A stretch of DNA of 64,000 nucleotides, from assembly GCF_000160135.1 (NCBI RefSeq), contig NZ_GG729933.1, positions 254,816-318,815 on the forward strand, read 5' to 3'. Source of the DNA: Oribacterium sp. oral taxon 078 str. F0262 (GTDB taxonomy: Bacteria > Bacillota > Clostridia > Lachnospirales > Lachnospiraceae). Each line of letters starts with the position of its first letter. Within the stretch, counting starts at the first letter, position 1. Below, piece after piece: positions 1 through 64,000 of this stretch. A program made the position numbers and the translations under genes. The notes below the pieces were generated by a model. That model was not told where the DNA came from and ran no database searches. It worked only from the letters and a program-made list of their open reading frames with translations.

Positions 1-2
1 CG

Positions 3-677
3 TTCTTAAAAGACATGGAGAGCCATCTTTCGTTTCAATACAAGGAAATCGTTGCGGACGCCGGATATGAAAGTGAAGAAGCCTATGTTTTTCTGGAACA
101 GAATGGGCAGGAATCCTATTTGAAGCCGCAGAATTATGAGATCTCAAAGACACGGAAATACCGCCAGGATATCAGCCGCAGAGAGAACATGACGTATGAT
201 TCTGAGACGGATGAATATCTATGTTCAAACGGAAGGAAGCTCAAAGCGATCTATGACCGGCACAGTAAGAACCGTAACGGCTATGTCAGTACTGTGACTG
301 TATACGAATGTGAAAGCTGTCAGAGATGTCCTTATAAAGATAAATGCATCCACGGCAACAACTGCAAGACTCCAATGGAGGAGCGGAACAAGCGTCTTAG
401 TATCTCCAAAGTGATGAAGCAAAAGCGACAGGAAACGCTGGAGAGGATCACAACGGAATACGGGACTCAGCTCCGAATGAACCGGAGCATTCAGGCTGAA
501 GGCAGCTTTGCCGTTATAAAAGAAGATATGAACTTCCGGCGGTATCTTTACCGGGGGAAAGAAAATGTGCTGGCCCAGAGCGTTCTTTTGGCCATTGCCT
601 ACAACATCAACAAGCTTCATTTTAAGATCCAGGGAGGCCGGACAGGCCAGTTCTTGACCGAACTGAAAGCTTCATAA
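3..677 (+). CDS. IS1182-family transposase, C-terminal part (cut by window edge)
   Basis: The reading frame is open to the left edge, so this is the 3' part of a longer transposase (IS1182 transposases are about 450-550 residues). Recognisable features are the motif VADAGYESEEAY of the DDE core, a Cys cluster (CESCQRCPYKDKC) in the insertion domain, and the final block QAEGSFAVIKEDMNFRRY, which in this family carries the last acidic residue of the DDE triad, followed by an AYNINKLH tail. It would catalyse cut-and-paste movement of the element. Whether the copy is intact cannot be told because the N-terminus is outside the window. The ATG at 15 is internal and not the true start. Confidence 0.85.
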   Translation, partial: FLKDMESHLSFQYKEIVADAGYESEEAYVFLEQNGQESYLKPQNYEISKTRKYRQDISRRENMTYDSETDEYLCSNGRKLKAIYDRHSKNRNGYVSTVTVYECESCQRCPYKDKCIHGNNCKTPMEERNKRLSISKVMKQKRQETLERITTEYGTQLRMNRSIQAEGSFAVIKEDMNFRRYLYRGKENVLAQSVLLAIAYNINKLHFKIQGGRTGQFLTELKAS

Positions 678-784
678 TCAAGGCCATTCAAAACACAGAT
701 CAGGAGAAGGCGCTTATTCAATGAGCGGCTTTAGTTGACGTTTGCCGAATCAAGAAACATGTAAAAAACATACCTGAAATCGGA

Positions 785-811
785 AAAATCCGGCCATCAA
801 GGCCGGATTTT
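785..811. terminator. Hairpin downstream of the transposase
   Basis: AAAATCCGGCC (785-795) pairs perfectly with GGCCGGATTTT (801-811) around a five-base loop. The T-rich descending arm is consistent with a bidirectional intrinsic terminator of the transposase gene. Confidence 0.6.
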
Positions 812-825
812 CACCGATTCGTGAG

Positions 826-854
826 GGCTGTCGCAACACTCTATTGCGACAGCC
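826..854. repeat. Inverted repeat near the IS right end
   Basis: GGCTGTCGCAA (826-836) and TTGCGACAGCC (844-854) form a perfect 11-bp stem with a seven-base loop, followed by TCCTTT. It is either a second terminator or part of the insertion-sequence end. Confidence 0.55.
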
Positions 855-855
855 T

Positions 856-925
856 CCTTTCGTTTCTGTCCTTTCATTTCTGCCCTTTTCGTTTTTGCCT
901 TTCCGTTTCTGCTTTGCCGCTTTCT
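856..925. repeat. Degenerate 14-bp pyrimidine-rich tandem repeat, about five units
   Basis: Units start at 856, 870, 884, 898 and 912, each 14 bp, with consensus CCTTTCGTTTCTGT. The first four are close copies and the fifth has drifted. The tract sits just outside the IS hairpin in the 558-base gap between the transposase and the next gene. No convincing gene is seen across it. Confidence 0.75.
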
Positions 926-1140
926 GTCCTGGAGCTTTCTGAGAGTTCCACTGATTTTTTCTGTCCCTGTATTTGTCTGTCTGATGCAAAATAGAATGCT
1001 GCTGCTATAGGGGCTGCGGCTTTGGCACTTAGCGACATGGTTTCGTAAATCACTGAGTCACTGAGCACCGGAGCGGCAGTCGGACTGTCTTCAGACGGAA
1101 CAGCGGCCGGGCGGGACCAGTATATAGTTTTTAAAACTAC

Positions 1141-1169
1141 TTGACACAGATTCCGGGATGGAGTAATAT
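1141..1169 (+). promoter_or_regulatory. Promoter of the FabK-like gene
   Basis: TTGACA (1141-1146), a 17-bp spacer and TAATAT (1164-1169) make a good sigma-A promoter. It is preceded by a 7-1-7 inverted repeat, TAGTTTT-T-AAAACTA (1125-1139), that could bind a regulator upstream of the -35 box. Confidence 0.7.
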
Positions 1170-1184
1170 GGCTCTCGAAAAGTA

Positions 1185-1200
1185 CTTAAAAATTTTTAAG
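1185..1200. promoter_or_regulatory. Perfect 16-bp palindrome, candidate lipid-regulator operator
   Basis: CTTAAAAATTTTTAAG is centred about 17 bp downstream of the predicted transcription start. The fab operon has TTTAAAAAATTTTAAG (56719-56734) at nearly the same place relative to its promoter; 14 of 16 bases match. A shared repressor is an inference. Confidence 0.5.
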
Positions 1201-1235
1201 GAATGAAAACGGGGAGAGAGCGAGGAGGCAGAACA

Positions 1236-2345
1236 ATGGCAGAGACAGGACTCCTTTCCATTCACGGAAGAGAACTTACGATTCCTCTCATTCAGGGGGG
1301 GATGGGCGTCGGCGTTTCTCTGGAGCGCCTCTCCGGCGCAGTGGCGTCCTGCGGCGGGATGGGCTGCATCAGCACAGCGGACTGCGGCTATCGGGAGGCG
1401 GACTTTTTCCGGCATCCGGAGGAAGCTAATCTCCGGGCTTTGCAAAAAGAGATCCGGGAAGCGAGAGAGAGATCCGGAGGAAGGGGACTCCTCGCGGTCA
1501 ATGCGATGGTTGCGACGCAGCAGTACGACCGGGCGGTGCGAAGTGCGGTGGAGGCCGGCATCGACGCGGTGATCTCCGGCGCCGGACTCCCCCTGAATCT
1601 CCCGGAGCTTGTGGAGGAGGGATCAGCGCTCATCGCTCCGATCGTGTCGAGCGGCAGGGCAGCGGCTCTCATCTCGAAGGTCTGGGAACAAAAATACGGA
1701 AGAAGAGCGGATTTTATCGTGATCGAGGGATCGGAGGCGGGAGGACATCTCGGCTTCAAAGAAAAAGAGCTCCTCTCCGGGAGCTGCAGGAAGCTGGAGG
1801 AAATCCTTCCGGAGGTGAGAGAGGCGATCCGCCCCTATGAGGAGAGGGCGGGCCGGAGCATCCCGATCTTTTGCGCGGGAGGGATCTGGGACGGGAAGGA
1901 TATCCGGCACTTCCTCTCTCTGGGTGCGGCCGGAGTTCAGATGGCCACCCGCTTCATCGCGACGGAGGAGTGCGATGCGAGCCGGGCCTATAAGGAGGTT
2001 TTGCTCCGGGCGGAGGCCTCGGATCTCCGCATCATCCACAGCCCGGTGGGGATGCCCGGGAGAGCGGTGGATTCGCCGCTCCTTCGAAGGATCGAAAGAG
2101 AGGGGAGGGTCGCGCCGAAGCGCTGCTCCCGCTGCATCAAAAGCTGTGATCCCGGGGTCGTGCCCTACTGCATCACAAAGGCGCTCATTGAAGCGGTGAA
2201 GGGAAATTATGAGGAAGGGCTCTTTTTCACGGGCTCCAATGTCGGCAGGTTAAAACGGATGTATACCGTGCCGGAGCTTTTCCGGGAGCTGGGATTTCAG
2301 CCGCTCTCCGCCGAAAGGGACGGATCGGCGGAGCTCAGCGCCTGA
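1236..2345 (+). CDS. NAD(P)H-dependent flavin oxidoreductase, FabK / nitronate monooxygenase family
   Basis: A 369-residue TIM-barrel FMN enzyme. The N-terminal LIQGGMGVGVSLERL motif, the central GSEAGGHLG phosphate-binding segment and AGGIWDGKDI followed by GAAGVQMATRF are the FabK/2-nitropropane dioxygenase signature. A C-terminal extension has clustered cysteines (CSRCIKSCDPG...PYC) and is longer than in true FabK. The ATG at 1236 is chosen over the one at 1203 because AGGAGG sits at 1223-1228. It could reduce enoyl groups, oxidise nitronates, or act on another substrate; the sequence does not decide. A second family member, the likely true enoyl-ACP reductase, lies in the fab cluster at 60062. 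Confidence 0.85.
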   Translation: MAETGLLSIHGRELTIPLIQGGMGVGVSLERLSGAVASCGGMGCISTADCGYREADFFRHPEEANLRALQKEIREARERSGGRGLLAVNAMVATQQYDRAVRSAVEAGIDAVISGAGLPLNLPELVEEGSALIAPIVSSGRAAALISKVWEQKYGRRADFIVIEGSEAGGHLGFKEKELLSGSCRKLEEILPEVREAIRPYEERAGRSIPIFCAGGIWDGKDIRHFLSLGAAGVQMATRFIATEECDASRAYKEVLLRAEASDLRIIHSPVGMPGRAVDSPLLRRIEREGRVAPKRCSRCIKSCDPGVVPYCITKALIEAVKGNYEEGLFFTGSNVGRLKRMYTVPELFRELGFQPLSAERDGSAELSA

Positions 2346-2363
2346 TGGGAAGAGAGCGGGAGC

Positions 2364-2735
2364 TTATATGCTGAGCCTTCCTTCCAGCCAGGATTGCAGG
2401 ATCAGGGCGTGATTACAGCTTGGATCCTTTGCCGCATAGAGGAGCGTCACATTTCCCTTTTCGAGCTCCGCGGCGACCCTCCTCACAAAGGGCTCTGAGG
2501 AGGGATTTTCGTCGAGCTCCCTCCGGTAGGACTTACCGAAGTCCTCGAAGTTTTCCGCCTTGTGTCCGAACCACTTCCGGAGTGGAGTAGAAGGGGTGAT
2601 CTCCTTTGCCCAGAGATCGATTTCCGCTCTCTCCTTGCTGATGCCCCGCGGCCAGAGCCGGTCCGTCAGAATCCGAAAGCCATCCTCGGGCGAGGCCTCT
2701 TCATAGATTCTCTTGATTTTCAGGCTATGCTTCAT
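2364..2735 (-). CDS. DUF488 family protein (YeaO-like)
   Basis: A 123-residue protein with the DUF488 hallmarks: IKRIYEEASPEDGFRILTDRLWPRGISKE at the start region, the WAKEITPSTPLRKWFGH block and a C-terminal TLLYAAKDPSCNHALIL segment. The family is conserved and soluble, with no proven activity. Its start codon overlaps the stop of the upstream small gene by four bases, so the two are translationally coupled on the minus strand. It converges with the FabK-like gene, leaving 18 bases between them. Confidence 0.85.
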   Translation of the reverse strand: MKHSLKIKRIYEEASPEDGFRILTDRLWPRGISKERAEIDLWAKEITPSTPLRKWFGHKAENFEDFGKSYRRELDENPSSEPFVRRVAAELEKGNVTLLYAAKDPSCNHALILQSWLEGRLSI

Positions 2736-2965
2736 CGCTGTTCTCCCTTCTTTCTTCTCTCATTCCGTTTTCCTGTAAGGATCTTTCCGGTAGGGATCTC
2801 TGCTTTTTCTTCTTTTCCTTTCCCCTTTTTCTTTCTCTCAAGACGTTCGCAGGCGGTCAGGGGAAAGCGGGCATCCGCGCGGTGATGGGAGAGGCAGGCC
2901 TCGCAGTTCCGGTATCTGGGGCAGCCCCTCCGCCGGCAGGGACAGCTTTTTGGATCATACAGCAT
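2732..2965 (-). CDS. Small Cys-rich hypothetical protein
   Basis: A 77-residue basic protein. The N-terminal half holds an ordered Cys/His set, CPCRRRGCPRYRNCEACLSHH followed by a later Cys (TACER), resembling a small metal-binding knuckle seen in short clostridial proteins; the C-terminal half is Lys/Glu-rich and probably disordered. The start at 2965 is supported by GGGGAGG six bases upstream; an earlier ATG at 2989 lacks this. The stop overlaps the DUF488 start. Zinc or Fe-S binding is inferred only from the cysteine spacing, and no function is assigned. Confidence 0.6.
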   Translation of the reverse strand: MLYDPKSCPCRRRGCPRYRNCEACLSHHRADARFPLTACERLERKKKGKGKEEKAEIPTGKILTGKRNERRKKGEQR

Positions 2966-3068
2966 AAATACCTCCCCGCCGCGCGGCATCCGGACATTAA
3001 AATCACAGTTTCAAAGCTCTGCCGAGCGGCCTTTTTGCTCCGTCAATCATTAAGGGCTTTTAATTCCA

Positions 3069-3104
3069 CAAGGGGAGAGGGCGGATTCCGCCTCTCTCCC
3101 CTTT
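3069..3104. terminator. Hairpin downstream of hcp
   Basis: AAGGGGAGAG-GGCGGA pairs with TCCGCCTCTCTCCCCTT with one bulged base. The stem is strong but the U-tract is poor on the minus strand, so it may end hcp transcripts only partly. Apart from this hairpin nothing is seen between 2966 and 3254. Confidence 0.5.
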
Positions 3105-3254
3105 GAATTTTGTCTATCGCACTCTCTCCTCTCATCCCCCACGGGCTATCGCTGTCTTTGATCCCTCAGAGGCTGCAGCCGCCCTTTTCCCGGCGGGGAT
3201 TCTGCCTTTCCTTTAGGCGCTTTCCGGAGGATGGAGCTATCGGATGAGAGCTTC

Positions 3255-4898
3255 TCAGGCGCTTTCTCCCAGGAAGAGGCGGAGGTCCTCATCCACCGAT
3301 CCGATTCCCGCGATGCCGAAGTTCTCGACCAGCACCTTCGCGACATTCGGAGAGAGGAAGGCGGGGAGCGTCGGTCCGAGGTGGATATTCTTCACACCGA
3401 GGTAGAGGAGCGCGAGCAGTACGATGACGGCCTTTTGCTCGTACCAGGCGATGTTGTAGGCGATCGGAAGCTCGTTTACGCTGTTAAGGCCGAAGACCTC
3501 CTTGAGCTTCAGAGCGATCAGGGCGAGAGAATAGGAATCGTTGCACTGGCCCGCATCCAGGACCCTCGGAATCCCGCCGATATCCCCGAGGGGAAGCTTG
3601 TTGTACTTATACTTCGCGCAGCCGGCGGTCAGGATCACGGCGTCCTTCGGAAGTGCCTTTGCGAACTCCGTATAGTAGTCTCTCGACTTCATGCGGCCGT
3701 CGCAGCCCGCCATGACGAAGAACTTCCGGATCGCGCCGGACTTCACAGCCTCCACGACCTTGTCCGCGAGCGCGAAGACCTGCTCATGCGCGAAGCCGCC
3801 GACGATCGTGCCGTGCTCGATCTCAGTCGGAGCGGCGCAGTGCCTGGCCTGCTCGATGATCGGGGAGAAGTCCTTCTTCTCGCCGTAGGGGGCGTCGATG
3901 TGCTTTAAGCCGGGGAAGCCGACGCAGCCGGTCGTCCATACCCTGTCCTTATAGCTGTCCTTCGGCGGGACGAGACAGTTTGTGGTCATGAGGATCGGGC
4001 CGTTGAAGCTCTCGAACTCCTCCTTCTGCTTCCACCAGGCATTGCCGTAGTTGCCCGCGAAGTGCTTATACTTCTTGAAGAAGGGATAGTAATGGGCCGG
4101 AAGCATCTCGGAATGGGTATAGACATCGATTCCCGTCCCCTCCGTCTGCTCGAGCAGCATCTCGAGGTCCCGGAGATCGTGGCCGGAGATCAGGATACCC
4201 GGGTTCTTTCTGACTCCGATATTGACCTCCGTGATCTCGGGATTTCCGTAGGCGCCGGTATTTGCGCTGTCGAGATCGGCCATGCCCTGCACGCCGTACT
4301 TTCCGGTCTCCAGTGTGAGAGATACGAGATCATCGACAGAGAGGCTGTCATCCAGAGTCTTCGCGAGGGCGCTCTGCAGGAAGGCATCCAGCTCCGGGTC
4401 CTCCTTGAGGAGCGCGTTCGCGTGCTTGGTATAGGCGGAAAGCCCCTTCAGACCATAGGTGATGAGCTCGCGGAGAGAACGGATGTCCTCATCCTTTGTG
4501 GAGAGGACGCCGACCTCCTTCGCCTTCTCCTCATACTCGTTCTCTCCGATCTCTTCCCTCGCGGCCGCGGGGAGACGGGAGGGATCGGCGAGCTTTGCGC
4601 GAAGCCTGTCCCTCTGGGAAAGCGTCTCCCGGACCCTGGAACGGATCATCTCCTTATCGAAGTTTGCGTTGGTGATCGTGATGAAGAGATTCATCGTCAC
4701 GATGTGATTGACCTCGGCGGGGATCTCCTCCCCCGCGGCGCGGAGGGCAGTTGTCACAGCGCTGAGCCCCTTGGTCGCATAGATGAGGAGATCCTGCATG
4801 GCGGCCACATCGAATTTCTTGCCGCAGACGCCCTGAACGGTACAGCCCTTGCCGCCCGCTGTCTCCTGACACTGGAAACAAAACATTTTCTGATCCAT
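3255..4898 (-). CDS. hcp: Hybrid-cluster protein (hydroxylamine / NO reductase), class I
   Basis: A 547-residue cytoplasmic Fe-S protein. The N-terminal cysteines [13 protein letters not shown]...C have spacing C-x2-C-x8-C-x5-C, which is the class I (strict anaerobe) arrangement. Further on are the hybrid-cluster ligand regions [22 protein letters not shown], the [11 protein letters not shown] block and the [19 protein letters not shown] segment. Hcp reduces NO or hydroxylamine and protects against nitrosative stress. The start at 4898 is set by AGGAGG (about 4905-4910 on the minus strand) and by the family N-terminus; a longer reading frame to 5183 is spurious. Its promoter carries the palindrome shared with the DUF1858 operon. 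Confidence 0.97.
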
Positions 4899-5043
4899 AC
4901 TTGTCCTCCTGATTCTCCTGAAATAAATAATCCGCTGCCAAAGGGGAGCTCCCATTCGCGGGAACAAAAGCTCACGACTAAAGGGGCATTCGCATGCCTG
5001 CCTGCCGCTCCGCTCCGCATTTGGCTCCTGACGGGACTTATCC

Positions 5044-5085
5044 ATCATATAAGATCCAAAGCGGCGGATGCGTTGCAGAAGCAAC
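5044..5085 (-). promoter_or_regulatory. hcp promoter with class II activator site
   Basis: Palindrome GTTGC-AGAA-GCAAC (5072-5085) is centred at 5078.5. The minus-strand -10 box TATGAT spans 5049-5044, giving a predicted start near 5037, so the palindrome is centred at about -41.5, the classic position for a Crp/Fnr-type class II activator. An identical geometry is found at 7537-7578. The regulator gene lies next door at 5320. Confidence 0.75.
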
Positions 5086-5120
5086 AGAATCATGTTAAAC
5101 TTTTTGAAAAAATCTTGCTT

Positions 5121-5216
5121 GAGATATTGAGACATTGAGATATCGAGACAATGAGACGATGGGACAATGAGACATCGAGGCATTAAGGAATTTAGGAATT
5201 AAGGCATGGAGGCTAT
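5121..5216. repeat. 8-bp tandem repeat tract, twelve degenerate units
   Basis: Reading from 5121 in steps of eight gives gagatatt, gagacatt, gagatatc, gagacaat, gagacgat, gggacaat, gagacatc, gaggcatt, aaggaatt, taggaatt, aaggcatg and gaggctat. The consensus is GAGACATT and the copies decay towards the right. The tract lies between the hcp promoter and the divergent regulator gene. Confidence 0.9.
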
Positions 5217-5319
5217 CGACTTCTCCGGACAGGGAGGAATTCCGGGGATCGCTTTATGCAGAGAGCTTTTGCGGAGGGAAGCGCATGGGGCGCACTCCGC
5301 CGGAAAGGAGAGTTGCGTT

Positions 5320-5997
5320 ATGGAAGAAAAGAAGGAGCACAGGGGGATCCCCTATCGGGACATTCCCCTCTTTGAGGGGATCGAACCGGAAAATATGGAT
5401 GCTCTCCTCTATTGTATGAAAAGCTATGTCCGCTCCTATCGAAAGGGGGAACAAATCCGGCTCGGGCAGGGGGAGACGCATTATGTCGGTGTCGTCCTTA
5501 AAGGAAATATCCATATGCTGAAGACAGATGTCTGGGGAAATGAGACCCTGCTCACCTATATGTCCATGGGGGATATCTTCGGGGAATCCACCGGCGTGCG
5601 GGCGGGAAATGAGGAGGAATATGTGAGCTTCCTTGCGGGAAGCAATGCGGAGGTGCTCTTTCTCGCCTATGAGAGGGCGATCCATGTGTGCAAGAATCAA
5701 TGCAGCTTTCACTACCGACTGATCGAAAACCTCTTTGATCTGATCGGAAGAAAGAATACGCAGCTCATGGAAAAGATCGAAGTCACCTCGCAGGGAAGTC
5801 TCCGGGAGAAAATCCTGACCTATCTCTCCCTGCAGGCGCAGAAGCAAAAATCAAAGTATATCACGCTGGAGCTGAGCCGCACGGATATGGCGCAGTTCCT
5901 CTGCACCAATCGAAGCGCAATGACGAGGGAGCTCTCCGCCCTGCGAAAGGAGGGCGTCATCGACTTCGACCGGAATACCTTTGTGCTGAAGAGATAG
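5320..5997 (+). CDS. Crp/Fnr-family transcriptional regulator, candidate hcp regulator
   Basis: A 225-residue regulator. Residues about 15-135 form a cyclic-nucleotide-binding-like beta barrel (GEQIRLGQGETHYVGVVLKG, GDIFGES), followed by the long dimerisation helix and a winged helix-turn-helix (LSRTDMAQFLCTNRSAMTREL, then LRKEGVIDF). There is no Cys cluster for an Fe-S centre as in Fnr. The start at 5320 has AAAGGAG at 5304-5310; earlier starts would run through the 8-bp repeat. It is divergent from hcp and convergent with the hemerythrin gene, and is the natural candidate to bind the twin GTTGC-N4-GCAAC sites. Its signal (NO, haem or redox) is unknown. Confidence 0.88.
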   Translation: MEEKKEHRGIPYRDIPLFEGIEPENMDALLYCMKSYVRSYRKGEQIRLGQGETHYVGVVLKGNIHMLKTDVWGNETLLTYMSMGDIFGESTGVRAGNEEEYVSFLAGSNAEVLFLAYERAIHVCKNQCSFHYRLIENLFDLIGRKNTQLMEKIEVTSQGSLREKILTYLSLQAQKQKSKYITLELSRTDMAQFLCTNRSAMTRELSALRKEGVIDFDRNTFVLKR

Positions 5998-6000
5998 GAA

Positions 6001-6579
6001 TCAGTCTTTTTTCAGGATACCGTAGCGCTCCTCCATGCGGTCAAGAAGGGAGAGGAAGCGCTCCTGTACGCCGAGCTTTTCCTGCTCCTCCTCAAAGGCG
6101 CGGCTCTTCTCATCGACTGTGCAAAGATCCTCCTCCGAGAGCTGGCGCTCCGCAAAGGGGTAGACGACGCTGTTTTCCTTCTCGACATGGAGCTGCAGGA
6201 GATGCGCATAGGCCATGGCATAGGAGAGGATGTCCAGCTTCAGCTCCGGACTTTGCTTTTCCTCGTATTCCCGGAGAGCATTCTCCAGACAGAGGATATC
6301 CCCCCTTCCGAGGTCGTGCTCGACCAGCATGCCGTGGGTCACGAGATTATCGGCGATCCTCCCCATCTTCTCCACCATGAGAGGGAAGAGAAACTTCTCC
6401 TCCTTGCCGTGGTGATGCTTATCCGCATAATTTCGGACAAAGTCGATGATCTCCCGGAGATCCGAGACGGGGACCTCCCCGCCGTCCATGAGCTTCAGGC
6501 AGATCCTTCGGATGACAAAGAGCATCCTCTCGATCTCGCTGTGCTCCTTGACCATGAGTTCAATACTGTAGTGGGACAT
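6001..6579 (-). CDS. Hemerythrin-like (HHE) domain protein
   Basis: A 192-residue all-helical protein. Likely di-iron ligands are visible in order: VKEHSEIERM near the N-terminus, YADKHHHGKEEKFLFP in the middle, THGMLVEHDLGRGD, and HLLQLHVEKENSVVYPFAE. These match the hemerythrin HHE cation-binding family, whose members bind O2 or NO or deliver iron. It is the third gene of a minus-strand operon with the DUF1858 protein and an unknown protein, so a role in NO/O2 handling beside Hcp is likely. Only three bases separate its stop from that of the Crp/Fnr gene. Confidence 0.92.
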   Translation of the reverse strand: MSHYSIELMVKEHSEIERMLFVIRRICLKLMDGGEVPVSDLREIIDFVRNYADKHHHGKEEKFLFPLMVEKMGRIADNLVTHGMLVEHDLGRGDILCLENALREYEEKQSPELKLDILSYAMAYAHLLQLHVEKENSVVYPFAERQLSEEDLCTVDEKSRAFEEEQEKLGVQERFLSLLDRMEERYGILKKD

Positions 6580-6588
6580 GCTCTCTCC

Positions 6589-7200
6589 TTATGCGCTTCT
6601 TGTGAGGCTGTAGTGGATCTGATCCTCGCTCCGGACGCGGATGCCGGAGCCGTCCAGCATCCCCTCCATGAGCTTTTCGCGGAGGCGGTAGTAGTTTTCC
6701 GGATCTCCCCCGACCGCTTTCCAGTATTCCGCGTGGATATCCTCCGTCTGCTCCCAGGAAAAGCATGCATCGCTTTGCTCTGTCAGGACATTGACCCTGT
6801 CGCAGGGCATGCCGTTTAAAAGGCTGTCCTCCAGGGCGCGGTAGGCGTCGGATAAGTCCGAGGACTCCGGGAGCTGATGGGCTTTTCCGAAGCGAAAGGC
6901 CTCCTCCTCCAAAGCCGTGATCCGGGAGGGATCCGCTTTGAGCAGCGCCGTGACAAGGAGGGCATAGCGTCCCTCCACATCCTGGATCCGCTCCTGAAGC
7001 CAGCCGTGAATATTTGTGATATCGATGAGCTCGTTCAGGGGACGGAGCTCCCTTCGCACCGTGCGCTCCCTGAGCCCATCCTTCGAGATCTCCTCCCAGT
7101 GATCCTTCTCCGAAAGCTCCGCGAGCGCTTCGATCAGCTCCTCCTGAAGCTGGATCTTTCGGTAAAGCCAGTAGTGAATCGGCCCCAGAAAAGCGCTCAT
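6589..7200 (-). CDS. Conserved hypothetical protein of the DUF1858-hemerythrin operon
   Basis: A 203-residue soluble protein, mostly helical by appearance (SAFLGPIHYWLYRKIQLQEELI at the start, long charged segments, EDIHAEYWKAVGGDPENYY near the end). It has four His in total and no obvious Cys cluster, membrane segment or signal peptide. The ATG at 7200 directly follows the DUF1858 stop with one base between, so the genes are coupled. I recall similar proteins next to hemerythrin genes in clostridia but know no function. Placement in the operon suggests an accessory protein for NO or redox defence. Confidence 0.8.
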   Translation of the reverse strand: MSAFLGPIHYWLYRKIQLQEELIEALAELSEKDHWEEISKDGLRERTVRRELRPLNELIDITNIHGWLQERIQDVEGRYALLVTALLKADPSRITALEEEAFRFGKAHQLPESSDLSDAYRALEDSLLNGMPCDRVNVLTEQSDACFSWEQTEDIHAEYWKAVGGDPENYYRLREKLMEGMLDGSGIRVRSEDQIHYSLTRSA

Positions 7201-7201
7201 T

Positions 7202-7411
7202 TTATGCCTCCAGCTCTGCGAGCTTATTGTTAAGGGAAGAGAGAACCTCATTCGGATTGAGACCGTGCACGAGACAGGCGTCCTCGAGAGACTCCATCTG
7301 AGAGCTCGGGCAGCCGAGGCAGTGCATCCCCACATCCAAAAGGGTATCGATCAGCTCGGGGTGCGTATTGACGAGCTCCCCCACCAGCATGTCCTTGGAA
7401 ACTTTAGCCAT
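7202..7411 (-). CDS. DUF1858 protein (hybrid-cluster-protein-associated redox disulfide domain)
   Basis: A 69-residue protein made of a single domain: KDMLVGELVNTHPELIDTLL, then GMHCLGCPSSQMESL with a C-x2-C pair, then GLNPNEVLSSLN. This is the DUF1858 fold, also known as the hybrid-cluster-protein-associated redox disulfide domain and related to the N-terminus of ScdA/RIC iron-cluster repair proteins. The CxxC is the probable redox or iron-binding site. It is the first gene of the operon with the unknown protein and hemerythrin. The family name itself ties it to hcp, encoded 2.5 kb away under a matching promoter. Confidence 0.92.
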   Translation of the reverse strand: MAKVSKDMLVGELVNTHPELIDTLLDVGMHCLGCPSSQMESLEDACLVHGLNPNEVLSSLNNKLAELEA

Positions 7412-7536
7412 AGAGATTCCTCCATTCCTAATTCCGGAAGAGCTCCGAAATGCGGGCTCCCTCCTCCTGAAATTGATAACAATACGGATATTGTCCGCTC
7501 CGCCGCGTTTTCCGACGCGGGATTTCGGACGATAAA

Positions 7537-7578
7537 ACTATAGCACAGCTTCCGGAAAGCTTGTGTTGCATCAGCAAC
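7537..7578 (-). promoter_or_regulatory. Promoter of the DUF1858 operon with class II activator site
   Basis: Palindrome GTTGC-ATCA-GCAAC (7565-7578) is centred at 7571.5 and the minus-strand -10 box TATAGT spans 7542-7537. The distance from palindrome centre to the end of the -10 box is 34.5 bp, exactly as at hcp. The predicted start is near 7530. Half-sites are identical to those at hcp while the four central bases differ, as expected for a protein-binding palindrome. Confidence 0.75.
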
Positions 7579-7641
7579 ATAAGAGACTTGAGGCCGGACT
7601 GCGGATGCTGTGCGTCCGCGGGGATGTAAGAAAATTAGTTA

Positions 7642-7670
7642 TTGACAGCTAACTTTTTGAATACTAAAAT
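7642..7670 (+). promoter_or_regulatory. Promoter of the TetR regulator gene
   Basis: TTGACA (7642-7647), a 17-bp spacer and TAAAAT (7665-7670) form a near-consensus promoter. GTTAT (7638-7642) and ATAAC (7672-7676) flank it as an inverted pair, and GATAAC/GTTATC elements recur upstream of the ECF genes, suggesting autoregulation. Confidence 0.7.
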
Positions 7671-7705
7671 GATAACAAAGTAATCATGGAGCGGAAGGCA
7701 GACGA

Positions 7706-8326
7706 ATGGCAAGTGGAAGCTATGAAATCACAGATAAGAGGATACTGGAAAGCGGAAAGAAGCTGTTTTTAAAAAATGGCTATGAACGGACGAATCTTCG
7801 GGATCTTTGCAAGGCTGCCGGTGTCACTACGGGCGCTTTTTACCGGCATTTTGAGGATAAAGCCTCCATTTTTGCTGCGCTGGTAGAAGAAGCGGCGAAC
7901 GGTCTCCTTACGAAATTCGACAGGGCAGAGGAGGAATGTTTTGATTTTATCGACGCAGGAAATACAGAGGAGGTCTGGAGGGTATCTTCCGAAACCATTA
8001 CGGCCTTCATTCGCTATATTTATGCGCATTTCGAGGAATTCAAGCTGATTCTCTGCTGTTCCGGCGGAACGAAGTACAGCGATTATATCGACTGGCTGGT
8101 TGAGCGCGAGCTCAGAAGCACTTATCGTATGTTTGATCTGCTGGATCAGAAGTCCGTTCCATATCATCGCATTGCCGGGCAGGAGCTGCACATGATTCTG
8201 CATGCATACTATGCCTGTCTTTTCGAAATGGTTTTACATGACTTCAGCCGGGAAGAGGCATTGGATTCGGCACGAAGTCTGTCGGAATTTTTTTCCGCGG
8301 GCTGGAGGAGAATCCTTCGAATTTGA
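7706..8326 (+). CDS. TetR/AcrR-family transcriptional regulator
   Basis: A 206-residue regulator with the standard TetR N-terminal helix-turn-helix: KRILESGKKLFLKNGYERTN, then LRDLCKAAGVTTGAFYRHFE and DKASIFAAL. The rest is a variable helical ligand-binding and dimerisation domain with several aromatic residues. It precedes a complete ECF transporter on the same strand, from which it is separated by a region with its own operator-like repeats, so it probably senses the transported compound or a related stress. Base composition is lower in GC than in the flanking core genes. Confidence 0.9.
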   Translation: MASGSYEITDKRILESGKKLFLKNGYERTNLRDLCKAAGVTTGAFYRHFEDKASIFAALVEEAANGLLTKFDRAEEECFDFIDAGNTEEVWRVSSETITAFIRYIYAHFEEFKLILCCSGGTKYSDYIDWLVERELRSTYRMFDLLDQKSVPYHRIAGQELHMILHAYYACLFEMVLHDFSREEALDSARSLSEFFSAGWRRILRI

Positions 8327-8358
8327 TCTTGCCGCTTGGGGCGGCATATTTTTTGAGA

Positions 8359-8390
8359 CATTGATAACTAAGTGTGCAATCAATGTTATC
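8359..8390 (+). promoter_or_regulatory. Operator/promoter region of the ECF transporter operon
   Basis: Two nested inverted repeats are visible: CATTGAT (8359-8365) with ATCAATG (8379-8385), and GATAAC (8363-8368) with GTTATC (8385-8390). They cover a plausible promoter, TTGATA (8361-8366), 17 bp, TGTTAT (8384-8389). A TetR-type dimer pair binding here would block transcription of the transporter. Confidence 0.55.
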
Positions 8391-8481
8391 TTTTGTGTGC
8401 CTTTGTGAATGGCACTATGGTATGGGCGTAAGCCATGGCATGGACACAGGCAAACAATATCAACTCAAGGAGGCAGCTGGA

Positions 8482-9066
8482 ATGCAAAGCAAAAACTTAA
8501 ATGCGAAGGATCTGATTCATGTCGGGATCTATACCGCGATGTACCTCGTTGTATTCTTCGCGGTTGGAATGCTGAACGCGATACCGTTTCTGTACCCGCT
8601 GGAATACCTCTTGTCCCCTATCTTAACCGGGATTCCGTTTATGCTCTTCCTGACCAAGGTGGAGAAGTTCGGGATGGTTTCGATCATGGGAGTCATTCTC
8701 GCCGTATTCTGGTATCTGATGGGCTATACCTGGATCCCTGCGCTGACATATATTGCGGCAGGATTGCTGGCAGATCTGCTGTTCCGATTGGGGAAATACA
8801 AGAGCTTTCAGTTTGACATAATAGGATATTGGATCTTTTCCTGCGGAATGATCGGCTGCGCTGCGCCTATGTGGCTTTTGACGGCGACTTATATGGAGCA
8901 AGTTCGGGATGCTATGGGAGACGAATACGTGGCGGGGCTTCAAAAGTATATGCCGTCCTGGATGGGGATTGCGGGAATCGGCATCATTCTCGTCTCCTCG
9001 AGCCTTGGCGCACTGCTTGGCAGAAAAATGCTGAAAAAACACTTTGAAAGAGCGGGGATTGCATAA
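8482..9066 (+). CDS. ECF transporter substrate-binding S component, Trep_Strep (MptD-like) family
   Basis: A 194-residue integral membrane protein with about five hydrophobic segments, beginning NAKDLIHVGIYTAMYLVVFF, with PILTGIPFMLFLTKVEKFG and TYIAAGLLADLLFRLGKYKS further on. The pattern matches the Treponema/Streptococcus-type putative ECF S component family. The start at 8482 is fixed by AAGGAGG (8467-8473). The next two genes supply the T component and both ATPase domains, making this a dedicated (group I) ECF transporter. The substrate cannot be read from sequence. Confidence 0.82.
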   Translation: MQSKNLNAKDLIHVGIYTAMYLVVFFAVGMLNAIPFLYPLEYLLSPILTGIPFMLFLTKVEKFGMVSIMGVILAVFWYLMGYTWIPALTYIAAGLLADLLFRLGKYKSFQFDIIGYWIFSCGMIGCAAPMWLLTATYMEQVRDAMGDEYVAGLQKYMPSWMGIAGIGIILVSSSLGALLGRKMLKKHFERAGIA

Positions 9067-9801
9067 ATGGAAGAGAATCTGCTGTATCGGCCGCCAAAGC
9101 ACAGGGGTCTGTATCTTGATCCGCGCACGAAGCTTCTCTTTCTGTTTGTGCTCGCCACTCTGCTCTTCCTGCTTCATGAGAATCTTCCGCTGAACTCCAT
9201 CCTTGTTCTCATTCCGATTCTATTGCTTCTGTCCGATCGTCAGTATCGCCCGGCATGGATCTATGGCGGGCTGTTCATCGCGGCAGTACTGGCAAAAGAA
9301 TTTGACAGAAGGATGGGATTTCCGTATCTGCCTGCCATGCTTCTGGGACTGCTCAGTGAACTGATCTTTCGCTTCTTTCCGGTATTTATGTTCGGCTATT
9401 ACATCATCAAGTCGACAAAGCCGAATGAATTTATATCCGCAATGGAGCTCTGGCATATCCCGGAATCATTCATCATTCCGGTTTCCGTCGTCTTCCGCTT
9501 CGTCCCGACCCTGAGAGAGGAAAACCGTTCGATCGGAAACGCCATGCGGATGCGGGGAATTCGTTTCGGAGCGGCAAAATTCTGGAAAAACCCGACGATG
9601 ATTCTGGAATACAGAGTAATCCCGCTGATGATGTCCGTGGCGAAGATCGGAGATGAACTTTCTGCGGCAGCCCTCTCAAGAGGACTTGGGGGACCCAAGA
9701 AAAGAACTTGTCTTTTGAAGCCTCATTTTGGGATTTGCGACGCGGGAATTGCGGTTCTGACGGGTGTTTTGATTCTATGGACGCTGATGGAAAGAGTGTA
9801 G
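9067..9801 (+). CDS. ECF transporter transmembrane (T) component
   Basis: A 244-residue membrane protein with a cluster of N-terminal hydrophobic segments (LDPRTKLLFLFVLATLLFLL) and a cytosolic helical region with the EcfT coupling motifs: RFVPTLREENRSIGNAMRMRG and the downstream AAALSRGLG. EcfT couples the ATPases to the S component. The ATG follows the stop of the S component directly, with no bases between, and its own stop is four bases before the ATPase gene start. Its composition and strand fit a single transcript with the neighbours. Confidence 0.9.
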   Translation: MEENLLYRPPKHRGLYLDPRTKLLFLFVLATLLFLLHENLPLNSILVLIPILLLLSDRQYRPAWIYGGLFIAAVLAKEFDRRMGFPYLPAMLLGLLSELIFRFFPVFMFGYYIIKSTKPNEFISAMELWHIPESFIIPVSVVFRFVPTLREENRSIGNAMRMRGIRFGAAKFWKNPTMILEYRVIPLMMSVAKIGDELSAAALSRGLGGPKKRTCLLKPHFGICDAGIAVLTGVLILWTLMERV

Positions 9802-9805
9802 AGAT

Positions 9806-11272
9806 ATGATTGCATTAAAGGATGTCTCCTTTGAATACAATAGCATAGAGCGAAGCGCCGGGGTCTATGATATCAATCTGGAGATTCCATCGGGACAAGT
9901 TCTCATGCTCTGCGGTGCCTCCGGCTGTGGAAAGACGACGATCACACGGCTGATAAACGGGCTGGCGCCGGCATACTATCCCGGGGATCTGCGGGGGAAG
10001 CTCTTGATTGACGGTACAGACTCTTCCGGTCTCAGCCTATATGAGCTTTCACAGAAAATCGGTTCTGTTTTTCAAAATCCGCGCTCTCAGTTTTTCAGCG
10101 TGGATTCCAGCAGTGAAATCGCCTTCGGCTGTGAAAATACCGGGGTAGAGCGAGAAGAGATGTATCGGCGGATCGGGCGGGTCGCGAGGGATCTGCACAT
10201 GGAATCGCTGCTGGATCGGAATCTCTTCGCGCTGTCCGGCGGAGAGAAGCAGAGGATCGCCTGCGCTTCTGTCGCAGCGATGCAGCCGGAAATCTTTATC
10301 CTAGATGAGCCCTCCTCCAATCTGGATCTTCGTACGATCGCCGATCTGAAGGAGGTGATCCGGCAGTGGAAAACGCAGGGGAAGACCGTTATCATTGCCG
10401 AACATCGCCTGTATTATCTCATGGATCTCATCGATCGGGTGATTTACATGGAGAAGGGAAGAATCATCCGGGACCTGTCTGTAGAAGAATTCCGGAATAT
10501 GGATGAGAGAGAACTGCATCAGAAGGGACTTCGCTCCCAGAAGCCGATTCACTTCGAGGTGAAAGAGGATAAGCTGTGCGAGGAAGATGCCCTTCGCTTT
10601 ACCGGACTCTCCTTTTCCTATGGGAAAAACGAGTTTCTGGACATTCCGGAAATGCAGATTCCCTATGGTGCGATCGTCGGAGTCTTAGGATATAACGGCG
10701 CGGGGAAGTCGACTCTCGCAAATGTGATCTGCGGACTCGAAAAAGGGGTGAGGGGAAGCCTCCATTATAAGGGAAAGGAATTCTCTTCGAAGAAGCGGCG
10801 GAAATGCAGTTATATGGTGATGCAGGATGTGAATCATCAGCTTTTTACGGAGAGTGTGCTGGAGGAAATCCTTCTCAGCATGAAAGAAGAGGGGGAAGCT
10901 GCGAAGCAGAGGGCAGAGGAAATTCTTCGCGATCTGAACCTCACGGAGCTTCAGGAGCTGCATCCTATGTCCCTGTCCGGCGGACAGAAGCAGAGGGTGG
11001 CGATCGGCAGCGCGATTGCGGCTGACAGGGATCTGCTGCTTTTCGACGAGCCGACGAGCGGGCTGGACTATCTGCACATGCTGGAGGTCTCAGAACTCCT
11101 GAAGCGCCTGGGCAGGGAGGGAAAGACTGTGTTTCTCATTACCCATGATCCCGAGCTCCTGCGGGAGTGCTGCAATTATCTGCTTTTTCTGGATAAGGGA
11201 AGACTTTCCTGGAGTGGAGCATGGACGAAGGAAAACACGGGCAGAGTCAATCGATTTTTTTCGGCGGAATAG
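9806..11272 (+). CDS. ECF transporter ATPase with two ABC domains in one chain
   Basis: A 488-residue protein holding two complete nucleotide-binding domains. Domain 1 has Walker A GASGCGKTT, signature LSGGEKQRI and Walker B FILDEPSSNLD; domain 2 has GYNGAGKST, LSGGQKQRV and LLFDEPTSGLD, each followed by an H-loop His (AEHRLYY, ITHDPEL). This corresponds to EcfA-EcfA' fused head to tail, as often found in dedicated ECF operons. It energises the S and T components encoded upstream. The last 26 bases overlap the 3' end of the convergent CrtO-like gene. Confidence 0.93.
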   Translation: MIALKDVSFEYNSIERSAGVYDINLEIPSGQVLMLCGASGCGKTTITRLINGLAPAYYPGDLRGKLLIDGTDSSGLSLYELSQKIGSVFQNPRSQFFSVDSSSEIAFGCENTGVEREEMYRRIGRVARDLHMESLLDRNLFALSGGEKQRIACASVAAMQPEIFILDEPSSNLDLRTIADLKEVIRQWKTQGKTVIIAEHRLYYLMDLIDRVIYMEKGRIIRDLSVEEFRNMDERELHQKGLRSQKPIHFEVKEDKLCEEDALRFTGLSFSYGKNEFLDIPEMQIPYGAIVGVLGYNGAGKSTLANVICGLEKGVRGSLHYKGKEFSSKKRRKCSYMVMQDVNHQLFTESVLEEILLSMKEEGEAAKQRAEEILRDLNLTELQELHPMSLSGGQKQRVAIGSAIAADRDLLLFDEPTSGLDYLHMLEVSELLKRLGREGKTVFLITHDPELLRECCNYLLFLDKGRLSWSGAWTKENTGRVNRFFSAE

Positions 11273-11816
11273 GGAGGGCGCGCTGTCTCTCAAGGAGCGA
11301 TATCAGCCGGCTCCGGTTGTAGCGCTGCATCACAACAAAAATCATGTCAAAGCAGCCGGAGGCAAGCGAACTTAAGACAAAGAACCAGAGCATGCCAAAC
11401 GGTATCGCACCGAGGAGCGCGCTCACGCTGATCAGTACATTGCTCTCGTGGATGATTTCCGCCTGGCACGTCACCTGGGCGAGCTCCTCCAGGCTGTGCT
11501 TTCGCAGATTGAAGTACTCCGGGAAGGAAGTGGGCATCTTGTCCTTCCATTTCCTGACGCCGATACACCGGTAAAACCTTCGTTCCCACGGGCGAATCCG
11601 GTACCAGCTTCGCATGATATTCGCGCGGTTTTGCTTGGCCTTATCGATGAAGATCCCAAGAACGAGCCGCACGAAGAAGTGGTAAAAGATAGTGCCAAAG
11701 ACGATGGCCAGTGTTCTGAAGATATCGCTCATCGTCAAATGATACAGCAGCAATGCACTTGCCAGAGCGATAAAGCTGGCGGCAGATACGGTCTTCATAA
11801 TCTTGAGCGGTGTCAT
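11247..11816 (-). CDS. CrtO-like (glycosyl-diaponeurosporenoate acyltransferase family) membrane protein
   Basis: A 189-residue membrane protein with two N-terminal hydrophobic segments, a conserved polar core (WYRIRPWERRFYRCIGVRKW followed by KDKMP, then TCQAEIIHESNVLIS) and a final hydrophobic segment before a basic tail with QRYNRSRL. The core matches the small acyltransferase family that includes CrtO of staphyloxanthin synthesis. No carotenoid genes are present nearby, so its substrate is probably a different glycolipid or lipid; the family assignment is from motif recall. It converges on the ECF ATPase with a 26-base overlap. ATG 11816 is used, with M7 as an alternative. Confidence 0.65.
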   Translation of the reverse strand: MTPLKIMKTVSAASFIALASALLLYHLTMSDIFRTLAIVFGTIFYHFFVRLVLGIFIDKAKQNRANIMRSWYRIRPWERRFYRCIGVRKWKDKMPTSFPEYFNLRKHSLEELAQVTCQAEIIHESNVLISVSALLGAIPFGMLWFFVLSSLASGCFDMIFVVMQRYNRSRLISLLERQRALPIPPKKID

Positions 11817-12097
11817 TTCTTATCCCTGTTCCTTCGATTTCCTTCGGTGAAATCTCATTATTCTCTGCGAAAATCTCATCATTCTCTACATCCGAAACTC
11901 AGCGCGTGAGATCGACTTTTAAACGAAAAATGCCTGAAATAAAGCGTGTTTTCAGCATACTTCGTTTCCGGCAAAAAAACAATTTCTTTTTACTCTGTGC
12001 TGCAGCCCTCTCTCAACGGAAATCTCGCCTGCATCGTTTTAGATCAGCTTGAATTCCCGAGGCCTTGAGCATATATTTTAAGTATGAAGTTTAAAGC

Positions 12098-12568
12098 TTG
12101 GCATTACGCGGATATAAGAGTTTCAATCCTTCTGATAAGCTTACAATTTACCGATCGGTTATTGATGATGTAAAGGGCATTATTTCCTCCGGCATGGAAA
12201 GTGCATACAATGCCACTAGCTGTGCAATGGTAATAACATACTGGAATGTGGGAAGACGCATTGTAGAACAGGAGCAGAACGGCAATCAGCGAGCCGAATA
12301 CGGTGCAGCCATGATGGATGCACTGGCGGCAGAACTGACCAAAGAATACGGAAAAAGTTACTCCAAAAGAAATCTTCAGTATTTTCGCAAGTTTTATCAG
12401 TGTTTTCCGGATATTGAGATTGTGAACTCGTGCGTTCACAATCTGACCTGGACGCATTTTCGCAGTCTTTTGCGAGTTCCGGATGAGGATGCCAGAGTTT
12501 GGTATATGAACGAAGCCGCCCATGAAAACTGGAATGTGAGGATGCTTGACCGCAATATTCCTACATGA
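12098..12568 (+). pseudogene. DUF1016 (YhcG-type) N-terminal domain, truncated
   Basis: A 156-residue frame corresponding to only the N-terminal part of DUF1016/YhcG proteins, which normally run to 330-380 residues with a PD-(D/E)XK nuclease domain at the end. Visible family motifs are VITYWNVGRRIVEQEQNG, GKSYSKRNLQYFRKFY, and LTWTHFRSLLRVPDEDAR followed by WNVRMLDRNIPT, where the frame stops. In intact proteins the sequence continues beyond this point. The nuclease domain is absent, and a transposase-like fragment begins immediately downstream, so this is best read as an insertion or deletion remnant. GC is lower than in core genes. Confidence 0.75.
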
Positions 12569-12798
12569 GCGACATCTGTGCAGACATCGCAGTTTCGGAG
12601 AACTCCGTAAGAAGGTTTGTGTCTGAGCTCGGTTCAAAGCAGGACAGGCTGGATGCGTTTATGCGCGATCAGGTTATGCCCGGTTCAACACTATTGTTTG
12701 ATGGGACATCCATCTTCATCACAAAGAACATCTACTGTGTGGACACCGGAGACAAGCAGGGCTTCAAGGTTTCCGCGATCCAGACTTCTTTATACTTG
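12565..12798 (+). pseudogene. Transposase remnant (IS1634/IS4-like), internal fragment
   Basis: The frame encodes [20 protein letters not shown] followed by [16 protein letters not shown], which resembles the region around the first catalytic Asp of IS1634-type DDE transposases (the FDGT motif). There is no complete N- or C-terminal part; similarity fades before the ribosome binding site of the next gene at 12814-12820. It starts at the point where the DUF1016 gene is cut, suggesting a deletion between two mobile or accessory sequences. Assignment rests on one short motif and is tentative. Confidence 0.45.
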
Positions 12799-12826
12799 CG
12801 GTATCAAAGGAAAAGGAGGAAGCAAA

Positions 12827-14629
12827 ATGTACGGAGCTATACTGGGCGACATGATAGGTGCGCCATACGAATTTGACAGAGGAAACAAGACGAAGGACTT
12901 CCCGCTCTTTTCAGAGGGGACTCAGTTCACGGATGATTCAGTAATGACCATAGCTGTGGCGGAAGCCCTTATGGATTCTGAAGGAAAGTCCGATGACGAG
13001 GTGAAGAATGCCCTTGTGCATTCCATGCAGAAATGGGGAAGGAAATATCCCTATGCCGGTTATGGCGGGATGTTCATAGGCTGGCTTCATAGTGACGATC
13101 CACAGCCTTACGGGAGTTTTGGAAACGGCTCCGCGATGAGAGTGTCCTCTGCCGGGTGGCTCTATGAAACTATTGAAGAAACAAGACATTATGCGAGGCT
13201 GACGGCTGAAGTTACGCACAACCATCCAGAAGGGATAAAAGGAGCCGAGGCGACTGCGGTCGCTATCTTCCTTGCGAGGAACGGCAGCCCGAAAGATGAA
13301 ATAAAGGATTATATTGTCAGGGAATTTGACTACGACCTGTCCCGCACCTGCGATAAGATAAGGCTGACATATCATCACGTAGAGACTTGCCAGCAGACTG
13401 TGCCGGAAGCGATAACAGCTTTCCTCGAGGGAGAAAACTTTGAGGATGTTATTCGAACGGTTGTTTCCCTTGGCGGTGACTCCGATACCCTGACCTGCAT
13501 CGCCGGAGGGATTGCGGAAGCTTTTTACGGCATTCCGGTATGGTTTGAGACAGAATGCACTGCAAGGCTGCCCGAGGATATGCTCACCGTGTTAAATCGT
13601 TTTGATGTGACAAGGGGAAGACAAGACGATTCACAAGATCCGTATCTTGATGGAAATGTAATTATTGAAGAAGCGATTGAGCAATTTAGAGAGGAGCAGA
13701 CAAAGAAAAATCTGGTAGGTGTTCTGGAAGCAATCCGCAGGAGGATGCAGGAGGACGGACATTTTATGATCCCGGTCATCCCTCCACAGGCTGCCATAGA
13801 CATGATAGACATTGACAGCGTTAAGGTTGGAGATACCGTCACCAGCGAGGAAGATCTGCATTTCAAGCTGCAGCATGTGCAGACGACTGACGGAAAGTCG
13901 TGGCTCGCAGTATTCACGAGCAGGGAGGAATACGAAAAGGGTGAAAGCAGTTCAATTATCTCAAACTTTATCGGCTCAATGCTCAAGGGCTGCAGGGACA
14001 TGAGCGAGGAAGGGATAATCATTAACCCCTGGGGTACTTCCTTCCAGCTTACGAAACAGCTGATCAATGTCATTCTTGAAGCGAACAAACCGGAAAATCA
14101 CATCTATTTTGATGTCGGCGATATTACAAAAATTGATGTGGAGGCAATTGTAAACGCTGCCAATAAATCACTCCTCGGCGGAGGCGGTGTGGACGGAGCT
14201 ATACACAGGGCGGCTGGCCCCGGACTTCTCGAGGAATGCAGGAAGTTGAACGGATGCGAAGTCGGCGAGGCAAAGATTACGGGAGGCTGGCTTCTGAAAG
14301 CCAATTATGTTATCCATACAGTCGGCCCGAGGTATAACCCGAAGAAAAAGCCGGATTGTGAGAGACTGCTTAAGAACTGCTATTACAATTCTCTGGAACT
14401 GGCGAAGGAACACGATCTCCACACTATTGCTTTTCCTGCGATATCAACAGGCGCTTATGGCTATCCCAAGCAGGAAGCCGCAGCTATCGCTCTTACGACG
14501 GTATCAAACTGGCTGTCTGATAACCCCGATTACGGAATGACTGTGGTAATGAGTTGCTATGATGAAAAGACGCGCCAGTGCTACCAGAATGTGATAGACG
14601 CATGTGCACCGGAAAGGGGTAAGGCATGA
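12827..14629 (+). CDS. Three-domain ADP-ribosylglycohydrolase - SseB-like - macrodomain fusion protein
   Basis: A 600-residue cytoplasmic protein. Residues about 1-265 are an ADP-ribosylglycohydrolase (DraG/ARH) domain: [29 protein letters not shown] and [20 protein letters not shown] hold the Mg-binding Asp residues. Residues about 290-420 resemble the SseB N-terminal domain ([37 protein letters not shown]). Residues about 425-595 are a MacroD-type macrodomain with [20 protein letters not shown] and [10 protein letters not shown]. Both end domains remove or bind ADP-ribose, so the protein probably reverses protein, nucleic-acid or metabolite ADP-ribosylation. ATG 12827 has AAAAGGAGGA just upstream; an upstream-extended frame is rejected. 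Low GC and flanking debris suggest horizontal gain. Confidence 0.88.
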
Positions 14630-14728
14630 GGACTATTCGAGTAACTGAACTGGAAAAGGACAGATAAAATTGCATCCTGACACAACAAGAGTCACTATGA
14701 CGCTGGAGCCAAGTGATATCCGCTCCGG

Positions 14729-14782
14729 TGGACTCTCTGCCCTTCCTGTGCTATAATATCTCCACGGATGTAAGCGCTTACG
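14729..14782 (+). promoter_or_regulatory. kdgK promoter with cre-like palindrome
   Basis: TGGACT (14729-14734), a 17-bp spacer and TATAAT (14752-14757), the latter preceded by TGTGC as an extended -10. GTAAGCGCTTAC (14770-14781) is a perfect palindrome; with its flanks, TGTAAGCGCTTACG fits the catabolite-responsive element pattern and lies about 12 bp downstream of the predicted start, a repressing position for CcpA. Confidence 0.65.
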
Positions 14783-14870
14783 GAAACGGCATTTGCCGCT
14801 TCATATAGGGACCTTTTCCGGGCCGGGAGCGCGGGACGCGGAGACTGAGAAAGCATAAATGGAGGGAAGA

Positions 14871-15968
14871 ATGAAGCTGGACCTGAGAGATGCGAAGGAT
14901 TGTAAATTCGATGCGGTTTCACTGGGGGAGGTAATGCTCCGCCTGGACCCGGGAGAGGGCAGGATCCGCACGGCCCGTTCCTTCCGGGCCTGGGAGGGGG
15001 GAGGAGAGTACAATGTCGTCCGCGGCCTCCGCAGGTGCTTCGGTCTTAAGACCGCGGTGATCACCGCTCTTGCGGAGAACGAGATCGGTTATCTCGTGGA
15101 GGACTTCATATTACAGGGCGGCGTGGACACCTCTTTGCTTCGCTGGATGCCGACGGACGGCATAGGGCGGGTTTGCAGAAACGGGCTGAATTTTACGGAG
15201 AGAGGCTTCGGGATCCGCGGCGCGAAGGGCTGCTCTGACCGCGCAAACACCGCGATTTCCAAGGCAAAGCCGGAGGATTTTGACTTTGATCACATTTTCG
15301 GAGAGCTCGGTGTGCGCTGGTTCCACACGGGCGGGATCTATGCGGCTCTCTCCGAGCAGGCCTCGGAGACCGTCATCGCCGCGATCAAGGCGGCGAAAAA
15401 ATATGGGACCATCGTATCCTATGACCTGAACTATCGTCCCTCCATGTGGTCCGCGATCGGAGGGCAGGAAAAGGCGCAGGAGGTGAACCGCGAGGTCGCG
15501 AAGTATGTCGATGTCATGATCGGAAACGAAGAGGATTTCACGGCCTGCCTCGGATTCCGGATCGAGGGGCAGGACGAGTCCTTAAAGGAGCTCAATATCG
15601 AGGGCTACCGGAAGATGATCTCTGAGGCGGCGAAGAGCTATCCGAATTTCAAGGCGGTCGCGACGACGCTCCGCACGGTCCGAACGGCGACGGTCAATGA
15701 CTGGTCTGCGCTTTGCTGGGCGGAGGGCAAAATCTATAAGGCAAAGGACTATAAGGGATTGGAGATCATGGATCGCGTCGGCGGAGGGGATTCCTTTGCC
15801 TCCGGTCTTATCTACGGCCTTATGACGAGCGGAGACGCGGAGCTTGCCGTAAATTACGGGGCGGCGCACGGCGCCCTGGCCATGACCACGCCGGGAGACA
15901 CCAGCATGGCGAGAAGGAAAGAGGTGGAGGCCGTCATGGGAGGAGCGGGAGCCAGAGTGCAGCGCTGA
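14871..15968 (+). CDS. kdgK: PfkB-family sugar kinase, probable 2-keto-3-deoxygluconate kinase
   Basis: A 365-residue ribokinase-fold enzyme. It opens with VSLGEVMLRLDPGEGRIR, continues with WEGGGEYNVVRGLRRCFG and TALAENEIG (substrate side), and ends with the anion-hole motif DRVGGGDSFASGLIYG near residue 310, matching clostridial KDG kinases, which phosphorylate 2-keto-3-deoxygluconate for the KDPG aldolase step. ATG 14871 is preferred over 14859 because GGAGG lies at 14861-14865. No KDPG aldolase gene is adjacent, so other sugars remain possible. A cre-like site upstream implies carbon catabolite control. Confidence 0.82.
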   Translation: MKLDLRDAKDCKFDAVSLGEVMLRLDPGEGRIRTARSFRAWEGGGEYNVVRGLRRCFGLKTAVITALAENEIGYLVEDFILQGGVDTSLLRWMPTDGIGRVCRNGLNFTERGFGIRGAKGCSDRANTAISKAKPEDFDFDHIFGELGVRWFHTGGIYAALSEQASETVIAAIKAAKKYGTIVSYDLNYRPSMWSAIGGQEKAQEVNREVAKYVDVMIGNEEDFTACLGFRIEGQDESLKELNIEGYRKMISEAAKSYPNFKAVATTLRTVRTATVNDWSALCWAEGKIYKAKDYKGLEIMDRVGGGDSFASGLIYGLMTSGDAELAVNYGAAHGALAMTTPGDTSMARRKEVEAVMGGAGARVQR

Positions 15969-16043
15969 GTGAATCGGGATAGAATTGGGATATAATATAG
16001 AAGATAAGAGGCCTTCCCGGGGGGAAGCGGAGCGCACTGCATA

Positions 16044-16099
16044 GAAGAGGCCTTGCTGAAGAGGCTTTGGTGAAGGGGCTTTAGCGGAGGAGCTGAAGT
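16044..16099. repeat. Degenerate 14-bp tandem repeat, four units
   Basis: Units at 16044, 16058, 16072 and 16086 read gaagaggccttgct, gaagaggctttggt, gaaggggctttagc and ggaggagctgaagt. The tract fills the leader of the FMN reductase gene, downstream of a TATAAT box at 15991-15996. Confidence 0.75.
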
Positions 16100-16134
16100 G
16101 CCCCGTGCATGAGAGAGAAAGGACGGGTGATACA

Positions 16135-16725
16135 ATGAAGGTTTTGATGATCAATGGAAGTCGGAGGGAAAAGGGCTGCACGTACACGGCCCTGACGGAG
16201 ATCGGGAAGGTCCTTTCGGAGGAGAAGATCGACTCGGAGATCCTCTATATCGGAAAGCGCGCGGTCAATGGGGAGATCGACGAGCTGGTGAGAGAGGCAG
16301 CGGAGAAGGCGATGGAGGCCGATGCTCTGATCGTCGGATCCCCGGTCTACTATGCTTCCCCGAGCGGCGAGGTCCTAAGCTTCCTGGACCGCTTTTTCCA
16401 GCTCGGAGGAGCGGTGCTGAAGCATAAGCCGGGCGCCGCTGTCACCAGTGCGAGAAGGGCAGGCACTACGGCCTCCCTCGATGTCCTGAATAAGTATTTT
16501 CTCATCAATGAGATGCCTCTGGTCTCCTCCTGCTACTGGCCGATGGTCCATGGCAACAGCCCGGAGGAGGTCAGGAAGGATGAGGAGGGAATCTTCGTTA
16601 TGAGGACGCTTGCCCGTAACCTCTCCTGGCTTCTCCGTCTGATCGAGCTCGGAAGGAAAGAGGGGGTGACGGCGCCGGAGAGCGGGCCGAAGCCGAAGAC
16701 GAACTTCATCCGCTCCGAGCCTTAA
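16135..16725 (+). CDS. Flavodoxin-fold NAD(P)H-dependent FMN reductase
   Basis: A 196-residue protein with the flavodoxin-like fold. The N-terminal MKVLMINGSRREKGCTYTAL holds the FMN phosphate loop, and ADALIVGSPVYYASPSGEVL with FLDRFF is the second flavin loop typical of the iron-sulfur-flavoprotein and NADPH-dependent FMN reductase group. No Cys cluster is present, so it is not an Fe-S flavoprotein. ATG 16135 is chosen as it begins the conserved fold. It likely reduces quinones, azo or nitro compounds, or serves as an electron carrier. It stands alone between kdgK and a terminator shared with purC. Confidence 0.82.
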   Translation: MKVLMINGSRREKGCTYTALTEIGKVLSEEKIDSEILYIGKRAVNGEIDELVREAAEKAMEADALIVGSPVYYASPSGEVLSFLDRFFQLGGAVLKHKPGAAVTSARRAGTTASLDVLNKYFLINEMPLVSSCYWPMVHGNSPEEVRKDEEGIFVMRTLARNLSWLLRLIELGRKEGVTAPESGPKPKTNFIRSEP

Positions 16726-16830
16726 ACGGCTGCGCTGTATTTCTGAAGGCATCCTATCATGAATCTGAGCCTCTGCGCCTATGGACGGGAGGCATCTTCC
16801 GCCCCGGTGCTTTGCCGCCTCATCCCTCCG

Positions 16831-16913
16831 CCGCCTTGCAGGCGGGGGTGGGTCATTTGCCGCATCATGAGCGGGACGTTTGCTTCCCCGGCGCTTGGCC
16901 GCCTTGTGGGCGG
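16831..16913. repeat. Two related hairpin repeats 68 bp apart
   Basis: CCGCCTTGCAGGCGG (16831-16845) and CCGCCTTGTGGGCGG (16899-16913) are near-identical hairpin-forming sequences followed by similar GGGT-AT stretches. They lie in the otherwise non-coding gap between the FMN reductase gene and the shared terminator. Confidence 0.55.
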
Positions 16914-16934
16914 GTACGGGTTATCTGTTGCCCC

Positions 16935-16980
16935 GGCGCTCAGTGATCCTTTTTTGGGATCGCTGAGCGCCGCGGTTTTT
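16935..16980. terminator. Bidirectional terminator between the FMN reductase gene and purC
   Basis: GGCGCTCAGTGATCC (16935-16949) pairs with GGATCGCTGAGCGCC (16957-16971) with a single wobble, followed by GCGGTTTTT on the plus strand. The T-rich loop and convergent gene layout fit termination from both sides. Confidence 0.8.
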
Positions 16981-16981
16981 C

Positions 16982-17854
16982 TCAGATTCTTCCTCCCGTA
17001 AGCATCTCATATGCTTCTGCATAGAGCGCTGCGGTTTTGGTGACGACCTCCTCCGGGAGTACGCCGTGGTTTTCCGGATTTTCTTTCAGCCAGTTTCGGA
17101 CATACTGCTTGTCAAAGGAGGACTGCCCTCTACCCGGCTCATATTCCGAGAGGCGCCAGAAGCGGCTGGAATCCGGCGTGAGCAGCTCGTCTGCGAGAAC
17201 GACATTTCCCTCCGGGTCCAGGCCGAATTCGAATTTCGTGTCCGCGATGATGATGCCGCGGCTTAAGGCGTAGTCCGCACATTTTTGGTAGATGGAGAGG
17301 GAGGCGTCCCGGATCTTTTCCGCGATCCTCTGCCCCTGTCCCGGAAAGCTCTTCTCTAAATGAGGGATGCTCTCCTCATAGCTGATGTTTTCGTCGTGCT
17401 CCCCGAGCTCCGCCTTTGTGGATGGCGTGTAGAGAGGCTCCGGGAGCTTTTCGCATTCCCTCAGGCCTTCAGGCAGTTTTCTGCCGCAGATTGTGCCGTC
17501 TTTTTTGTAATTCTCCCAGCCGGAGCCCGTGATATAGCCCCGGACGATGCATTCGATCGGAATCATCCGGAGCTTCTCACAGAGGGTGGAGCGCCCCTGA
17601 AAGTACTGAGCCTGGAAAAACTCCGGCATATCCTTCGGATCGACGGAGATGAAATCATTGGGAAGAAGCTCCTTTGTATAGTCGAACCAGAACCTGGACA
17701 TCTGGGTCAGAATCCTTCCCTTCCCCGGAATCTCATTTTGGAGAATGATATCAAAGGCAGAGATCCGGTCTGTCGCGACCATGATGAGCCTTGTCTCGGA
17801 AAGCTCATAGATTTCCCTCACTTTCCCCGCTCTGACGGCCTTATACTCCCTCAT
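16982..17854 (-). CDS. purC: Phosphoribosylaminoimidazole-succinocarboxamide synthase (SAICAR synthase)
   Basis: A 290-residue enzyme of purine synthesis that joins aspartate to CAIR using ATP. Visible motifs are GKVREIYELSETRLIMVATDRISAFD at the start (split here by family blocks), IECIVRGYITGSGWENYKK, and the signature IIADTKFEFGLDPEGNVVLADELLTPDSSRFW. The length matches the longer bacterial PurC form. It is a single-gene unit here, away from other pur genes, and a TATACT box lies upstream at 17919-17914 on the minus strand. Its 3' end meets a bidirectional terminator. Confidence 0.96.
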   Translation of the reverse strand: MREYKAVRAGKVREIYELSETRLIMVATDRISAFDIILQNEIPGKGRILTQMSRFWFDYTKELLPNDFISVDPKDMPEFFQAQYFQGRSTLCEKLRMIPIECIVRGYITGSGWENYKKDGTICGRKLPEGLRECEKLPEPLYTPSTKAELGEHDENISYEESIPHLEKSFPGQGQRIAEKIRDASLSIYQKCADYALSRGIIIADTKFEFGLDPEGNVVLADELLTPDSSRFWRLSEYEPGRGQSSFDKQYVRNWLKENPENHGVLPEEVVTKTAALYAEAYEMLTGGRI

Positions 17855-17997
17855 CCTGTTCCTCCTTTCGCATTCCGGCTTCGAAGTGGAGCCGGATTTT
17901 TGGCACCGGAATCAGTATATCTTATTTTGGCTTTTCGGAGTAGGGGCTTTTCCTTGCCGGGGTGCGGGACTGTTTCTCCGGAAGAACAAAAAAGGGC

Positions 17998-18050
17998 TTG
18001 ACTTATCAGGATTACTGCGCTATGATCTGCCATGTTGATAGTAATTATCA
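17998..18050 (+). promoter_or_regulatory. perR promoter and Per/Fur-type box
   Basis: TTGACT (17998-18003), 17 bp, TATGAT (18021-18026). Just downstream, TGATAGT-A-ATTATCA (18036-18050) is a 7-1-7 inverted repeat with one mismatch, close to the Per box pattern. Its place over the transcription start suggests autorepression by the encoded Fur-family protein. Confidence 0.75.
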
Positions 18051-18111
18051 ATTTTGTTTTTTGGAGCTGCAGGAGGACCGAAAAACAAATCCAAGCCGGA
18101 AAGGAAATACG

Positions 18112-18525
18112 ATGAATTATTCGAGACAGCGGGAAGAGGTGCTGGATCAGCTCCGGATGCATAAGGATCATCCCACAGCGGATGTGATCTTCTCGGAGCT
18201 CCGGGGCCGCGACCCAAGCATCAGCCTCGCAACAGTTTATCGGAACCTGAAGCTTCTCTCAGAGCTGGGAGAGATCAGGAAACTCTCCTTTGTTTCGGGG
18301 GCGGATCGCTTTGATCCTACGGTCAGTCCGCATTATCATTTCGTGTGTGAGCGCTGCGGCAGGGTGCTGGATCTGCCGATGCAGGTGGCGGAAGGACTGG
18401 ACGCGGAGGCGCAGGATTTTGTCAGCGGCAGGGTGACGGGACATGATCTCGTCTTCCGGGGAGTCTGCGGGCAGTGCAGCGCGGAGGAGAAGAGGGATCT
18501 GTCCCCCGGGCAGGAGAAGAGCTGA
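18112..18525 (+). CDS. perR: Fur-family peroxide/metal regulator, PerR-like
   Basis: A 137-residue Fur-family repressor. The winged helix holds HPTADVIFSELRGRDPSISLA and TVYRNLKLLSELGEI; the C-terminal domain has the metal-sensing HYHFVCERCGRVLDL with a C-x2-C pair and a second C-x2-C (GVCGQC), the structural zinc site. The sequence HKDHPTAD and the compact length favour PerR over Fur, and two rubrerythrin genes follow on the same strand, the usual peroxide-defence targets. ATG 18112 is preceded by GGAAAGGAAA. A Per-type box overlaps its promoter. Confidence 0.85.
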   Translation: MNYSRQREEVLDQLRMHKDHPTADVIFSELRGRDPSISLATVYRNLKLLSELGEIRKLSFVSGADRFDPTVSPHYHFVCERCGRVLDLPMQVAEGLDAEAQDFVSGRVTGHDLVFRGVCGQCSAEEKRDLSPGQEKS

Positions 18526-18588
18526 GAGAGCTTTGTTGAGTCTATCTATATTATAAGCCGAGAGGACGGCGGAAAAGGAGATTAGCTT

Positions 18589-19134
18589 ATGAAAACATGG
18601 GTTTGTTCTGTCTGTGGTTATGTCTTTGAGGGAGAGCAGCCGCCCGAGAAGTGCCCGGTGTGCAAGGCCCCGGCATCGAAGTTCGTGGAGCAGACCGGAG
18701 AGCTCAGCTGGGCAGCGGAGCATGTGATCGGCGTCGCAAAGGATGTCCCGGAGGACATCAAGAATGATCTTCGCGCCAATTTCGAGGGAGAGTGCAGCGA
18801 GGTGGGGATGTACCTTGCGATGTCCAGAGCCGCCTACCGGGAGGGCTATCCGGAGATCGGAGACTACTACAAGATCGCCGCATTTGAGGAAGCGGATCAT
18901 GCCTCCCGCTTTGCGGAGCTTCTCGGTGAGGTCGTCTCTCCGTCCACAAAGGAGAATCTCACGGTCCGTGTCAAGGCGGAGAACGGCGCAACGGCCGGGA
19001 AGACCGATCTGGCAAAGAGAGCGAAGGCTCTGAACCTCGATGCGATCCACGACACGGTTCACGAGATGGCAAGAGATGAGGCAAGACACGGAAAGGCCTT
19101 CCAGGGTCTTCTGAAGAGATATTTCAACGCCTGA
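18589..19134 (+). CDS. Reverse rubrerythrin (N-terminal rubredoxin, C-terminal ferritin-like)
   Basis: A 181-residue non-haem iron peroxidase. The rubredoxin-type domain comes first ([12 protein letters not shown]...[10 protein letters not shown]), followed from about residue 45 by a four-helix ferritin-like di-iron domain with [31 protein letters not shown] and [14 protein letters not shown]. This inverted order defines reverse rubrerythrins of clostridia, which reduce H2O2 and O2 using NADH-derived electrons. It lies 63 bases after perR and is followed by a classical rubrerythrin, forming a peroxide-defence set. Confidence 0.95.
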
Positions 19135-19210
19135 TACTTCGCGCCTGATGATCGGGGGAGCGTCCATGGGGCGGGAGAATCCCCGGGCGCTTTTGGGGAA
19201 AACGAAAACA

Positions 19211-19290
19211 GTATAGAGTAGAGCAGAATGGCCTGTCATGATTGTATTTTTAAAGATCATGACAGGCCTATAGAATGGGTATAGAGTAGA
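19211..19290. repeat. Perfect hairpin flanked by 12-bp direct repeats
   Basis: GGCCTGTCATGAT (19230-19242) and ATCATGACAGGCC (19256-19268) form a perfect 13-bp stem. The same 12-mer, GTATAGAGTAGA, stands at 19211-19222 and 19279-19290 on either side. The whole sits between the two rubrerythrin genes and has no U-tract. Confidence 0.8.
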
Positions 19291-19350
19291 AGTGCTTATG
19301 GGGACCGATGGTCTTAGGTGGGGAAAATAAAATTTCAGGAGGACAGGATT

Positions 19351-19899
19351 ATGGCAGATTACAAGGGAAGCAAGACAGAGAAAAACCTCTGGACCGCGTT
19401 TGCGGGGGAGTCTCAGGCAAGGAATAAGTATGAATTCTTCGCCTCTCAGGCACAGAAGGAGGGCTATCAGCAGATCGCGGCGCTTTTTATGGAGACGGCG
19501 AACAACGAGAAGGCCCATGGGAAGATGTGGTTTAAGGAGCTCGCGGGACTCGGCGGCGGAGTCGGTGATACCGCGGCGAATCTGAAGGCAGCTGCTGCCG
19601 GCGAGAATTACGAGTGGACGACGATGTATAAGCAGATGGCCGAGGACGCGGAGGAGGAGGGCTTTTCCGCCCTCGCCGCAAAGTTTCGGCTGGTCGCGGA
19701 GGTCGAGAAGTCTCACGATGAGAGATACCAGAAGCTGCTCAAAAGAGTAGAGAGCGAGACTGTCTTTAAGGAGGAAAAGCCGACGATCTGGAGATGCAGA
19801 AACTGCGGATTTCTCTATGAGGCTGAGGAGGCGCCGGAGAAGTGCCCCTGCTGTGATCATCCGAAGGCCTTCTTCGAGAGAGTGGAAGAGAATTATTGA
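19351..19899 (+). CDS. rbr: Rubrerythrin
   Basis: A 182-residue classical rubrerythrin. The N-terminal ferritin-like domain has [20 protein letters not shown] and [15 protein letters not shown], with [15 protein letters not shown] and [14 protein letters not shown] completing the di-iron ligands; the C-terminal rubredoxin domain has [11 protein letters not shown]...[13 protein letters not shown]. It reduces hydrogen peroxide in anaerobes. ATG 19351 has AGGAGGACAGG upstream; the in-frame ATG at 19318 has no such site. A strong terminator follows. Confidence 0.95.
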
Positions 19900-19931
19900 T
19901 TTGCCGCGGAACGGTCATATCTGATGCTTAA

Positions 19932-21515
<1,584 letters not shown>

Positions 21516-21656
21516 GGCTCTATCTATAAACCGACGGTTCTCCGGCGACTGCAAAAGGACGGACCGCCGGGCGGCGGGGCAGTGGACGGCCTGCAGAGCC
21601 GCCTGCCCTTGCAGTGGAAGAGCCGATACCTCGAAAAAAGCATAGAGAGATTCCGG

Positions 21657-21693
21657 TGCCCGCGCAGACAGCTTTGCCTGTGCGGGCATTTTT
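21657..21693 (+). terminator. Terminator of eno
   Basis: TGCCCGCGCAG (21657-21667) pairs with CTGTGCGGGCA (21678-21688) with one wobble, followed by TTTTTCG. Confidence 0.85.
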
Positions 21694-21773
21694 CGTCCCG
21701 GCCGTGCGGGGAAGAGCTGCGAAGTGAAAACTTTCCCTTTTTTACAAAAAAAGAGTAAAAAAATTCCGAAATC

Positions 21774-21853
21774 TGTGCTACACTGTAGCGAAATGGAAAC
21801 ACTTCATTTAAGATGAGTCGGCACGAACGGTAAAAATCCATGGATTTTACCGT
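21774..21853 (+). promoter_or_regulatory. hppA extended -10 promoter and leader palindrome
   Basis: TGTGC-TACACT (21774-21784) looks like an extended -10 element without a good -35 box. Downstream, ACGGTAAAAATCCA (21827-21840) and TGGATTTTACCGT (21841-21853) make a near-perfect palindrome with one bulged A, in the untranslated leader. It has no U-tract and may be an operator or an RNA hairpin. Nothing else was recognised between the eno terminator and hppA. Confidence 0.45.
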
Positions 21854-21925
21854 GCGCTTGCCTCGCCGAAGAGCGGGGAGGGGGGCTTGCAGGACGGGGA
21901 GTCCGCTGCTTCCGGGAGGTCATTT

Positions 21926-23908
21926 ATGAATTCTTTACTTTACTTGGTTCCGCTCTTCGGGGCCGCGGCTCTCGCTTTCGCGTTTTTTCAGGCGCAGCGG
22001 GTTATCGGTGCTCAGACAGGCAATGAGCGGATGCAGGAGATCGCGAGCGCGATTTCCGAGGGCGCTCATGCCTTCCTTTTCTCGGAATATCGGATTCTTC
22101 TTCTCTTCGTGGCGATTCTTTTCCTTCTGATCGGGATCGGAACGGGGAGCCGGAGCTGGGTGAGTGCGCTCGCCTTTGTGTTTGGAGCGCTTCTGTCCAC
22201 CCTGGCGGGATACTTCGGCATGAGCACCGCGACGAAGGCCAATGTCCGCACGGCTGCGGCGGCCGAGAGGAGCGGGATGAATCAGGCCCTGCAGCTTGCA
22301 TTTGCGGGCGGCTCTGTCATGGGAATGTGCGTCGCGGGCTTCGGCGTTTTGGGAGTCAGCCTGGTCTTCCTCATCACAAAGGATGTGAATGTGCTCTCCG
22401 GCTTCTCCCTCGGAGCTTCCTCCATCGCGCTCTTTGCGAGGGTTGGCGGAGGAATCTATACCAAGGCCGCCGATGTCGGAGCGGACCTGGTCGGAAAGGT
22501 CGAGGCGGGGATTCCGGAGGATGATCCGAGAAATCCCGCTGTGATCGCGGATAATGTCGGCGATAATGTCGGCGATGTCGCCGGCATGGGAGCGGATCTT
22601 TTCGAGTCCTATGTCGGAGCGCTGGTCTCTGCCTTGACGCTGGGGGCGGTTTACTTTCAGGATGCGGGGGTGCTCTATCCTCTGCTTCTTGCGGCCTTCG
22701 GTCTGCTCGCCTGTATTATCGGAAGCTTTTTCATCCGCGGGGGGAATGAGCCTCAGAAGGCCCTGAAGCTTGCAAGCTATGTCTCTGCCCTTGGCGTAAT
22801 CGTCGCGGCCTTCTTTTTCAGCAATTTTCTCTTCGGGAACTTCCAGGCGGCGCTCGCGGTGGTATCCGGCCTTGTGGCGGGACTTTTGATCGGAGCGGTG
22901 ACGGAGTTTTACACCTCCGGAGATTATAAGCCGGTGCAGGAGATTGCGCGCCAGTCGGAGACCGGGGCCGGCACCAATATCATCTCCGGCATCGCGGTCG
23001 GCATGCGCTCCACGGCGATCCCGATCCTTCTGATCGCAGTCGCGATCTTTATCGCGTATCGGGAGCTCGGCCTCTACGGGATCGCGCTCTCCGCGGTCGG
23101 AATGCTCTCCACCACGGCCGTGACGGTCGCCGTCGACGCCTATGGTCCGATCGCGGACAATGCGGGCGGCATCGCGGAGATGTCGGGACTCGAGGAGTCG
23201 GTCCGCGGCATCACGGATAAGCTCGACGCGGTGGGGAATACGACGGCCGCCATGGGAAAGGGCTTTGCGATCGGGAGCGCGGCGCTCACGGCCCTTGCGC
23301 TTTTTGCGGCCTATGCGGAGGCAGTGCAGCTGCAGAGCATCAATGTCCTGGACAGCCGCGTCACGATCGGGCTTTTGCTCGGGGCGATGCTTCCCTTCCT
23401 TTTCTCCGCCTTTACGATGAGCTCCGTCAGCCGCGCGGCCTTTGCGATGATCGAGGAGGTCCGCCGGCAGTTCCGGGAGAAGCCCGGCATTATGCAGGGC
23501 ACGGAGAGACCGGATTATAAGAGCTGCGTCGCGATCTCCACCAATGCCGCTCTGAAGGAAATGATCGTCCCGGGGCTTCTCGCGGTGGCGGCGCCGCTCG
23601 CGGTCGGTCTGGTCCTCGGAGCGGAGGCTCTCGGCGGGCTGCTAGCGGGAGCTCTGGCCTCCGGCGTCATGATGGCGATCTTTATGTCCAACTCCGGCGG
23701 CGCCTGGGACAATGCGAAGAAATATATCGAGGGCGGACATAACGGCGGAAAGGGAAGTGAAGCGCACAAGGCGGCGGTAGTGGGAGACACCGTGGGGGAC
23801 CCCTTTAAGGATACCTCCGGCCCCTCCATCAACATCCTCATCAAGCTGATGACCGTTATCTCCCTCGTCTTCGCCCCCCTCTTCCTCTCCCTCGGCGGAA
23901 TACTATAA
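21926..23908 (+). CDS. hppA: Membrane-bound K+-dependent cation-pumping pyrophosphatase
   Basis: A 660-residue integral membrane protein with about 15-16 hydrophobic segments. It hydrolyses pyrophosphate and pumps Na+ or H+. The catalytic region is intact: [20 protein letters not shown], then [20 protein letters not shown], with a C-terminal [12 protein letters not shown] and [15 protein letters not shown]. The motif [16 protein letters not shown] carries Ala where K+-independent pumps carry Lys, marking it as K+-dependent, a group that includes the Na+ pumps. ATG 21926 has GGGAGGT nearby; an in-frame ATG 13 codons earlier is less likely. Confidence 0.95.
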
Positions 23909-23934
23909 AGCTGCGCCGCCGCTCGGGAATCATC

Positions 23935-23974
23935 AAGCGGAGAATGCCCTTACGCGGGGCGTTCTCCGCTTTTA
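23935..23974 (+). terminator. Terminator of hppA
   Basis: AAGCGGAGAATGCCC (23935-23949) pairs with GGGGCGTTCTCCGCTT (23956-23971) with wobbles, followed by TTAAG. It overlaps the intergenic space before the sdaAB promoter. Confidence 0.75.
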
Positions 23975-24003
23975 AGCGGAGGTAAAGCCGCGCCATCTTT
24001 TGT

Positions 24004-24032
24004 TTTACAAGGCCCGGATTTTTCGCTATACT
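24004..24032 (+). promoter_or_regulatory. Promoter of the serine dehydratase operon
   Basis: TTTACA (24004-24009), a 17-bp spacer and TATACT (24027-24032), closely upstream of the sdaAB start at 24054, giving a very short leader. Confidence 0.75.
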
Positions 24033-24053
24033 GTGACGCGGGAGAAGAGAAAT

Positions 24054-24722
24054 ATGAACGTCTTTAATATTATCGGGCCGATCATGATCGGCCCTTCCAG
24101 CTCTCATACAGCCGGCGCGGTGCGGCTCGGAAGAGTGGTGAACAAGCTTTCCGGCGGAGCGGATTTTCAGGAGCTCACGATCGAGCTCTCCGGCTCCTTC
24201 GCCCGCACCTACCGGGGGCACGGCACGGATCGAGCGCTCCTTGCGGGGATCATGGGATTTCACAGCTATTCGGAAGAGATTCGTGACGCGCTGGATATCG
24301 CGAAAAAACGCGGCATTCCCTACCGCTTCGTCGAGACGGATATCCCGGATGCGCATCCGAATACCGCGAGAATTCATTTTCTCACAAGGGACGGCGCCGA
24401 GGGGAGCGTGCAGGGAGCCAGCATCGGAGGGGGAAATATCCGGGTGGATTTCGTGAATGGGCTCCGGGTGGACTTTACGGGGGAGAATAATACGATCCTG
24501 GTTCTGCATCGGGACCGCCCCGGTCTCATCGCCTCCGTCACGAATCTGATCTATGAGGAATATCGGGATATCAATATCGGGAATTTCCGCCTGAGCCGCC
24601 GGGAGAGAGGGGGGCTTGCGCTCATGACGATCGAGATCGACCAGGTCCCTCCCGATCAGATGGTAGAGGCGATCCAGAACCTTCGGGATGTGGAGAAGGC
24701 GCTTTTGATCCGGGCGAGCTAG
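24054..24722 (+). CDS. sdaAB: L-serine ammonia-lyase, iron-sulfur-dependent, beta subunit
   Basis: A 222-residue subunit of the oxygen-sensitive [4Fe-4S] L-serine dehydratase. The start FNIIGPIMIGPSSSHTAGAV is the family signature; the middle has GHGTDRALLAG and DAHPNTARI; from about residue 150 an ACT domain follows (LVLHRDRPGLIASVTNLIYE). The complex deaminates serine to pyruvate and ammonia. ATG 24054 is the family start; the frame is open further upstream but lacks support. The alpha-subunit gene starts 10 bases downstream. Confidence 0.95.
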   Translation: MNVFNIIGPIMIGPSSSHTAGAVRLGRVVNKLSGGADFQELTIELSGSFARTYRGHGTDRALLAGIMGFHSYSEEIRDALDIAKKRGIPYRFVETDIPDAHPNTARIHFLTRDGAEGSVQGASIGGGNIRVDFVNGLRVDFTGENNTILVLHRDRPGLIASVTNLIYEEYRDINIGNFRLSRRERGGLALMTIEIDQVPPDQMVEAIQNLRDVEKALLIRAS

Positions 24723-24732
24723 GGGGAGGGAT

Positions 24733-25614
24733 ATGCTTCGATATGATTCCATTCAGAGCCTGATCGATGCCGCGGAGCGGGATGGGATAAGGCTCAGCGA
24801 GCTTTGCCTGAGGGATCAGGCGGAGGAGCTGGAGAAGCCGGAGGAAGAACTTTACGCCAGGATGGAGGAAAGCTTTGATGTGATGTGCGAGTCCGTTCGA
24901 AAGGGCAGTACAGCGGGACTTCGCTCCACCTCGGGCCTGACCGGCGGAGAGGGAGAGAGGATGCTCCGCTATGCGGAGGAGCGGAGAGGCGGACTGTGCG
25001 GAAGCTTTCTCACGAGAGCTCTCGGAAGGGCGCTGTCTGTCTCGAACTGCAACGCGGCGATGGGGCGGATCGTGGCGACTCCGACCGCGGGAAGCTGCGG
25101 CATCCTCCCCGGCTGCCTGGTCTCCATGTACGAGGACAGGGATATCCCGAAGAGGGAGGTCGTCATGTCCATCTTCACGGCGGGGGCCTTCGGCATGGTC
25201 ATCGCGAATACGGCGTCCATCGCCGGGGCGTCGGGGGGCTGTCAGGCGGAGTGCGGCTCCGCCTCCGGTATGGCGGCAGCGGCTCTTGTGGAGCTTTCCG
25301 GAGGGACGCCGACACAGTGCGGCTATGCGCTTGGCATGGCGATCGTGAATCAGCTGGGGCTGGTCTGCGATCCGGTGGCGGGGCTCGTGGAAATCCCCTG
25401 CATCAAGAGGAATGCCTCCGGTGTCATGATTGCCTTCTCCTCCGCGGACATGGCGCTCTCCGGCATTGATCTGAAGATTCCGGTCGATGAGTGCATCGCG
25501 GCGATGAAGGCGGTGGGGGACAGCATGGCTCCGGCGTTGAAGGAGACGGCGCTCGGCGGCCTTGCGGCGAGTCCCACCGGGATCCGGCTTCGGAAGCAGG
25601 TCTTCGGGAAGTAG
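24733..25614 (+). CDS. sdaAA: L-serine ammonia-lyase, iron-sulfur-dependent, alpha subunit
   Basis: A 293-residue catalytic subunit. Conserved elements are GLTGGEGERM, TPTAGSCGILPGCLVSMYE, ASGGCQAECGSASGMAAAAL and CDPVAGLVEIPCIKRNA; the cysteines in these blocks include the ligands of the [4Fe-4S] cluster that binds the substrate hydroxyl. It works with the beta subunit just upstream. A GGGGGAGGG ribosome site lies between the two genes. Serine catabolism next to a peptide transporter gene fits amino-acid fermentation. Confidence 0.95.
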   Translation: MLRYDSIQSLIDAAERDGIRLSELCLRDQAEELEKPEEELYARMEESFDVMCESVRKGSTAGLRSTSGLTGGEGERMLRYAEERRGGLCGSFLTRALGRALSVSNCNAAMGRIVATPTAGSCGILPGCLVSMYEDRDIPKREVVMSIFTAGAFGMVIANTASIAGASGGCQAECGSASGMAAAALVELSGGTPTQCGYALGMAIVNQLGLVCDPVAGLVEIPCIKRNASGVMIAFSSADMALSGIDLKIPVDECIAAMKAVGDSMAPALKETALGGLAASPTGIRLRKQVFGK

Positions 25615-25649
25615 GGAGAGAGATACGACAAGCGTTCTTGTGAAAGCAC

Positions 25650-25673
25650 ATGGAAGAGAAAAAGTCTTTTCCA
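25650..25673 (+). terminator. Possible terminator after sdaAA
   Basis: ATGGAAGAGA and TCTTTTCCAT form an imperfect hairpin around AAAAG. The U-tract is missing, so termination is uncertain. Confidence 0.35.
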
Positions 25674-25724
25674 TCGGGCTAGTACAATCTGCCCATAAAA
25701 TATAAATTATATCGAAATAAAATA

Positions 25725-25753
25725 TTGAAGAAACATAGACTTTGTGCTAGAGT
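25725..25753 (+). promoter_or_regulatory. Promoter of the POT transporter gene
   Basis: TTGAAG (25725-25730), a 17-bp spacer and TAGAGT (25748-25753), preceded by TGC as an extended -10. The region just upstream (25696-25722) is very A/T-rich, like an UP element. Confidence 0.55.
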
Positions 25754-25864
25754 GGGAAAGGCGATGAGTCAGGTCTGTGTCGGGCTTTCTGTCCTTTCCG
25801 CAGACGCTGATCCGGAGGAAACAGCTTTTCGAAAGGCCGCCTTGCGCGGCGAGAAGGGGGGTTC

Positions 25865-27214
25865 ATGGAAACTACTGTCACAAAGAGAAAGGGGGGCGCG
25901 GGATTCTGGGTCTGCAATTTCGCGTTCACATTTGAGCGCTTCGCCTATTACGCGGCGAAGTGGCTGATCTTTCAGTTCATTGTCGCAACGGCGATGGAGG
26001 GCGGGCTCGGAGCCCATAAGGATGCCGCGGCCAGCTATCAGTCCTTTTTTGTCGCCTTCACTTATCTTGCGCCGCTGCTGGGCTCCTATATCTCGGATCA
26101 CCTGATCGGCGCCAAGTATCTGGTTCCGGTCGGAATGGTTCTGATGGGGATCGGCTACCTCCTCGGCTGGCAGGCACACAGCCTCACCGGTGTTGCGATC
26201 ATGATCGCTCTTGTCTCCGTGGGTACCGGCCTCTTCAAGCCGCAGACAAACTCCATCACGGGGCGTCTCTTCTCGGATCCCAGGGATCTCGACAAGGCGT
26301 TTTCCACGCAGTATTCCATGGTCAATATCGGCTCCTTCCTCGGAACCACCTTTATCGGCATCCTCGCGGGAACGCAGGGCTACCGGATCTGCTTCCTGGT
26401 CTGTGCGGTCGCGATGTTCATTGATGCCGTGATGTTCTTCTCGGGCTGGGGCGTGCTGGGAGAGGCCGGTGCGAAGCCCTTTAAGCTTACGGAGAACAGT
26501 GCCAAGGCTGCCCAGACGGAGAAGAAGGAAGCGGGAGAGGCGCGTCCTCTTACCAGGATCGAGAAGCAGAGGGTCGCGGCGATCATCGCGGTCTCCGCTT
26601 TCTCCGCCATCTTCTGGATCTTCTGGTACCTGGCCTACCTCCCCGTCTACGATTACTGGGCGAGCGCGGACGAGGTCCGCATGAACTGGATGCTCTTTGG
26701 CTATAAGATCCCGACCTCCTTCTTCGACTCGGAGAACGGACTGCTCTGTATCCTTCTGGGACCGGTGCTCGGCTCCATCTGGGCGAAGGATGCGAGGAGA
26801 CCGGGCGGCGGCCTGAGCATTTTCAAGCATACGGCGCTCGGCATGGGAATCCTCGGCATCGCCTTTGCGATCTTTGCCCTCGCGGATGTGACGAGGGGCG
26901 GGGGACAGGCGAGCCTGATCTGGGTCGTGCTCTTCGGCATCGCGCTTTCCACCGGTGAGATGACCTTCTCTCCGCTGGGGAACTCCTTCATCTCGAAGTT
27001 TGCCCCGGCGAGGATGCTCTCCGCCATGATGGCGGTCTGGACGCTCGCGATCTTCATCGCGGGACTCTCCTATGGTCCGCTCTACAACCTGATCTCAAAG
27101 TTTCCCTTCGCGGGTGCGAACTTCGGCATCGCGGCGCTCCTGATCGTCCTCGCGGCGATTCTCTGGGTCCTGGATCATAAATTGAACAGTCTGGTCATTG
27201 ACGAAAAGAAGTAA
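25865..27214 (+). CDS. POT-family proton-dependent oligopeptide transporter
   Basis: A 449-residue major-facilitator protein with about 12-14 hydrophobic segments. The first helix has TFERFAYYAAKW, which corresponds to the ExxERFxYY proton-coupling motif with one Glu retained; LAPLLGSYISDHLIGAKYLV is the second POT signature, and FSTQYSMVNIGSFLGTTFIG and GEMTFSPLGNSFISKFAP the later ones. It imports di- and tripeptides with protons. It has its own promoter and terminator. Altered residues in the first motif could change coupling, but this cannot be judged by eye. Confidence 0.88.
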   Translation: METTVTKRKGGAGFWVCNFAFTFERFAYYAAKWLIFQFIVATAMEGGLGAHKDAAASYQSFFVAFTYLAPLLGSYISDHLIGAKYLVPVGMVLMGIGYLLGWQAHSLTGVAIMIALVSVGTGLFKPQTNSITGRLFSDPRDLDKAFSTQYSMVNIGSFLGTTFIGILAGTQGYRICFLVCAVAMFIDAVMFFSGWGVLGEAGAKPFKLTENSAKAAQTEKKEAGEARPLTRIEKQRVAAIIAVSAFSAIFWIFWYLAYLPVYDYWASADEVRMNWMLFGYKIPTSFFDSENGLLCILLGPVLGSIWAKDARRPGGGLSIFKHTALGMGILGIAFAIFALADVTRGGGQASLIWVVLFGIALSTGEMTFSPLGNSFISKFAPARMLSAMMAVWTLAIFIAGLSYGPLYNLISKFPFAGANFGIAALLIVLAAILWVLDHKLNSLVIDEKK

Positions 27215-27263
27215 AGAGAGTATAAGATAGGAGCAGGATTTTCCCGGACAGGGGAATCTGAGA

Positions 27264-27297
27264 GAGGAAATGTCGCTGCAGCGGCATTTCCTCTTTT
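27264..27297 (+). terminator. Terminator of the POT transporter gene
   Basis: GAGGAAATGTCGCTG (27264-27278) pairs with CAGCGGCATTTCCTC (27279-27293) with one wobble, followed by TTTTCC. Confidence 0.85.
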
Positions 27298-27365
27298 CCG
27301 GCGGCGGGGAATTTGCGGGATCTGTCTCTGAAGGAGAGGGAGCCCGGGAAGTACGGGACATCAAT

Positions 27366-28256
27366 ATGGAAGAGTTTTTTAAGAAGTATCACGGGCTGAT
27401 CAATATTCTGCAAATCATCGCGGGCTGCCTGATCACGTCTTTTGCCATCAACTGCATCCTGATTCCGAATCAGCTCTCCACAAGCGGAGTGACCGGAATC
27501 TCGCAGATGATCGAGAAATTCACCGGGATCAATTACAGCTATATCTACTATGTCTTCAGCCTGACGATCCTTCTGGTCGCGTTCCTGACCCTGAAGCGGG
27601 CGGAGTTTGCGAAGATCATCTTTGTTTCGATCCTGTACCCGGCGCTTCTGATCGCGACGAGGCAGCTGCATTTCGTCTTCGTGGAGGGCGAGATGTTTCT
27701 GGTCTGCATCTATTTTTCGCTCTTCTACGGCTTTGGCTCCGGACTTGTGCTCCGGGCGGGCGTCACCTTCGGGGGGACCGATACCATTGCCCGCATCCTG
27801 AACCGGAGAGTCCTTCGGAAGCTGCCGCTCAGCCGCATTATGCTGGTTCTGGACGGCTGCATCATCATTATGCTTGGGCTGGTCTTCGGAAAGGATGTGG
27901 CGCTCTACGCTCTTGTAAATCATGTGATCTCCATTTATATTATGGACTACATGCTCTTTGGATTCCGCCAGAAGCTCTACAAGGTCTCCATCATCAGCAA
28001 GGACCCGAAGAGCAGCGGAGAGATCGCGGATTTCATCATGTCAAAGGGCAGGGGAGTGACGGTACACAAGGTGGTCGGCGCCTATACGAAGGAGGAGAAG
28101 CAGATGCTCACCACGATCTGCTCTCCCAGTCAGTCCGCCGTTTTCCGGAACTATCTCGCGGGCTCTCATCCGGATGTATTTATGGAGGTCTCTCCCATCG
28201 TCACGGTCTACGGCGTCGGCGCGCGCTTTGTGAGGATCAAGGAGGAGGAGAATTGA
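27366..28256 (+). CDS. YitT family membrane protein (DUF161 and DUF2179)
   Basis: A 296-residue protein with about five hydrophobic segments in its N-terminal 200 residues (IAGCLITSFAINCILIPNQL, GFGSGLVLRAGVTFGGTDTI) and a soluble C-terminal DUF2179 domain (GRGVTVHKVVGAYTKEEKQM, CSPSQSAVFRNYLAG). The arrangement defines the YitT family, widespread in Firmicutes; the function is unproven, though some members are thought to be transporters. ATG 27366 is used, since the open frame upstream runs through the terminator hairpin. Confidence 0.9.
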   Translation: MEEFFKKYHGLINILQIIAGCLITSFAINCILIPNQLSTSGVTGISQMIEKFTGINYSYIYYVFSLTILLVAFLTLKRAEFAKIIFVSILYPALLIATRQLHFVFVEGEMFLVCIYFSLFYGFGSGLVLRAGVTFGGTDTIARILNRRVLRKLPLSRIMLVLDGCIIIMLGLVFGKDVALYALVNHVISIYIMDYMLFGFRQKLYKVSIISKDPKSSGEIADFIMSKGRGVTVHKVVGAYTKEEKQMLTTICSPSQSAVFRNYLAGSHPDVFMEVSPIVTVYGVGARFVRIKEEEN

Positions 28257-28436
28257 TATCCTGAAATCTTAAAAGAATCAGATTTATTCCGTAAGAAACT
28301 TTAGATTGTTTTTAGATCGAGTTTTTATTTTGGCCATATTTGCGCCATATCCTTTATCCCATCCACTGGACAGCTGCAGTGCGTTTTCTGCGCGGAAAGG
28401 AAGGATAAGCATGGTTTCAGGAGAAAGAGGTTGTCG

Positions 28437-29222
28437 ATGAAGAAAACGATACACCTGCTTTTCGCAGGAAGGGATGCCGGAAAGCGGAGCAGAGTATGGA
28501 AGAGGATCTATCGCAGTGCAGTTTCCGCGATGATCGGAGCGGGCGCGCTTTTTGCCGCGGTTATGCCTGCCTATGCAGACACTGCGGAGGATAACGCAGC
28601 CGCCCTGGTATATGAGGCGGATTCTGATCCGATGTCGATCGACAGCGCGAACGCGCAGGGCAGCGCAAATGCACAGAGCACTGCAAATGCACAGAGCACT
28701 GCGGCAAAGCAGGGAGATCTTCTTTCCTTTGAGAATGCGGACCCGCTTTCTCATACGGCGCAGGAGGGAAATGTCATTCAGGCGAGCACGGAGCCGCTTC
28801 TGATCTTTTCCGACAATGGGATGTTCTATAATGAGGACGGCTCCGCCGCGGATACGCAGAACTATGACAGCAATGCTCCGCTTGCGAGCCAGATCGTGAG
28901 CTTTGCCTCCCAGTATATCGGGCGTCCCTACCGCTACGGCGGGGCGAGCCTCCAAAACGGTGCGGACTGCTCCGGCTTTGTCATGGCGGTATACGGGCAT
29001 TTCGGGATCTCCCTTCCGCATTATTCCGGTGCGCTCGCCGGTGTGGGGAAGAAGGTGGAAAGTCTCGCGCAGGCGGTCCCGGGCGATATCCTCGCGTATT
29101 CCGGCCATGTCGGAATCTACCTCGGAAACGGGAGGATGCTGAGTGCGCTCAGTACCAAGAGAGGAATCACGGTGGTTTCCGCGACATATAAGCCGATCCG
29201 GGCGATTCGGAGAGTGGTTTGA
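28437..29222 (+). CDS. Secreted NlpC/P60 peptidoglycan endopeptidase
   Basis: A 261-residue exported protein. After a basic start there is a hydrophobic signal segment (MIGAGALFAAVMPAYAD), then a Ser/Ala/Asn/Gln-rich linker with short repeats of the type SANAQ. The C-terminal 120 residues form an NlpC/P60 domain with RPYRYGGASLQNGADCSGF (catalytic Cys about residue 178) and PGDILAYSGHVGIYLGNG (catalytic His). It would cleave stem peptides in the cell wall. ATG 28437 has GGAGAAAGAGG upstream. The 180-base leader holds no recognised riboswitch. Confidence 0.92.
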   Translation: MKKTIHLLFAGRDAGKRSRVWKRIYRSAVSAMIGAGALFAAVMPAYADTAEDNAAALVYEADSDPMSIDSANAQGSANAQSTANAQSTAAKQGDLLSFENADPLSHTAQEGNVIQASTEPLLIFSDNGMFYNEDGSAADTQNYDSNAPLASQIVSFASQYIGRPYRYGGASLQNGADCSGFVMAVYGHFGISLPHYSGALAGVGKKVESLAQAVPGDILAYSGHVGIYLGNGRMLSALSTKRGITVVSATYKPIRAIRRVV

Positions 29223-29254
29223 TTTCGTCATCTCCCGCGGCTTTTAGGAGGAAA

Positions 29255-29283
29255 GGGGCGGCTGCACAGCAGCCGCCCCTTTC
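29255..29283 (+). terminator. Terminator of the NlpC/P60 gene
   Basis: GGGGCGGCTGC (29255-29265) pairs perfectly with GCAGCCGCCCC (29269-29279) around a three-base loop, followed by TTTC. Confidence 0.75.
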
Positions 29284-29321
29284 GGCGGCGCAAAAATCAG
29301 GATCCTGAGAAATGAGATAAA

Positions 29322-29369
29322 AGGGCATAGGACAGGGCATAGGATAGGGAAAGGGAAAGGAAGAAAAGA
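29322..29369. repeat. 12-bp tandem repeat, four units, in the deoC leader
   Basis: Units agggcataggac (29322), agggcataggat (29334), agggaaagggaa (29346) and aggaagaaaaga (29358). The last two provide the purine-rich ribosome binding region just before the deoC start at 29373. Confidence 0.7.
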
Positions 29370-29372
29370 GAG

Positions 29373-30014
29373 ATGGAAGAGAGCATCGCGGATCGGATCG
29401 ATCATACTATTTTGAGGGCGGACGCCCGGGAGGAGGATGTGAGGCGCTGCTGCAGGGAGGCGAGGGACTTTCATTTTCACTCGGTCTGTGTGAATTCCTG
29501 CCATGCGGCGCTGGTCTCGAAGGAGCTCAAGGGAAGCGGCGTGCTCTGCTGCTGCGTCGTGGGCTTTCCGCTCGGAGCGGCGCTCCCGGAGGCGAAGGCC
29601 CTTGAGGCGAAGAGAGCGGTGGAGGCCGGCGCGGCGGAGATCGATATGGTCCTGAATGTCGGGGCGCTGAAGGACGGAAGAGACGATTCTGTAAGAGAGG
29701 ATATCCGGGGCGTGGTGGAGGCCGCGAGGCCCGGAATCGTGAAGGTGATTCTTGAGACCTGCCTTCTCTCTGAGGAGGAAAAGAGGCGGGCCTGCCGCCT
29801 GTCCGAGGAGGCGGGGGCGGCTTTTGTGAAGACCTCGACGGGATTTTCCGGAGGCGGGGCGACGATAGAGGATGTGAAGCTTATGAAGGCCGCTGTAGGA
29901 GGCCGGCTCAAGGTGAAGGCCTCGGGGGGAATCCGTGATCCGAGGTTTGCGCGGGAGCTGATCGATGCAGGAGCGGATCGGCTTGGTGCAAGCGATGGAA
30001 GGAAGCTGCTCTGA
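29373..30014 (+). CDS. deoC: Deoxyribose-phosphate aldolase
   Basis: A 213-residue class I aldolase splitting deoxyribose 5-phosphate into glyceraldehyde 3-phosphate and acetaldehyde in nucleoside breakdown. Visible blocks: RIDHTILRADAREED, SVCVNSCHAALVSKEL, VVGFPLGA, AEIDMVLNVGALKDG, the Schiff-base segment AAFVKTSTGFSGGGAT, and LKVKASGGIRD. The length is normal for short DeoC. It stands alone here, with no other deo genes adjacent. The C-terminus (RLGASDGRKLL) is typical. Confidence 0.95.
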   Translation: MEESIADRIDHTILRADAREEDVRRCCREARDFHFHSVCVNSCHAALVSKELKGSGVLCCCVVGFPLGAALPEAKALEAKRAVEAGAAEIDMVLNVGALKDGRDDSVREDIRGVVEAARPGIVKVILETCLLSEEEKRRACRLSEEAGAAFVKTSTGFSGGGATIEDVKLMKAAVGGRLKVKASGGIRDPRFARELIDAGADRLGASDGRKLL

Positions 30015-30145
30015 TCCGTTTTTCAGGGGAAGAGGAAGAGTGCTTTCTTTTTTCTGACGATTCATTACAGTTGGGGAAAGCCTATTGATTCGGCATATTT
30101 TAGCTGATAAGCTCCTCCTGTACAAAGAAGAAGAGAGGATAAACC

Positions 30146-31795
30146 ATGCGAAGAAATCAAAGAGCGCTCTGCCTCCTTTCCCTGGGGCTTTGCTTGAGCG
30201 CGGCATTTCCCGGAAGAGGCTTTGCGGACGGTCCTTCGCCTTCCGGCGGGCCGGGGGTTTTGATGGGACCGACGCAGGGGAGTGAGAATGCGGCAATCCC
30301 CGCAGAGGGCGGCGCGGCATCGGATCAGAGCAGCGCGTCACCGCCTCAGAGCGGAGCATCCGTTCAGAGCAGTGCTTCTCCGCCTCAGGATGGCGCATCC
30401 GTTCAGAGCAGTGTGTCGCCTCCCCAGAGCCAGGGCGCGGCATCGGATCAGAGCGGCGCGATTTCCGCTCAGGGCACCCCCGATGCGGCGGCTCCTTCTG
30501 CCGAGGGCGTCCCCTCCGGGACGAACGGGGGCGGGAGCACGAAGTCGGATGCGGATGCCTTTTCGAACCCGTGGCTTGGCTACAGCAATGAGGACGGTTC
30601 GGATCTCATCTATCTGGAGAAGGGCACAGAGGTTTCGAAGTTTCAAAATGACAATGGCGCGATCGACTGGGAGGCGGCAAAGGCGGACGGTCTGGACTTC
30701 GTCATTGTCCGTCTGGCCTACGGCCTGAAGGAGGACCCCTATTTCGATCAGAACGTGAAGGGGGCTCAGGCAGCCGGTCTGAAGGTCGGTGCCTATCTCT
30801 GCTCCACGGCGAAAAATATGGACGAAGCGGTGGCTGAGGCGAATCTCACGATCCGGAAGATTAAAAAGTATAAGCTGCAGTATCCGGTCGCCTATGACGC
30901 GGAGGTCAATGATATGCTCTCCGAGGGGGCGACGCCGGAGATCCTCACCGCCATGGCGAACAAGTACTGCGCGATGGTGAAGGCAGCGGGCTATACGCCC
31001 ATCGTCTATGCGAACCGGACCTGGCTCACGGAGTATATGAATATCGCGGATATCCCCTATGATATCTGGTTTGCGGCTTATCCGCAGGACAGGGTCTACC
31101 GCCCGGTGAAGGGATCGAATACAACGATCTGGCAGTCCGGAGAGGCGGGGACGGTCAAGGGCATCAAGGGAAATGTCACGACGGAGTTTTCCTGGAAGGC
31201 CTACGGAGGGGGCAGTCCCTCGAGAAAGAACGCGGGGAGCGGCGGCTCCGCGAAGAAGGGGAGCCTTCCGGCCACGGGGAGCAACAGCGGATCGGGCAAG
31301 GTCTCCGGGAATTCCGGGGGAGGAAGCGCCGCCAACATGAATAATAAGGCGGACGGCAATGGAGTCTCCGACGGCTGGACGCAGAAAAACGGCAAGTGGT
31401 ATTATTATGAGAAGCGAAAAAAGGTGAGCGGCTGGAAGCAGGTCTCGAAGCTTTGGTACTATATGGACGGGGACGGCGTGATGCAGACGGGCTGGGTCAG
31501 AGACGGTGGAAACTGGTATTTTCTGAAGCCAAACGGCGTGATGGCGACGAACTGGGCCAATGTCGGGGGCAGGTGGTTTTACCTTGGCTCCGACGGGCGG
31601 ATGGTGAGCGGCTGGACCAAGCTCGATAAGAAGTGGTACTATCTGGGGGATGACGGCGCGATGGCGACCGGCTGGAAGACGATATCCGGAAACTGGTACT
31701 ACCTGGGGGATGACGGCGTGATGGCCGCAGACGGCACGAAAAAGATCGACGGCGCAAATTACCGCTTTGATAAGTCCGGTGTCTGGCTCGCCTGA
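30146..31795 (+). CDS. Secreted GH25 lysozyme with GW-type cell-wall-binding repeats
   Basis: A 549-residue exported protein. Signal peptide at residues 1-27; then a low-complexity linker with SASPPQ / GASVQSS repeats up to about residue 135; a GH25 muramidase domain about 160-350 (GTEVSKFQNDNGAIDW, YDAEVND, IVYANRTWLTEY, TIWQSGEAG); a Gly/Ser linker; and about seven C-terminal wall-binding repeats of the WYYL-DG-M-TGW kind. The second acidic pair (DAE) is kept, but the usual GxDVS Asp is Glu here. It likely trims or anchors in the wall. A GAGAGGAT ribosome site precedes ATG 30146. Confidence 0.88.
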   Translation: MRRNQRALCLLSLGLCLSAAFPGRGFADGPSPSGGPGVLMGPTQGSENAAIPAEGGAASDQSSASPPQSGASVQSSASPPQDGASVQSSVSPPQSQGAASDQSGAISAQGTPDAAAPSAEGVPSGTNGGGSTKSDADAFSNPWLGYSNEDGSDLIYLEKGTEVSKFQNDNGAIDWEAAKADGLDFVIVRLAYGLKEDPYFDQNVKGAQAAGLKVGAYLCSTAKNMDEAVAEANLTIRKIKKYKLQYPVAYDAEVNDMLSEGATPEILTAMANKYCAMVKAAGYTPIVYANRTWLTEYMNIADIPYDIWFAAYPQDRVYRPVKGSNTTIWQSGEAGTVKGIKGNVTTEFSWKAYGGGSPSRKNAGSGGSAKKGSLPATGSNSGSGKVSGNSGGGSAANMNNKADGNGVSDGWTQKNGKWYYYEKRKKVSGWKQVSKLWYYMDGDGVMQTGWVRDGGNWYFLKPNGVMATNWANVGGRWFYLGSDGRMVSGWTKLDKKWYYLGDDGAMATGWKTISGNWYYLGDDGVMAADGTKKIDGANYRFDKSGVWLA

Positions 31796-31857
31796 ACCGA
31801 CATCGGAGAGGAAAGCTGTTTTTGAGAGAGATGAGCGGAACTCGGAAGGGAGAGTTT

Positions 31858-33021
31858 ATGAAGTTCGGAAAGGTTTTGATCGCGGCGGCGATGCTCGGAG
31901 TTTTTTCCGCGATGCCCGCCTTCGCGGAGAATATTGAGATGGTAAAGCTTGACGTGAGCCCCTCGGGGGATGAGGATATCCAGCCGGGGCAGTCCTATGG
32001 GAGGCAGGAGCCGAAGCCGCTGGATGCGAGCTATAAGGTCGCAAGCTATGGCACAGAGAATGTGAAGGAGAACAGCAGCACCGTCGGAGGCACGCAGCAA
32101 AAGAGTGGGAAGAAAAATCAGAAGAACCAGAATCTGAAGACGCCCTTTACCTATACGATCGAGCTCACTCCGACGGAGGGAAACAGCTTCTCCGACAATG
32201 TGGTCGCGGAGGTGAAGGGCTCCTATGAGGTCAGCATCGAGTCGAAGGCTCCGGATAAGCTGAAGATCAAGGCGAAGGCCTATCCCTTCTATGTGCTGAA
32301 GAATGTGAGCGGGATCGAGCAGAGCGGCAAGAGCTATAAGTGGAGCAAGGTGGACAATGCGGCGAGCTATGATGTCGTCATCTACTACGCTTCGAAGGAC
32401 GGGGACGAGAAGACGGCGAAGAAGAATGTGACGACGCCGAAGATCTCGGTCTCATCCTATCAAAACGGCGGCAAGGAGGTCGATCATATCTCCGTCCGCG
32501 CAAAGCACGGCGGGGACAAGCAGGGGCATTATGTCGCAAACAGCCAGTATGTGGAGAGCGACGGCAGTACGGACGCGAACTTCGATGACACGATCCGCTT
32601 TGACCTGGTCACGGCCCGCTCCAATGGGGCCGCCGTATCGAGCGACGGGACGAGCGCGAATTCTTCCGCAGCGGGTCCTGCGAGCGGAGACGGCTGGAAA
32701 AAGGTCGGTGAGGACTGGAGCTATCTGAAGGGAAATCAGAAGCAGACCGGCTGGATCAATCCGGAGGGGGATGACTGGTACCTCCTGGACCAAAACGGAA
32801 AGATGCTCACCGGCTGGAATCAGATCGACGGCAAATGGTATTATCTTGATACGGACGCGACGCAGAAGCTGGGCAGGATGCTCAGCGGCTGGAGAAATAT
32901 CGGCGGGAGCTGGTATTATCTGAATCCTGAGAGGGGTTCCTCTCTTCCCTTCGGGGCGATGTATGCGGATACGCAGACTCCGGACGGCTATCATGTGAAC
33001 GCGAACGGTGTCTGGCAGTAA
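31858..33021 (+). CDS. Secreted protein with C-terminal cell-wall-binding repeats
   Basis: A 387-residue exported protein with a clear signal peptide (KVLIAAAMLGVFSAMPAFAE). The middle, about residues 85-270, looks like beta-rich extracellular domain(s) (YTIELTPTEGNSFSDNVVAE, SYKWSKVDNAASYDVVIYYA, the latter resembling a fibronectin-like strand pattern) with no catalytic motif I can name. The last 110 residues hold about four GW/WYY wall-binding repeats like those of the lysozyme just upstream. ATG 31858 follows GGAAGGGAGAG. It is probably a surface adhesin or structural wall protein. Confidence 0.75.
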   Translation: MKFGKVLIAAAMLGVFSAMPAFAENIEMVKLDVSPSGDEDIQPGQSYGRQEPKPLDASYKVASYGTENVKENSSTVGGTQQKSGKKNQKNQNLKTPFTYTIELTPTEGNSFSDNVVAEVKGSYEVSIESKAPDKLKIKAKAYPFYVLKNVSGIEQSGKSYKWSKVDNAASYDVVIYYASKDGDEKTAKKNVTTPKISVSSYQNGGKEVDHISVRAKHGGDKQGHYVANSQYVESDGSTDANFDDTIRFDLVTARSNGAAVSSDGTSANSSAAGPASGDGWKKVGEDWSYLKGNQKQTGWINPEGDDWYLLDQNGKMLTGWNQIDGKWYYLDTDATQKLGRMLSGWRNIGGSWYYLNPERGSSLPFGAMYADTQTPDGYHVNANGVWQ

Positions 33022-33041
33022 GAGCAGGAGGTAAAGAATAG

Positions 33042-34121
33042 ATGAAGAAAATGACGGGAAGACTTCTTTCGATCAGCGCAGCGCTCCTTCTCCTCACAAA
33101 TTCCGTGACGGCATTTGCGGAGCAGGGCAGCGCGAATATCGTCTCTGCAAGCTCCGTGCCGGAGAGCGCTCAGAGCGCCCAGGCGGGCTCGGGAGGGAGC
33201 GCATCGGAGGGAACGGCGGAGAAGAAGTCCGCTCCGATCATCATGAATCAGGGGGTTCGGCAGAACAGTTACGAGCTCGGTCTCGGGGGAGCTACCGTCA
33301 CCATGATTAAGGGAAAGGAGAGCGGACAGCAGCTCGCCATCGTGGTGAAGTCCAATGACGGGAGGATCATCGTCGTGGACGGCGGCTTCAAGACGAACGC
33401 CCCCTATCTCGGGGAGTATATCAAGGCAAACGGCGGAAAGGTCGCCGTCTGGCTTTTAACCCATCCCCATGTGGATCATGTGGGGGCACTGGATGTCATG
33501 CTGGAGCAGCAGAGGAGCGGAAACCCGAAGGACTTCGCGAAGATCGACCTCGGGGAGATCTACTACAGCTTCGCGCCAATGGATTTCTATAAGGCACATG
33601 AGCAGCAGTACCGGCTTCCGGTTATCCAGGAGAGCTATGACGATATCGCGGCTTATGACCAGAGCAAGGTCCACTACAATTCTCCCGCCGGCACAAGCTT
33701 CGATATCGGAAATGTCAATGTCCAGATCCTGAATCAGCCCTATCTCTTTGATATTGATACCGGGAACAACAGCTCGATCTGCTATATGCTCACGATCAAC
33801 GGGAAGAAGATTCTCATCACCGGAGACCTCCCCTATGAGGCGGCGGAGCAGCTTCTGAAGGACCGCGGGGCCGCAGCTTTGAAGGCCGATGTCGTGCAGC
33901 TGGCTCATCACGGGCAGCACGGCGGCTCCTTCGCCTTCTACAGCGCAGTGGGAGCAAAGTACGCCCTCTGGCCGACGCCGCAGTCCCTCTGGGATAAGAG
34001 GGACGAGGCCTTTACGGAGGACCAGCAGACCTATACCATCGCGTTGACCCGCCACTGGATGAATAAGCTCTCCGTGGAGCAGAACTTCGTCATGGCGGAC
34101 GGCGACTGGACCTTCCGATAA
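33042..34121 (+). CDS. Secreted MBL-fold metallohydrolase, ComEC-like
   Basis: A 359-residue protein with a signal peptide (LLSISAALLLLTNSVTAFAE), a Ser/Ala-rich spacer to about residue 65, and a metallo-beta-lactamase fold: VDGGFKTNAPYLGEYI, the zinc motif THPHVDHVGALD, ICYMLTINGKKILITGDLP and QLAHHGQHGG. The pattern resembles the stand-alone MBL proteins related to the ComEC C-terminal domain, which act on nucleic acids or phosphoesters. The substrate is not known. It lies 21 bases after the wall-binding protein gene and is the last gene of the surface-protein cluster. Confidence 0.82.
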   Translation: MKKMTGRLLSISAALLLLTNSVTAFAEQGSANIVSASSVPESAQSAQAGSGGSASEGTAEKKSAPIIMNQGVRQNSYELGLGGATVTMIKGKESGQQLAIVVKSNDGRIIVVDGGFKTNAPYLGEYIKANGGKVAVWLLTHPHVDHVGALDVMLEQQRSGNPKDFAKIDLGEIYYSFAPMDFYKAHEQQYRLPVIQESYDDIAAYDQSKVHYNSPAGTSFDIGNVNVQILNQPYLFDIDTGNNSSICYMLTINGKKILITGDLPYEAAEQLLKDRGAAALKADVVQLAHHGQHGGSFAFYSAVGAKYALWPTPQSLWDKRDEAFTEDQQTYTIALTRHWMNKLSVEQNFVMADGDWTFR

Positions 34122-34248
34122 AGGGACGCCCGATCCCGAGCCTATCCTCTTCTGACTGCGGCGCTCGAAGAGACCGAAGCAAGCGGAGGAATCGGAAGTC
34201 GGAAAAGGCAGGGGAAGAAGACAGAAGGAGAAGAAAGAGCATACAGGG

Positions 34249-34278
34249 AAAGCCTCCCCGGAGCGGGGAGGCTTTTTG
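34249..34278 (+). terminator. Terminator of the surface-protein cluster
   Basis: AAAGCCTCCCC (34249-34259) pairs with GGGGAGGCTTT (34265-34275), followed by TT. The rest of the 312-base gap (34122-34433) holds a promoter and purine-rich sequence with no gene. Confidence 0.85.
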
Positions 34279-34335
34279 CTGGTTAAAACAGAGAGCGGGG
34301 ATCCGGCCTCATGCCTCTTCGGCGCTTTCGTCAGA

Positions 34336-34364
34336 TGGACAAATCCGCTGAATTCAGCTATACT
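34336..34364 (+). promoter_or_regulatory. Promoter of the nucleotidyltransferase-to-yhaM gene run
   Basis: TGGACA (34336-34341), a 17-bp spacer and TATACT (34359-34364). No strong terminator is seen among the following eight same-strand genes, so this may drive a long transcript. Confidence 0.7.
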
Positions 34365-34433
34365 TTTCTCGAATACAAACTGCTTCCCGGCAGAGCACAG
34401 GGAGTTATCGGAAGGTCTTTCAAGGAGGATAGG

Positions 34434-35360
34434 ATGAAGAAGACAGCACTTGTTATTATGGCGGCGGGGATCGGCTCCCGTTTCGGAGGCGGAATCAAGC
34501 AGCTTGCCAGACTGGGCCCCTCGGGGGAGATCATCATGGACTACTCTGTGCATGACGCTCTGGAGGCGGGCTTTGACAGGATCATCTTTATCATCCGAAA
34601 GGAGATTGAGAAGGACTTCCGGGAGATCATAGGGGACAGGATCGCGAAGGCAGCGGACTGCAGCTATGCCTTTCAGGAGACGACGATGCTTCCCGAGGGC
34701 TTTTCCCTCCCGGAGGGGAGGACGAAGCCCTGGGGAACCGCGCACGCCCTGATCCAGGTCCGGGAGCAGATCGACTGTCCCTTTGCCGTGATCAACGCGG
34801 ATGACTTCTACGGCAGAGAGGGCTTTCGCCTGATTCATGATTATCTCGTGGAGGAGATGGATGAGACGAAGCCCTATGCGGATATCTGCATGGCGGGCTA
34901 TATCATCGGAAATACGCTCTCTGACAACGGAAGCGTAAACCGCGGCATCTGCAAAATGGGGGAGGGCTCTTATCTCTCCGAGATTCAGGAGACCTATGAC
35001 ATCAAAAAGGGAGAGGACGGCGTGATCCGGGGCATTGATCTTTCGGGGAAGGAGGTCCTCGTTCCGGAGAAGGCCATCGTATCGATGAATATGTTCGGAC
35101 TGCCGGAGAAATTCCTGGATACTTTGATCCAAAACTTCCCGAACTGGCTCCGGGAGCACGGGCAGGAGATGAAGTCGGAGTATCTCCTCCCGCAGGAGAT
35201 CGACAGGCTGATGAGAGAGGGGAAGGCGAGAGTCCGCGTGCTGGAGGACCACGACCGCTGGTTCGGCGTGACCTACGCGGAGGACAAGGCGCTGGTTGAG
35301 CGCTCGATCCGGGAGCTGGTAGAGGCCGGAGTATATCCGAGAGCGCTGTATCAGAACTAA
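34434..35360 (+). CDS. Sugar-phosphate nucleotidyltransferase family protein
   Basis: A 308-residue enzyme with the nucleotidyltransferase A fold: ALVIMAAGIGSRFGGGIKQL is the nucleotide-binding loop, followed by PSGEIIMDYSVHDALEAG, KPWGTAHALIQVREQI and FAVINADDFYG with the metal-binding Asp pair. It most resembles GalU-type or GDP-mannose-type pyrophosphorylases but differs from canonical GalU, and the sugar cannot be assigned. ATG 34434 has AAGGAGG upstream. It is the first gene of the run leading to glucokinase, consistent with sugar-phosphate metabolism. Confidence 0.82.
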   Translation: MKKTALVIMAAGIGSRFGGGIKQLARLGPSGEIIMDYSVHDALEAGFDRIIFIIRKEIEKDFREIIGDRIAKAADCSYAFQETTMLPEGFSLPEGRTKPWGTAHALIQVREQIDCPFAVINADDFYGREGFRLIHDYLVEEMDETKPYADICMAGYIIGNTLSDNGSVNRGICKMGEGSYLSEIQETYDIKKGEDGVIRGIDLSGKEVLVPEKAIVSMNMFGLPEKFLDTLIQNFPNWLREHGQEMKSEYLLPQEIDRLMREGKARVRVLEDHDRWFGVTYAEDKALVERSIRELVEAGVYPRALYQN

Positions 35361-35378
35361 GCGGGGGAAGAATCGCCT

Positions 35379-36815
35379 ATGGCGGAGACGAACAGGGAGA
35401 GGAGAAAGCAGGAGCTTCGCAGGAGGATGCTGGACTTTGCGGCGCTGGAGGAGAGAGACCGGCAGAAGGAGTCCAGGGATAAGGAGAAGCGGAGGCAGCT
35501 GGCCGCCGGGGAGCGGAGGCTTCGCGCGATATGCTTTTTCTTTCTGGGACTTGTCCTTTTTCTTATCCTGCTGCTTTTTCTCCACTTTCTCCTCTACCGC
35601 TGCTACCGCCGAAGCTCTGTAAACTGGAGCAGGGATTTCCGGGCGGAGCGCCGGGATACGGACAATAATTATGAGAGCTATCTGCCCTATGGAGAGGGGA
35701 TGCTCCGGATCACGAGGGATGGAGCAAGCTATCTCGGACTAAAGGGGAAGCAGCATTGGAATCAGGCCTTCGAAATGAATCAGCCCTTTGTCTCGGTAAA
35801 CGGTGATTTTGCGGCAGTGGCGGAGCAGGGTGGAAATGCCATTTATATCATGGCCAAGTCCGGCCCCACGGGCTCCGCGAAGACGAGCCTTCCGATCACA
35901 AAGCTGACGGTCTCCGGGAAGGGAGTGGTCTACGCGGTCCTGGAGGACCGGAACGCAAGCTATATCAGCGTCTTTACGAAGGAGGGGAGAGCTCTCGATA
36001 TCAGCATCAAGTCCGTATTGAAGGGGGACGGCTATCCTCTGGATCTCTCGGTCTCGCCGGACGGTACGGAGCTCATGGTTTCCTATGTTTTCCTGGAAAA
36101 CGGCAGCCTGAAAAATAAGATCGTCTTTTATAATCTCTCGGAGACCGGGAGGGACGCCGGCGCAAGCCGTGTGGTCGGAGGCTTTACGAACGGCCTCGAG
36201 GGACACCTTGCGGGGAGGGTTCATTTCTCCGATGCGGGACATGCGGAGGCCTTCCACGACGGCGGCATCCTCTTCTACTCGACAAAGCAGCCGTCCAGTC
36301 CGGTGGAGAAGCTATCGGTGCAGGAGAAATCCACGATCCGGGCGATTGCCTGGGGGGACAGGGCGCTTGCGCTGATCACGGACAGCGGAAGATCCGAAGC
36401 GGAGAGCAGTGAGGAGAGCACGGATCCCTCTCGGGAGGAGAGCGGGACCCCGCAGGGAGAGGAAAGCAGCGCGGCGGAGACAGAGGGAAAGACGAAGGAA
36501 AAGGAAAAAGAGAAAGAAAAGGAAAAGAAGAAAAAGACGGAGCCCTACCGCCTGAAGGTCTATGATCTCGAGGGCAGGGAGCTTTTGGACCGGGGCGTTT
36601 CCCTCGGCGCCGAGGGGCTCTCCATAGACGGGGACAAGGTCTTTCTCTACCATGACACGGCGCTTTTGATCTATGATATCCACGGCAGGCTGCGCTTCCG
36701 GGGAGAGCTGGATCTCCCGATCGAGAGCGTGCGCGCGACATCCTCCTTCGGCCCCTTTGGAGGCAGCATTTTAGTGGGGAGCGACGGAATCCTGAAAAGC
36801 GTTCGGCTCCGCTGA
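35379..36815 (+). CDS. DUF5711 family membrane-anchored protein
   Basis: A 478-residue protein. Residues 1-48 are a charged coiled stretch rich in Glu, Arg and Lys, followed by one transmembrane helix (about 50-72, FFFLGLVLFLILLLFLHFLL). The outside part has repeated beta-strand units typical of a beta-propeller (VSVNGDFAAVAEQGGNAIYI, LSVSPDGTELMVSY, SIDGDKVFLYHDTALLIYD) and is interrupted by an acidic/lysine low-complexity insert near residues 350-390. This layout fits DUF5711, a Lachnospiraceae family without known function. A possible wall or secretion scaffold role is only inference. Confidence 0.75.
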   Translation: MAETNRERRKQELRRRMLDFAALEERDRQKESRDKEKRRQLAAGERRLRAICFFFLGLVLFLILLLFLHFLLYRCYRRSSVNWSRDFRAERRDTDNNYESYLPYGEGMLRITRDGASYLGLKGKQHWNQAFEMNQPFVSVNGDFAAVAEQGGNAIYIMAKSGPTGSAKTSLPITKLTVSGKGVVYAVLEDRNASYISVFTKEGRALDISIKSVLKGDGYPLDLSVSPDGTELMVSYVFLENGSLKNKIVFYNLSETGRDAGASRVVGGFTNGLEGHLAGRVHFSDAGHAEAFHDGGILFYSTKQPSSPVEKLSVQEKSTIRAIAWGDRALALITDSGRSEAESSEESTDPSREESGTPQGEESSAAETEGKTKEKEKEKEKEKKKKTEPYRLKVYDLEGRELLDRGVSLGAEGLSIDGDKVFLYHDTALLIYDIHGRLRFRGELDLPIESVRATSSFGPFGGSILVGSDGILKSVRLR

Positions 36816-36890
36816 CGGCTTTTCGGGAGAGAGGGAGCGGAGAAAGAGTATGAGAGAGGCGGAGCATTTCGAGCAGATCGGAGAGGGCCT

Positions 36891-37850
36891 ATGAATCAGT
36901 ATTGTGTCGGTATCGATGTGGGGGGGACCACGGTAAAGTGCGGGATTTTTACCTATAACGGGCTTCTTCTGGATAAGTGGGAGGTGCCCAGCCGAAAGGC
37001 GGAGAACGGCCGCTATATCCTCCCAGATGTGGCGGATGAGCTGAAGAAGCATCTCTCGGAGAAGACCATCGAGGAAGAAGATATCGCGGGGATCGGGATC
37101 GGTGTGCCGGGGCCGGTCGAGCCAAACGGATATGTGCATATCTGCGTGAATCTGGGCTGGGAGGACCGCTGGCCCGCGAAGGAGCTCAGGGAGCTCATGG
37201 GCGGGAGGATTCCCTGCGCCTGCGGGAATGACGCCAATGTGGCGGCGCTCGGGGAGATGTGGCAGGGCGGCGGCAGAGGGCACGAGAACCTGCTCATGGT
37301 GACGCTCGGAACCGGTGTCGGAGGGGGACTTATCATGAACGGCCGCATCGTGACCGGGGCGCACGGCGCCGGGGGAGAGATCGGCCATATCCATGTGAGA
37401 GAGGAAGAAGAGGAGAGCTGCAACTGCGGGGGACGGGGCTGTCTGGAACAGGTCGCGAGTGCGACAGGCATCGTCCATGAGGCCCAGCGGAGGCTTTCCC
37501 GCCGGAAGGATCATTCAAAGCTCCGGGTCTACGGGAAGGCGCTCAGCGCGAAGGATGTCTTCGACTGCGCAAAGGAAGGGGACATCATCGCCCGGGAGAC
37601 GGTGGAGTGCAGCATGCGCTACCTCGGCATCGTCCTCGCCCAGGTCTCGATGATCGCGGACCCCGAGGTCTATGTCATCGGAGGCGGCGTCTCGAAGGCG
37701 GGGAATTTCCTGCTCGAGATGCTCAGAAAGTATTACGAGGAGTATACGCCGATTCTGAAGCCCGAGCAGAAGGCGGAGATCATGCTGGCGACGCTCGGAA
37801 ACGACGCCGGAATCTATGGCTGTGCCCGCCTGATGCTGGAAAACGATTAG
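36891..37850 (+). CDS. glcK: ROK-family glucokinase
   Basis: A 319-residue cytoplasmic kinase. CVGIDVGGTTVKCGIF is the ATP phosphate motif, GIGIGVPGPVEPNG and GNDANVAALGE the sugar-binding part, TLGTGVGGGLI the second phosphate loop, and GEIGHIHV followed by CNCGGRGCLEQ the ROK zinc signature. It phosphorylates glucose to glucose 6-phosphate. All residues expected for activity are visible and the length is normal. It lies in the same-strand run with the nucleotidyltransferase and mutS2. Confidence 0.93.
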   Translation: MNQYCVGIDVGGTTVKCGIFTYNGLLLDKWEVPSRKAENGRYILPDVADELKKHLSEKTIEEEDIAGIGIGVPGPVEPNGYVHICVNLGWEDRWPAKELRELMGGRIPCACGNDANVAALGEMWQGGGRGHENLLMVTLGTGVGGGLIMNGRIVTGAHGAGGEIGHIHVREEEEESCNCGGRGCLEQVASATGIVHEAQRRLSRRKDHSKLRVYGKALSAKDVFDCAKEGDIIARETVECSMRYLGIVLAQVSMIADPEVYVIGGGVSKAGNFLLEMLRKYYEEYTPILKPEQKAEIMLATLGNDAGIYGCARLMLEND

Positions 37851-37955
37851 AGAATTGGGCTTTGCCCCGCGGCTTTTGTTTGTTTGAACAGACTTCTCCG
37901 GCTTCTTTAAAGGAGAAGAGATATTGGGAGAAGGGATATCGCCGGAAAGAGCGGA

Positions 37956-40436
37956 ATGAACGAAAAGGTATATCGGACACTGGAATTTCATAAGATTCTC
38001 TCGGCTCTCTCGGAAAGGGCGGACTCCGGGGAGGGAAAGAGGCTTGCGGAGGGACTTCGCCCCGCTTCGGAGTCTTCGGAGATCGAGAGAAGGCTGCAGG
38101 AGACGGAGGACGCGCTGGATCGGATCCGGCTCTATGGCCCTTTCCGCTTCTCCGGACTCAGAGAGCTCTCCGCCTCTCTTAAGCGCCTGGAGATCGCGTC
38201 CTCTCTCTCGATCCCGGAGCTTTTGCAGTTTTCCGCGCTTTTGGATCTTACGGAAAGGGCGAGGAGCTACGGCAGAGCAGAGGAGAAGGCGGAAGAGAAG
38301 GGGGAAGAGAAGAGAAGCGGGGGCAGGGGACATTATACGAGAAATGCCGCAGAGAGAGCGGCGGAGGAGAGGGAGAAGAGACAGCGGGAGGACAGCCTGA
38401 TCGGATATTTCCGGGCCCTTTTGCCGCTTTCTCCGGAGAATCGGGAGCTCAAGAGATGCATCCTCTCGGAGGAGCAGATCGCAGATGACGCCAGCGCGGG
38501 ACTTTCCTCCGTGAGGAGACGGATCCGCTCCTTGGAGGAGCAGATTCATTCTCAGCTTTCCTCCCTCCTTGCGAGCTCGCAGAAGATGCTTCAGGATTCC
38601 GTCATTACGATGCGGGACGGAAGATACTGCCTTCCGGTGAAGGCGGAATACAAGAGCTCCTTTCCCGGCATGATCCACGATCAGAGCTCGACCGGCGCGA
38701 CGCTTTTCATCGAGCCTCAGAGCATCGTGAGGCGGAATAATGAGATCCGTGAGCTGAGGGCGGAGGAGAAGAGGGAGATCGAGAAGCTGCTGGAGAGGCT
38801 CTCCGCCTCTTTAAGCCCGCATACGGAGGGGCTTTCGGAGAATATCCGGCTTCTCTCGCATCTCGACTTCGTATTCGCAAAGGCAAAGCTTTCTCTGGGG
38901 ATGAAGGCCGTGAGGCCGCGCTTTTCCGAAAAGCGCGCGCTCTCCCTCCGGGAGGCGAGACATCCTTTGATCCCGGGGGACAGGGTCGTGCCGATTACGA
39001 TCCGACTGGGCTCGGACTTCACGATGCTTGTGATCACGGGACCGAATACGGGAGGAAAGACGGTCTGCTTAAAGACGGCAGGGCTTCTCCAGCTCATGGG
39101 GCAGGCGGGACTTTTCATCCCGGCGGCGGAGGGCTCGGAGCTCGCGCTTTTCCGGGAAATCTTCGCCGATATCGGAGATGAGCAGAGCATTGAGCAGAGT
39201 CTGTCCACCTTTTCCGCCCATATGAGCAATACGGTCCGCATCCTGCGGGAGGCGGATGAGGAGAGCCTCTGTCTCTTCGATGAGCTCGGCGCGGGGACGG
39301 ATCCCACAGAGGGGGCGGCGCTTGCGATGGCGATCCTCCACACTCTTCATGAGAGAGGGATCCGGAGCATTGCGACGACGCACTACGCGGAGATCAAGGT
39401 CTACGCCCTCTCTACGCCCGGCGTGGAAAATGCAGGCTGCGAGTTTGACTTAAACAGTCTGAGCCCTACCTACCGGCTCCTGATCGGTGTGCCGGGAAAA
39501 TCCAATGCCTTTGCGATTTCCCGGAAGCTCGGACTCCCGGAGGAGATCATCGAAGACGCCGGGAGGCGCCTGGAAGCGGGGGATGTGAAGCTTGAGGATG
39601 TGATCGCGAGCCTGGAGGAGAGCCGCATCACCGCAGAGCGGGAGAGGCAGGAGATCGAGCGCTATCGCGAGGAGATCGCGGAGTACAAGCGGAGGGCGAG
39701 AGAGTCCTCAAAGGGTGTCGAAAAGGGCCGGGACAAGATCTTAAACCGCGCGAGGGAGGAGGCCGCTTCGATCCTCGCGGAGGCGAAGGAGACGGCGGAC
39801 TCCATCGTGAAGGAGCTCAGGAAGAGAGAGCAAAGCGGCGGCTCCACGCTGGAAGCGGAGAAGCTCCGCTCCGGACTGAAGCAGGAGCTTCGGGAGCTGC
39901 AGGGGGAGCTCGGGAAGACGGAGAGGGCGAGGGGGCCGGCGAGGCCGCTCTCCAAAAATAAGATCAGGATCGGTGACATCGTGCGGGTGCTGCCCCTGAA
40001 TCTGACGGCGCGGGTCTCCACCCTCCCGGACCGGGATGAGATGCTCTTTGTGACGGCGGGCATCATCCGGACGAAGGTCGCCCTGAAGGATCTGGAGCTT
40101 TTGCAGCGGGCCCCGGCCCTGCAGACGGAGTCCGGACAGAGAGGAGGACAGAAATCCTCCGGAGGGATGAGGGTGCAGAAGGCCCTTCGGATCTCTCCGG
40201 AGATCAAGCTGATCGGGAAAATGACGGCGGAGGCCATGCCGGAGCTCTCTAAGTATCTGGACGATGCCTGCCTCGCCCATCTCCCGGAGGTCCGCATCGT
40301 CCATGGGAGGGGGACGGGCGCCCTTCGGAATATGGTGCACGGAATGCTCCGGAAGGATCCGCATATCGAATCCTTCCGCCTCGGGGAGTACGGGGAGGGC
40401 TCGGACGGGGTGACGATCGCCTATTTTAAGAAGTAG
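37956..40436 (+). CDS. mutS2: MutS2 family ATPase/endonuclease
   Basis: An 826-residue DNA- and ribosome-acting ATPase. The N-terminal core has ERRLQETEDALDRIR; the ATPase has Walker A VITGPNTGGKTVCLKT, Walker B LCLFDELGAGTDPTEGAAL and the switch His in STHYAEIK-like ATTHYAEIKVYAL. A coiled segment (about 520-640) leads to the C-terminal Smr domain with LDDACLAHLPEVRIVHGRGT. It suppresses recombination and splits collided ribosomes in Firmicutes. An unusual charged insert (about 105-145: Glu/Lys/Arg-rich) interrupts the N-terminal part. Confidence 0.95.
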   Translation: MNEKVYRTLEFHKILSALSERADSGEGKRLAEGLRPASESSEIERRLQETEDALDRIRLYGPFRFSGLRELSASLKRLEIASSLSIPELLQFSALLDLTERARSYGRAEEKAEEKGEEKRSGGRGHYTRNAAERAAEEREKRQREDSLIGYFRALLPLSPENRELKRCILSEEQIADDASAGLSSVRRRIRSLEEQIHSQLSSLLASSQKMLQDSVITMRDGRYCLPVKAEYKSSFPGMIHDQSSTGATLFIEPQSIVRRNNEIRELRAEEKREIEKLLERLSASLSPHTEGLSENIRLLSHLDFVFAKAKLSLGMKAVRPRFSEKRALSLREARHPLIPGDRVVPITIRLGSDFTMLVITGPNTGGKTVCLKTAGLLQLMGQAGLFIPAAEGSELALFREIFADIGDEQSIEQSLSTFSAHMSNTVRILREADEESLCLFDELGAGTDPTEGAALAMAILHTLHERGIRSIATTHYAEIKVYALSTPGVENAGCEFDLNSLSPTYRLLIGVPGKSNAFAISRKLGLPEEIIEDAGRRLEAGDVKLEDVIASLEESRITAERERQEIERYREEIAEYKRRARESSKGVEKGRDKILNRAREEAASILAEAKETADSIVKELRKREQSGGSTLEAEKLRSGLKQELRELQGELGKTERARGPARPLSKNKIRIGDIVRVLPLNLTARVSTLPDRDEMLFVTAGIIRTKVALKDLELLQRAPALQTESGQRGGQKSSGGMRVQKALRISPEIKLIGKMTAEAMPELSKYLDDACLAHLPEVRIVHGRGTGALRNMVHGMLRKDPHIESFRLGEYGEGSDGVTIAYFKK

Positions 40437-40477
40437 GGAGGATCGGAGGCGCGCTTTTTGCGAGAGAGGAGAGAAGC

Positions 40478-41233
40478 TTGACGGAGAAGCAGAGGATATT
40501 GATCGTGGATGATGACAGCTCTATTTCGGAGCTGATCTCTCTCTATCTGGAGAAGGAGTGCTTCGACACCCGCATGGTGGAGGATGGGGAGGAAGCGCTC
40601 CGGATCGTTCCCGAGTACCGGCCGGACCTCATCATTTTGGATCTGATGCTGCCCGGCATCGACGGATACGAGGTCTGCAGGAGGCTTCGCATGAGGTCCT
40701 CTGTGCCGGTCATCATGCTCTCCGCCAAGGGGGAGACCTTCGACAAGGTTCTGGGGCTTGAGCTCGGGGCGGACGACTATATGATAAAGCCCTTTGACTC
40801 CAAGGAGCTGGTGGCCAGGGTGAAGGCAGTGCTTCGGCGCTGCCCGAAGAAAAGAGGAGACGCCGCTCTCCCCGGGGAGAGCGCGGAGACTGTCCGAAGG
40901 GCGGAGCCGGAGGGAGGGCTTCGGAGCGGAAATTATATCGAGTACCCCGAGCTCATTATCAATCAGAGCAATTATTCCGTATTCTACCGGGGAAAGCCGG
41001 TGGAGATGCCTCCGAAGGAGCTGGAGCTCCTCTACTTTCTCGCGAGCTCTCCGAACCAGGTCTTTACGAGGGAACAGCTCCTGGACCATATCTGGGGCTA
41101 TGAGTTCGCCGGGGATTCCCGCACGGTGGATGTCCACATCAAGCGCCTCCGGGAGAAGATCTCCGGAAACGGTGCCTGGGAGATCGCGACGGTCTGGGGG
41201 ATCGGCTACAAATTCAGGACAGCGCAGGCATGA
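40478..41233 (+). CDS. OmpR/PhoB-type response regulator
   Basis: A 251-residue response regulator. The receiver domain has ILIVDDDSSISELISLYLE, the phosphoacceptor Asp in PDLIILDLMLPGIDGYEV, the switch Ser in VIMLSAKG and the Lys in GADDYMIKPFDSKEL. The C-terminal winged helix has MPPKELELLYFLASSPNQVF and SRTVDVHIKRLREKI. A TTG codon at 40478 is the likely start, as GAGAGGAG lies just upstream and no ATG is available before the conserved strand. It overlaps the kinase gene by four bases. A spacer between the domains (about 125-155) is longer than usual. Confidence 0.92.
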   Translation: MTEKQRILIVDDDSSISELISLYLEKECFDTRMVEDGEEALRIVPEYRPDLIILDLMLPGIDGYEVCRRLRMRSSVPVIMLSAKGETFDKVLGLELGADDYMIKPFDSKELVARVKAVLRRCPKKRGDAALPGESAETVRRAEPEGGLRSGNYIEYPELIINQSNYSVFYRGKPVEMPPKELELLYFLASSPNQVFTREQLLDHIWGYEFAGDSRTVDVHIKRLREKISGNGAWEIATVWGIGYKFRTAQA

Positions 41234-42645
41234 AGAGATCCTTCTACCTCAAGTTTCTGCTCACCTACCTGGTCTTCGGGCTTCTGAGCTTCCTGATCAG
41301 CGCGCTCGCGGCCTCCCCGATGACGAAGCGCTATCTCTTCCGGGAGCAGGCGAACAATCTCTACTCGGAGGCGACGCTGATCGCGACCGCCTATTCGGAT
41401 CAGAACAAGGCGGGGCTCTCCGAGGAGCTCATCAATGAGCAGATGAGGGCGGTCGCGGCCTTTCTCCGGGTGGACATCTGGCTTGTGGACAGGAAGGGAC
41501 GGATCATCTCAGACTCTGACTCGGAGAAGCGGAAGGATCAGCAGATTCCGGATTTCGATGAGGCGATCCCCGGAGGGAGGCGCTGGACCATCGGCGATTA
41601 CCGGGGGATGTTTTCCGAGGAGGTGCTCAGTGTGGCGGCCCCGATCACGAGGGAATATTTCACCGGAGGCTATGTGCTCATCCACCTTCCCTCCCGGGAG
41701 CTTCGGCGCTCGGAATCGGAGATTCTCGCGATCATCTACCGGACCAGTCTGATTCTCTTTCTGCTCTCTCTCCTCATCCTCCTCGTCTTTTACTTCATCG
41801 TATTCCGCCCGCTCCGCTCCATCACCACGGGAGCCATGAAATACGCCGCGGGGGATTACGCCTATCGGATCGAGGTGAAGTCCCGGGACGAGATGGGATA
41901 CCTCGCGGAGACACTGAACTTTATGTCGGAGGAGATCGGAAAGGCGGATGAGTACCAGAGGCAGTTTATCGCCAATGTGAGCCATGACTTCCGCTCTCCG
42001 CTCACCTCCATCAAGGGCTATCTGGAGGCGATTCTCGACGGAACCATCCCGCCGGAGATGGAGCGGAAATATCTGCAGCGCCTGATCGTGGAGACGGAGA
42101 GACTGGAGAAGCTCACAGGCTCCCTCCTCTCTCTGAATTCCGTGGAGCAGAAGGGCTTTCTGATTCGGAGCAGCTTCGATGTCAATCAGGTCATAAAGTC
42201 GGTCTGCGAGAGCTTTGAGATGAGCTGTCAGAAGAAGAGGATCACCTTCGAGCTCACCTTCTCGGAGAAGCGGGAGCCGGTCTATGCGGATCACGCCAGG
42301 ATACAGCAGGTGCTCTATAATCTGATCGACAACGCGCTGAAGTTCTCCGGGGAGAACTCCGTGATCGGGATTCGGAGCGGGCTTCGGGGCACAAAGGTCT
42401 TCGTCTCCGTGAAGGACAGTGGGATCGGGATTCCGAAGAAGGATCTGACGAAGATCTGGGATCGTTTTTATAAGACAGATCTCTCCCGGGGAAGGGACAA
42501 GCAGGGCACGGGGCTCGGACTTTCCATCGTAAAGTCCATCATTCACGCGCACGGCGAGAATATCGACTGTGTCTCTACGGAGGGAGTCGGGACGGAATTC
42601 ACCTTCACGCTGACGGCGGCGGACCATGAGGACGGAGAATCATGA
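41230..42645 (+). CDS. Sensor histidine kinase
   Basis: A 471-residue membrane kinase. TM1 is at about residues 8-30, an extracytoplasmic sensor region at about 31-170, TM2 at about 172-195 (LILFLLSLLILLVFYFIVF), then HAMP, the phosphoacceptor helix with NVSHDFRSPLTSIKGYLEA, and an ATPase domain with NALKFSGEN, DSGIGIPKKD and GTGLGLSIV. It phosphorylates the response regulator encoded upstream. Its last bases overlap the start of the HtrA-like gene, so all three are co-translated and the pseudoprotease may act in the same signalling path. Confidence 0.94.
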   Translation: MKRSFYLKFLLTYLVFGLLSFLISALAASPMTKRYLFREQANNLYSEATLIATAYSDQNKAGLSEELINEQMRAVAAFLRVDIWLVDRKGRIISDSDSEKRKDQQIPDFDEAIPGGRRWTIGDYRGMFSEEVLSVAAPITREYFTGGYVLIHLPSRELRRSESEILAIIYRTSLILFLLSLLILLVFYFIVFRPLRSITTGAMKYAAGDYAYRIEVKSRDEMGYLAETLNFMSEEIGKADEYQRQFIANVSHDFRSPLTSIKGYLEAILDGTIPPEMERKYLQRLIVETERLEKLTGSLLSLNSVEQKGFLIRSSFDVNQVIKSVCESFEMSCQKKRITFELTFSEKREPVYADHARIQQVLYNLIDNALKFSGENSVIGIRSGLRGTKVFVSVKDSGIGIPKKDLTKIWDRFYKTDLSRGRDKQGTGLGLSIVKSIIHAHGENIDCVSTEGVGTEFTFTLTAADHEDGES

Positions 42646-43910
42646 AAGAGAAAGACTTCATCAGGGAGAAAATCGTGGGTCGGAGAGCGGGGCGGGGAAA
42701 GCGCCTTCTCCGCCTTCTCATGCTCCTTTGCTCGGCCCTTCTGTTCGGCTTTGTCGCGGCCCTGGCCTTTGCGCTCTCGGAGCCCCGCCTCGCAAAGCTC
42801 TTTCGAACGGAGACTCCGGAGTCCGTAGAGCTGCAGTCGGAGGAGTCGAGTGAGGAGAGCAGGGAGGAGTCGAGCGAGGAGAGCAGGGAGGAGACGGAAT
42901 CGGAAGCTCTGGAGAAGAGGATACGCACGGAGATCGAAAGCTATGATTTCCCGGTCTCCGCCTATGAGAGGATGATTTCCAACCTGAAAAAGGTCTCCTC
43001 GGATGCCGAGAAATCCCTGGCAGAGGTCCGAAGGAGGGAGAGCGGGACGGATTTCCTCGGAGAGAGCATGGATTCGGAGAACAGCTGGGCCGGCATCATC
43101 CTCGCAAAGACCGGGGATGAGCTCCTGGTCCTCTGCCCGATCGATGCGGTGCGGGAAGGAGGAAATCTGAGCATCTCCGTGCTCCGGGAGGAGGGGCACG
43201 AGGCCTCCGTAAAGGCGAGGGACAGGACAGATCGTCTCGCGATCCTCTCTGTTCCGATCGCTTCTCTGAGCGAAAAGGAACGGGAGGAGACCAAGGCGAT
43301 CCCCCTCGGAAACTCCAGGCTCCTGCAAAGGGGGGACACTCTCCTCGCCATCGGAGCGCCCTCCGGCTTCCTCTATTCCTCCGCCAGGGGCCTGGTCTCC
43401 TACCTCTCCTACGACTATCCCTCGACAGACAGGACGGTGGAGAACATTCAGCTCAATCTGGAACAGGAGGAGAAGCTCGGGACCTATCTCCTAAACAGCT
43501 CCGGAGAGCTCGTGGGGATCCTCTTCCCGGAGGGAGAGGGAGGAGGCGGCTATCATGAGATCCTCGGAATCTCGGATCTTGTGGGAAGCCTGGAGCGTCT
43601 CAGCAACGGAGAGCAGCTCCCCTACCTCGGACTGAAGCTCCAGAAGGTGACGCCGGAGATGGAGCAAAGGGGGATCCCGAAGGGGATTTATATCAGAAGC
43701 TGCGAGGAGGGCTCCCCCGCCTTCCTCGCCGGGATACAGTCGGGCGATATTCTCTCGAAGCTGAATGGGGGAGGGATCGAATCCCCGCAGGACCTCCAGA
43801 AGATGATGAAGGAGCTTCACCCGGGAGAGAATGCGGAGCTCACCGTACTCCGCCAGAAGGGGCAGGGCTACCGCGAGATTTCCTTTCAGCTCTCTCTCGG
43901 GGAGCGCTGA
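42642..43910 (+). CDS. HtrA-like membrane-anchored protein with degenerate protease domain and PDZ
   Basis: A 422-residue protein with one N-terminal transmembrane helix (about 23-46), a Glu/Ser-rich linker with EESSEESREESSEESREE-type repeats, a trypsin-like domain (about 120-310) and a PDZ domain (about 325-420: LPYLGLKLQKVTPEMEQRG, GSPAFLAGIQSGDILSKLNG). The usual catalytic His block and GNSGGP Ser block are not there: where they are expected I see LLVLCPIDAV and YLLNSSGELVGI; the Asp-like TDRLAILSV remains. It is therefore probably inactive as a protease and may bind unfolded wall or envelope proteins. The ATG overlaps the kinase gene stop. Confidence 0.82.
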   Translation: MKEKDFIREKIVGRRAGRGKRLLRLLMLLCSALLFGFVAALAFALSEPRLAKLFRTETPESVELQSEESSEESREESSEESREETESEALEKRIRTEIESYDFPVSAYERMISNLKKVSSDAEKSLAEVRRRESGTDFLGESMDSENSWAGIILAKTGDELLVLCPIDAVREGGNLSISVLREEGHEASVKARDRTDRLAILSVPIASLSEKEREETKAIPLGNSRLLQRGDTLLAIGAPSGFLYSSARGLVSYLSYDYPSTDRTVENIQLNLEQEEKLGTYLLNSSGELVGILFPEGEGGGGYHEILGISDLVGSLERLSNGEQLPYLGLKLQKVTPEMEQRGIPKGIYIRSCEEGSPAFLAGIQSGDILSKLNGGGIESPQDLQKMMKELHPGENAELTVLRQKGQGYREISFQLSLGER

Positions 43911-43942
43911 AGCGGATGAGCCGTTAGGGAAGAGGATAAGAA

Positions 43943-44905
43943 ATGAGATGGATTGAGAACTTTCACGATGGACTCCGTGTCTCCGATATCTACCTGGTGA
44001 AGGCGCGGAATGCGGCCCTGACAAAGAGCGGGAGGGAGTATCTGAACGTGACGCTCCAGGACCGGAGCGGGACGATCGACGCGAAGATCTGGGAGCCGAA
44101 TTCCCCCGGGATCCATGAGTTTGAGATCATGGACTATGTGCATGTAGAGGGAAATGTCACCATCTATAACGGCGTGAATCAGCTCAGCATCCAAAGGCTC
44201 TCCGTCGCAGAGGAGGGACAGTACGACCCGAGGGACTATCTCCCGGTCTCCGGGAGGGGGCTGAAGGAGATGCAGCAGGAGCTGATCCGATACATTCACT
44301 CTCTCCGGGAGCCCAGACTCCGGGAGCTTCTGGAGACACTTTTTTTGAAGGATGCGGCCTTTCTCCGGGAATTCACGCTGCATTCTGCGGCGAAGGCGGT
44401 GCACCACGGCTATGTGGGAGGGCTCATTGAGCACACGCTCTCCGTCGCCTCCATCTGCGACTTCTACGCGGGGCATTATCCGGATCTGAACCGGGACCTC
44501 CTCGTGAGCGCGGCGCTCTGCCACGACATCGGAAAGGTGCGGGAGCTCACGCCCTTCCCCAGAAATGATTACTCCGACGAGGGGCAGCTGCTCGGGCACA
44601 TCGTCATCGGCTATGAGATGGTGATGCGGGCCGCCCGGAGCATAGAGGATTTCCCGGAGCCCCTTCTGACGGAGCTCGGACACTGCATCCTCTCTCACCA
44701 CGGGGAGCTCGCCTATGGCTCTCCCAAAAAGCCCGCGCTCATGGAGGCGCTCGCGCTCTCCTTCGCCGATAATGCGGATGCGAAGCTGGAGACCATGCGG
44801 GAGGCGCTGGATGCGGCGGAAAAGTCCGGAAAGAGCACGGAGGGCGGGGGCTGGATCGGCTACAATCGCTTTCTGGAGACGAACCTTCGGAGGACAAAGC
44901 CGTGA
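43943..44905 (+). CDS. YhaM-like 3'-5' exoribonuclease (OB-fold and HD domain)
   Basis: A 320-residue protein. The N-terminal 90 residues form an OB-fold (EYLNVTLQDRSGTIDAKIW, DYVHVEGNVTIYNG); the HD phosphohydrolase domain follows with HHGYVGGLIEHTLSVASI, the HD pair in ALCHDIGKVRELT, GHIVIGYEMV and LSHHGELAYGSP. This is the YhaM family order, a Firmicute 3'-5' exonuclease of RNA and DNA using Mn2+. It ends the same-strand run that began at 34434; only a weak hairpin follows. Confidence 0.9.
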   Translation: MRWIENFHDGLRVSDIYLVKARNAALTKSGREYLNVTLQDRSGTIDAKIWEPNSPGIHEFEIMDYVHVEGNVTIYNGVNQLSIQRLSVAEEGQYDPRDYLPVSGRGLKEMQQELIRYIHSLREPRLRELLETLFLKDAAFLREFTLHSAAKAVHHGYVGGLIEHTLSVASICDFYAGHYPDLNRDLLVSAALCHDIGKVRELTPFPRNDYSDEGQLLGHIVIGYEMVMRAARSIEDFPEPLLTELGHCILSHHGELAYGSPKKPALMEALALSFADNADAKLETMREALDAAEKSGKSTEGGGWIGYNRFLETNLRRTKP

Positions 44906-45010
44906 AGAGGAAGATACCTGCTCCGCCGAATTTCGCCATAGGAAAGTTTTAGAACGCCGGGGGCTTTCCTTTTTGCCGGCTTTGTCGTATAGTAGGGAGG
45001 CAGGAGAGAA

Positions 45011-45058
45011 ACACAATATATAGAGCGGATTGACAGAAATATCACTATATTTTGTAAA
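45011..45058 (+). promoter_or_regulatory. nrdD promoter with two NrdR boxes
   Basis: ACACAATATATAGAGC (45011-45026) and TCACTATATTTTGTAA (45042-45057) both match the NrdR box pattern (acaCwATATAtwGtgt). Their centres are 31 bp apart, three helical turns, the usual spacing. The promoter lies between and over them: TTGACA (45030-45035), 17 bp, TGTAAA (45053-45058). Binding of NrdR would cover the -35 flank and the -10 box. Confidence 0.85.
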
Positions 45059-45062
45059 GATG

Positions 45063-45102
45063 AGGGCTCGAAATCCTGCGGGGACGCGGGATTTCGGGCT
45101 CT
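45063..45102 (+). promoter_or_regulatory. Long hairpin at the 5' end of the nrdD transcript
   Basis: Bases 45063-45080 pair with 45085-45102 over 18 bp (three wobbles) with a GGGA tetraloop, followed by TTTGCC. The predicted transcription start is near 45065, so it would be a 5'-terminal hairpin, or it may serve as a terminator for upstream transcription. Confidence 0.6.
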
Positions 45103-45177
45103 TTGCCGCTTCGGAACATTCCCGGAGGAAAAGGGAAAAAGAGACAGAGCAGGAAAGAATCAGGAGGGAAAGGGCAA

Positions 45178-47373
45178 ATGGCAGCGGAGCTTTTGATCAG
45201 GACAAATGTCATCAAGAGAAACGGGCAGGAGGTCAAATTCGATATCCAAAAGATCGTGAATGCGATTCAGAAGGCGAATCACGAGGTAGCTTTGGTCTAT
45301 CAGATGAACGAGTACCAGATCCGCGGCGCCGCAGAGAAGGTCGCGAGGCAGATCGGAAGCTCGAAGCACGCCGTGAATGTCGAGGACATCCAGGATATGG
45401 TGGAGACCGCCATTATGGAGATGCGCGGCTATGAGGTCGCGCAGAAGTATGTCCGCTACCGCTATAAGAGGGAGCTTGCGAGAAAGTCCAACACGACGGA
45501 CGATGAGATCCTATCCCTGATCGATCAGGCCAATGAGGAGCTGAAGCAGGAGAATTCGAACAAAAATCCGGTCATCAATTCCACGCAGAGAGATTATATG
45601 GCGGGGGAGGTCTCCCGGGATCTCACGAAGCGGCTCCTGCTTCCGGAGGATATCGTAAAGGCGCACGAGGAGGGCGTGATTCACTTCCACGACTCCGATT
45701 ACTACGCGCAGAAGGAGCATAACTGCGACCTCATCGACCTGGAGGATATGCTGCAGAACGGAACGGTGATCAGCGAGACCATGATCGAGAAGCCCCACAG
45801 CTTCTTCACGGCCTGCAATGTGACGACGCAGATCGTCGCCCAGGTCGCTTCAAATCAGTACGGCGGGCAATCCTTCACGCTCGCGCATCTTGCGCCCTTT
45901 GTCGATGTCTCCCGCAGGAAGATCCGCGCCTCGGTGATCGCCGAGCGGACGGAATGCGGGGAGCCCCTGACGGAGAGCATCATCGAAAAGATCGTGGAGC
46001 GGAGGCTCTCCGAGGAGATCAAGAGCGGGATTCAGACCATCCAGTATCAGCTGATCACATTGATGACCTGCAACGGCCAGGCGCCGTTTGTCACGATGTT
46101 TATGTATCTGGATGAGGCGCCGGAGGGAAAGACCAGGGATGATCTCGCTCTCATCATCCGGGAGGTGCTTTTACAGAGGATGCAGGGCGTAAAGAACGAG
46201 AGGGGGGTCTGGATCACGCCGGCCTTCCCGAAGCTCATCTATGTGCTGGACGAGGACAATATCTCCGAGAGCTCCCCCTACTGGGAGCTGACCCGGCTCG
46301 CCGCCCGCTGCACGGCAAAGCGCATGGTGCCGGATTATATCTCGGCGAAGAAGATGAAGGAGTACAAGGGAGGCGATGTCTATCCCTGCATGGGCTGCCG
46401 CTCCTTCCTGACACCGGATACGGAGGGGCTCGGAAAGGACGGAAAGCACAAGTATTACGGGAGATTCAACCAGGGCGTCGTCACCCTGAACCTCGTGGAT
46501 GTCGCCTGCTCCGCCCAGGGCGAGATGGAGCGCTTCTGGGAGCTTCTGGATGAGCGCCTGGAGCTTTGCCACCGGGCACTCCGCCTCCGCCACGAGAGAC
46601 TGCTCGGGACCCTCTCCGATGTCGCGCCGATCCTCTGGCAGCACGGCGCGCTCGCGAGACTGAAGAAGGGGGAGACGATCGACAGACTCCTCTTCGGAAA
46701 TTATTCCACAATCTCTCTTGGCTACGCGGGGCTCTATGAGATGTGCGTCCGCATGCTCGGAAAATCCCACACCACGGAGGAGGGGAGAGAGTTCGGGCTT
46801 AAGGTCATGCAGAGGCTCAATGACAAGTGCAGCGAATGGAGAGAGGCGGAGAACATCAGCTACTCGGTCTACGGCACGCCGATGGAGTCCACGACCTATA
46901 AGTTCGCAAAGGCATTGCAGAAGCGCTTTGGACATATTCCGGGCGTCACCGACAAAAACTATATTACGAACAGCTATCATGTCCATGTCTCGGAGAAGAT
47001 CGACGCCTTCTCGAAGCTTAAATTCGAGGCGGATTTCCAGAAGCTCTCCCCGGGCGGCGCGATCAGCTATGTCGAGGTCCCGAATATGCAGAACAATATC
47101 CCGGCGGTGCTCTCGCTCATGAGATTTATCTACGAAAACATCATGTATGCGGAGCTCAATACCAAGTCGGACTACTGCGCCTGCTGCGGCTATGACGGTG
47201 AGATCCGGATCATCGAGGACAGCTACGGGAAGCTGATCTGGGAGTGCCCGAACTGCGGAAACCGGGATCAGGAGAGGATGTCCGTCGCGAGGAGGACCTG
47301 CGGCTATATTGGGACACAGTTCTGGAATCAGGGGAGGACCCAGGAGATCAAGGACAGGGTGCTGCACCTGTGA
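45178..47373 (+). CDS. nrdD: Anaerobic (class III) ribonucleoside-triphosphate reductase
   Basis: A 731-residue glycyl-radical enzyme making deoxynucleotides without oxygen. The N-terminus is an ATP-cone (VIKRNGQEVKFDIQKIVNAI); the core has INSTQRDYMAGEVSRDL and HFHDSDYYAQ, and YPCMGCRSFL in the active-site region; near the end are two C-x2-C pairs of the zinc site (CCACCGYDG, CPNCGNRD) and the glycyl radical motif RRTCGYIGTQFWNQGR, with Gly at about residue 709. ATG 45178 follows AGGAGGGAAAGGG. Two NrdR boxes upstream give nucleotide-sensing repression. The activase gene lies 90 bases downstream. Confidence 0.97.
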   Translation: MAAELLIRTNVIKRNGQEVKFDIQKIVNAIQKANHEVALVYQMNEYQIRGAAEKVARQIGSSKHAVNVEDIQDMVETAIMEMRGYEVAQKYVRYRYKRELARKSNTTDDEILSLIDQANEELKQENSNKNPVINSTQRDYMAGEVSRDLTKRLLLPEDIVKAHEEGVIHFHDSDYYAQKEHNCDLIDLEDMLQNGTVISETMIEKPHSFFTACNVTTQIVAQVASNQYGGQSFTLAHLAPFVDVSRRKIRASVIAERTECGEPLTESIIEKIVERRLSEEIKSGIQTIQYQLITLMTCNGQAPFVTMFMYLDEAPEGKTRDDLALIIREVLLQRMQGVKNERGVWITPAFPKLIYVLDEDNISESSPYWELTRLAARCTAKRMVPDYISAKKMKEYKGGDVYPCMGCRSFLTPDTEGLGKDGKHKYYGRFNQGVVTLNLVDVACSAQGEMERFWELLDERLELCHRALRLRHERLLGTLSDVAPILWQHGALARLKKGETIDRLLFGNYSTISLGYAGLYEMCVRMLGKSHTTEEGREFGLKVMQRLNDKCSEWREAENISYSVYGTPMESTTYKFAKALQKRFGHIPGVTDKNYITNSYHVHVSEKIDAFSKLKFEADFQKLSPGGAISYVEVPNMQNNIPAVLSLMRFIYENIMYAELNTKSDYCACCGYDGEIRIIEDSYGKLIWECPNCGNRDQERMSVARRTCGYIGTQFWNQGRTQEIKDRVLHL

Positions 47374-47401
47374 GCAAAATCGGGCCGAATCAGGCCGTTT
47401 T

Positions 47402-47439
47402 CCCTTGATAAAATCCGGAAAAATGGATAGAATCAAGGG
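47402..47439 (+). promoter_or_regulatory. nrdG promoter framed by an inverted repeat
   Basis: TTGATA (47405-47410), a 17-bp spacer and TAGAAT (47428-47433). CCCTTGAT (47402-47409) and ATCAAGGG (47432-47439) are perfect inverted repeats that overlap the two promoter boxes. Confidence 0.6.
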
Positions 47440-47463
47440 GAGAGGAGTGAGACCGGAGGAGGG

Positions 47464-48057
47464 ATGAATTACGCGGGGATCAAGGAGTTTGATATCGCGG
47501 ACGGGCCGGGAGTCCGGCTCAGTCTCTTCGTCTCGGGCTGCCCGCATCACTGCCCCGGCTGCTTCAACGAGGAGACCTGGGATGAGAACTTCGGGAAGCC
47601 CTTTACGGAAAAGACAAGGGAGCATATCCTGACTGCCCTCGAAAATCCGGTCTATCAGGGTCTCACGCTCCTCGGGGGAGAGCCTCTCTATCCCAAAAAC
47701 CAGACGGGGCTTCTTCCGCTCGTCCGGGACTTTAAGAGACGCTTCCCGGAGAAGGATCTTTGGTGCTTTACGGGCTACCTCTACGATCGGGATATTCTCG
47801 GCTGGATGTGGAAGGAGCTGCCGGAGACAAAGGAGCTCCTCCGGGCGATCGATGTGCTGGTGGACGGGCCCTTTATCCTTGCGAAAAAGGATCTCTCCCT
47901 CCTCTTTAAGGGCTCCTCCAATCAAAGGACGATCGATGTGAGAAAATCCCTTGCGGAGGGGCGGATTGTGTGCTGGGACCCGGGGGAGACCTCTATGGCG
48001 GGGAAGACAGGGATCCCGGGGGAGCCCGCTTCAGACGGGGAAGGAGAATCATCATGA
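47464..48057 (+). CDS. nrdG: Anaerobic ribonucleotide reductase activating protein (radical SAM)
   Basis: A 197-residue activase. VSGCPHHCPGCFNEETW is the C-x3-C-x2-C radical-SAM cluster motif, followed by LTLLGGEPLYPKN (the SAM-binding GGEP) and LWCFTGYLYDRD, then DVLVDGPFI and FKGSSNQRTIDV near the C-terminus. It makes the glycyl radical on NrdD. It has its own promoter in addition to any read-through from nrdD. Its stop overlaps the start of the lipoprotein gene by four bases. Confidence 0.96.
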   Translation: MNYAGIKEFDIADGPGVRLSLFVSGCPHHCPGCFNEETWDENFGKPFTEKTREHILTALENPVYQGLTLLGGEPLYPKNQTGLLPLVRDFKRRFPEKDLWCFTGYLYDRDILGWMWKELPETKELLRAIDVLVDGPFILAKKDLSLLFKGSSNQRTIDVRKSLAEGRIVCWDPGETSMAGKTGIPGEPASDGEGESS

Positions 48058-48542
48058 GAAAGAGACGGTCCATATTCCGGTTTTTATCTGTCCTGGCCGC
48101 ATCCTCCCTTTTGCTTTGCTCCCTTTCCTGCGGGAAACGGGAGCCGGGGAAGGATGAGACGGCCTCTTCTTCTGTGACAGAAGCTTCGAAGGAAGGAGGA
48201 GAGAGCGTTTCGTCCGAAAGCGGGGGAGAGAAATCCTCTGCGGGCGGGGAAAGGGCGTCCGTTCCCGCGGAGGAGAGCCGGAAGCCAAAGGATGCGTCAA
48301 GCTCCGCGGAGGAGAGCCGAAAGCCAAAGGATCTGCCGAAGGGGAAGAGCATCAGCGGCACGGTGCGGGACGGCTCCATGAACAGCGTCGTGATCGACGG
48401 CGAGGATGGAAAAAGCTATAATCTATCGCTGGATGATGATACGGACAGGAGCGCTCTCTCAGAGGGTATTGTGATCGGAAAGCGAATCCGCGCCGTTCTC
48501 TCGAAAGAGGGGCGCGTGGAAAAGCTGGAGGATATCAATTAG
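48054..48542 (+). CDS. Probable lipoprotein, low-complexity
   Basis: A 162-residue exported protein. The start MRKRRSIFRFLSVLAASSLL leads to Cys26 in LCSLSC, a weak lipobox. Residues about 30-100 are Ser/Glu/Lys-rich, with a duplicated EESRKPKD segment, and probably form a flexible spacer. The last 60 residues (KSISGTVRDGSMNSVVIDGE, KSYNLSLDDDTDRS, GKRIRAVLSKEGRVEKL) look like a small beta-barrel of the kind seen in lipoproteins that end in a DUF/OB-like domain. No function can be named. GGGGAAGGAGAA precedes the ATG. Confidence 0.72.
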   Translation: MRKRRSIFRFLSVLAASSLLLCSLSCGKREPGKDETASSSVTEASKEGGESVSSESGGEKSSAGGERASVPAEESRKPKDASSSAEESRKPKDLPKGKSISGTVRDGSMNSVVIDGEDGKSYNLSLDDDTDRSALSEGIVIGKRIRAVLSKEGRVEKLEDIN

Positions 48543-48555
48543 CTAGGAGGAAGGC

Positions 48556-49014
48556 ATGATACGGGTTCCCAAGCGCCTTATGCGCCTTATTTTCGGGGGG
48601 ATTGCCGCGGCGCTCCTCCTGCTTCTTTTCTTTTTCCTGATCTGTCCCCTCGCAAATGACGGGGCGGCGAGGCGGAATCTCCGGAAGGTGGAGGCGCTTC
48701 CGCTCCCGGAGGGGGCGGAGAGGCTGGAGAGCTACAGCGCCTCCGGCCATCTTCTTGGGAGGGGCAACGGCATGCAGTATCTCGGCCTCATCCTTCTCAG
48801 AAGCGCGCAGAGCGAAGAGGAGCTGAAGCTCTATTACGCTGCTCTCTCAAAGACGGGGGAGCAGTACAATGTCGCCGCGCAGACGGGGAGAGAGCTTGCG
48901 ATCCTCCCCGGGAGGAAGCATCATTTCAAGACGGATATCTCCGGAGGGGACTGCTATATCGTCTATCTCTGGGGAGGGCGAAACGGCATCTTCGAGGCGC
49001 TGGATCCGAGGTAG
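48556..49014 (+). CDS. Hypothetical single-pass membrane protein
   Basis: A 152-residue protein with an N-terminal transmembrane helix (LIFGGIAAALLLLLFFFLIC) and an outward domain containing LPLPEGAERLESYSASGHLL and SEEELKLYYAALSKTG. I do not recognise the family. It is 13 bases after the lipoprotein gene and has AGGAGGAAGG upstream. The proximity suggests a shared transcript with nrdG and the lipoprotein, but no functional link is evident. Confidence 0.7.
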   Translation: MIRVPKRLMRLIFGGIAAALLLLLFFFLICPLANDGAARRNLRKVEALPLPEGAERLESYSASGHLLGRGNGMQYLGLILLRSAQSEEELKLYYAALSKTGEQYNVAAQTGRELAILPGRKHHFKTDISGGDCYIVYLWGGRNGIFEALDPR

Positions 49015-49094
49015 AGCCGTCGGATATCAGATGGTCCGATCGGGAGCTTTACGCCGATACGGAGCGAAGGGATATAGAAACGGAGTCGGAAGGG

Positions 49095-49784
49095 ATGGAA
49101 ATCTATCTGATACGGCATGGGGAGACGGAGTGGAACCGGAGGAGGCGTCTGCAGGGGAGGTCTGACATCCCTCTCAATGATACCGGACTTGCGGAGGCGA
49201 GGAAGGCGGAGAGGAATATCCGGGAGCTTTCCTTTGACCGGATCATCCACAGCCCTCTTCTTCGCGCGAAGCGGACGGCGGAGATTCTCCGGGGAGAGCG
49301 GAGCTGTCCCATCGAGGCGAATCGGCTTCTGACGGAGCTTTCCTTCGGGATCGGAGAGGGGATTCAGCTCTACGAGACGAAGCGGGGACTGCCCGGGGAG
49401 AAGTTTGAGAGATCGGAGGCGGAGGAACGGGACTGGCAGGATAAGAAGGAGCTTCGGGAACGCATGCTCGGCTTTTTCGAGGATCCCGGAAACTATATTC
49501 CGGTCGAGGGCGCGGAATCGATCGCTGAGATCAAGGAGCGGGCCGCATCCTTTCTCGAGGAGGAGATCCTGCCGAGAGAGGGGATGGAGGAGCGCCTCAT
49601 GCTGGTCTCCCACGGAGGCATGATCCGGGCCTTTCTCTCCGTCCTTTTGGACCTCTCGGACAAGGACTTTTGGAACGGAAAGGTTTCCCCGAACTGCGGG
49701 GCCACGATACTGGAGCTTCGAAACGGGGAATTCGCATTGCGGGAGCGGAGGAATCTCGTCACGGGGGAGATACTCCCGCTGTGA
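49095..49784 (+). CDS. Histidine phosphatase family protein
   Basis: A 229-residue enzyme of the phosphoglycerate-mutase-like superfamily. IYLIRHGETEWNRRRRLQGR is the catalytic RHG motif with the phosphohistidine, SPLLRAKRTAEIL a second arginine-bearing block, and LMLVSHGGMIRAFL the final His. It is longer than minimal members, with a charged insert at about 100-125 (KFERSEAEERDWQDKK). Candidates are alpha-ribazole phosphatase-like or general sugar-phosphatase activity; the substrate is not readable. A perfect 11-bp hairpin starts at its stop codon. Confidence 0.88.
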   Translation: MEIYLIRHGETEWNRRRRLQGRSDIPLNDTGLAEARKAERNIRELSFDRIIHSPLLRAKRTAEILRGERSCPIEANRLLTELSFGIGEGIQLYETKRGLPGEKFERSEAEERDWQDKKELRERMLGFFEDPGNYIPVEGAESIAEIKERAASFLEEEILPREGMEERLMLVSHGGMIRAFLSVLLDLSDKDFWNGKVSPNCGATILELRNGEFALRERRNLVTGEILPL

Positions 49785-49810
49785 GCGGATGCCCCGGGCA
49801 TCCGCTTTTC
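49784..49810 (+). terminator. Terminator of the phosphatase gene
   Basis: AGCGGATGCCC (49784-49794) and GGGCATCCGCT (49796-49806) are perfect inverted repeats, followed by TTTC. The stem begins with the last base of the stop codon. Confidence 0.85.
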
Positions 49811-49854
49811 GCTGATACAGATCGGCCTTCCCGGCCCTGTTTCAATTTCGGCTT

Positions 49855-51327
49855 TTACGCTAAAAGGGAATTGATCTCATATTTTCTTATATCCATAAGA
49901 GCTCTTCCACTGCTCGAAAAACGAATTTCGGAAGCATCCAGAGGGGTATAGATCAAAGAGCTCATTGCCTGCTCCCCGTTATTCACGAAGATCTCCACAG
50001 AATAGGAATCCACCAGGATGCGAAGCCTTAAGACATCCTCTTTGCTCTTCACACGCATACTGCGCGTGCATAGGAGATCTCTCCGCAGCCCGGAATAAGT
50101 GCGGTCGAAGCTGAGGATTTCCGCTTCCCTGTCATAGATAATTTCCGTATACCGCCTTTCGTCCGCTGCCAGCTTGATTTTGAAATTTTTGTACTCCTTT
50201 CCTCTGAGAACGAGCTCCAGGTCAATATTTCTCCCCCGGATGCCGTCCAATTTCCGCTCCTTCTCCATGCAAAGCCCCGTATAAGAGATGAGATTCCTTC
50301 GATAAGCTTCCAGCTCGTGCACCGGCCATTGGCAGATTCTTCCGTCTCGCAGTGATAATTCCCTCGGGATTGACATTATCCCTGACCAGGACTGCGTATC
50401 GGGATACATCGGATTGTCCCACGACTGCATCCACCCGATCATGATTCTTCGGCCGTCTTCTGTCAGCATCGTCTGAGGGGCATAGAAGTCGAGTCCATAG
50501 TCCACATTCTGCAGCTTTTCTCTTGTAAAGCGCATCCCCTCCTTCTCATAGCTCCCGATCAGAAACGCCGCATTATTTCCATTGTGAAATTCCAGTTCCT
50601 CCGCTTCCATTTCCTGAAAGGAAATCATCAATACCTGCTTTTCATCCAGGGAGAAAAAATCCGGACATTCCCACATTTTCCCAATTTGATTTTTACTTTG
50701 GTCCAAAATGCCCGCGAAGCTCCAGTTGTCGAGGCTGTCCGCACAAAACAGTGCGATCTGTCCGCTTCCGTCGGCGGAGCGGCTTCCGACAACCATGTAG
50801 TATTTGCCGTCCTCCTTCCATATCTTCGGATCTCTGAAATCCTCCATGCTGCTTCCCTTTGGCAGCATAGCCGCGCTTACAACAGGATTTCTCTCGTGCT
50901 TTTTATAGTCCAGACCATCTCCAAGCGCAATGCATTGATGCTGACGGATGGACTTTTCGCCATTTTCCAGGACTCTTTCTTCCACACCGGTGTAAATCAG
51001 CAGCTGCTGCCCCTCATCCTCCAGGGCGCTTCCGGAAAACACGCCGGAGCTGTCGTAGCTGCGGTCCGGCGCCAAAGCGGCCGGGAGATATTCCCACTTG
51101 ATAAAATCCTTGCTTTTCGCATGTCCCCAGTGTACAGAACCCCAGCGGGTCGCATAGGGATGATATTGAAAAAACAAATGGTGCTCTCCCCTGTATTCGG
51201 AGAATCCATTGGGATCATTCATCCAGCCCACCGGATTGGAAAAATGAAATATCGGCCTTCCTTCTTCTGAGATTCCGGCGTTTTCTGCTCTTTCATAGGC
51301 TCTGGCTTCTTCCAGGATCTTACTCAT
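49855..51327 (-). CDS. GH32 beta-fructofuranosidase (sucrose/fructan hydrolase)
   Basis: A 490-residue glycoside hydrolase of family 32 with no signal peptide, hence intracellular. The nucleophile Asp is in GWMNDPNGFSEYRGE, the transition-state stabiliser in MEDFRDPKIW, and the acid/base Glu in MWECPDFFSLD. The C-terminal beta-sandwich contains LRLRILVDSYSVEIFVNNGE. It would release fructose from imported sucrose or short fructans. It is the last gene of a minus-strand operon with the ABC importer. An AAAGGAG lies upstream. Lower GC than the core genes. Confidence 0.95.
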   Translation of the reverse strand: MSKILEEARAYERAENAGISEEGRPIFHFSNPVGWMNDPNGFSEYRGEHHLFFQYHPYATRWGSVHWGHAKSKDFIKWEYLPAALAPDRSYDSSGVFSGSALEDEGQQLLIYTGVEERVLENGEKSIRQHQCIALGDGLDYKKHERNPVVSAAMLPKGSSMEDFRDPKIWKEDGKYYMVVGSRSADGSGQIALFCADSLDNWSFAGILDQSKNQIGKMWECPDFFSLDEKQVLMISFQEMEAEELEFHNGNNAAFLIGSYEKEGMRFTREKLQNVDYGLDFYAPQTMLTEDGRRIMIGWMQSWDNPMYPDTQSWSGIMSIPRELSLRDGRICQWPVHELEAYRRNLISYTGLCMEKERKLDGIRGRNIDLELVLRGKEYKNFKIKLAADERRYTEIIYDREAEILSFDRTYSGLRRDLLCTRSMRVKSKEDVLRLRILVDSYSVEIFVNNGEQAMSSLIYTPLDASEIRFSSSGRALMDIRKYEINSLLA

Positions 51328-51500
51328 GTGATTATTGATTCTCCTTTGCTGTGACGATTGCTGTGAGATTTTTGCAGATACCGGGATAGGAGCGCCCTGC
51401 GGCCCGGTGCAGCGGGGCGCGCAGGGCTTTATCCGGGCCGCCTGCTCAAGCCTGAATCCTCAAGCGGCTGCGAAGCTCTCACGGATGCGGGGGCCGCGGA

Positions 51501-53171
51501 TCATCTACCCGGTACAGAGCGCAGATAGGCATCAAAGTACTTCTGCTTGATTTCCAGATACTCCGGCAGTCCGTAATCGTTCATCTTCTGAAGATAGTCA
51601 TTCCACTCCTTTTCGATTCCTCCGTTCAAAATCCAGCTTGCTTTCATCTGCTCGGCATATTTTTTGATATCAATGTCAAGCTGTGAGACTCTATTGGTAT
51701 CCTCCATGCTCATAAATACATTCGGGAATACATATTTGCTGTTCATGGCGGAAAGATAGGTTTCATGCATATTGTCCAGGCGCCACTTGGCGTCGTCGGG
51801 CTCCGTTACATACACATTATAGTAATCGTTCAGGATCGCAAGAGGTCCATTGACCGATTGATTTTCGCGGATTTCCACGGGGGACTGATCTCCGAGATCC
51901 ATGTGTTTGAGCATGGGCTCTCCCATGGCATTCCTGCTCATCTCAAAAATATTGGCCTTGTTTTTTTCACCATAGGTTCCCCAGTTATTCTGTGCCGACT
52001 GAATCGGAATATACATCTGATCGATCCATGAGGCCGCCAGGGCTGTATTTCTGCAATTTGAGGTCAGCACACAGCGCCCTCTGTCAAATCCGCTGGTTTC
52101 GCTTCCGTTTTGCCTTGTAATATTCACAAGCCCGTCCGGTCCCGCGAGAGCCGGGAGCATTACATAATCATCATAGTTATCGATGTTCGCAATGTCCCAG
52201 GAAAAGCAGAGTCCATATCTGTGATTTTTCCCCTTTGCCACGTAAGTGGACCAATCCTGCGTGAAGGCCTCCGGATCGATCAGATTTTCCTCCTCCAAAT
52301 GATGCAGCCAGAGGATTCCCTCCTTATAGCCCTCCTGCACGGAAGTATAGAGGACCTTTCCATCATCGCTGACCGCAAAGTGATCCGCGGTATCTCCGTA
52401 GCCCTCTCCGAAGCCATTGATTAAAATCGACGGATCCTGATCTCCGTTATTGATGATAAAGGACATCGGTACCACATCGCCCGTAATGTCAAATTTCTTC
52501 TCCAGCTCCCCGGCATGATCGCGGAAGGCGATCAGCACGGCCTCCAGCTCAGCTGTCGTTTTGGGCATTTCAAGTCCGAGATAATCCATCCATTTCTTAT
52601 TGATATAAGGGATATTGCCGATGGCCTGAATGGCCTCCTTTCCAGATCCAAGCTGTTCAATCCATGGGAAGGAATAAATATGACCGTCCGGTGCGGTGCA
52701 CATTACCCGGTATTCCGGGTACTTCTCGAAGACGGACTGCAAATGGGGCATATACTTATCAATAAGCTTCTCCAGGGGAATAATAATCCCCTGCTTTGCA
52801 TATCGAAGCAGATCGTAGTCGCTCATCCCCGCGACGAAGAGACCGTCCGGCAGGGCGCCGAACTGCGCAAGAGCAAGATTTTTCTTATCGCTGAATTGAT
52901 CAGAGACATAGCAGGTCCAATCAATATGTACGTTTGTCTGCTCCTCCAATCTGATAAATATCGTCTTCTTATTGGGATCCTGCTCCGTTCTGGCCGGTGC
53001 ATTGGTGATAAAGGACAGCTCTTCCGTCTTTTTCAGGGGGAGAGTCACTTCCTCGACGGGGGTCTGAGGGTCGCTGTCGGCCTGCCCCACCGCGGTTTTG
53101 CCGCAGGCGGCAGAGGACAGGCAGCTAAGCGCCAGCAGCATGCAGACCCATATTTTTGCCTTGTTTTTCAT
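51501..53171 (-). CDS. ABC importer substrate-binding lipoprotein (LplA-like, carbohydrate)
   Basis: A 556-residue lipoprotein. The signal peptide ends in LSSAAC with the lipidated Cys at residue 23. The mature part resembles the large family 1 solute-binding proteins of LplA type, with FIRLEEQTNVHIDWTCYVSD, FGALPDGLFVAG and NIPYINKKWMDYLGLE typical of the clan. It delivers sugar to the two permeases encoded upstream on the same strand; with GH32 next to it, fructo-oligosaccharides or sucrose are the likely ligands. ATG 53171 follows GGAAGGAGAAGG; an earlier in-frame ATG is rejected. Confidence 0.88.
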   Translation of the reverse strand: MKNKAKIWVCMLLALSCLSSAACGKTAVGQADSDPQTPVEEVTLPLKKTEELSFITNAPARTEQDPNKKTIFIRLEEQTNVHIDWTCYVSDQFSDKKNLALAQFGALPDGLFVAGMSDYDLLRYAKQGIIIPLEKLIDKYMPHLQSVFEKYPEYRVMCTAPDGHIYSFPWIEQLGSGKEAIQAIGNIPYINKKWMDYLGLEMPKTTAELEAVLIAFRDHAGELEKKFDITGDVVPMSFIINNGDQDPSILINGFGEGYGDTADHFAVSDDGKVLYTSVQEGYKEGILWLHHLEEENLIDPEAFTQDWSTYVAKGKNHRYGLCFSWDIANIDNYDDYVMLPALAGPDGLVNITRQNGSETSGFDRGRCVLTSNCRNTALAASWIDQMYIPIQSAQNNWGTYGEKNKANIFEMSRNAMGEPMLKHMDLGDQSPVEIRENQSVNGPLAILNDYYNVYVTEPDDAKWRLDNMHETYLSAMNSKYVFPNVFMSMEDTNRVSQLDIDIKKYAEQMKASWILNGGIEKEWNDYLQKMNDYGLPEYLEIKQKYFDAYLRSVPGR

Positions 53172-53196
53172 TTGCCTTCTCCTTCCGGTCGTTTTT

Positions 53197-54096
53197 TCAG
53201 CCCTTGATGGAACCTGCCATAATGCCCTTATCAAAGTATTTTTGAAAGAAGGGATACATGACAAGGAGCGGAATACTGGAGACAACAATGGTGGAATATT
53301 TCAGCAGCTCGGCCATCTTGGCCATTTCCGCCGTGCTCTGAATATCCGCGATCATGCCCGACTGCGGAGTGTTCTGCACCAGGATGGAACGAAGTACCAG
53401 CTGCAGCGGCTGCAACTTTGCATCATTTAAGTAAATCATGGCATCGAAATAACTGTTCCACATCCCCACAAATCCCCACAGCGCGAGAACCGCGATAATC
53501 GGTTTGCACAGAGGAATCAATATTTTTAAAAAGTATTGGATCTCGGTTGCCCCGTCAATCTGTGCTGCTTCCCATAATTCCTTGGAAATTGACTGATAAT
53601 AGGTTCTTGCCAGGATCATATTCCAAACATTGAAGGCCCCCGGCAGGAGAAGCGCCCAAATCGTATTTACCAGGCGAAGCCGGTTCATCAAGATAAAGGT
53701 GGGAATCAGACCGCCTCCGAAGAACATCGTGATCAGGAAGAGGGCATTGAAGAACCTTCTCCCGACCAGATCTTTTTTTGACATCGGATAAGCCGCAAGA
53801 AGCGTGACGAATACCGATATCGCGGTCGCCGTCACAGAGTAAAAGAAGGAGTTTGCGAATCCTCTCCATATCATGGCATCCGCGAATACTCTTCTGTAGG
53901 CCTCCAAGGACCAGTCCTTTAAACGGAAGCTGATCCCCTGGTTGTTCAGTACATTCGGATCCATGAAGGATGCGATTACAACATAGGCGAGAGGAACAAG
54001 GATGGACACTGTGAACAGCGCCAGGAGGCTGAAGCCGACAAATAGGATCACTCTGTCCGACAAACTTCTCTTTACACCGATTTTCTGCATTCTCAT
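53197..54096 (-). CDS. Carbohydrate ABC transporter permease (LplC/YtcP-like)
   Basis: A 299-residue inner-membrane permease with about six transmembrane helices (VILFVGFSLLALFTVSILVP at the start). The coupling loop EAAQIDGATEIQYFLKILIPL, which contacts the ATPase, is present. It is the second permease of the CUT1-type importer. No ATPase gene is in the operon, so a shared multi-sugar ATPase encoded elsewhere (MsmK type) is expected. Twenty-one bases separate it from the first permease gene. GGAGAAAAG precedes the start. Confidence 0.92.
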   Translation of the reverse strand: MRMQKIGVKRSLSDRVILFVGFSLLALFTVSILVPLAYVVIASFMDPNVLNNQGISFRLKDWSLEAYRRVFADAMIWRGFANSFFYSVTATAISVFVTLLAAYPMSKKDLVGRRFFNALFLITMFFGGGLIPTFILMNRLRLVNTIWALLLPGAFNVWNMILARTYYQSISKELWEAAQIDGATEIQYFLKILIPLCKPIIAVLALWGFVGMWNSYFDAMIYLNDAKLQPLQLVLRSILVQNTPQSGMIADIQSTAEMAKMAELLKYSTIVVSSIPLLVMYPFFQKYFDKGIMAGSIKG

Positions 54097-54117
54097 CTCT
54101 TTTCTCCTGTCCTTCTT

Positions 54118-55050
54118 CTATAAGCCTTCCCCGTCATTCAGCTTTGACACAATTCCGTTGACAAAAAGCAGCAAGATCACGTTGATAAGAGAATTAAAAA
54201 TGCCCACTGCCGTGGAATATCCATAATCTCCATTTAAGAGACCGATCTTGTATACATAGGTGGAGATGATTTCCGATGTCGGGAGATTCATGCCCGTTTG
54301 CAGCGCATACGCCTTTTCAAAGCCCACACTCATGATATTGCCGGCAGACAGGATGAATTGAATCACAATGATATTCTTTATGGCGGGAAGCTGCACATAC
54401 CATACCTGCTCCAAAATATTTGCGCCATCTATCGTCGCCGCTTCCTCCAGCTCTTTACTTACATTCGACAGGGCCGCCGTGTACATAATGGACGCCCATC
54501 CCGCACCCTGCCATATGCCGCTGGCGATATAAATGGTTCTGAATGCCCCCGGCATGGTCATCCAGTTTGTCTCTGTTCCCAGGACCTGATTCAGCGGCCC
54601 GATAGGAGACAGGAACATCCTGATCATTCCGCATAAAACAATGACCGAAATGAAATTGGGCGCATAAATCAGGAGCTGAATTTTTTTCTTAATGCCGACA
54701 CTTCGTATCTGATTTAACAAAAGCGCCAGGATAATGGGGACGGGAAATCCCCATAAGAGACCATAGAGACTCAGCTTCAGGGTGTTTAAGAGATAGGAAA
54801 TAAAATCCGGGGAAGATAAAAACCTCCTGAAATAATCCAGCCCCACCCACTCGCTTCCCAGAAGTCCAAGACGTACATTGTAGTCTTCAAATGCCATCAG
54901 AATCCCGCCCATGGGCAGATATTTGAAGACAGCGGTCAAGAGTAATGCCGGCATCAGGAAGAAGATATAGAGCTGCCAATTTCTTTTGACATAGAGAAGC
55001 TTTTGCCCCGTGCTTCGTTTTCTGCTGCCTGAGCTTGCTTTTGCCTCCAT
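54118..55050 (-). CDS. Carbohydrate ABC transporter permease (LplB-like)
   Basis: A 310-residue permease with about six transmembrane helices (LYIFFLMPALLLTAVFKYLP first) and the coupling loop LEEAATIDGANILEQVWYVQ. It pairs with the downstream LplC-like permease. ATG 55050 is chosen because GAGGAGG lies ten bases upstream; the frame opens to 55098 without a better start. It is the first gene of the operon, next to the palindromic operator and divergent from the LacI-family gene. Confidence 0.92.
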   Translation of the reverse strand: MEAKASSGSRKRSTGQKLLYVKRNWQLYIFFLMPALLLTAVFKYLPMGGILMAFEDYNVRLGLLGSEWVGLDYFRRFLSSPDFISYLLNTLKLSLYGLLWGFPVPIILALLLNQIRSVGIKKKIQLLIYAPNFISVIVLCGMIRMFLSPIGPLNQVLGTETNWMTMPGAFRTIYIASGIWQGAGWASIMYTAALSNVSKELEEAATIDGANILEQVWYVQLPAIKNIIVIQFILSAGNIMSVGFEKAYALQTGMNLPTSEIISTYVYKIGLLNGDYGYSTAVGIFNSLINVILLLFVNGIVSKLNDGEGL

Positions 55051-55103
55051 TTCAGTAATCCCTCCTCTTGGTATGCTTTCCTTTTGCTTCAAGATCACGG
55101 ACG

Positions 55104-55125
55104 ATAAAGTAACCGGTTACTTTAT
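55104..55125. promoter_or_regulatory. 22-bp perfect palindromic operator
   Basis: The palindrome has AGTAACCGGTTACT at its centre, with ATAA and TTAT at its ends, the CG-centred pattern of LacI-family operators. It lies just downstream of the predicted start of the importer operon and between it and the LacI-type gene. Confidence 0.85.
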
Positions 55126-55135
55126 GATTTTTTTT

Positions 55136-55165
55136 ATCTTATCTTTTGCGGTATGGAGATGTCAA
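55136..55165 (-). promoter_or_regulatory. Promoter of the fructan importer operon
   Basis: On the minus strand, TTGACA (55165-55160), an 18-bp spacer and TAAGAT (55141-55136). The predicted start near 55129 puts the palindrome directly in the path of RNA polymerase, as expected for repression. Confidence 0.6.
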
Positions 55166-55256
55166 GTCGATTTTTCTTTTCGTGATTCTCTATAAGATCG
55201 TGGAAGCTTTTTTGTGGAGAATGCATAGGGAAAAACACGGCGGCGCCTGGCATTTC

Positions 55257-55285
55257 TTGCGGAGCTGTCGGGGCTTTGTTATAAT
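55257..55285 (+). promoter_or_regulatory. Promoter of the LacI-family regulator gene
   Basis: TTGCGG (55257-55262), a 17-bp spacer and TATAAT (55280-55285). The leader to the start at 55521 is about 230 bases; no structured RNA was recognised in it. Confidence 0.5.
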
Positions 55286-55520
55286 GGCTCCGGCTTCAAA
55301 AACCCGCCGTCCGCTGCCCGCGGACCGGGATATCGCCCGGCCTCTTCCTATCGGCCGCTCCGTCCGCTCTCATTTTCCCGGTCCGCCTTTCGAGCTGCTG
55401 TCTGAGATAATTTGCAAAAGATGCAAATCGACCGCGGCACGGCGGGAAATGCGGGGCGGCGGGACCACGCGGGATTTTTGCTTTGGGAGGGTAAGAACGA
55501 AAACGGAGGAGCATTCCATT

Positions 55521-56555
55521 ATGAATTGCAAAAAAGTCACCTTTGATGATATCGCGCAGTATACCAATTTTTCCAAAACCACGATTTCCCGCTATTTTAA
55601 CAATCCGGATTCCCTGACTTCAAAAAACCAGGAAATCATAGCACAGGCATTGATAGACCTGAATTACAGACAGAATAAGGTCGCTAAAATACTGGCAAAC
55701 GGAAGGAGTGAATTTATCGGCGTTATCGTTCCGAATTTGTATCTGCATTATTACTCTGAAATATTAAACCAGATCCTTTCCTCCTACGAGAGATTTGGCT
55801 ATAAATTTTTAGTCTTTGCGGGGAATTCCAATGAGGCGATCGAGCGGAGGTGCATTCAGGAGCTGCTGGCTTACAATATTGAGGGAATGATCGTGCTGAG
55901 CCACACGATTTCCTCCGGGGAATTGGCTTCTTACGGCATTCCCATCGTGACGATCGAGCGCGAGGATGAATATACGAGCAGCGTCAATACCGATAATTAT
56001 ATGGGGGGCGTGCAGGCCGCCAGCTTACTCGGGAAATGCCACTGCGATATTTTGATCCATATCAATGTCGATGTCCCTGAGGCGGTTCCCGCCCACGGGC
56101 GTATTCAGGGCTTCCTCGATGCCTGCATCGAGCATGGTCTTCCCCATGAATTGATTCTGAGGGATCTGGGAGACAGTTACGCGGCCAATCGGGAGGCTCT
56201 TTGGAAAATTGCAGTTTATCTGAACGAGAAATATGAGGGAAAACGGAAGGGAATCTTTCTCGCTAATGACACCTATGCCAATATATTTTTAAACCGATTG
56301 ATTCGCTTACATGGTTTTTTGCCGGAGGACTACCGCATTATCGGATTCGATAATTCTCCGATCTCGGAGGAAGCCGTCATTCCAACCAGTACGGTCGGAC
56401 AGCAAATTGATAAGATTGCAAAAACCGCTGTAGAGATGCTTGTGGAGCAGATCAGCGAACAAAAAAGAGGAAAACGATCCGGCAGCAGGAAGCCGATCCA
56501 TACGGTGATAACTCCCGTTTTAATCAAGCGTGATACAACGGATGCCGCGGAATGA
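55521..56555 (+). CDS. LacI-family transcriptional regulator of the fructan operon
   Basis: A 344-residue repressor. The helix-turn-helix and hinge are TFDDIAQYTNFSKTTISRYF and LTSKNQEIIAQALIDLNYRQ, followed by a hinge region with NKVAKILANGRS. The periplasmic-binding-like core has GVIVPNLYLHYYSEI, IEGMIVLSHTI, IVTIEREDEY, GFLDACIEHG and IIGFDNSPISEEAVIPTSTV. ATG 55521 has ACGGAGGAG upstream. It is divergent from the importer operon and most likely binds the 22-bp palindrome at 55104, releasing it on a fructose-type inducer. Low GC like its targets. Confidence 0.93.
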   Translation: MNCKKVTFDDIAQYTNFSKTTISRYFNNPDSLTSKNQEIIAQALIDLNYRQNKVAKILANGRSEFIGVIVPNLYLHYYSEILNQILSSYERFGYKFLVFAGNSNEAIERRCIQELLAYNIEGMIVLSHTISSGELASYGIPIVTIEREDEYTSSVNTDNYMGGVQAASLLGKCHCDILIHINVDVPEAVPAHGRIQGFLDACIEHGLPHELILRDLGDSYAANREALWKIAVYLNEKYEGKRKGIFLANDTYANIFLNRLIRLHGFLPEDYRIIGFDNSPISEEAVIPTSTVGQQIDKIAKTAVEMLVEQISEQKRGKRSGSRKPIHTVITPVLIKRDTTDAAE

Positions 56556-56600
56556 GGCCGGCGCCCATCTTATGGCCGGCCTCCGATGCGGGAGGCTTTG
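56554..56600 (+). terminator. Possible terminator after the LacI-family gene
   Basis: GAGGCCGG (56554-56561) can pair with CCGGCCTC (56576-56583), and GCCTCC with GGAGGC just after, followed by TTTGTC. The two hairpins compete and the U-tract is weak. Confidence 0.4.
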
Positions 56601-56673
56601 TCCCGGGCGGCGGAATCATGCTCCGGCCTGATAAAAACTGCGGGAAAGAGAGGAGGAGATTCCGATATAATGC

Positions 56674-56765
56674 TTGACAGCCGCGCAGGATGTGATATGA
56701 TTTGCTTCGAAAAATTTATTTAAAAAATTTTAAGTGATATTCCGAAAGGGAGAGTCTTCACTTAA
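56674..56765 (+). promoter_or_regulatory. fab operon promoter and operator-like repeats
   Basis: TTGACA (56674-56679), a 16-bp spacer and TATGAT (56696-56701). Downstream, TTTAAAAAATTTTAAG (56719-56734) nearly matches the palindrome of the gene at 1236. A further inverted pair, TTAAGTGA (56730-56737) and TCACTTAA (56758-56765), overlaps it. A lipid-responsive repressor of the FabT or FapR kind is a plausible ligand, but no regulator gene is in the window. Confidence 0.6.
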
Positions 56766-56801
56766 TCAGGCGGGCCGGGAATCGGCCCGAAGGAGAAGAA
56801 T

Positions 56802-57032
56802 ATGGACTTTGAGAGATTAAAGGAAATCATCGTGGATACGCTGGCCTGTGATGAGGATAAGGTGAAGCCGGAGGCGGATCTGATCAAGGATCTGGAGATC
56901 GACTCCCTCTCCCTGGTAGAGCTTCATATGGCGCTGGAGGATGAGCTTGGAGTCTCCATCCCGGATGGAGAGATCGGAAAGCTCCACACCGTACAGGATG
57001 TATACGACTATCTCCAGAAGGCGAAGGCATAA
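56802..57032 (+). CDS. acpP: Acyl carrier protein
   Basis: A 76-residue acidic protein. The phosphopantetheine site is Ser35 in LEIDSLSLVELHMALE, in the usual DSL context, and the fold continues with EDELGVSIPDGEIGKLHTVQ. It carries the growing acyl chain for the Fab enzymes encoded downstream. AAGGAGAAG lies just upstream of the start. It is the first gene of the cluster; a strong hairpin follows its stop codon. Confidence 0.96.
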   Translation: MDFERLKEIIVDTLACDEDKVKPEADLIKDLEIDSLSLVELHMALEDELGVSIPDGEIGKLHTVQDVYDYLQKAKA

Positions 57033-57048
57033 GTTTCGGAGGAAGCGA

Positions 57049-57082
57049 AGGAATGGGCGCGCGCTTTGCGGCGCCCATTCCT
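57049..57082 (+). promoter_or_regulatory. Strong intercistronic hairpin between acpP and accD
   Basis: AGGAATGGGCGC (57049-57060) pairs perfectly with GCGCCCATTCCT (57071-57082), and the loop can extend the stem further. No U-tract follows, so it looks like an RNA-stabilising or processing element that could raise acpP mRNA over the downstream genes. Confidence 0.65.
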
Positions 57083-57118
57083 GAATCTTGCGGGTTGGTC
57101 CGCTTCTCAGGAGGCAAT

Positions 57119-58018
57119 ATGAAATCACCCATTACTTCCCTATATGAGCTGGTCAAGGACCGGGAGCTCAGAAACCGCGCGTATAAGGACACGATCAGCG
57201 CGTCTCAGTCGGTGAAGATTCCGGCGGGCTTTATCAGCTGCAGAAAATGCAGCAGGAGATCTCTGAGAAGCCGCTGGGAGGAGAACTTTTATATCTGTCC
57301 GATCTGCGGCTCCTACAGCCCGATCGGCGCCTATTACCGGCTGAAGCTCATCCTCGATCCCGGGAGCTTTCATGAGCTGGACAAGGATCTTTGCGCGGGA
57401 GATCCGCTGGATTTTCCGGACTATGAGGAGAAGATCGCGGCACAGGAGAAGAAGACCGGTCTGAAGGAGGCCGTCGTCTCCTGCTATGGGAAGATCGGCG
57501 GCATCGATCTGACCGCGGTCGTTCTGGACAGCCGCTTTTTCATGGGCTCCATGTCCCGCGCCGTCGGGGAGAAGGTGACCCGGGCAGTAGAACACGCGGA
57601 CCAAAAGGGGCAGCCGCTCATCATTTTCTCCGCGAGCGGCGGAGCGAGGATGCAGGAGGGGATCTACAGTCTCATGCAGATGGCGAAGACCTCCGCCGCG
57701 ATCGAGCGCTTCTCGGAGCACGGCGGCTTCTACATCAGCTTCCTGACGCACCCCACGACCGGAGGAGTGACGGCGAGCTTCGCGACGCTGGGGGACATCA
57801 CGCTCGCGGAGCCGGGCGCCCTGATCGGCTTTGCGGGGCCGAGGGTCATAGAGCAGACCATCAATGCGAAGCTCCCAAAGGGCTTTCAGCGGAGCGAATA
57901 CCTGCTGGAGCATGGCTTTTTAGACAGGATCGTGGAGCGGAGGGAGATGAGGGAGATTCTGCTCCGGCTCTTAGAGCTCCACAGAGCGGAGGGAGCGCAG
58001 GGGGGTGAGAAGGCATGA
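57119..58018 (+). CDS. accD: Acetyl-CoA carboxylase carboxyltransferase beta subunit
   Basis: A 299-residue subunit. The N-terminal zinc ribbon is visible as CRKC...CPIC within residues about 40-65, followed by the crotonase-like core: PLIIFSASGGARMQEGIYSL, SFLTHPTTGGVTASFATLGD and GALIGFAGPRVIEQTINAKL. With AccA it transfers CO2 from carboxybiotin to acetyl-CoA to give malonyl-CoA. ATG 57119 has CAGGAGGC upstream. The stop overlaps the accA start by four bases. Confidence 0.96.
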   Translation: MKSPITSLYELVKDRELRNRAYKDTISASQSVKIPAGFISCRKCSRRSLRSRWEENFYICPICGSYSPIGAYYRLKLILDPGSFHELDKDLCAGDPLDFPDYEEKIAAQEKKTGLKEAVVSCYGKIGGIDLTAVVLDSRFFMGSMSRAVGEKVTRAVEHADQKGQPLIIFSASGGARMQEGIYSLMQMAKTSAAIERFSEHGGFYISFLTHPTTGGVTASFATLGDITLAEPGALIGFAGPRVIEQTINAKLPKGFQRSEYLLEHGFLDRIVERREMREILLRLLELHRAEGAQGGEKA

Positions 58019-58938
58019 TGATAAAGGATATTCTCAGCGAGCTGGAGCGGACGGAGCGGGAGCTCGGGGCCCTCTCGGAGCGGAAGGAAGGAGAGAGCGG
58101 GGAGGAGATGCAGAGACTCGGAGCCTCGAGGGAGGAGCTTCTTCAGAAGCTGAAGAGGCTTGAGCCCGGGGATCGGGTCTTCCTCGCGAGGCATCCGAAG
58201 CGCCCCCATGTCGAGGACTTCATCGCGGCGCTTTTTACGGATTTTTTTGAGCAAAGAGGAGACCATCTCTTTGACGAGGACCGGGCGGTCTATGGCGGAA
58301 TCGCCCGTTTCCACGGGCAGCCCGTGACGGTGCTCGGCACGCGGAAGGGGAGGACGGTCCAGGAGAACATGGAGTGCAATTTCGGCATGCCCCGGCCGGA
58401 GGGCTACCGGAAGGCGCTTCGCATCATGCGCCAGGCGGAGAAGTTCGGGCGCCCGATCCTAAGCTTCATTGATACACCGGGTGCCTATCCCGGGCTGGAG
58501 GCGGAAGCGCACGGGCAGGGGGAGGCGATCGCGAAGAATCTCGCGGTCATGAGCGCCTTCCATGTCCCCATCCTTTCCCTCGTCACGGGGGAGGGGAATT
58601 CGGGAGGGGCTCTCGGGATCGGCGTCTCGAACAAGATCCTCATGCTGGAAAATGCGGTCTACTCCGTTCTGAGCCCGGAGGGCTTTGCGACGATTCTCTG
58701 GAAGGATGCCTCCCTCTCAGGGGAGGCCGCGAAGGTGATGAAGCTCACGGCGGAGGATCTCCTCCGGGCCGGGGTCGCGGACAGCGTCATCCCAGAGCCC
58801 GTCGGAGGGGCGCAGCGCGACCCGGAGCAGCTCTACCGGAGCATGGACAGAGCGATCTCCGAGGCACTCTCTTCCTTCCGGGGGATGAGTCCCTCGGAGA
58901 TCCGGGAGCAAAGATTTGAGAAGTACAGGGCGATCTGA
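58015..58938 (+). CDS. accA: Acetyl-CoA carboxylase carboxyltransferase alpha subunit
   Basis: A 307-residue subunit beginning with a charged helical segment, then GIARFHGQPVTVLGTRKGR, FGMPRPEGYRKALRIMRQAE, SFIDTPGAYPGLEAEAHGQG and VTGEGNSGGALGIGVSNKIL, the oxyanion-hole and CoA-binding parts. Together with AccD it forms the carboxyltransferase. AccB and AccC are not in the window and are expected downstream or elsewhere. Start coupling with accD is clear. Confidence 0.96.
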   Translation: MMIKDILSELERTERELGALSERKEGESGEEMQRLGASREELLQKLKRLEPGDRVFLARHPKRPHVEDFIAALFTDFFEQRGDHLFDEDRAVYGGIARFHGQPVTVLGTRKGRTVQENMECNFGMPRPEGYRKALRIMRQAEKFGRPILSFIDTPGAYPGLEAEAHGQGEAIAKNLAVMSAFHVPILSLVTGEGNSGGALGIGVSNKILMLENAVYSVLSPEGFATILWKDASLSGEAAKVMKLTAEDLLRAGVADSVIPEPVGGAQRDPEQLYRSMDRAISEALSSFRGMSPSEIREQRFEKYRAI

Positions 58939-58944
58939 CGCGGA

Positions 58945-58979
58945 GACAGAAGACAGAGGAGAGGGGACAGAAGAGGACG
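58945..58979. repeat. 7-bp purine-rich repeat in the accA-fabH spacer
   Basis: Successive heptamers read gacagaa, gacagag, gagaggg, gacagaa and gaggacg. It fills the spacer and supplies the weak ribosome binding site of fabH. Confidence 0.45.
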
Positions 58980-58981
58980 GA

Positions 58982-60052
58982 ATGGACGGACTGAAGATAA
59001 TAGCGCTCGGCTCCGCACTGCCGGGGCGGCTCGTCTCAAATGATGAGCTCTCGCATTATGCGGACACGAGTGATGAGTGGATTTTTCCGAGGACCGGCAT
59101 CCACGACCGGTATTTCTGCAAAAAGGAGGAGAGCGCGATGACACTCGCCGTCCGGGCGGCGCGGGAGGCCCTCGGAAGATCCGGCATCGATTCCTCGGAG
59201 CTCGGCGCTGTCGTGGTGGCGACGATGTCCGCGGATTTTGCGACACCGAGCCTCGCCTGTCTTGTGGCGCGGGAGCTGGGATGCCCGGAGACGATCCCGG
59301 CCCTGGATCTCAATGCCGCCTGCAGCGGCTTTGTCTATGGACTCGAGGTCGCAAGGGGACTGCTTCTCGGAAACGAAGGCCGCTATGCGCTCCTGATCGG
59401 GACGGAGCAGCTCTCCCGTCTCTTAGATCTCTCCGACCGGACGACCTCCATCCTCTTCGGGGATGGTGCGGGGGCCGCGGTCCTCGAGCGGAGCGCGGCC
59501 TCGGTCTATGAGAGCTTCCTTGGCTCCCGGGGGGATGCGTCGATCCTCGCGCCGGGGACCTATACGGGGGCCTTCGATGGCTTTTATTCCGACGGGACGG
59601 AGGATGAAAGCGTGCTTGGGAGCGGAGTCACCGCGGGGAAGCATCAGAAGGTAGATCACATGCTGATGGACGGGAAATCGGTCTTCCTCTTTGCGATCGA
59701 TATCGTGCCCCGCTGCATCGAGGAGATCCTGAAAAAGAGCGGGAGGACGCTGGAGGAGATCTCCCATGTGGTCTGCCATCAGGCCAACAGCCGCATCATA
59801 CGAAATGTCGTCCGCCATATGAAGGCAGATCCCGGAAAGTTCTTCGAGGATATGGAGCACTACGGGAATACCAGCGGGGCCTCGATTCCGCTCGCGCTGG
59901 ATGACATGAGAGAGAGAGGCCTGCTTCAAAGAGGGGAGGAGCTCATCCTCGTGGGCTTTGGGGGAGGGCTCACCTGGGCTTCGGCGATCCTTTGCTATGA
60001 ACCTCCGCTGCCGAAGGATCCAAAAGAGGAGACGGGAACAGAAAGGAAATAG
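58982..60052 (+). CDS. fabH: Beta-ketoacyl-ACP synthase III
   Basis: A 356-residue condensing enzyme starting each fatty-acid chain from acetyl-CoA and malonyl-ACP. The N-terminus has ALGSALPGRLVSNDEL and the SDEWIFPRTGIHDRYF motif; the catalytic Cys is in DLNAACSGFVYG (about residue 113), the His in CHQANSRIIRNV and the Asn in YGNTSGASIPLALDD. Slightly longer than usual, with a C-terminal charged tail after ASAILCYEPP. ATG 58982 is chosen because it starts the fold. Confidence 0.96.
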   Translation: MDGLKIIALGSALPGRLVSNDELSHYADTSDEWIFPRTGIHDRYFCKKEESAMTLAVRAAREALGRSGIDSSELGAVVVATMSADFATPSLACLVARELGCPETIPALDLNAACSGFVYGLEVARGLLLGNEGRYALLIGTEQLSRLLDLSDRTTSILFGDGAGAAVLERSAASVYESFLGSRGDASILAPGTYTGAFDGFYSDGTEDESVLGSGVTAGKHQKVDHMLMDGKSVFLFAIDIVPRCIEEILKKSGRTLEEISHVVCHQANSRIIRNVVRHMKADPGKFFEDMEHYGNTSGASIPLALDDMRERGLLQRGEELILVGFGGGLTWASAILCYEPPLPKDPKEETGTERK

Positions 60053-60061
60053 AAAAGGAAT

Positions 60062-60973
60062 ATGGAAAAGAAACGCTTAAATGAGATACTCGGGATTCGC
60101 TATCCCATCATTCAGGGCGGCATGGCCAATATCGCAAGCGGGGAATTCGCGGCGGTCTGTTCTGAGGCAGGGGCACTGGGGCTGATCGGCTCCGGCGGAA
60201 TCCGGAGCGCGGAGGAGCTCAGGAGGCAGATCCATATTCTGAGAGAGAGGACAAAGAAGCCCTTCGGCGTCAATCTGATGCTCATGAATCCGGAGACGGA
60301 GAAGATGGTGGATATCGTCTGCGAGGAGAAGGTCCCGGTGGTCACGACCGGCGCGGGAAATCCGGGAGCCTATATGGAGAGATTCAAGGCCGCCGGAATC
60401 CTGGTGATTCCGGTCGTGGCGGCTCCGATCCTCGCAAAGCATCTGGAGCGGATCGGGGCGGACGCGGTCATTGCGGAGGGCTGTGAGAGCGGAGGGCACA
60501 TCGGAGAGATGACGACGATGACTCTGATCCCGCAGACGGTCGATGCGGTGGATATCCCGGTCATAGCGGCGGGCGGCATCGCGGATCATCGGCAGATGCA
60601 GGCCGTTCTCACGCTTGGGGCCTGCGGGGCTCAGATCGGCACCGCGCTTCTTGCGGCGGAGGAATGTCCGATTCATGAAAACTATAAGGAAGCGGTTTTG
60701 AAGGCGCAGGGCTCTGATACCATCGTGACCGGGAGAATCGGAGGGACACCGGTGCGGGTTCTCAAGAACCAGATGAGCCGCGAGTATGTGAAGAGGGAGA
60801 AGGCCGGAGAGGACAGGATGGAGCTCGAGAAATTCACGCTCGGCTCTCTCCGAAGGGCGGTCTTCGAGGGCGATACGAAGAACGGATCGCTCATGGCGGG
60901 ACAGAGCTGCGGACAGCTGAAGGAGATCCGGCCGGTGGCAGAGATCCTGGCGGAAATCTGCCGGGGGATCTGA
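60062..60973 (+). CDS. fabK: Enoyl-ACP reductase II
   Basis: A 303-residue FMN enzyme reducing enoyl-ACP with NAD(P)H. IRYPIIQGGMANIASGEFAA, GAGNPGAYM, EGCESGGHIGEMTTM and PVIAAGGIADHRQMQAVLTL are FabK hallmarks. Its place between fabH and fabD, within the operon, argues for the fatty-acid role, unlike the paralogue at 1236. FabK replaces FabI, so triclosan resistance would be expected from family knowledge. AAAGGAAAT precedes the start. Confidence 0.95.
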   Translation: MEKKRLNEILGIRYPIIQGGMANIASGEFAAVCSEAGALGLIGSGGIRSAEELRRQIHILRERTKKPFGVNLMLMNPETEKMVDIVCEEKVPVVTTGAGNPGAYMERFKAAGILVIPVVAAPILAKHLERIGADAVIAEGCESGGHIGEMTTMTLIPQTVDAVDIPVIAAGGIADHRQMQAVLTLGACGAQIGTALLAAEECPIHENYKEAVLKAQGSDTIVTGRIGGTPVRVLKNQMSREYVKREKAGEDRMELEKFTLGSLRRAVFEGDTKNGSLMAGQSCGQLKEIRPVAEILAEICRGI

Positions 60974-61015
60974 GTGAGAGCGCGCTATCAGGCGGCGGAA
61001 TAGAGGAGGAGAGAG

Positions 61016-61960
61016 ATGAGCATCGCATTTTTATACGCCGGGCAGGGCAGTCAGCACGCGGGGATGGGAAAGGACCTCTATGAGAGCTATCCGGAATTTC
61101 GGGAGGTCTATGAGGGCATAGAGCTGCCATTCGACCTTCGCCGCCTCTCCTTTGAGGACCCGGAGGGACTCATTCATGAGACGAAGTATACGCAGCCGGC
61201 CCTCGTCGCCTTCGCCTGCGGCGTGACGGCGATCCTCCGCGGCATGGGTTTTCGCGCGGATTACGCGGCAGGCCTCTCCCTCGGGGAATATTCCGCTCTC
61301 AGCTATGCGGGATCCATTGACGCAAGGACCGCGGTTCAGCTTGCGGCCTTTCGGGGGGATGCGATGCAGAGGGCCTCGCAGGGCATCGCCTGCGGGATGA
61401 GCGCGGTCCTCGGCCTCTCGGAGGAGAAGCTTTCGGAGGCCTGCGAAAGGGCCTCCGAAAAGGGACTGGTCTCGATCTGCAATTATAACTGCCCGGGGCA
61501 GCTTGTGATCGGCGGAGAGAGCGAGGCCGTGGAGGAGGCGGGACGGATCGCCCTGGAGCTCGGGGCAAAGAGAGTAATCCCTCTCAAGGTCTCCGGCCCC
61601 TTTCACACCGCTCTTATGAAGAGCGCGGGGGATGCGCTCTCCGAATATTTCAAAAAGATCCATTTTAAGACGCCGGAATGCACGGTCCTCTACAATTTTC
61701 TTGGAAGAGAGAGGAGGGAAGGCGATCCGGAGATACCGGAGCTTCTCATCGAGCAGGTGCAAAAGCCGGTCCGAATGGAGAGCATTCTCCGGGAGCTCCT
61801 CGGAAGGGGAGTCCGGAGCTTCTATGAGATCGGCCCGGGGAGGACCCTCTCCGGCTTTGTGAAAAAGACCGCAAAGGCCATGGAGATCGAGGAGATCGAG
61901 ATTACTTCGCTGGAGACCGCGGAGGAGATCGAAGCGCTGAGAGAAAGGATGAGGGGATAA
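61016..61960 (+). CDS. fabD: Malonyl-CoA:ACP transacylase
   Basis: A 314-residue transferase moving malonyl from CoA to ACP. FLYAGQGSQHAGMGKDLYES is the oxyanion-hole motif, AAGLSLGEYSALSYAGS holds the catalytic Ser (GLSLGE), and VSGPFHTALMKSAGD holds the His. GQLVIGGESEAVEEA is the ferredoxin-like subdomain. GAGGAGAGAG lies upstream. It is spaced seven bases from fabG and 42 from fabK. Confidence 0.96.
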   Translation: MSIAFLYAGQGSQHAGMGKDLYESYPEFREVYEGIELPFDLRRLSFEDPEGLIHETKYTQPALVAFACGVTAILRGMGFRADYAAGLSLGEYSALSYAGSIDARTAVQLAAFRGDAMQRASQGIACGMSAVLGLSEEKLSEACERASEKGLVSICNYNCPGQLVIGGESEAVEEAGRIALELGAKRVIPLKVSGPFHTALMKSAGDALSEYFKKIHFKTPECTVLYNFLGRERREGDPEIPELLIEQVQKPVRMESILRELLGRGVRSFYEIGPGRTLSGFVKKTAKAMEIEEIEITSLETAEEIEALRERMRG

Positions 61961-61967
61961 GGAGAAG

Positions 61968-62726
61968 ATGGAGAAAAGAGAAGAGAGGCGAAAGCTCAGT
62001 CTTGTGAGCGGTGCGAGCTCCGGGATCGGGAGAGCGATCGCGGTCCGCGAGGCGAGGGCGGGGAGAAATCTGCTGATAAACTATGCGGGAAATGAGGAGG
62101 GGGCGAAGGAGACGGAGCGCCTGATCCATGAGGCCGCGCCGGAGGCAGAGGTCCTGCTCTTTCGGGCGGATGTCTCGGAGGAAGAGGCGGTCAGGGAGAT
62201 GGTCGATGCGGCGGTCGAACGCTTCGGGGCGATCGATGTCCTCGTAAACAATGCCGGAATCACAAGAGATAATCTCCTTCTTCGGATGAGCGCAGAGGAC
62301 TTCGACAGCGTCCTTCGCATCAATCTCCGGGGCGTCTTCCTCCTCTCTAAATATGCCGGGAAATACATGCTGAAGAAAAGAAGCGGCCGGATCATAAATA
62401 TCTCCAGTGTCGTCGGCCTCCATGGAAATATCGGACAGGTCAACTATGCCGCGTCCAAGGCGGGGATCATCGGCATCACGAAGACCCTGGCGAGGGAATA
62501 CGCCGGGAGAAATATCACAGTCAACGCCGTGGCCCCCGGCTTTATTGAAACCCGCATGACCGAGACACTGCCGGAAAAGATCAAAGAAAGCATGCTCTCG
62601 GAAATCCCCCTCGGACGCTTCGGAAAACCGGAAGACATCGCAAACGCCGTCAGCTTCCTCGCCTCCGACGAAAGCTCCTACATCACCGGCCAGGTACTCC
62701 TGATCGACGGTGGAATGAGAGCGTAG
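61968..62726 (+). CDS. fabG: 3-oxoacyl-ACP reductase
   Basis: A 252-residue short-chain dehydrogenase reducing 3-oxoacyl-ACP with NADPH. SGASSGIGRAIAVREARAG is the cofactor glycine motif, NNAGITRDNLLLRM the NNAG motif, and ISSVVGLHGNIGQVNYAASK carries Ser, Tyr and Lys of the catalytic set; VAPGFIETRMTETLPEKI and ITGQVLLIDGGM complete the family pattern. The 176-bp repeats begin 14 bases after its stop. Confidence 0.96.
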   Translation: MEKREERRKLSLVSGASSGIGRAIAVREARAGRNLLINYAGNEEGAKETERLIHEAAPEAEVLLFRADVSEEEAVREMVDAAVERFGAIDVLVNNAGITRDNLLLRMSAEDFDSVLRINLRGVFLLSKYAGKYMLKKRSGRIINISSVVGLHGNIGQVNYAASKAGIIGITKTLAREYAGRNITVNAVAPGFIETRMTETLPEKIKESMLSEIPLGRFGKPEDIANAVSFLASDESSYITGQVLLIDGGMRA

Positions 62727-62740
62727 GCGTTTTTCTTTCA

Positions 62741-63512
62741 GAAAAACGCCGGAGCGAATTGGCACAGTGCTAAGGACAGAAAAAGAGCCAAGAGAAAGAG
62801 CAGGTCCGACAAAGCTGAATGTCCATAGAGAAATGCACTGTGTCCCGCGAAGCGGGATCCTGTGAGGTCTACAGGACCGAACAGGACCCGGGGAGAAGGA
62901 GCGTTCCGCCTCGAAGGAAAAACGCCGGAGCGAATTGGCACAGTGCTAAGGACAGAAAAAGAGCCAAGAGAAAGAGCAGGTCCGACAAAGCTGAATGTCC
63001 ATAGAGAAATGCACTGTGTCCCGCGAAGCGGGATCCTGTGAGGTCTACAGGACCGAACAGGACCCGGGGAGAAGGAGCGTTCCGCCTCGAAGGAAAAACG
63101 CCGGAGCGAATTGGCACAGTGCTAAGGACAGAAAAAGAGCCAAGAGAAAGAGCAGGTCCGACAAAGCTGAATGTCCATAGAGAAATGCACTGTGTCCCGC
63201 GAAGCGGGATCCTGTGAGGTCTACAGGACCGAACAGGACCCGGGGAGAAGGAGCGTTCCGCCTCGAAGGAAAAACGCCGGAGCGAATTGGCACAGTGCTA
63301 AGGACAGAAAAAGAGCCAAGAGAAAGAGCGGGTCCGACAGAATCGGAAAGCCATAGGGCGATGCACTGTGTCCCGCGAAGCGGGATCCTGTGAGGCCTAC
63401 AGGACCGAACAGGACCCGGAGGGAAGGACAGTGATGCTCCGAAGGAAAAACGCCGGAGCGAGTTGGCACAGTGCTAAGGACAGAAAAAGAGCCAAGAGAA
63501 AGAGCAGGTCCG
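62741..63512. repeat. 176-bp tandem repeat, four full units and one partial
   Basis: The block beginning GAAAAACGCCGGAGCG starts at 62741, 62917, 63093, 63269 and 63445, exactly 176 bp apart; the last copy stops after GCAGGTCCG at about 63512. Copies 1-3 read as near-identical, copy 4 has clustered substitutions, and length is constant. Each unit holds CACAGTGC, which can pair with its distal GCACTGTG; hairpin TCCCGC-GAA-GCGGGA; and TCCTGT...ACAGGA, whose loop alone changed in copy 4 (GAGGTCT to GAGGCCT). It fills the fabG-fabF gap and would be in the operon transcript. Short frames across it repeat in phase shifts (176 is not a multiple of three) and do not look like genes. Confidence 0.95.
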
Positions 63513-63570
63513 TTTTTAAAGGCTCCCGCCGCGGGCAGGAACTACAGGAAGAAGCAGGAAGGAGAAAAAG

Positions 63571-64000
63571 ATGGAAAAAAGAAGGGTGGTCATCACCGGG
63601 CTTGGCACAGTGAATCCGACGGGAAATACGGTGAAGGAGAGCTGGGATGCGATCCGGGATGGAAAATGCGGGATCGCCCCCATCAGCTGCTTTGATACGG
63701 AAGGCTTTTCGGTAAAGCTTGCGGCGGAGGTCAAGGATTTCCATCCGGAGGAGATCCTGGACAAGCGCGAATTAAAGCATATGGCGCGCTTTACCCAGTT
63801 CGCGCTGATCGCCGCTGAGCAGGCGATGCAGGAGAGCGGACTGCGCGCTGCCATCGATCCGACCCGCATCGGGGCGATCGTCTCCTCCGGTATCGGAGGA
63901 CTCAAAACCATCGAGGAGGAGCACAGCAAGGGAGAAAAGCGGGGCTTTGAAAGGGTAAATCCCTTCTTCATCCCGATGGCCATCTCCAATATGGCGGCGG
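63571..64000 (+). CDS. fabF: Beta-ketoacyl-ACP synthase II, cut by window end
   Basis: The first 143 residues of a condensing enzyme that extends acyl-ACP. RRVVITGLGTVNPTGNTVKE is the family N-terminus, followed by GIAPISCFDTEGF, and GAIVSSGIGGLKTIEEEH before the dimer-interface region NPFFIPMAISNMAA. The catalytic Cys and His residues lie beyond the window. AAGGAG at 63559-63564 gives the start at 63571. The repeat block directly upstream separates it from fabG. Confidence 0.93.
   Translation, partial: MEKRRVVITGLGTVNPTGNTVKESWDAIRDGKCGIAPISCFDTEGFSVKLAAEVKDFHPEEILDKRELKHMARFTQFALIAAEQAMQESGLRAAIDPTRIGAIVSSGIGGLKTIEEEHSKGEKRGFERVNPFFIPMAISNMAA

Follow-up and report, generated by a model that had tools for sequence, protein, structure and literature searches.

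Among the short interspersed repeats of bacteria, the BOX elements of pneumococcus are modular, fold stably and contain internal modules in tandem; the element described here resembles them in these three respects by description only. RU-1, another such repeat, is identical to ERIC. The closest described systems are the GTAG REPs and their clusters, BIMEs (Di Nocera et al. 2013, PMC3733652). In the sections of that survey drawn upon here, REPs are found mainly in gamma- and alpha-Proteobacteria, and the GTAG REPs are tied to RAYT transposases, lie within 20 bp of ORF 3' ends and often supply TAG stops. The words Firmicutes, Clostridi- and Lachnospir- are absent from its main text, and these together with Oribacterium are absent from the main text of PMC12306157.

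The repeat in the fabG-fabF gap of Oribacterium sp. oral taxon 078 str. F0262 shares several traits with GTAG REPs and BIMEs as portrayed in those sections (PMC3733652): it is palindromic and interspersed, its tag often supplies the stop codon, it often lies less than 20 bp behind ORFs, and clusters are reiterated together with flanking DNA. At the fab site a tag of the GTAG type stands at the foot of a hairpin, its last G being paired in the R1 alignment. Unlike the REPs of the same sections, each a single palindrome of 20-40 bp, the element comprises four hairpins over ~100 nt in head-to-tail arrangement, and its tag often reads GGAG, GTGA or otherwise. High copy number and interspersion are contributed by a sister subfamily (82 matches), the fab unit itself occupying one place; the element is no small palindrome of 20-40 bp; and a position next to ORF 3' ends, with the tag giving the stop, is found at 37/64 sites outside the own genome and at 9/34 within it (see below). 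RAYT-mobilised REPs and REPINs, in the excerpted text of PMC3116915 and PMC2817692, are likewise high-copy short palindromic repeats. They are tied to a RAYT of the Y1_Tnp type, whereas the own genome has 0 matches to RAYT/Y1_Tnp (PF01797); it thus lacks the established mover of REPs, which was ruled out as the agent of mobility there. Y1_Tnp matches, which may or may not be RAYTs flanked by the element, occur in 9/17 genus genomes. One relative (G004) has 30 of them, many partial and at contig ends, as would be the case if a multi-copy IS200-like element had fragmented the assembly. Enterobacterial RU repeats (103-168 bp; parts of PMC2759123) are also intergenic mobile repeats of similar length, from another phylum and likened by description, not by sequence. 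The family looks as if it worked in the manner of GTAG REPs, yet it is not filed as a REP because it is larger, has four hairpins, is arranged head-to-tail and resides in a genome without a RAYT match.

The repeat array between fabG and fabF

The window (the whole 64,000-nucleotide stretch of DNA analysed) holds a fatty-acid cluster in the order accD-accA-fabH-fabK-fabD-fabG-fabF, in which fabH, fabK, fabD and the cut fabF were named by best NCBIfam match, partly just under model cut-offs. The features of the array and its flanks are as follows.

61968..62726, + strand: fabG (3-oxoacyl-ACP reductase), upstream cistron; ORF, NCBIfam TIGR01830 above cut-off
62723..62726, + strand: GTAG at the 5' foot of P1, containing the fabG stop; from the sequence
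62726..62750, + strand: hairpin P1 (10 bp, loop TTTCA); R1 alignment, covariation
62741..62916, + strand: repeat copy 1 (176 bp); Tandem Repeats Finder and copy comparison
62751..62762, + strand: linker GGAGCGAATTGG, a conserved family motif; alignments
62762..62842, + strand: hairpin P2 (GCACAGTGC / GCACTGTG), whose loop is unusually long; R1 alignment
62843..62857, + strand: hairpin P3, TCCCGC-GAA-GCGGGA; R1 alignment
62859..62885, + strand: hairpin P4, CCTGT-GA-GGTC..GACC-GA-ACAGG, with tandem G.A; R1 alignment
62917..63092, + strand: repeat copy 2, equal to copy 1 (0/176 differences)
63093..63268, + strand: repeat copy 3, equal to copy 1 (0/176 differences)
63269..63444, + strand: repeat copy 4 (22/176 positions differ from copy 1)
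63445..63512, + strand: partial fifth copy of 68 bp (1/68 positions differs from copy 1)
63571..64000, + strand: fabF, downstream cistron, cut by the window end; ORF, NCBIfam (truncated FabF scores under the whole-protein cut-off)

An earlier note on this DNA had claimed a 176-bp period between the two genes, with three near-identical copies and a fourth that diverged except in its hairpins. The period was recovered at 62741-63512 (4.4 copies, score 1402, Tandem Repeats Finder), and copies 1-3 are in fact identical, which supports the recent tandem expansion that the note had proposed. Its description of copy 4 stands in part: changes fall on 1/80 hairpin/linker positions vs 21/96 others (Fisher p=1.4e-5), albeit copy 4 is likewise unchanged at unit positions 31-61, which belong to no hairpin. 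The avoidance of the hairpins, combined with covariation in relatives (see below), supports the proposed selection on structure. The genome-wide search for the unit gave a divided answer: the exact 176-bp unit lies at one place only in the 2.68-Mb assembly, three other matches measuring only 16-21 nt (E=0.41), and the architecture is dispersed in the own genome and in relatives. Two other tandem repeats were reported in the window by Tandem Repeats Finder, at 30317-30430 and 42839-42893 (39-bp and 24-bp units). The fabG stop TAG (62724-62726) sits within the 5' GTAG of the element, and fabG of seven other carriers likewise ends in GCG-TAG.

Architecture and covariation of the element

Family members share the build P1, linker (G)GAGCGAnnTGGC, P2, P3 with a C-GAA-G loop, and P4 with tandem G.A. 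In relatives a tag comes first and ACC last, enclosing P1 (10 bp, with ATCA as its usual loop), the linker, P2, P3 and P4. One element spans ~96-120 nt, with four hairpins over 96 model positions and 25 nt for P1 alone. The last G of the GTAG is the first base of P1 and is paired in the R1 alignment. At the array, the tandem unit begins at the 3' arm of P1, and copy 1 is the only one preceded by a complete P1. The 5' tags (GAGCGTAG, GAGTGGAG, GAGTGA and similar) overlap or directly follow the upstream stop codon; GTAG is also found in the fab copies of relatives, and GGAG, GTGA and others at further sites. In relatives P4 measures ~11 bp and has tandem G.A or Watson-Crick pairs in the same place. 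P4 was also considered as hammerhead-like, an idea abandoned because some copies have Watson-Crick pairs where others have the tandem G.A. Folding of one unit gave -58.1 kcal/mol for the sense strand (z -3.5, 0/200 shuffles as low) and -56.8 kcal/mol for the antisense strand (z -2.8, 2/200 shuffles as low).

The pairing was assessed in alignment A2, a sequence alignment, not structure-fitted, of 14 copies from other species with no window sequence. It omits copies with large inserts as well as those of G001, G002, G005, G006, G007 and the own genome. With a structure chosen from the A2 copies themselves, 95.3% of cells are paired and both partners changed in 16/32 pairs (mean of shuffles 8.1); covariation amounts to 0.292 vs 0.095 shuffled and <=0.086 with partners slid. 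In the structure-fitted alignment A4 (50 copies), stem changes are almost exclusively double changes, with 423 double-change cells vs 109 shuffled; antisense rows remain in A3 and A4, e.g. L107 1478-1556 in A4.

Whether pairing matters in RNA or in DNA was approached through the mismatch types. Pair counts were taken from alignment A5 (94 rows; 5/101 antisense or overlapping rows removed, identical rows counted once). The G.U share is 1.1-3.1% of cells per helix vs 5.8% for 14 tRNAs encoded at these loci. Over all helices G.U outnumbers A.C (64 vs 31 cells; p=9e-4, indicative only as the rows are related), and in P1 alone A.C exceeds G.U (13 vs 10 cells). The G.U excess and the strand bias described below favour base pairing within sense RNA, while the low G.U total and the P1 counts would fit palindromes kept perfect at the DNA level. 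From these sequence patterns, a function of the element at the RNA level appears to be the likelier case.

Spread of the family and anchoring to stop codons

Membership of the window copies in this family was evaluated with R1, a covariance model built from A2. Of the window copies, the model recognised the first with E=5.5e-8 and the next three with 1.5e-3, 1.5e-3 and 0.018 (E-values are rough); the best match elsewhere in the window had E=1.3. As R1 was built without window sequence, its match in the window is independent evidence of family membership. Copies 2-4 score lower probably because the complete P1 is present in copy 1 only. Matches at E<=1e-4 were obtained in 15/17 genus genomes, Oribacterium sp. 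UBA6992 among them (G003, whose FabD locus is present in that record without a single mismatch); matches in G008 and G012 are weak, E 0.008-0.09, and taken as unproven. Because no more than 150 candidates were scored in each genome, and the window copies themselves escaped this search, its copy numbers are minimum values. When the G004 fab element served as BLAST query, more copies appeared in many genus members, some in tandem and some with neighbours ~4 kb apart. Six places in G006 (L235, L236) have equal R1 score and length (107 bp), which suggests recent spread of a variant.

The own genome contains a 107-bp sister subfamily with 82 BLAST matches, many of them in tandem. Its loci (L240-L269, L341-L350) lie outside the window and have tandem periods of ~110-134 bp; several copies are enclosed by longer inverted flanks of the CTGCCGC..GCGGCAG type. 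By eye, such flanks surround dispersed own-genome copies and are not found at the fab site. Another subfamily forms four tandem ~167-bp copies (L220:1575-2171; C12:483574-484170, minus) immediately after the stop codon of a gene that encodes a CoA-enzyme-activase domain.

Outside the genus, an R2 search of 397 genomes of the taxonomic family (10 candidates scored per genome, so that counts are lower bounds) returned at least three copies in G333, one of them behind leuS, and at least one in G194, behind a phosphoketolase gene; the element thus also occurs in two further genera. The pattern ATCAGN{9,16}CGATATGGC matches in 107/397 of these genomes, with far fewer matches for a backward control. 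Three of its places in G194 resemble the element by eye: the one on contig C21 is the R2 match already counted for G194, and a tandem pair on C27, found via this pattern, gave R2 E=1.6e-9 and 2.1e-5. A linker-like pattern match in G065 has no R2 match. The exact motif CCGGAGCGANNTGGC occurs in 25/397 genomes, the own genome included; none of the 24 outside places inspected by eye, with 25 listed, has the P1-linker-P2-P3 build.

Rfam 15 gave no match at E<=10 in the window region and none at E<=2 in eight relatives' loci; 16 further loci yielded four matches, all under the gathering score. One of these, freshwater-2 at L107 1309-1400 minus (30 bits vs gathering 49.9), overlaps an element. No report of the repeat in Oribacterium or Lachnospiraceae was found in the open-access literature searched, and it apparently represents an undescribed REP-like family. 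The earlier note had considered that the unit might belong to a repeat family already known and unconnected with the operon. A repeat family it is, albeit in none of the sources searched. As to the link, the family is dispersed, but such an element lies in the fabG-fabF gap of seven other species.

The fab site was compared among genus members. FabD was matched in 15/17 genus genomes, and the stretch behind fabG was readable in 14. The gap holds the element in 8/14: the window genome (G000), G004, G010, G011, G013, G014, G015 and G016. Copy number is 4.4 in G000, 2 (tandem) in G011 and 1 in G004, G010, G013 and G015; the stretches of G014 and G016 end at a contig edge within the gap, so that their copies are cut, and G016 shows a typical P1 and linker only (R1 E=0.0019). 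No R2 match at E<=0.001 was found in the gap of G002, G003, G005, G007, G008 and G012. The gap of G012 (L033), also without R2 match, is of low complexity with GAGCGA and TTACGATATAG motifs and could be a decayed element. In a FabD+FabG tree the carriers fall in two places. One is a well supported clade of seven carriers with the non-carrier G007 as its sister; the other is G000, next to G008 and G012, both non-carriers (support 91/90). At least two changes are forced by the starred branches of this tree, thus the site was filled twice, or once and then lost repeatedly.

The position of the element relative to genes was scored at 64 sites outside the own genome. These are the sites with flanks; contig-end, weaker-E and some same-score G006 matches were left out, carriers G014 and G016 are represented only by copies other than those at fab, and three sites are separate places on locus L326. 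Gene calls came from a simple codon-usage caller, not a published gene finder, and sites without a called upstream gene were counted as no contact. A sense stop lies within -45..+40 nt of P1 at 37/64 sites, and the stop of an antisense gene takes the mirror position at 2/64. Collapsed to distinct upstream genes, the ratio is 19 vs 2 (sign test 19/21, p=2e-4). Own-genome sites show this preference less strongly, with a sense stop at 9/34 vs 2 mirror cases, and their orientation is mixed. Of 16 individually checked flanking genes, 13 stop -1 to +7 nt from P1 (7, 4, 5, 4, -28, 4, -5, 4, 4, 4, 0, 0, 0, 5, 13 and -1 nt). The tag itself provides the stop in fabG (GGA-GCG-TAG), behind an ORF ending in PREGWDE and an OppC-type gene (GAG-TGA), and behind pheS (T-GA-GCGG).

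Hosts in front of the element comprise argS, pheS, leuS, atpB, argH, fliM, the phosphoketolase gene and others. The argS-associated copy precedes a phosphodiesterase gene, and a copy behind a TPM-domain gene precedes a citrate lyase ligase gene. The PREGWDE ORF is small, follows an AraC-family gene and has a weak HicB-like Pfam match under cut-off; its copy precedes a pyrK-type gene. The remaining 27/64 outside sites lack such contact with a stop codon, and a lacI-type promoter region harbours some of the copies. At L102, L314 and L316, copies were observed 111 bp from a divergent gene (at L102 before a lacI-family gene), hence not every copy is behind a stop codon. At three own-genome loci (L221, L225, L227) the host ORF is still open when it enters P1, which adds C-terminal letters of the ..QADSER type.

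Readings of the array

On balance, the array is probably a tandemly amplified member of a REP-like interspersed family of structured repeats, and a transcribed intercistronic element. In the fab operon the tag contains the fabG stop and the hairpins occupy the gap, where unequal recombination or replication slippage may have led to 4.4 copies. The element is most likely transcribed with the operon and would then behave like REP/BIME sequences: once folded in the cell, a stable structure just behind the stop codon could guard the upstream mRNA from 3' decay and/or uncouple fabF translation and transcript level from the preceding genes. An influence of the array on fabG and fabF is plausible in these terms. 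The sequences establish the array, the family, its structure, its anchoring to stop codons and its bias in orientation; transcription, folding in the cell, the action on mRNA and the modes of amplification and spread are inferred. Against the REP-like reading stand the lack of a RAYT in the own genome, the larger size and head-to-tail arrangement, the weaker sense-stop preference in the own genome, the outside sites that lack stop-codon contact, and the scarcity of G.U pairs, with A.C ahead in P1, which would suit maintenance of the palindromes as DNA.

A real though lesser possibility is a selfish or neutral DNA repeat, whose palindromes are kept by mobility or template-switch repair, whose insertion at gene ends is tolerated and whose array does nothing for the operon. 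The sister subfamily with its 82 own-genome matches, several nested in longer inverted flanks, is consistent with this reading, as are the mixed orientation of own-genome sites, the low G.U content, with A.C above G.U in P1, and the variable copy number at the fab site (4.4, 2 and 1 among carriers). Against it stand the 37:2 sense bias outside the own genome, the occupation of the fabG-fabF gap in two lineages, and the G.U excess over A.C across all helices (64 > 31; p=9e-4, rows related), as pairing in sense RNA predicts.

A new class of stop-codon-anchored mRNA element appears rather unlikely. The terminating ribosome would read the tag, and the hairpins would affect termination, recycling or 3'-end protection; such an element would be used at many unrelated operon joints, spread without RAYT and have its dose set by tandem copy number. 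If true, fabG|fabF, pheS|pheT, atpB|atpE, argH|argG and the position behind argS would be joints of this kind, and its users the Oribacterium-type genus and some related genera.

An operon-specific cis-regulator of fatty-acid synthesis, i.e. a riboswitch or attenuator tuning fabF, is very unlikely; the earlier note had suggested that the repeat could tune fabF expression. The element is structured, lies within the fab operon and occupies the gap in 8/14 readable genus genomes, but it is missing from the other 6/14, and the identical architecture stands behind unrelated genes (argS, pheS, leuS, atpB, argH, fliM), not restricted to one pathway. Neither an Rfam match at the window copies nor a + strand terminator-like site near the array was found. 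An intrinsic terminator is not supported either, a consensus scan of 62500-63700 having returned no + strand hairpin-U-run site.

That the copy number is an artefact of assembly is highly improbable: three identical 176-bp copies could be miscounted from short reads, but copies 4 and 5 differ from them, the 824-kb contig is continuous through the array, and tandem copies of the element are present in other species too. Least credible is an array of tandem small RNAs, another suggestion of the note, for which the units are suitably repeated and structured, but consensus scans of 62500-63700 detected neither promoter-like sites (both strands) nor terminator-like sites (+ strand), and Rfam gave no match.

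The preferred reading, a REP-like structured repeat amplified between two cistrons, would mean that a larger, strongly covarying and stop-codon-anchored version of REPs is common in a Lachnospiraceae genus. The natural series of 1, 2 and 4.4 copies at one joint makes the effect of such repeats on polycistronic mRNA directly testable. Moreover, this REP-like version is present in a genome without a RAYT-family match.
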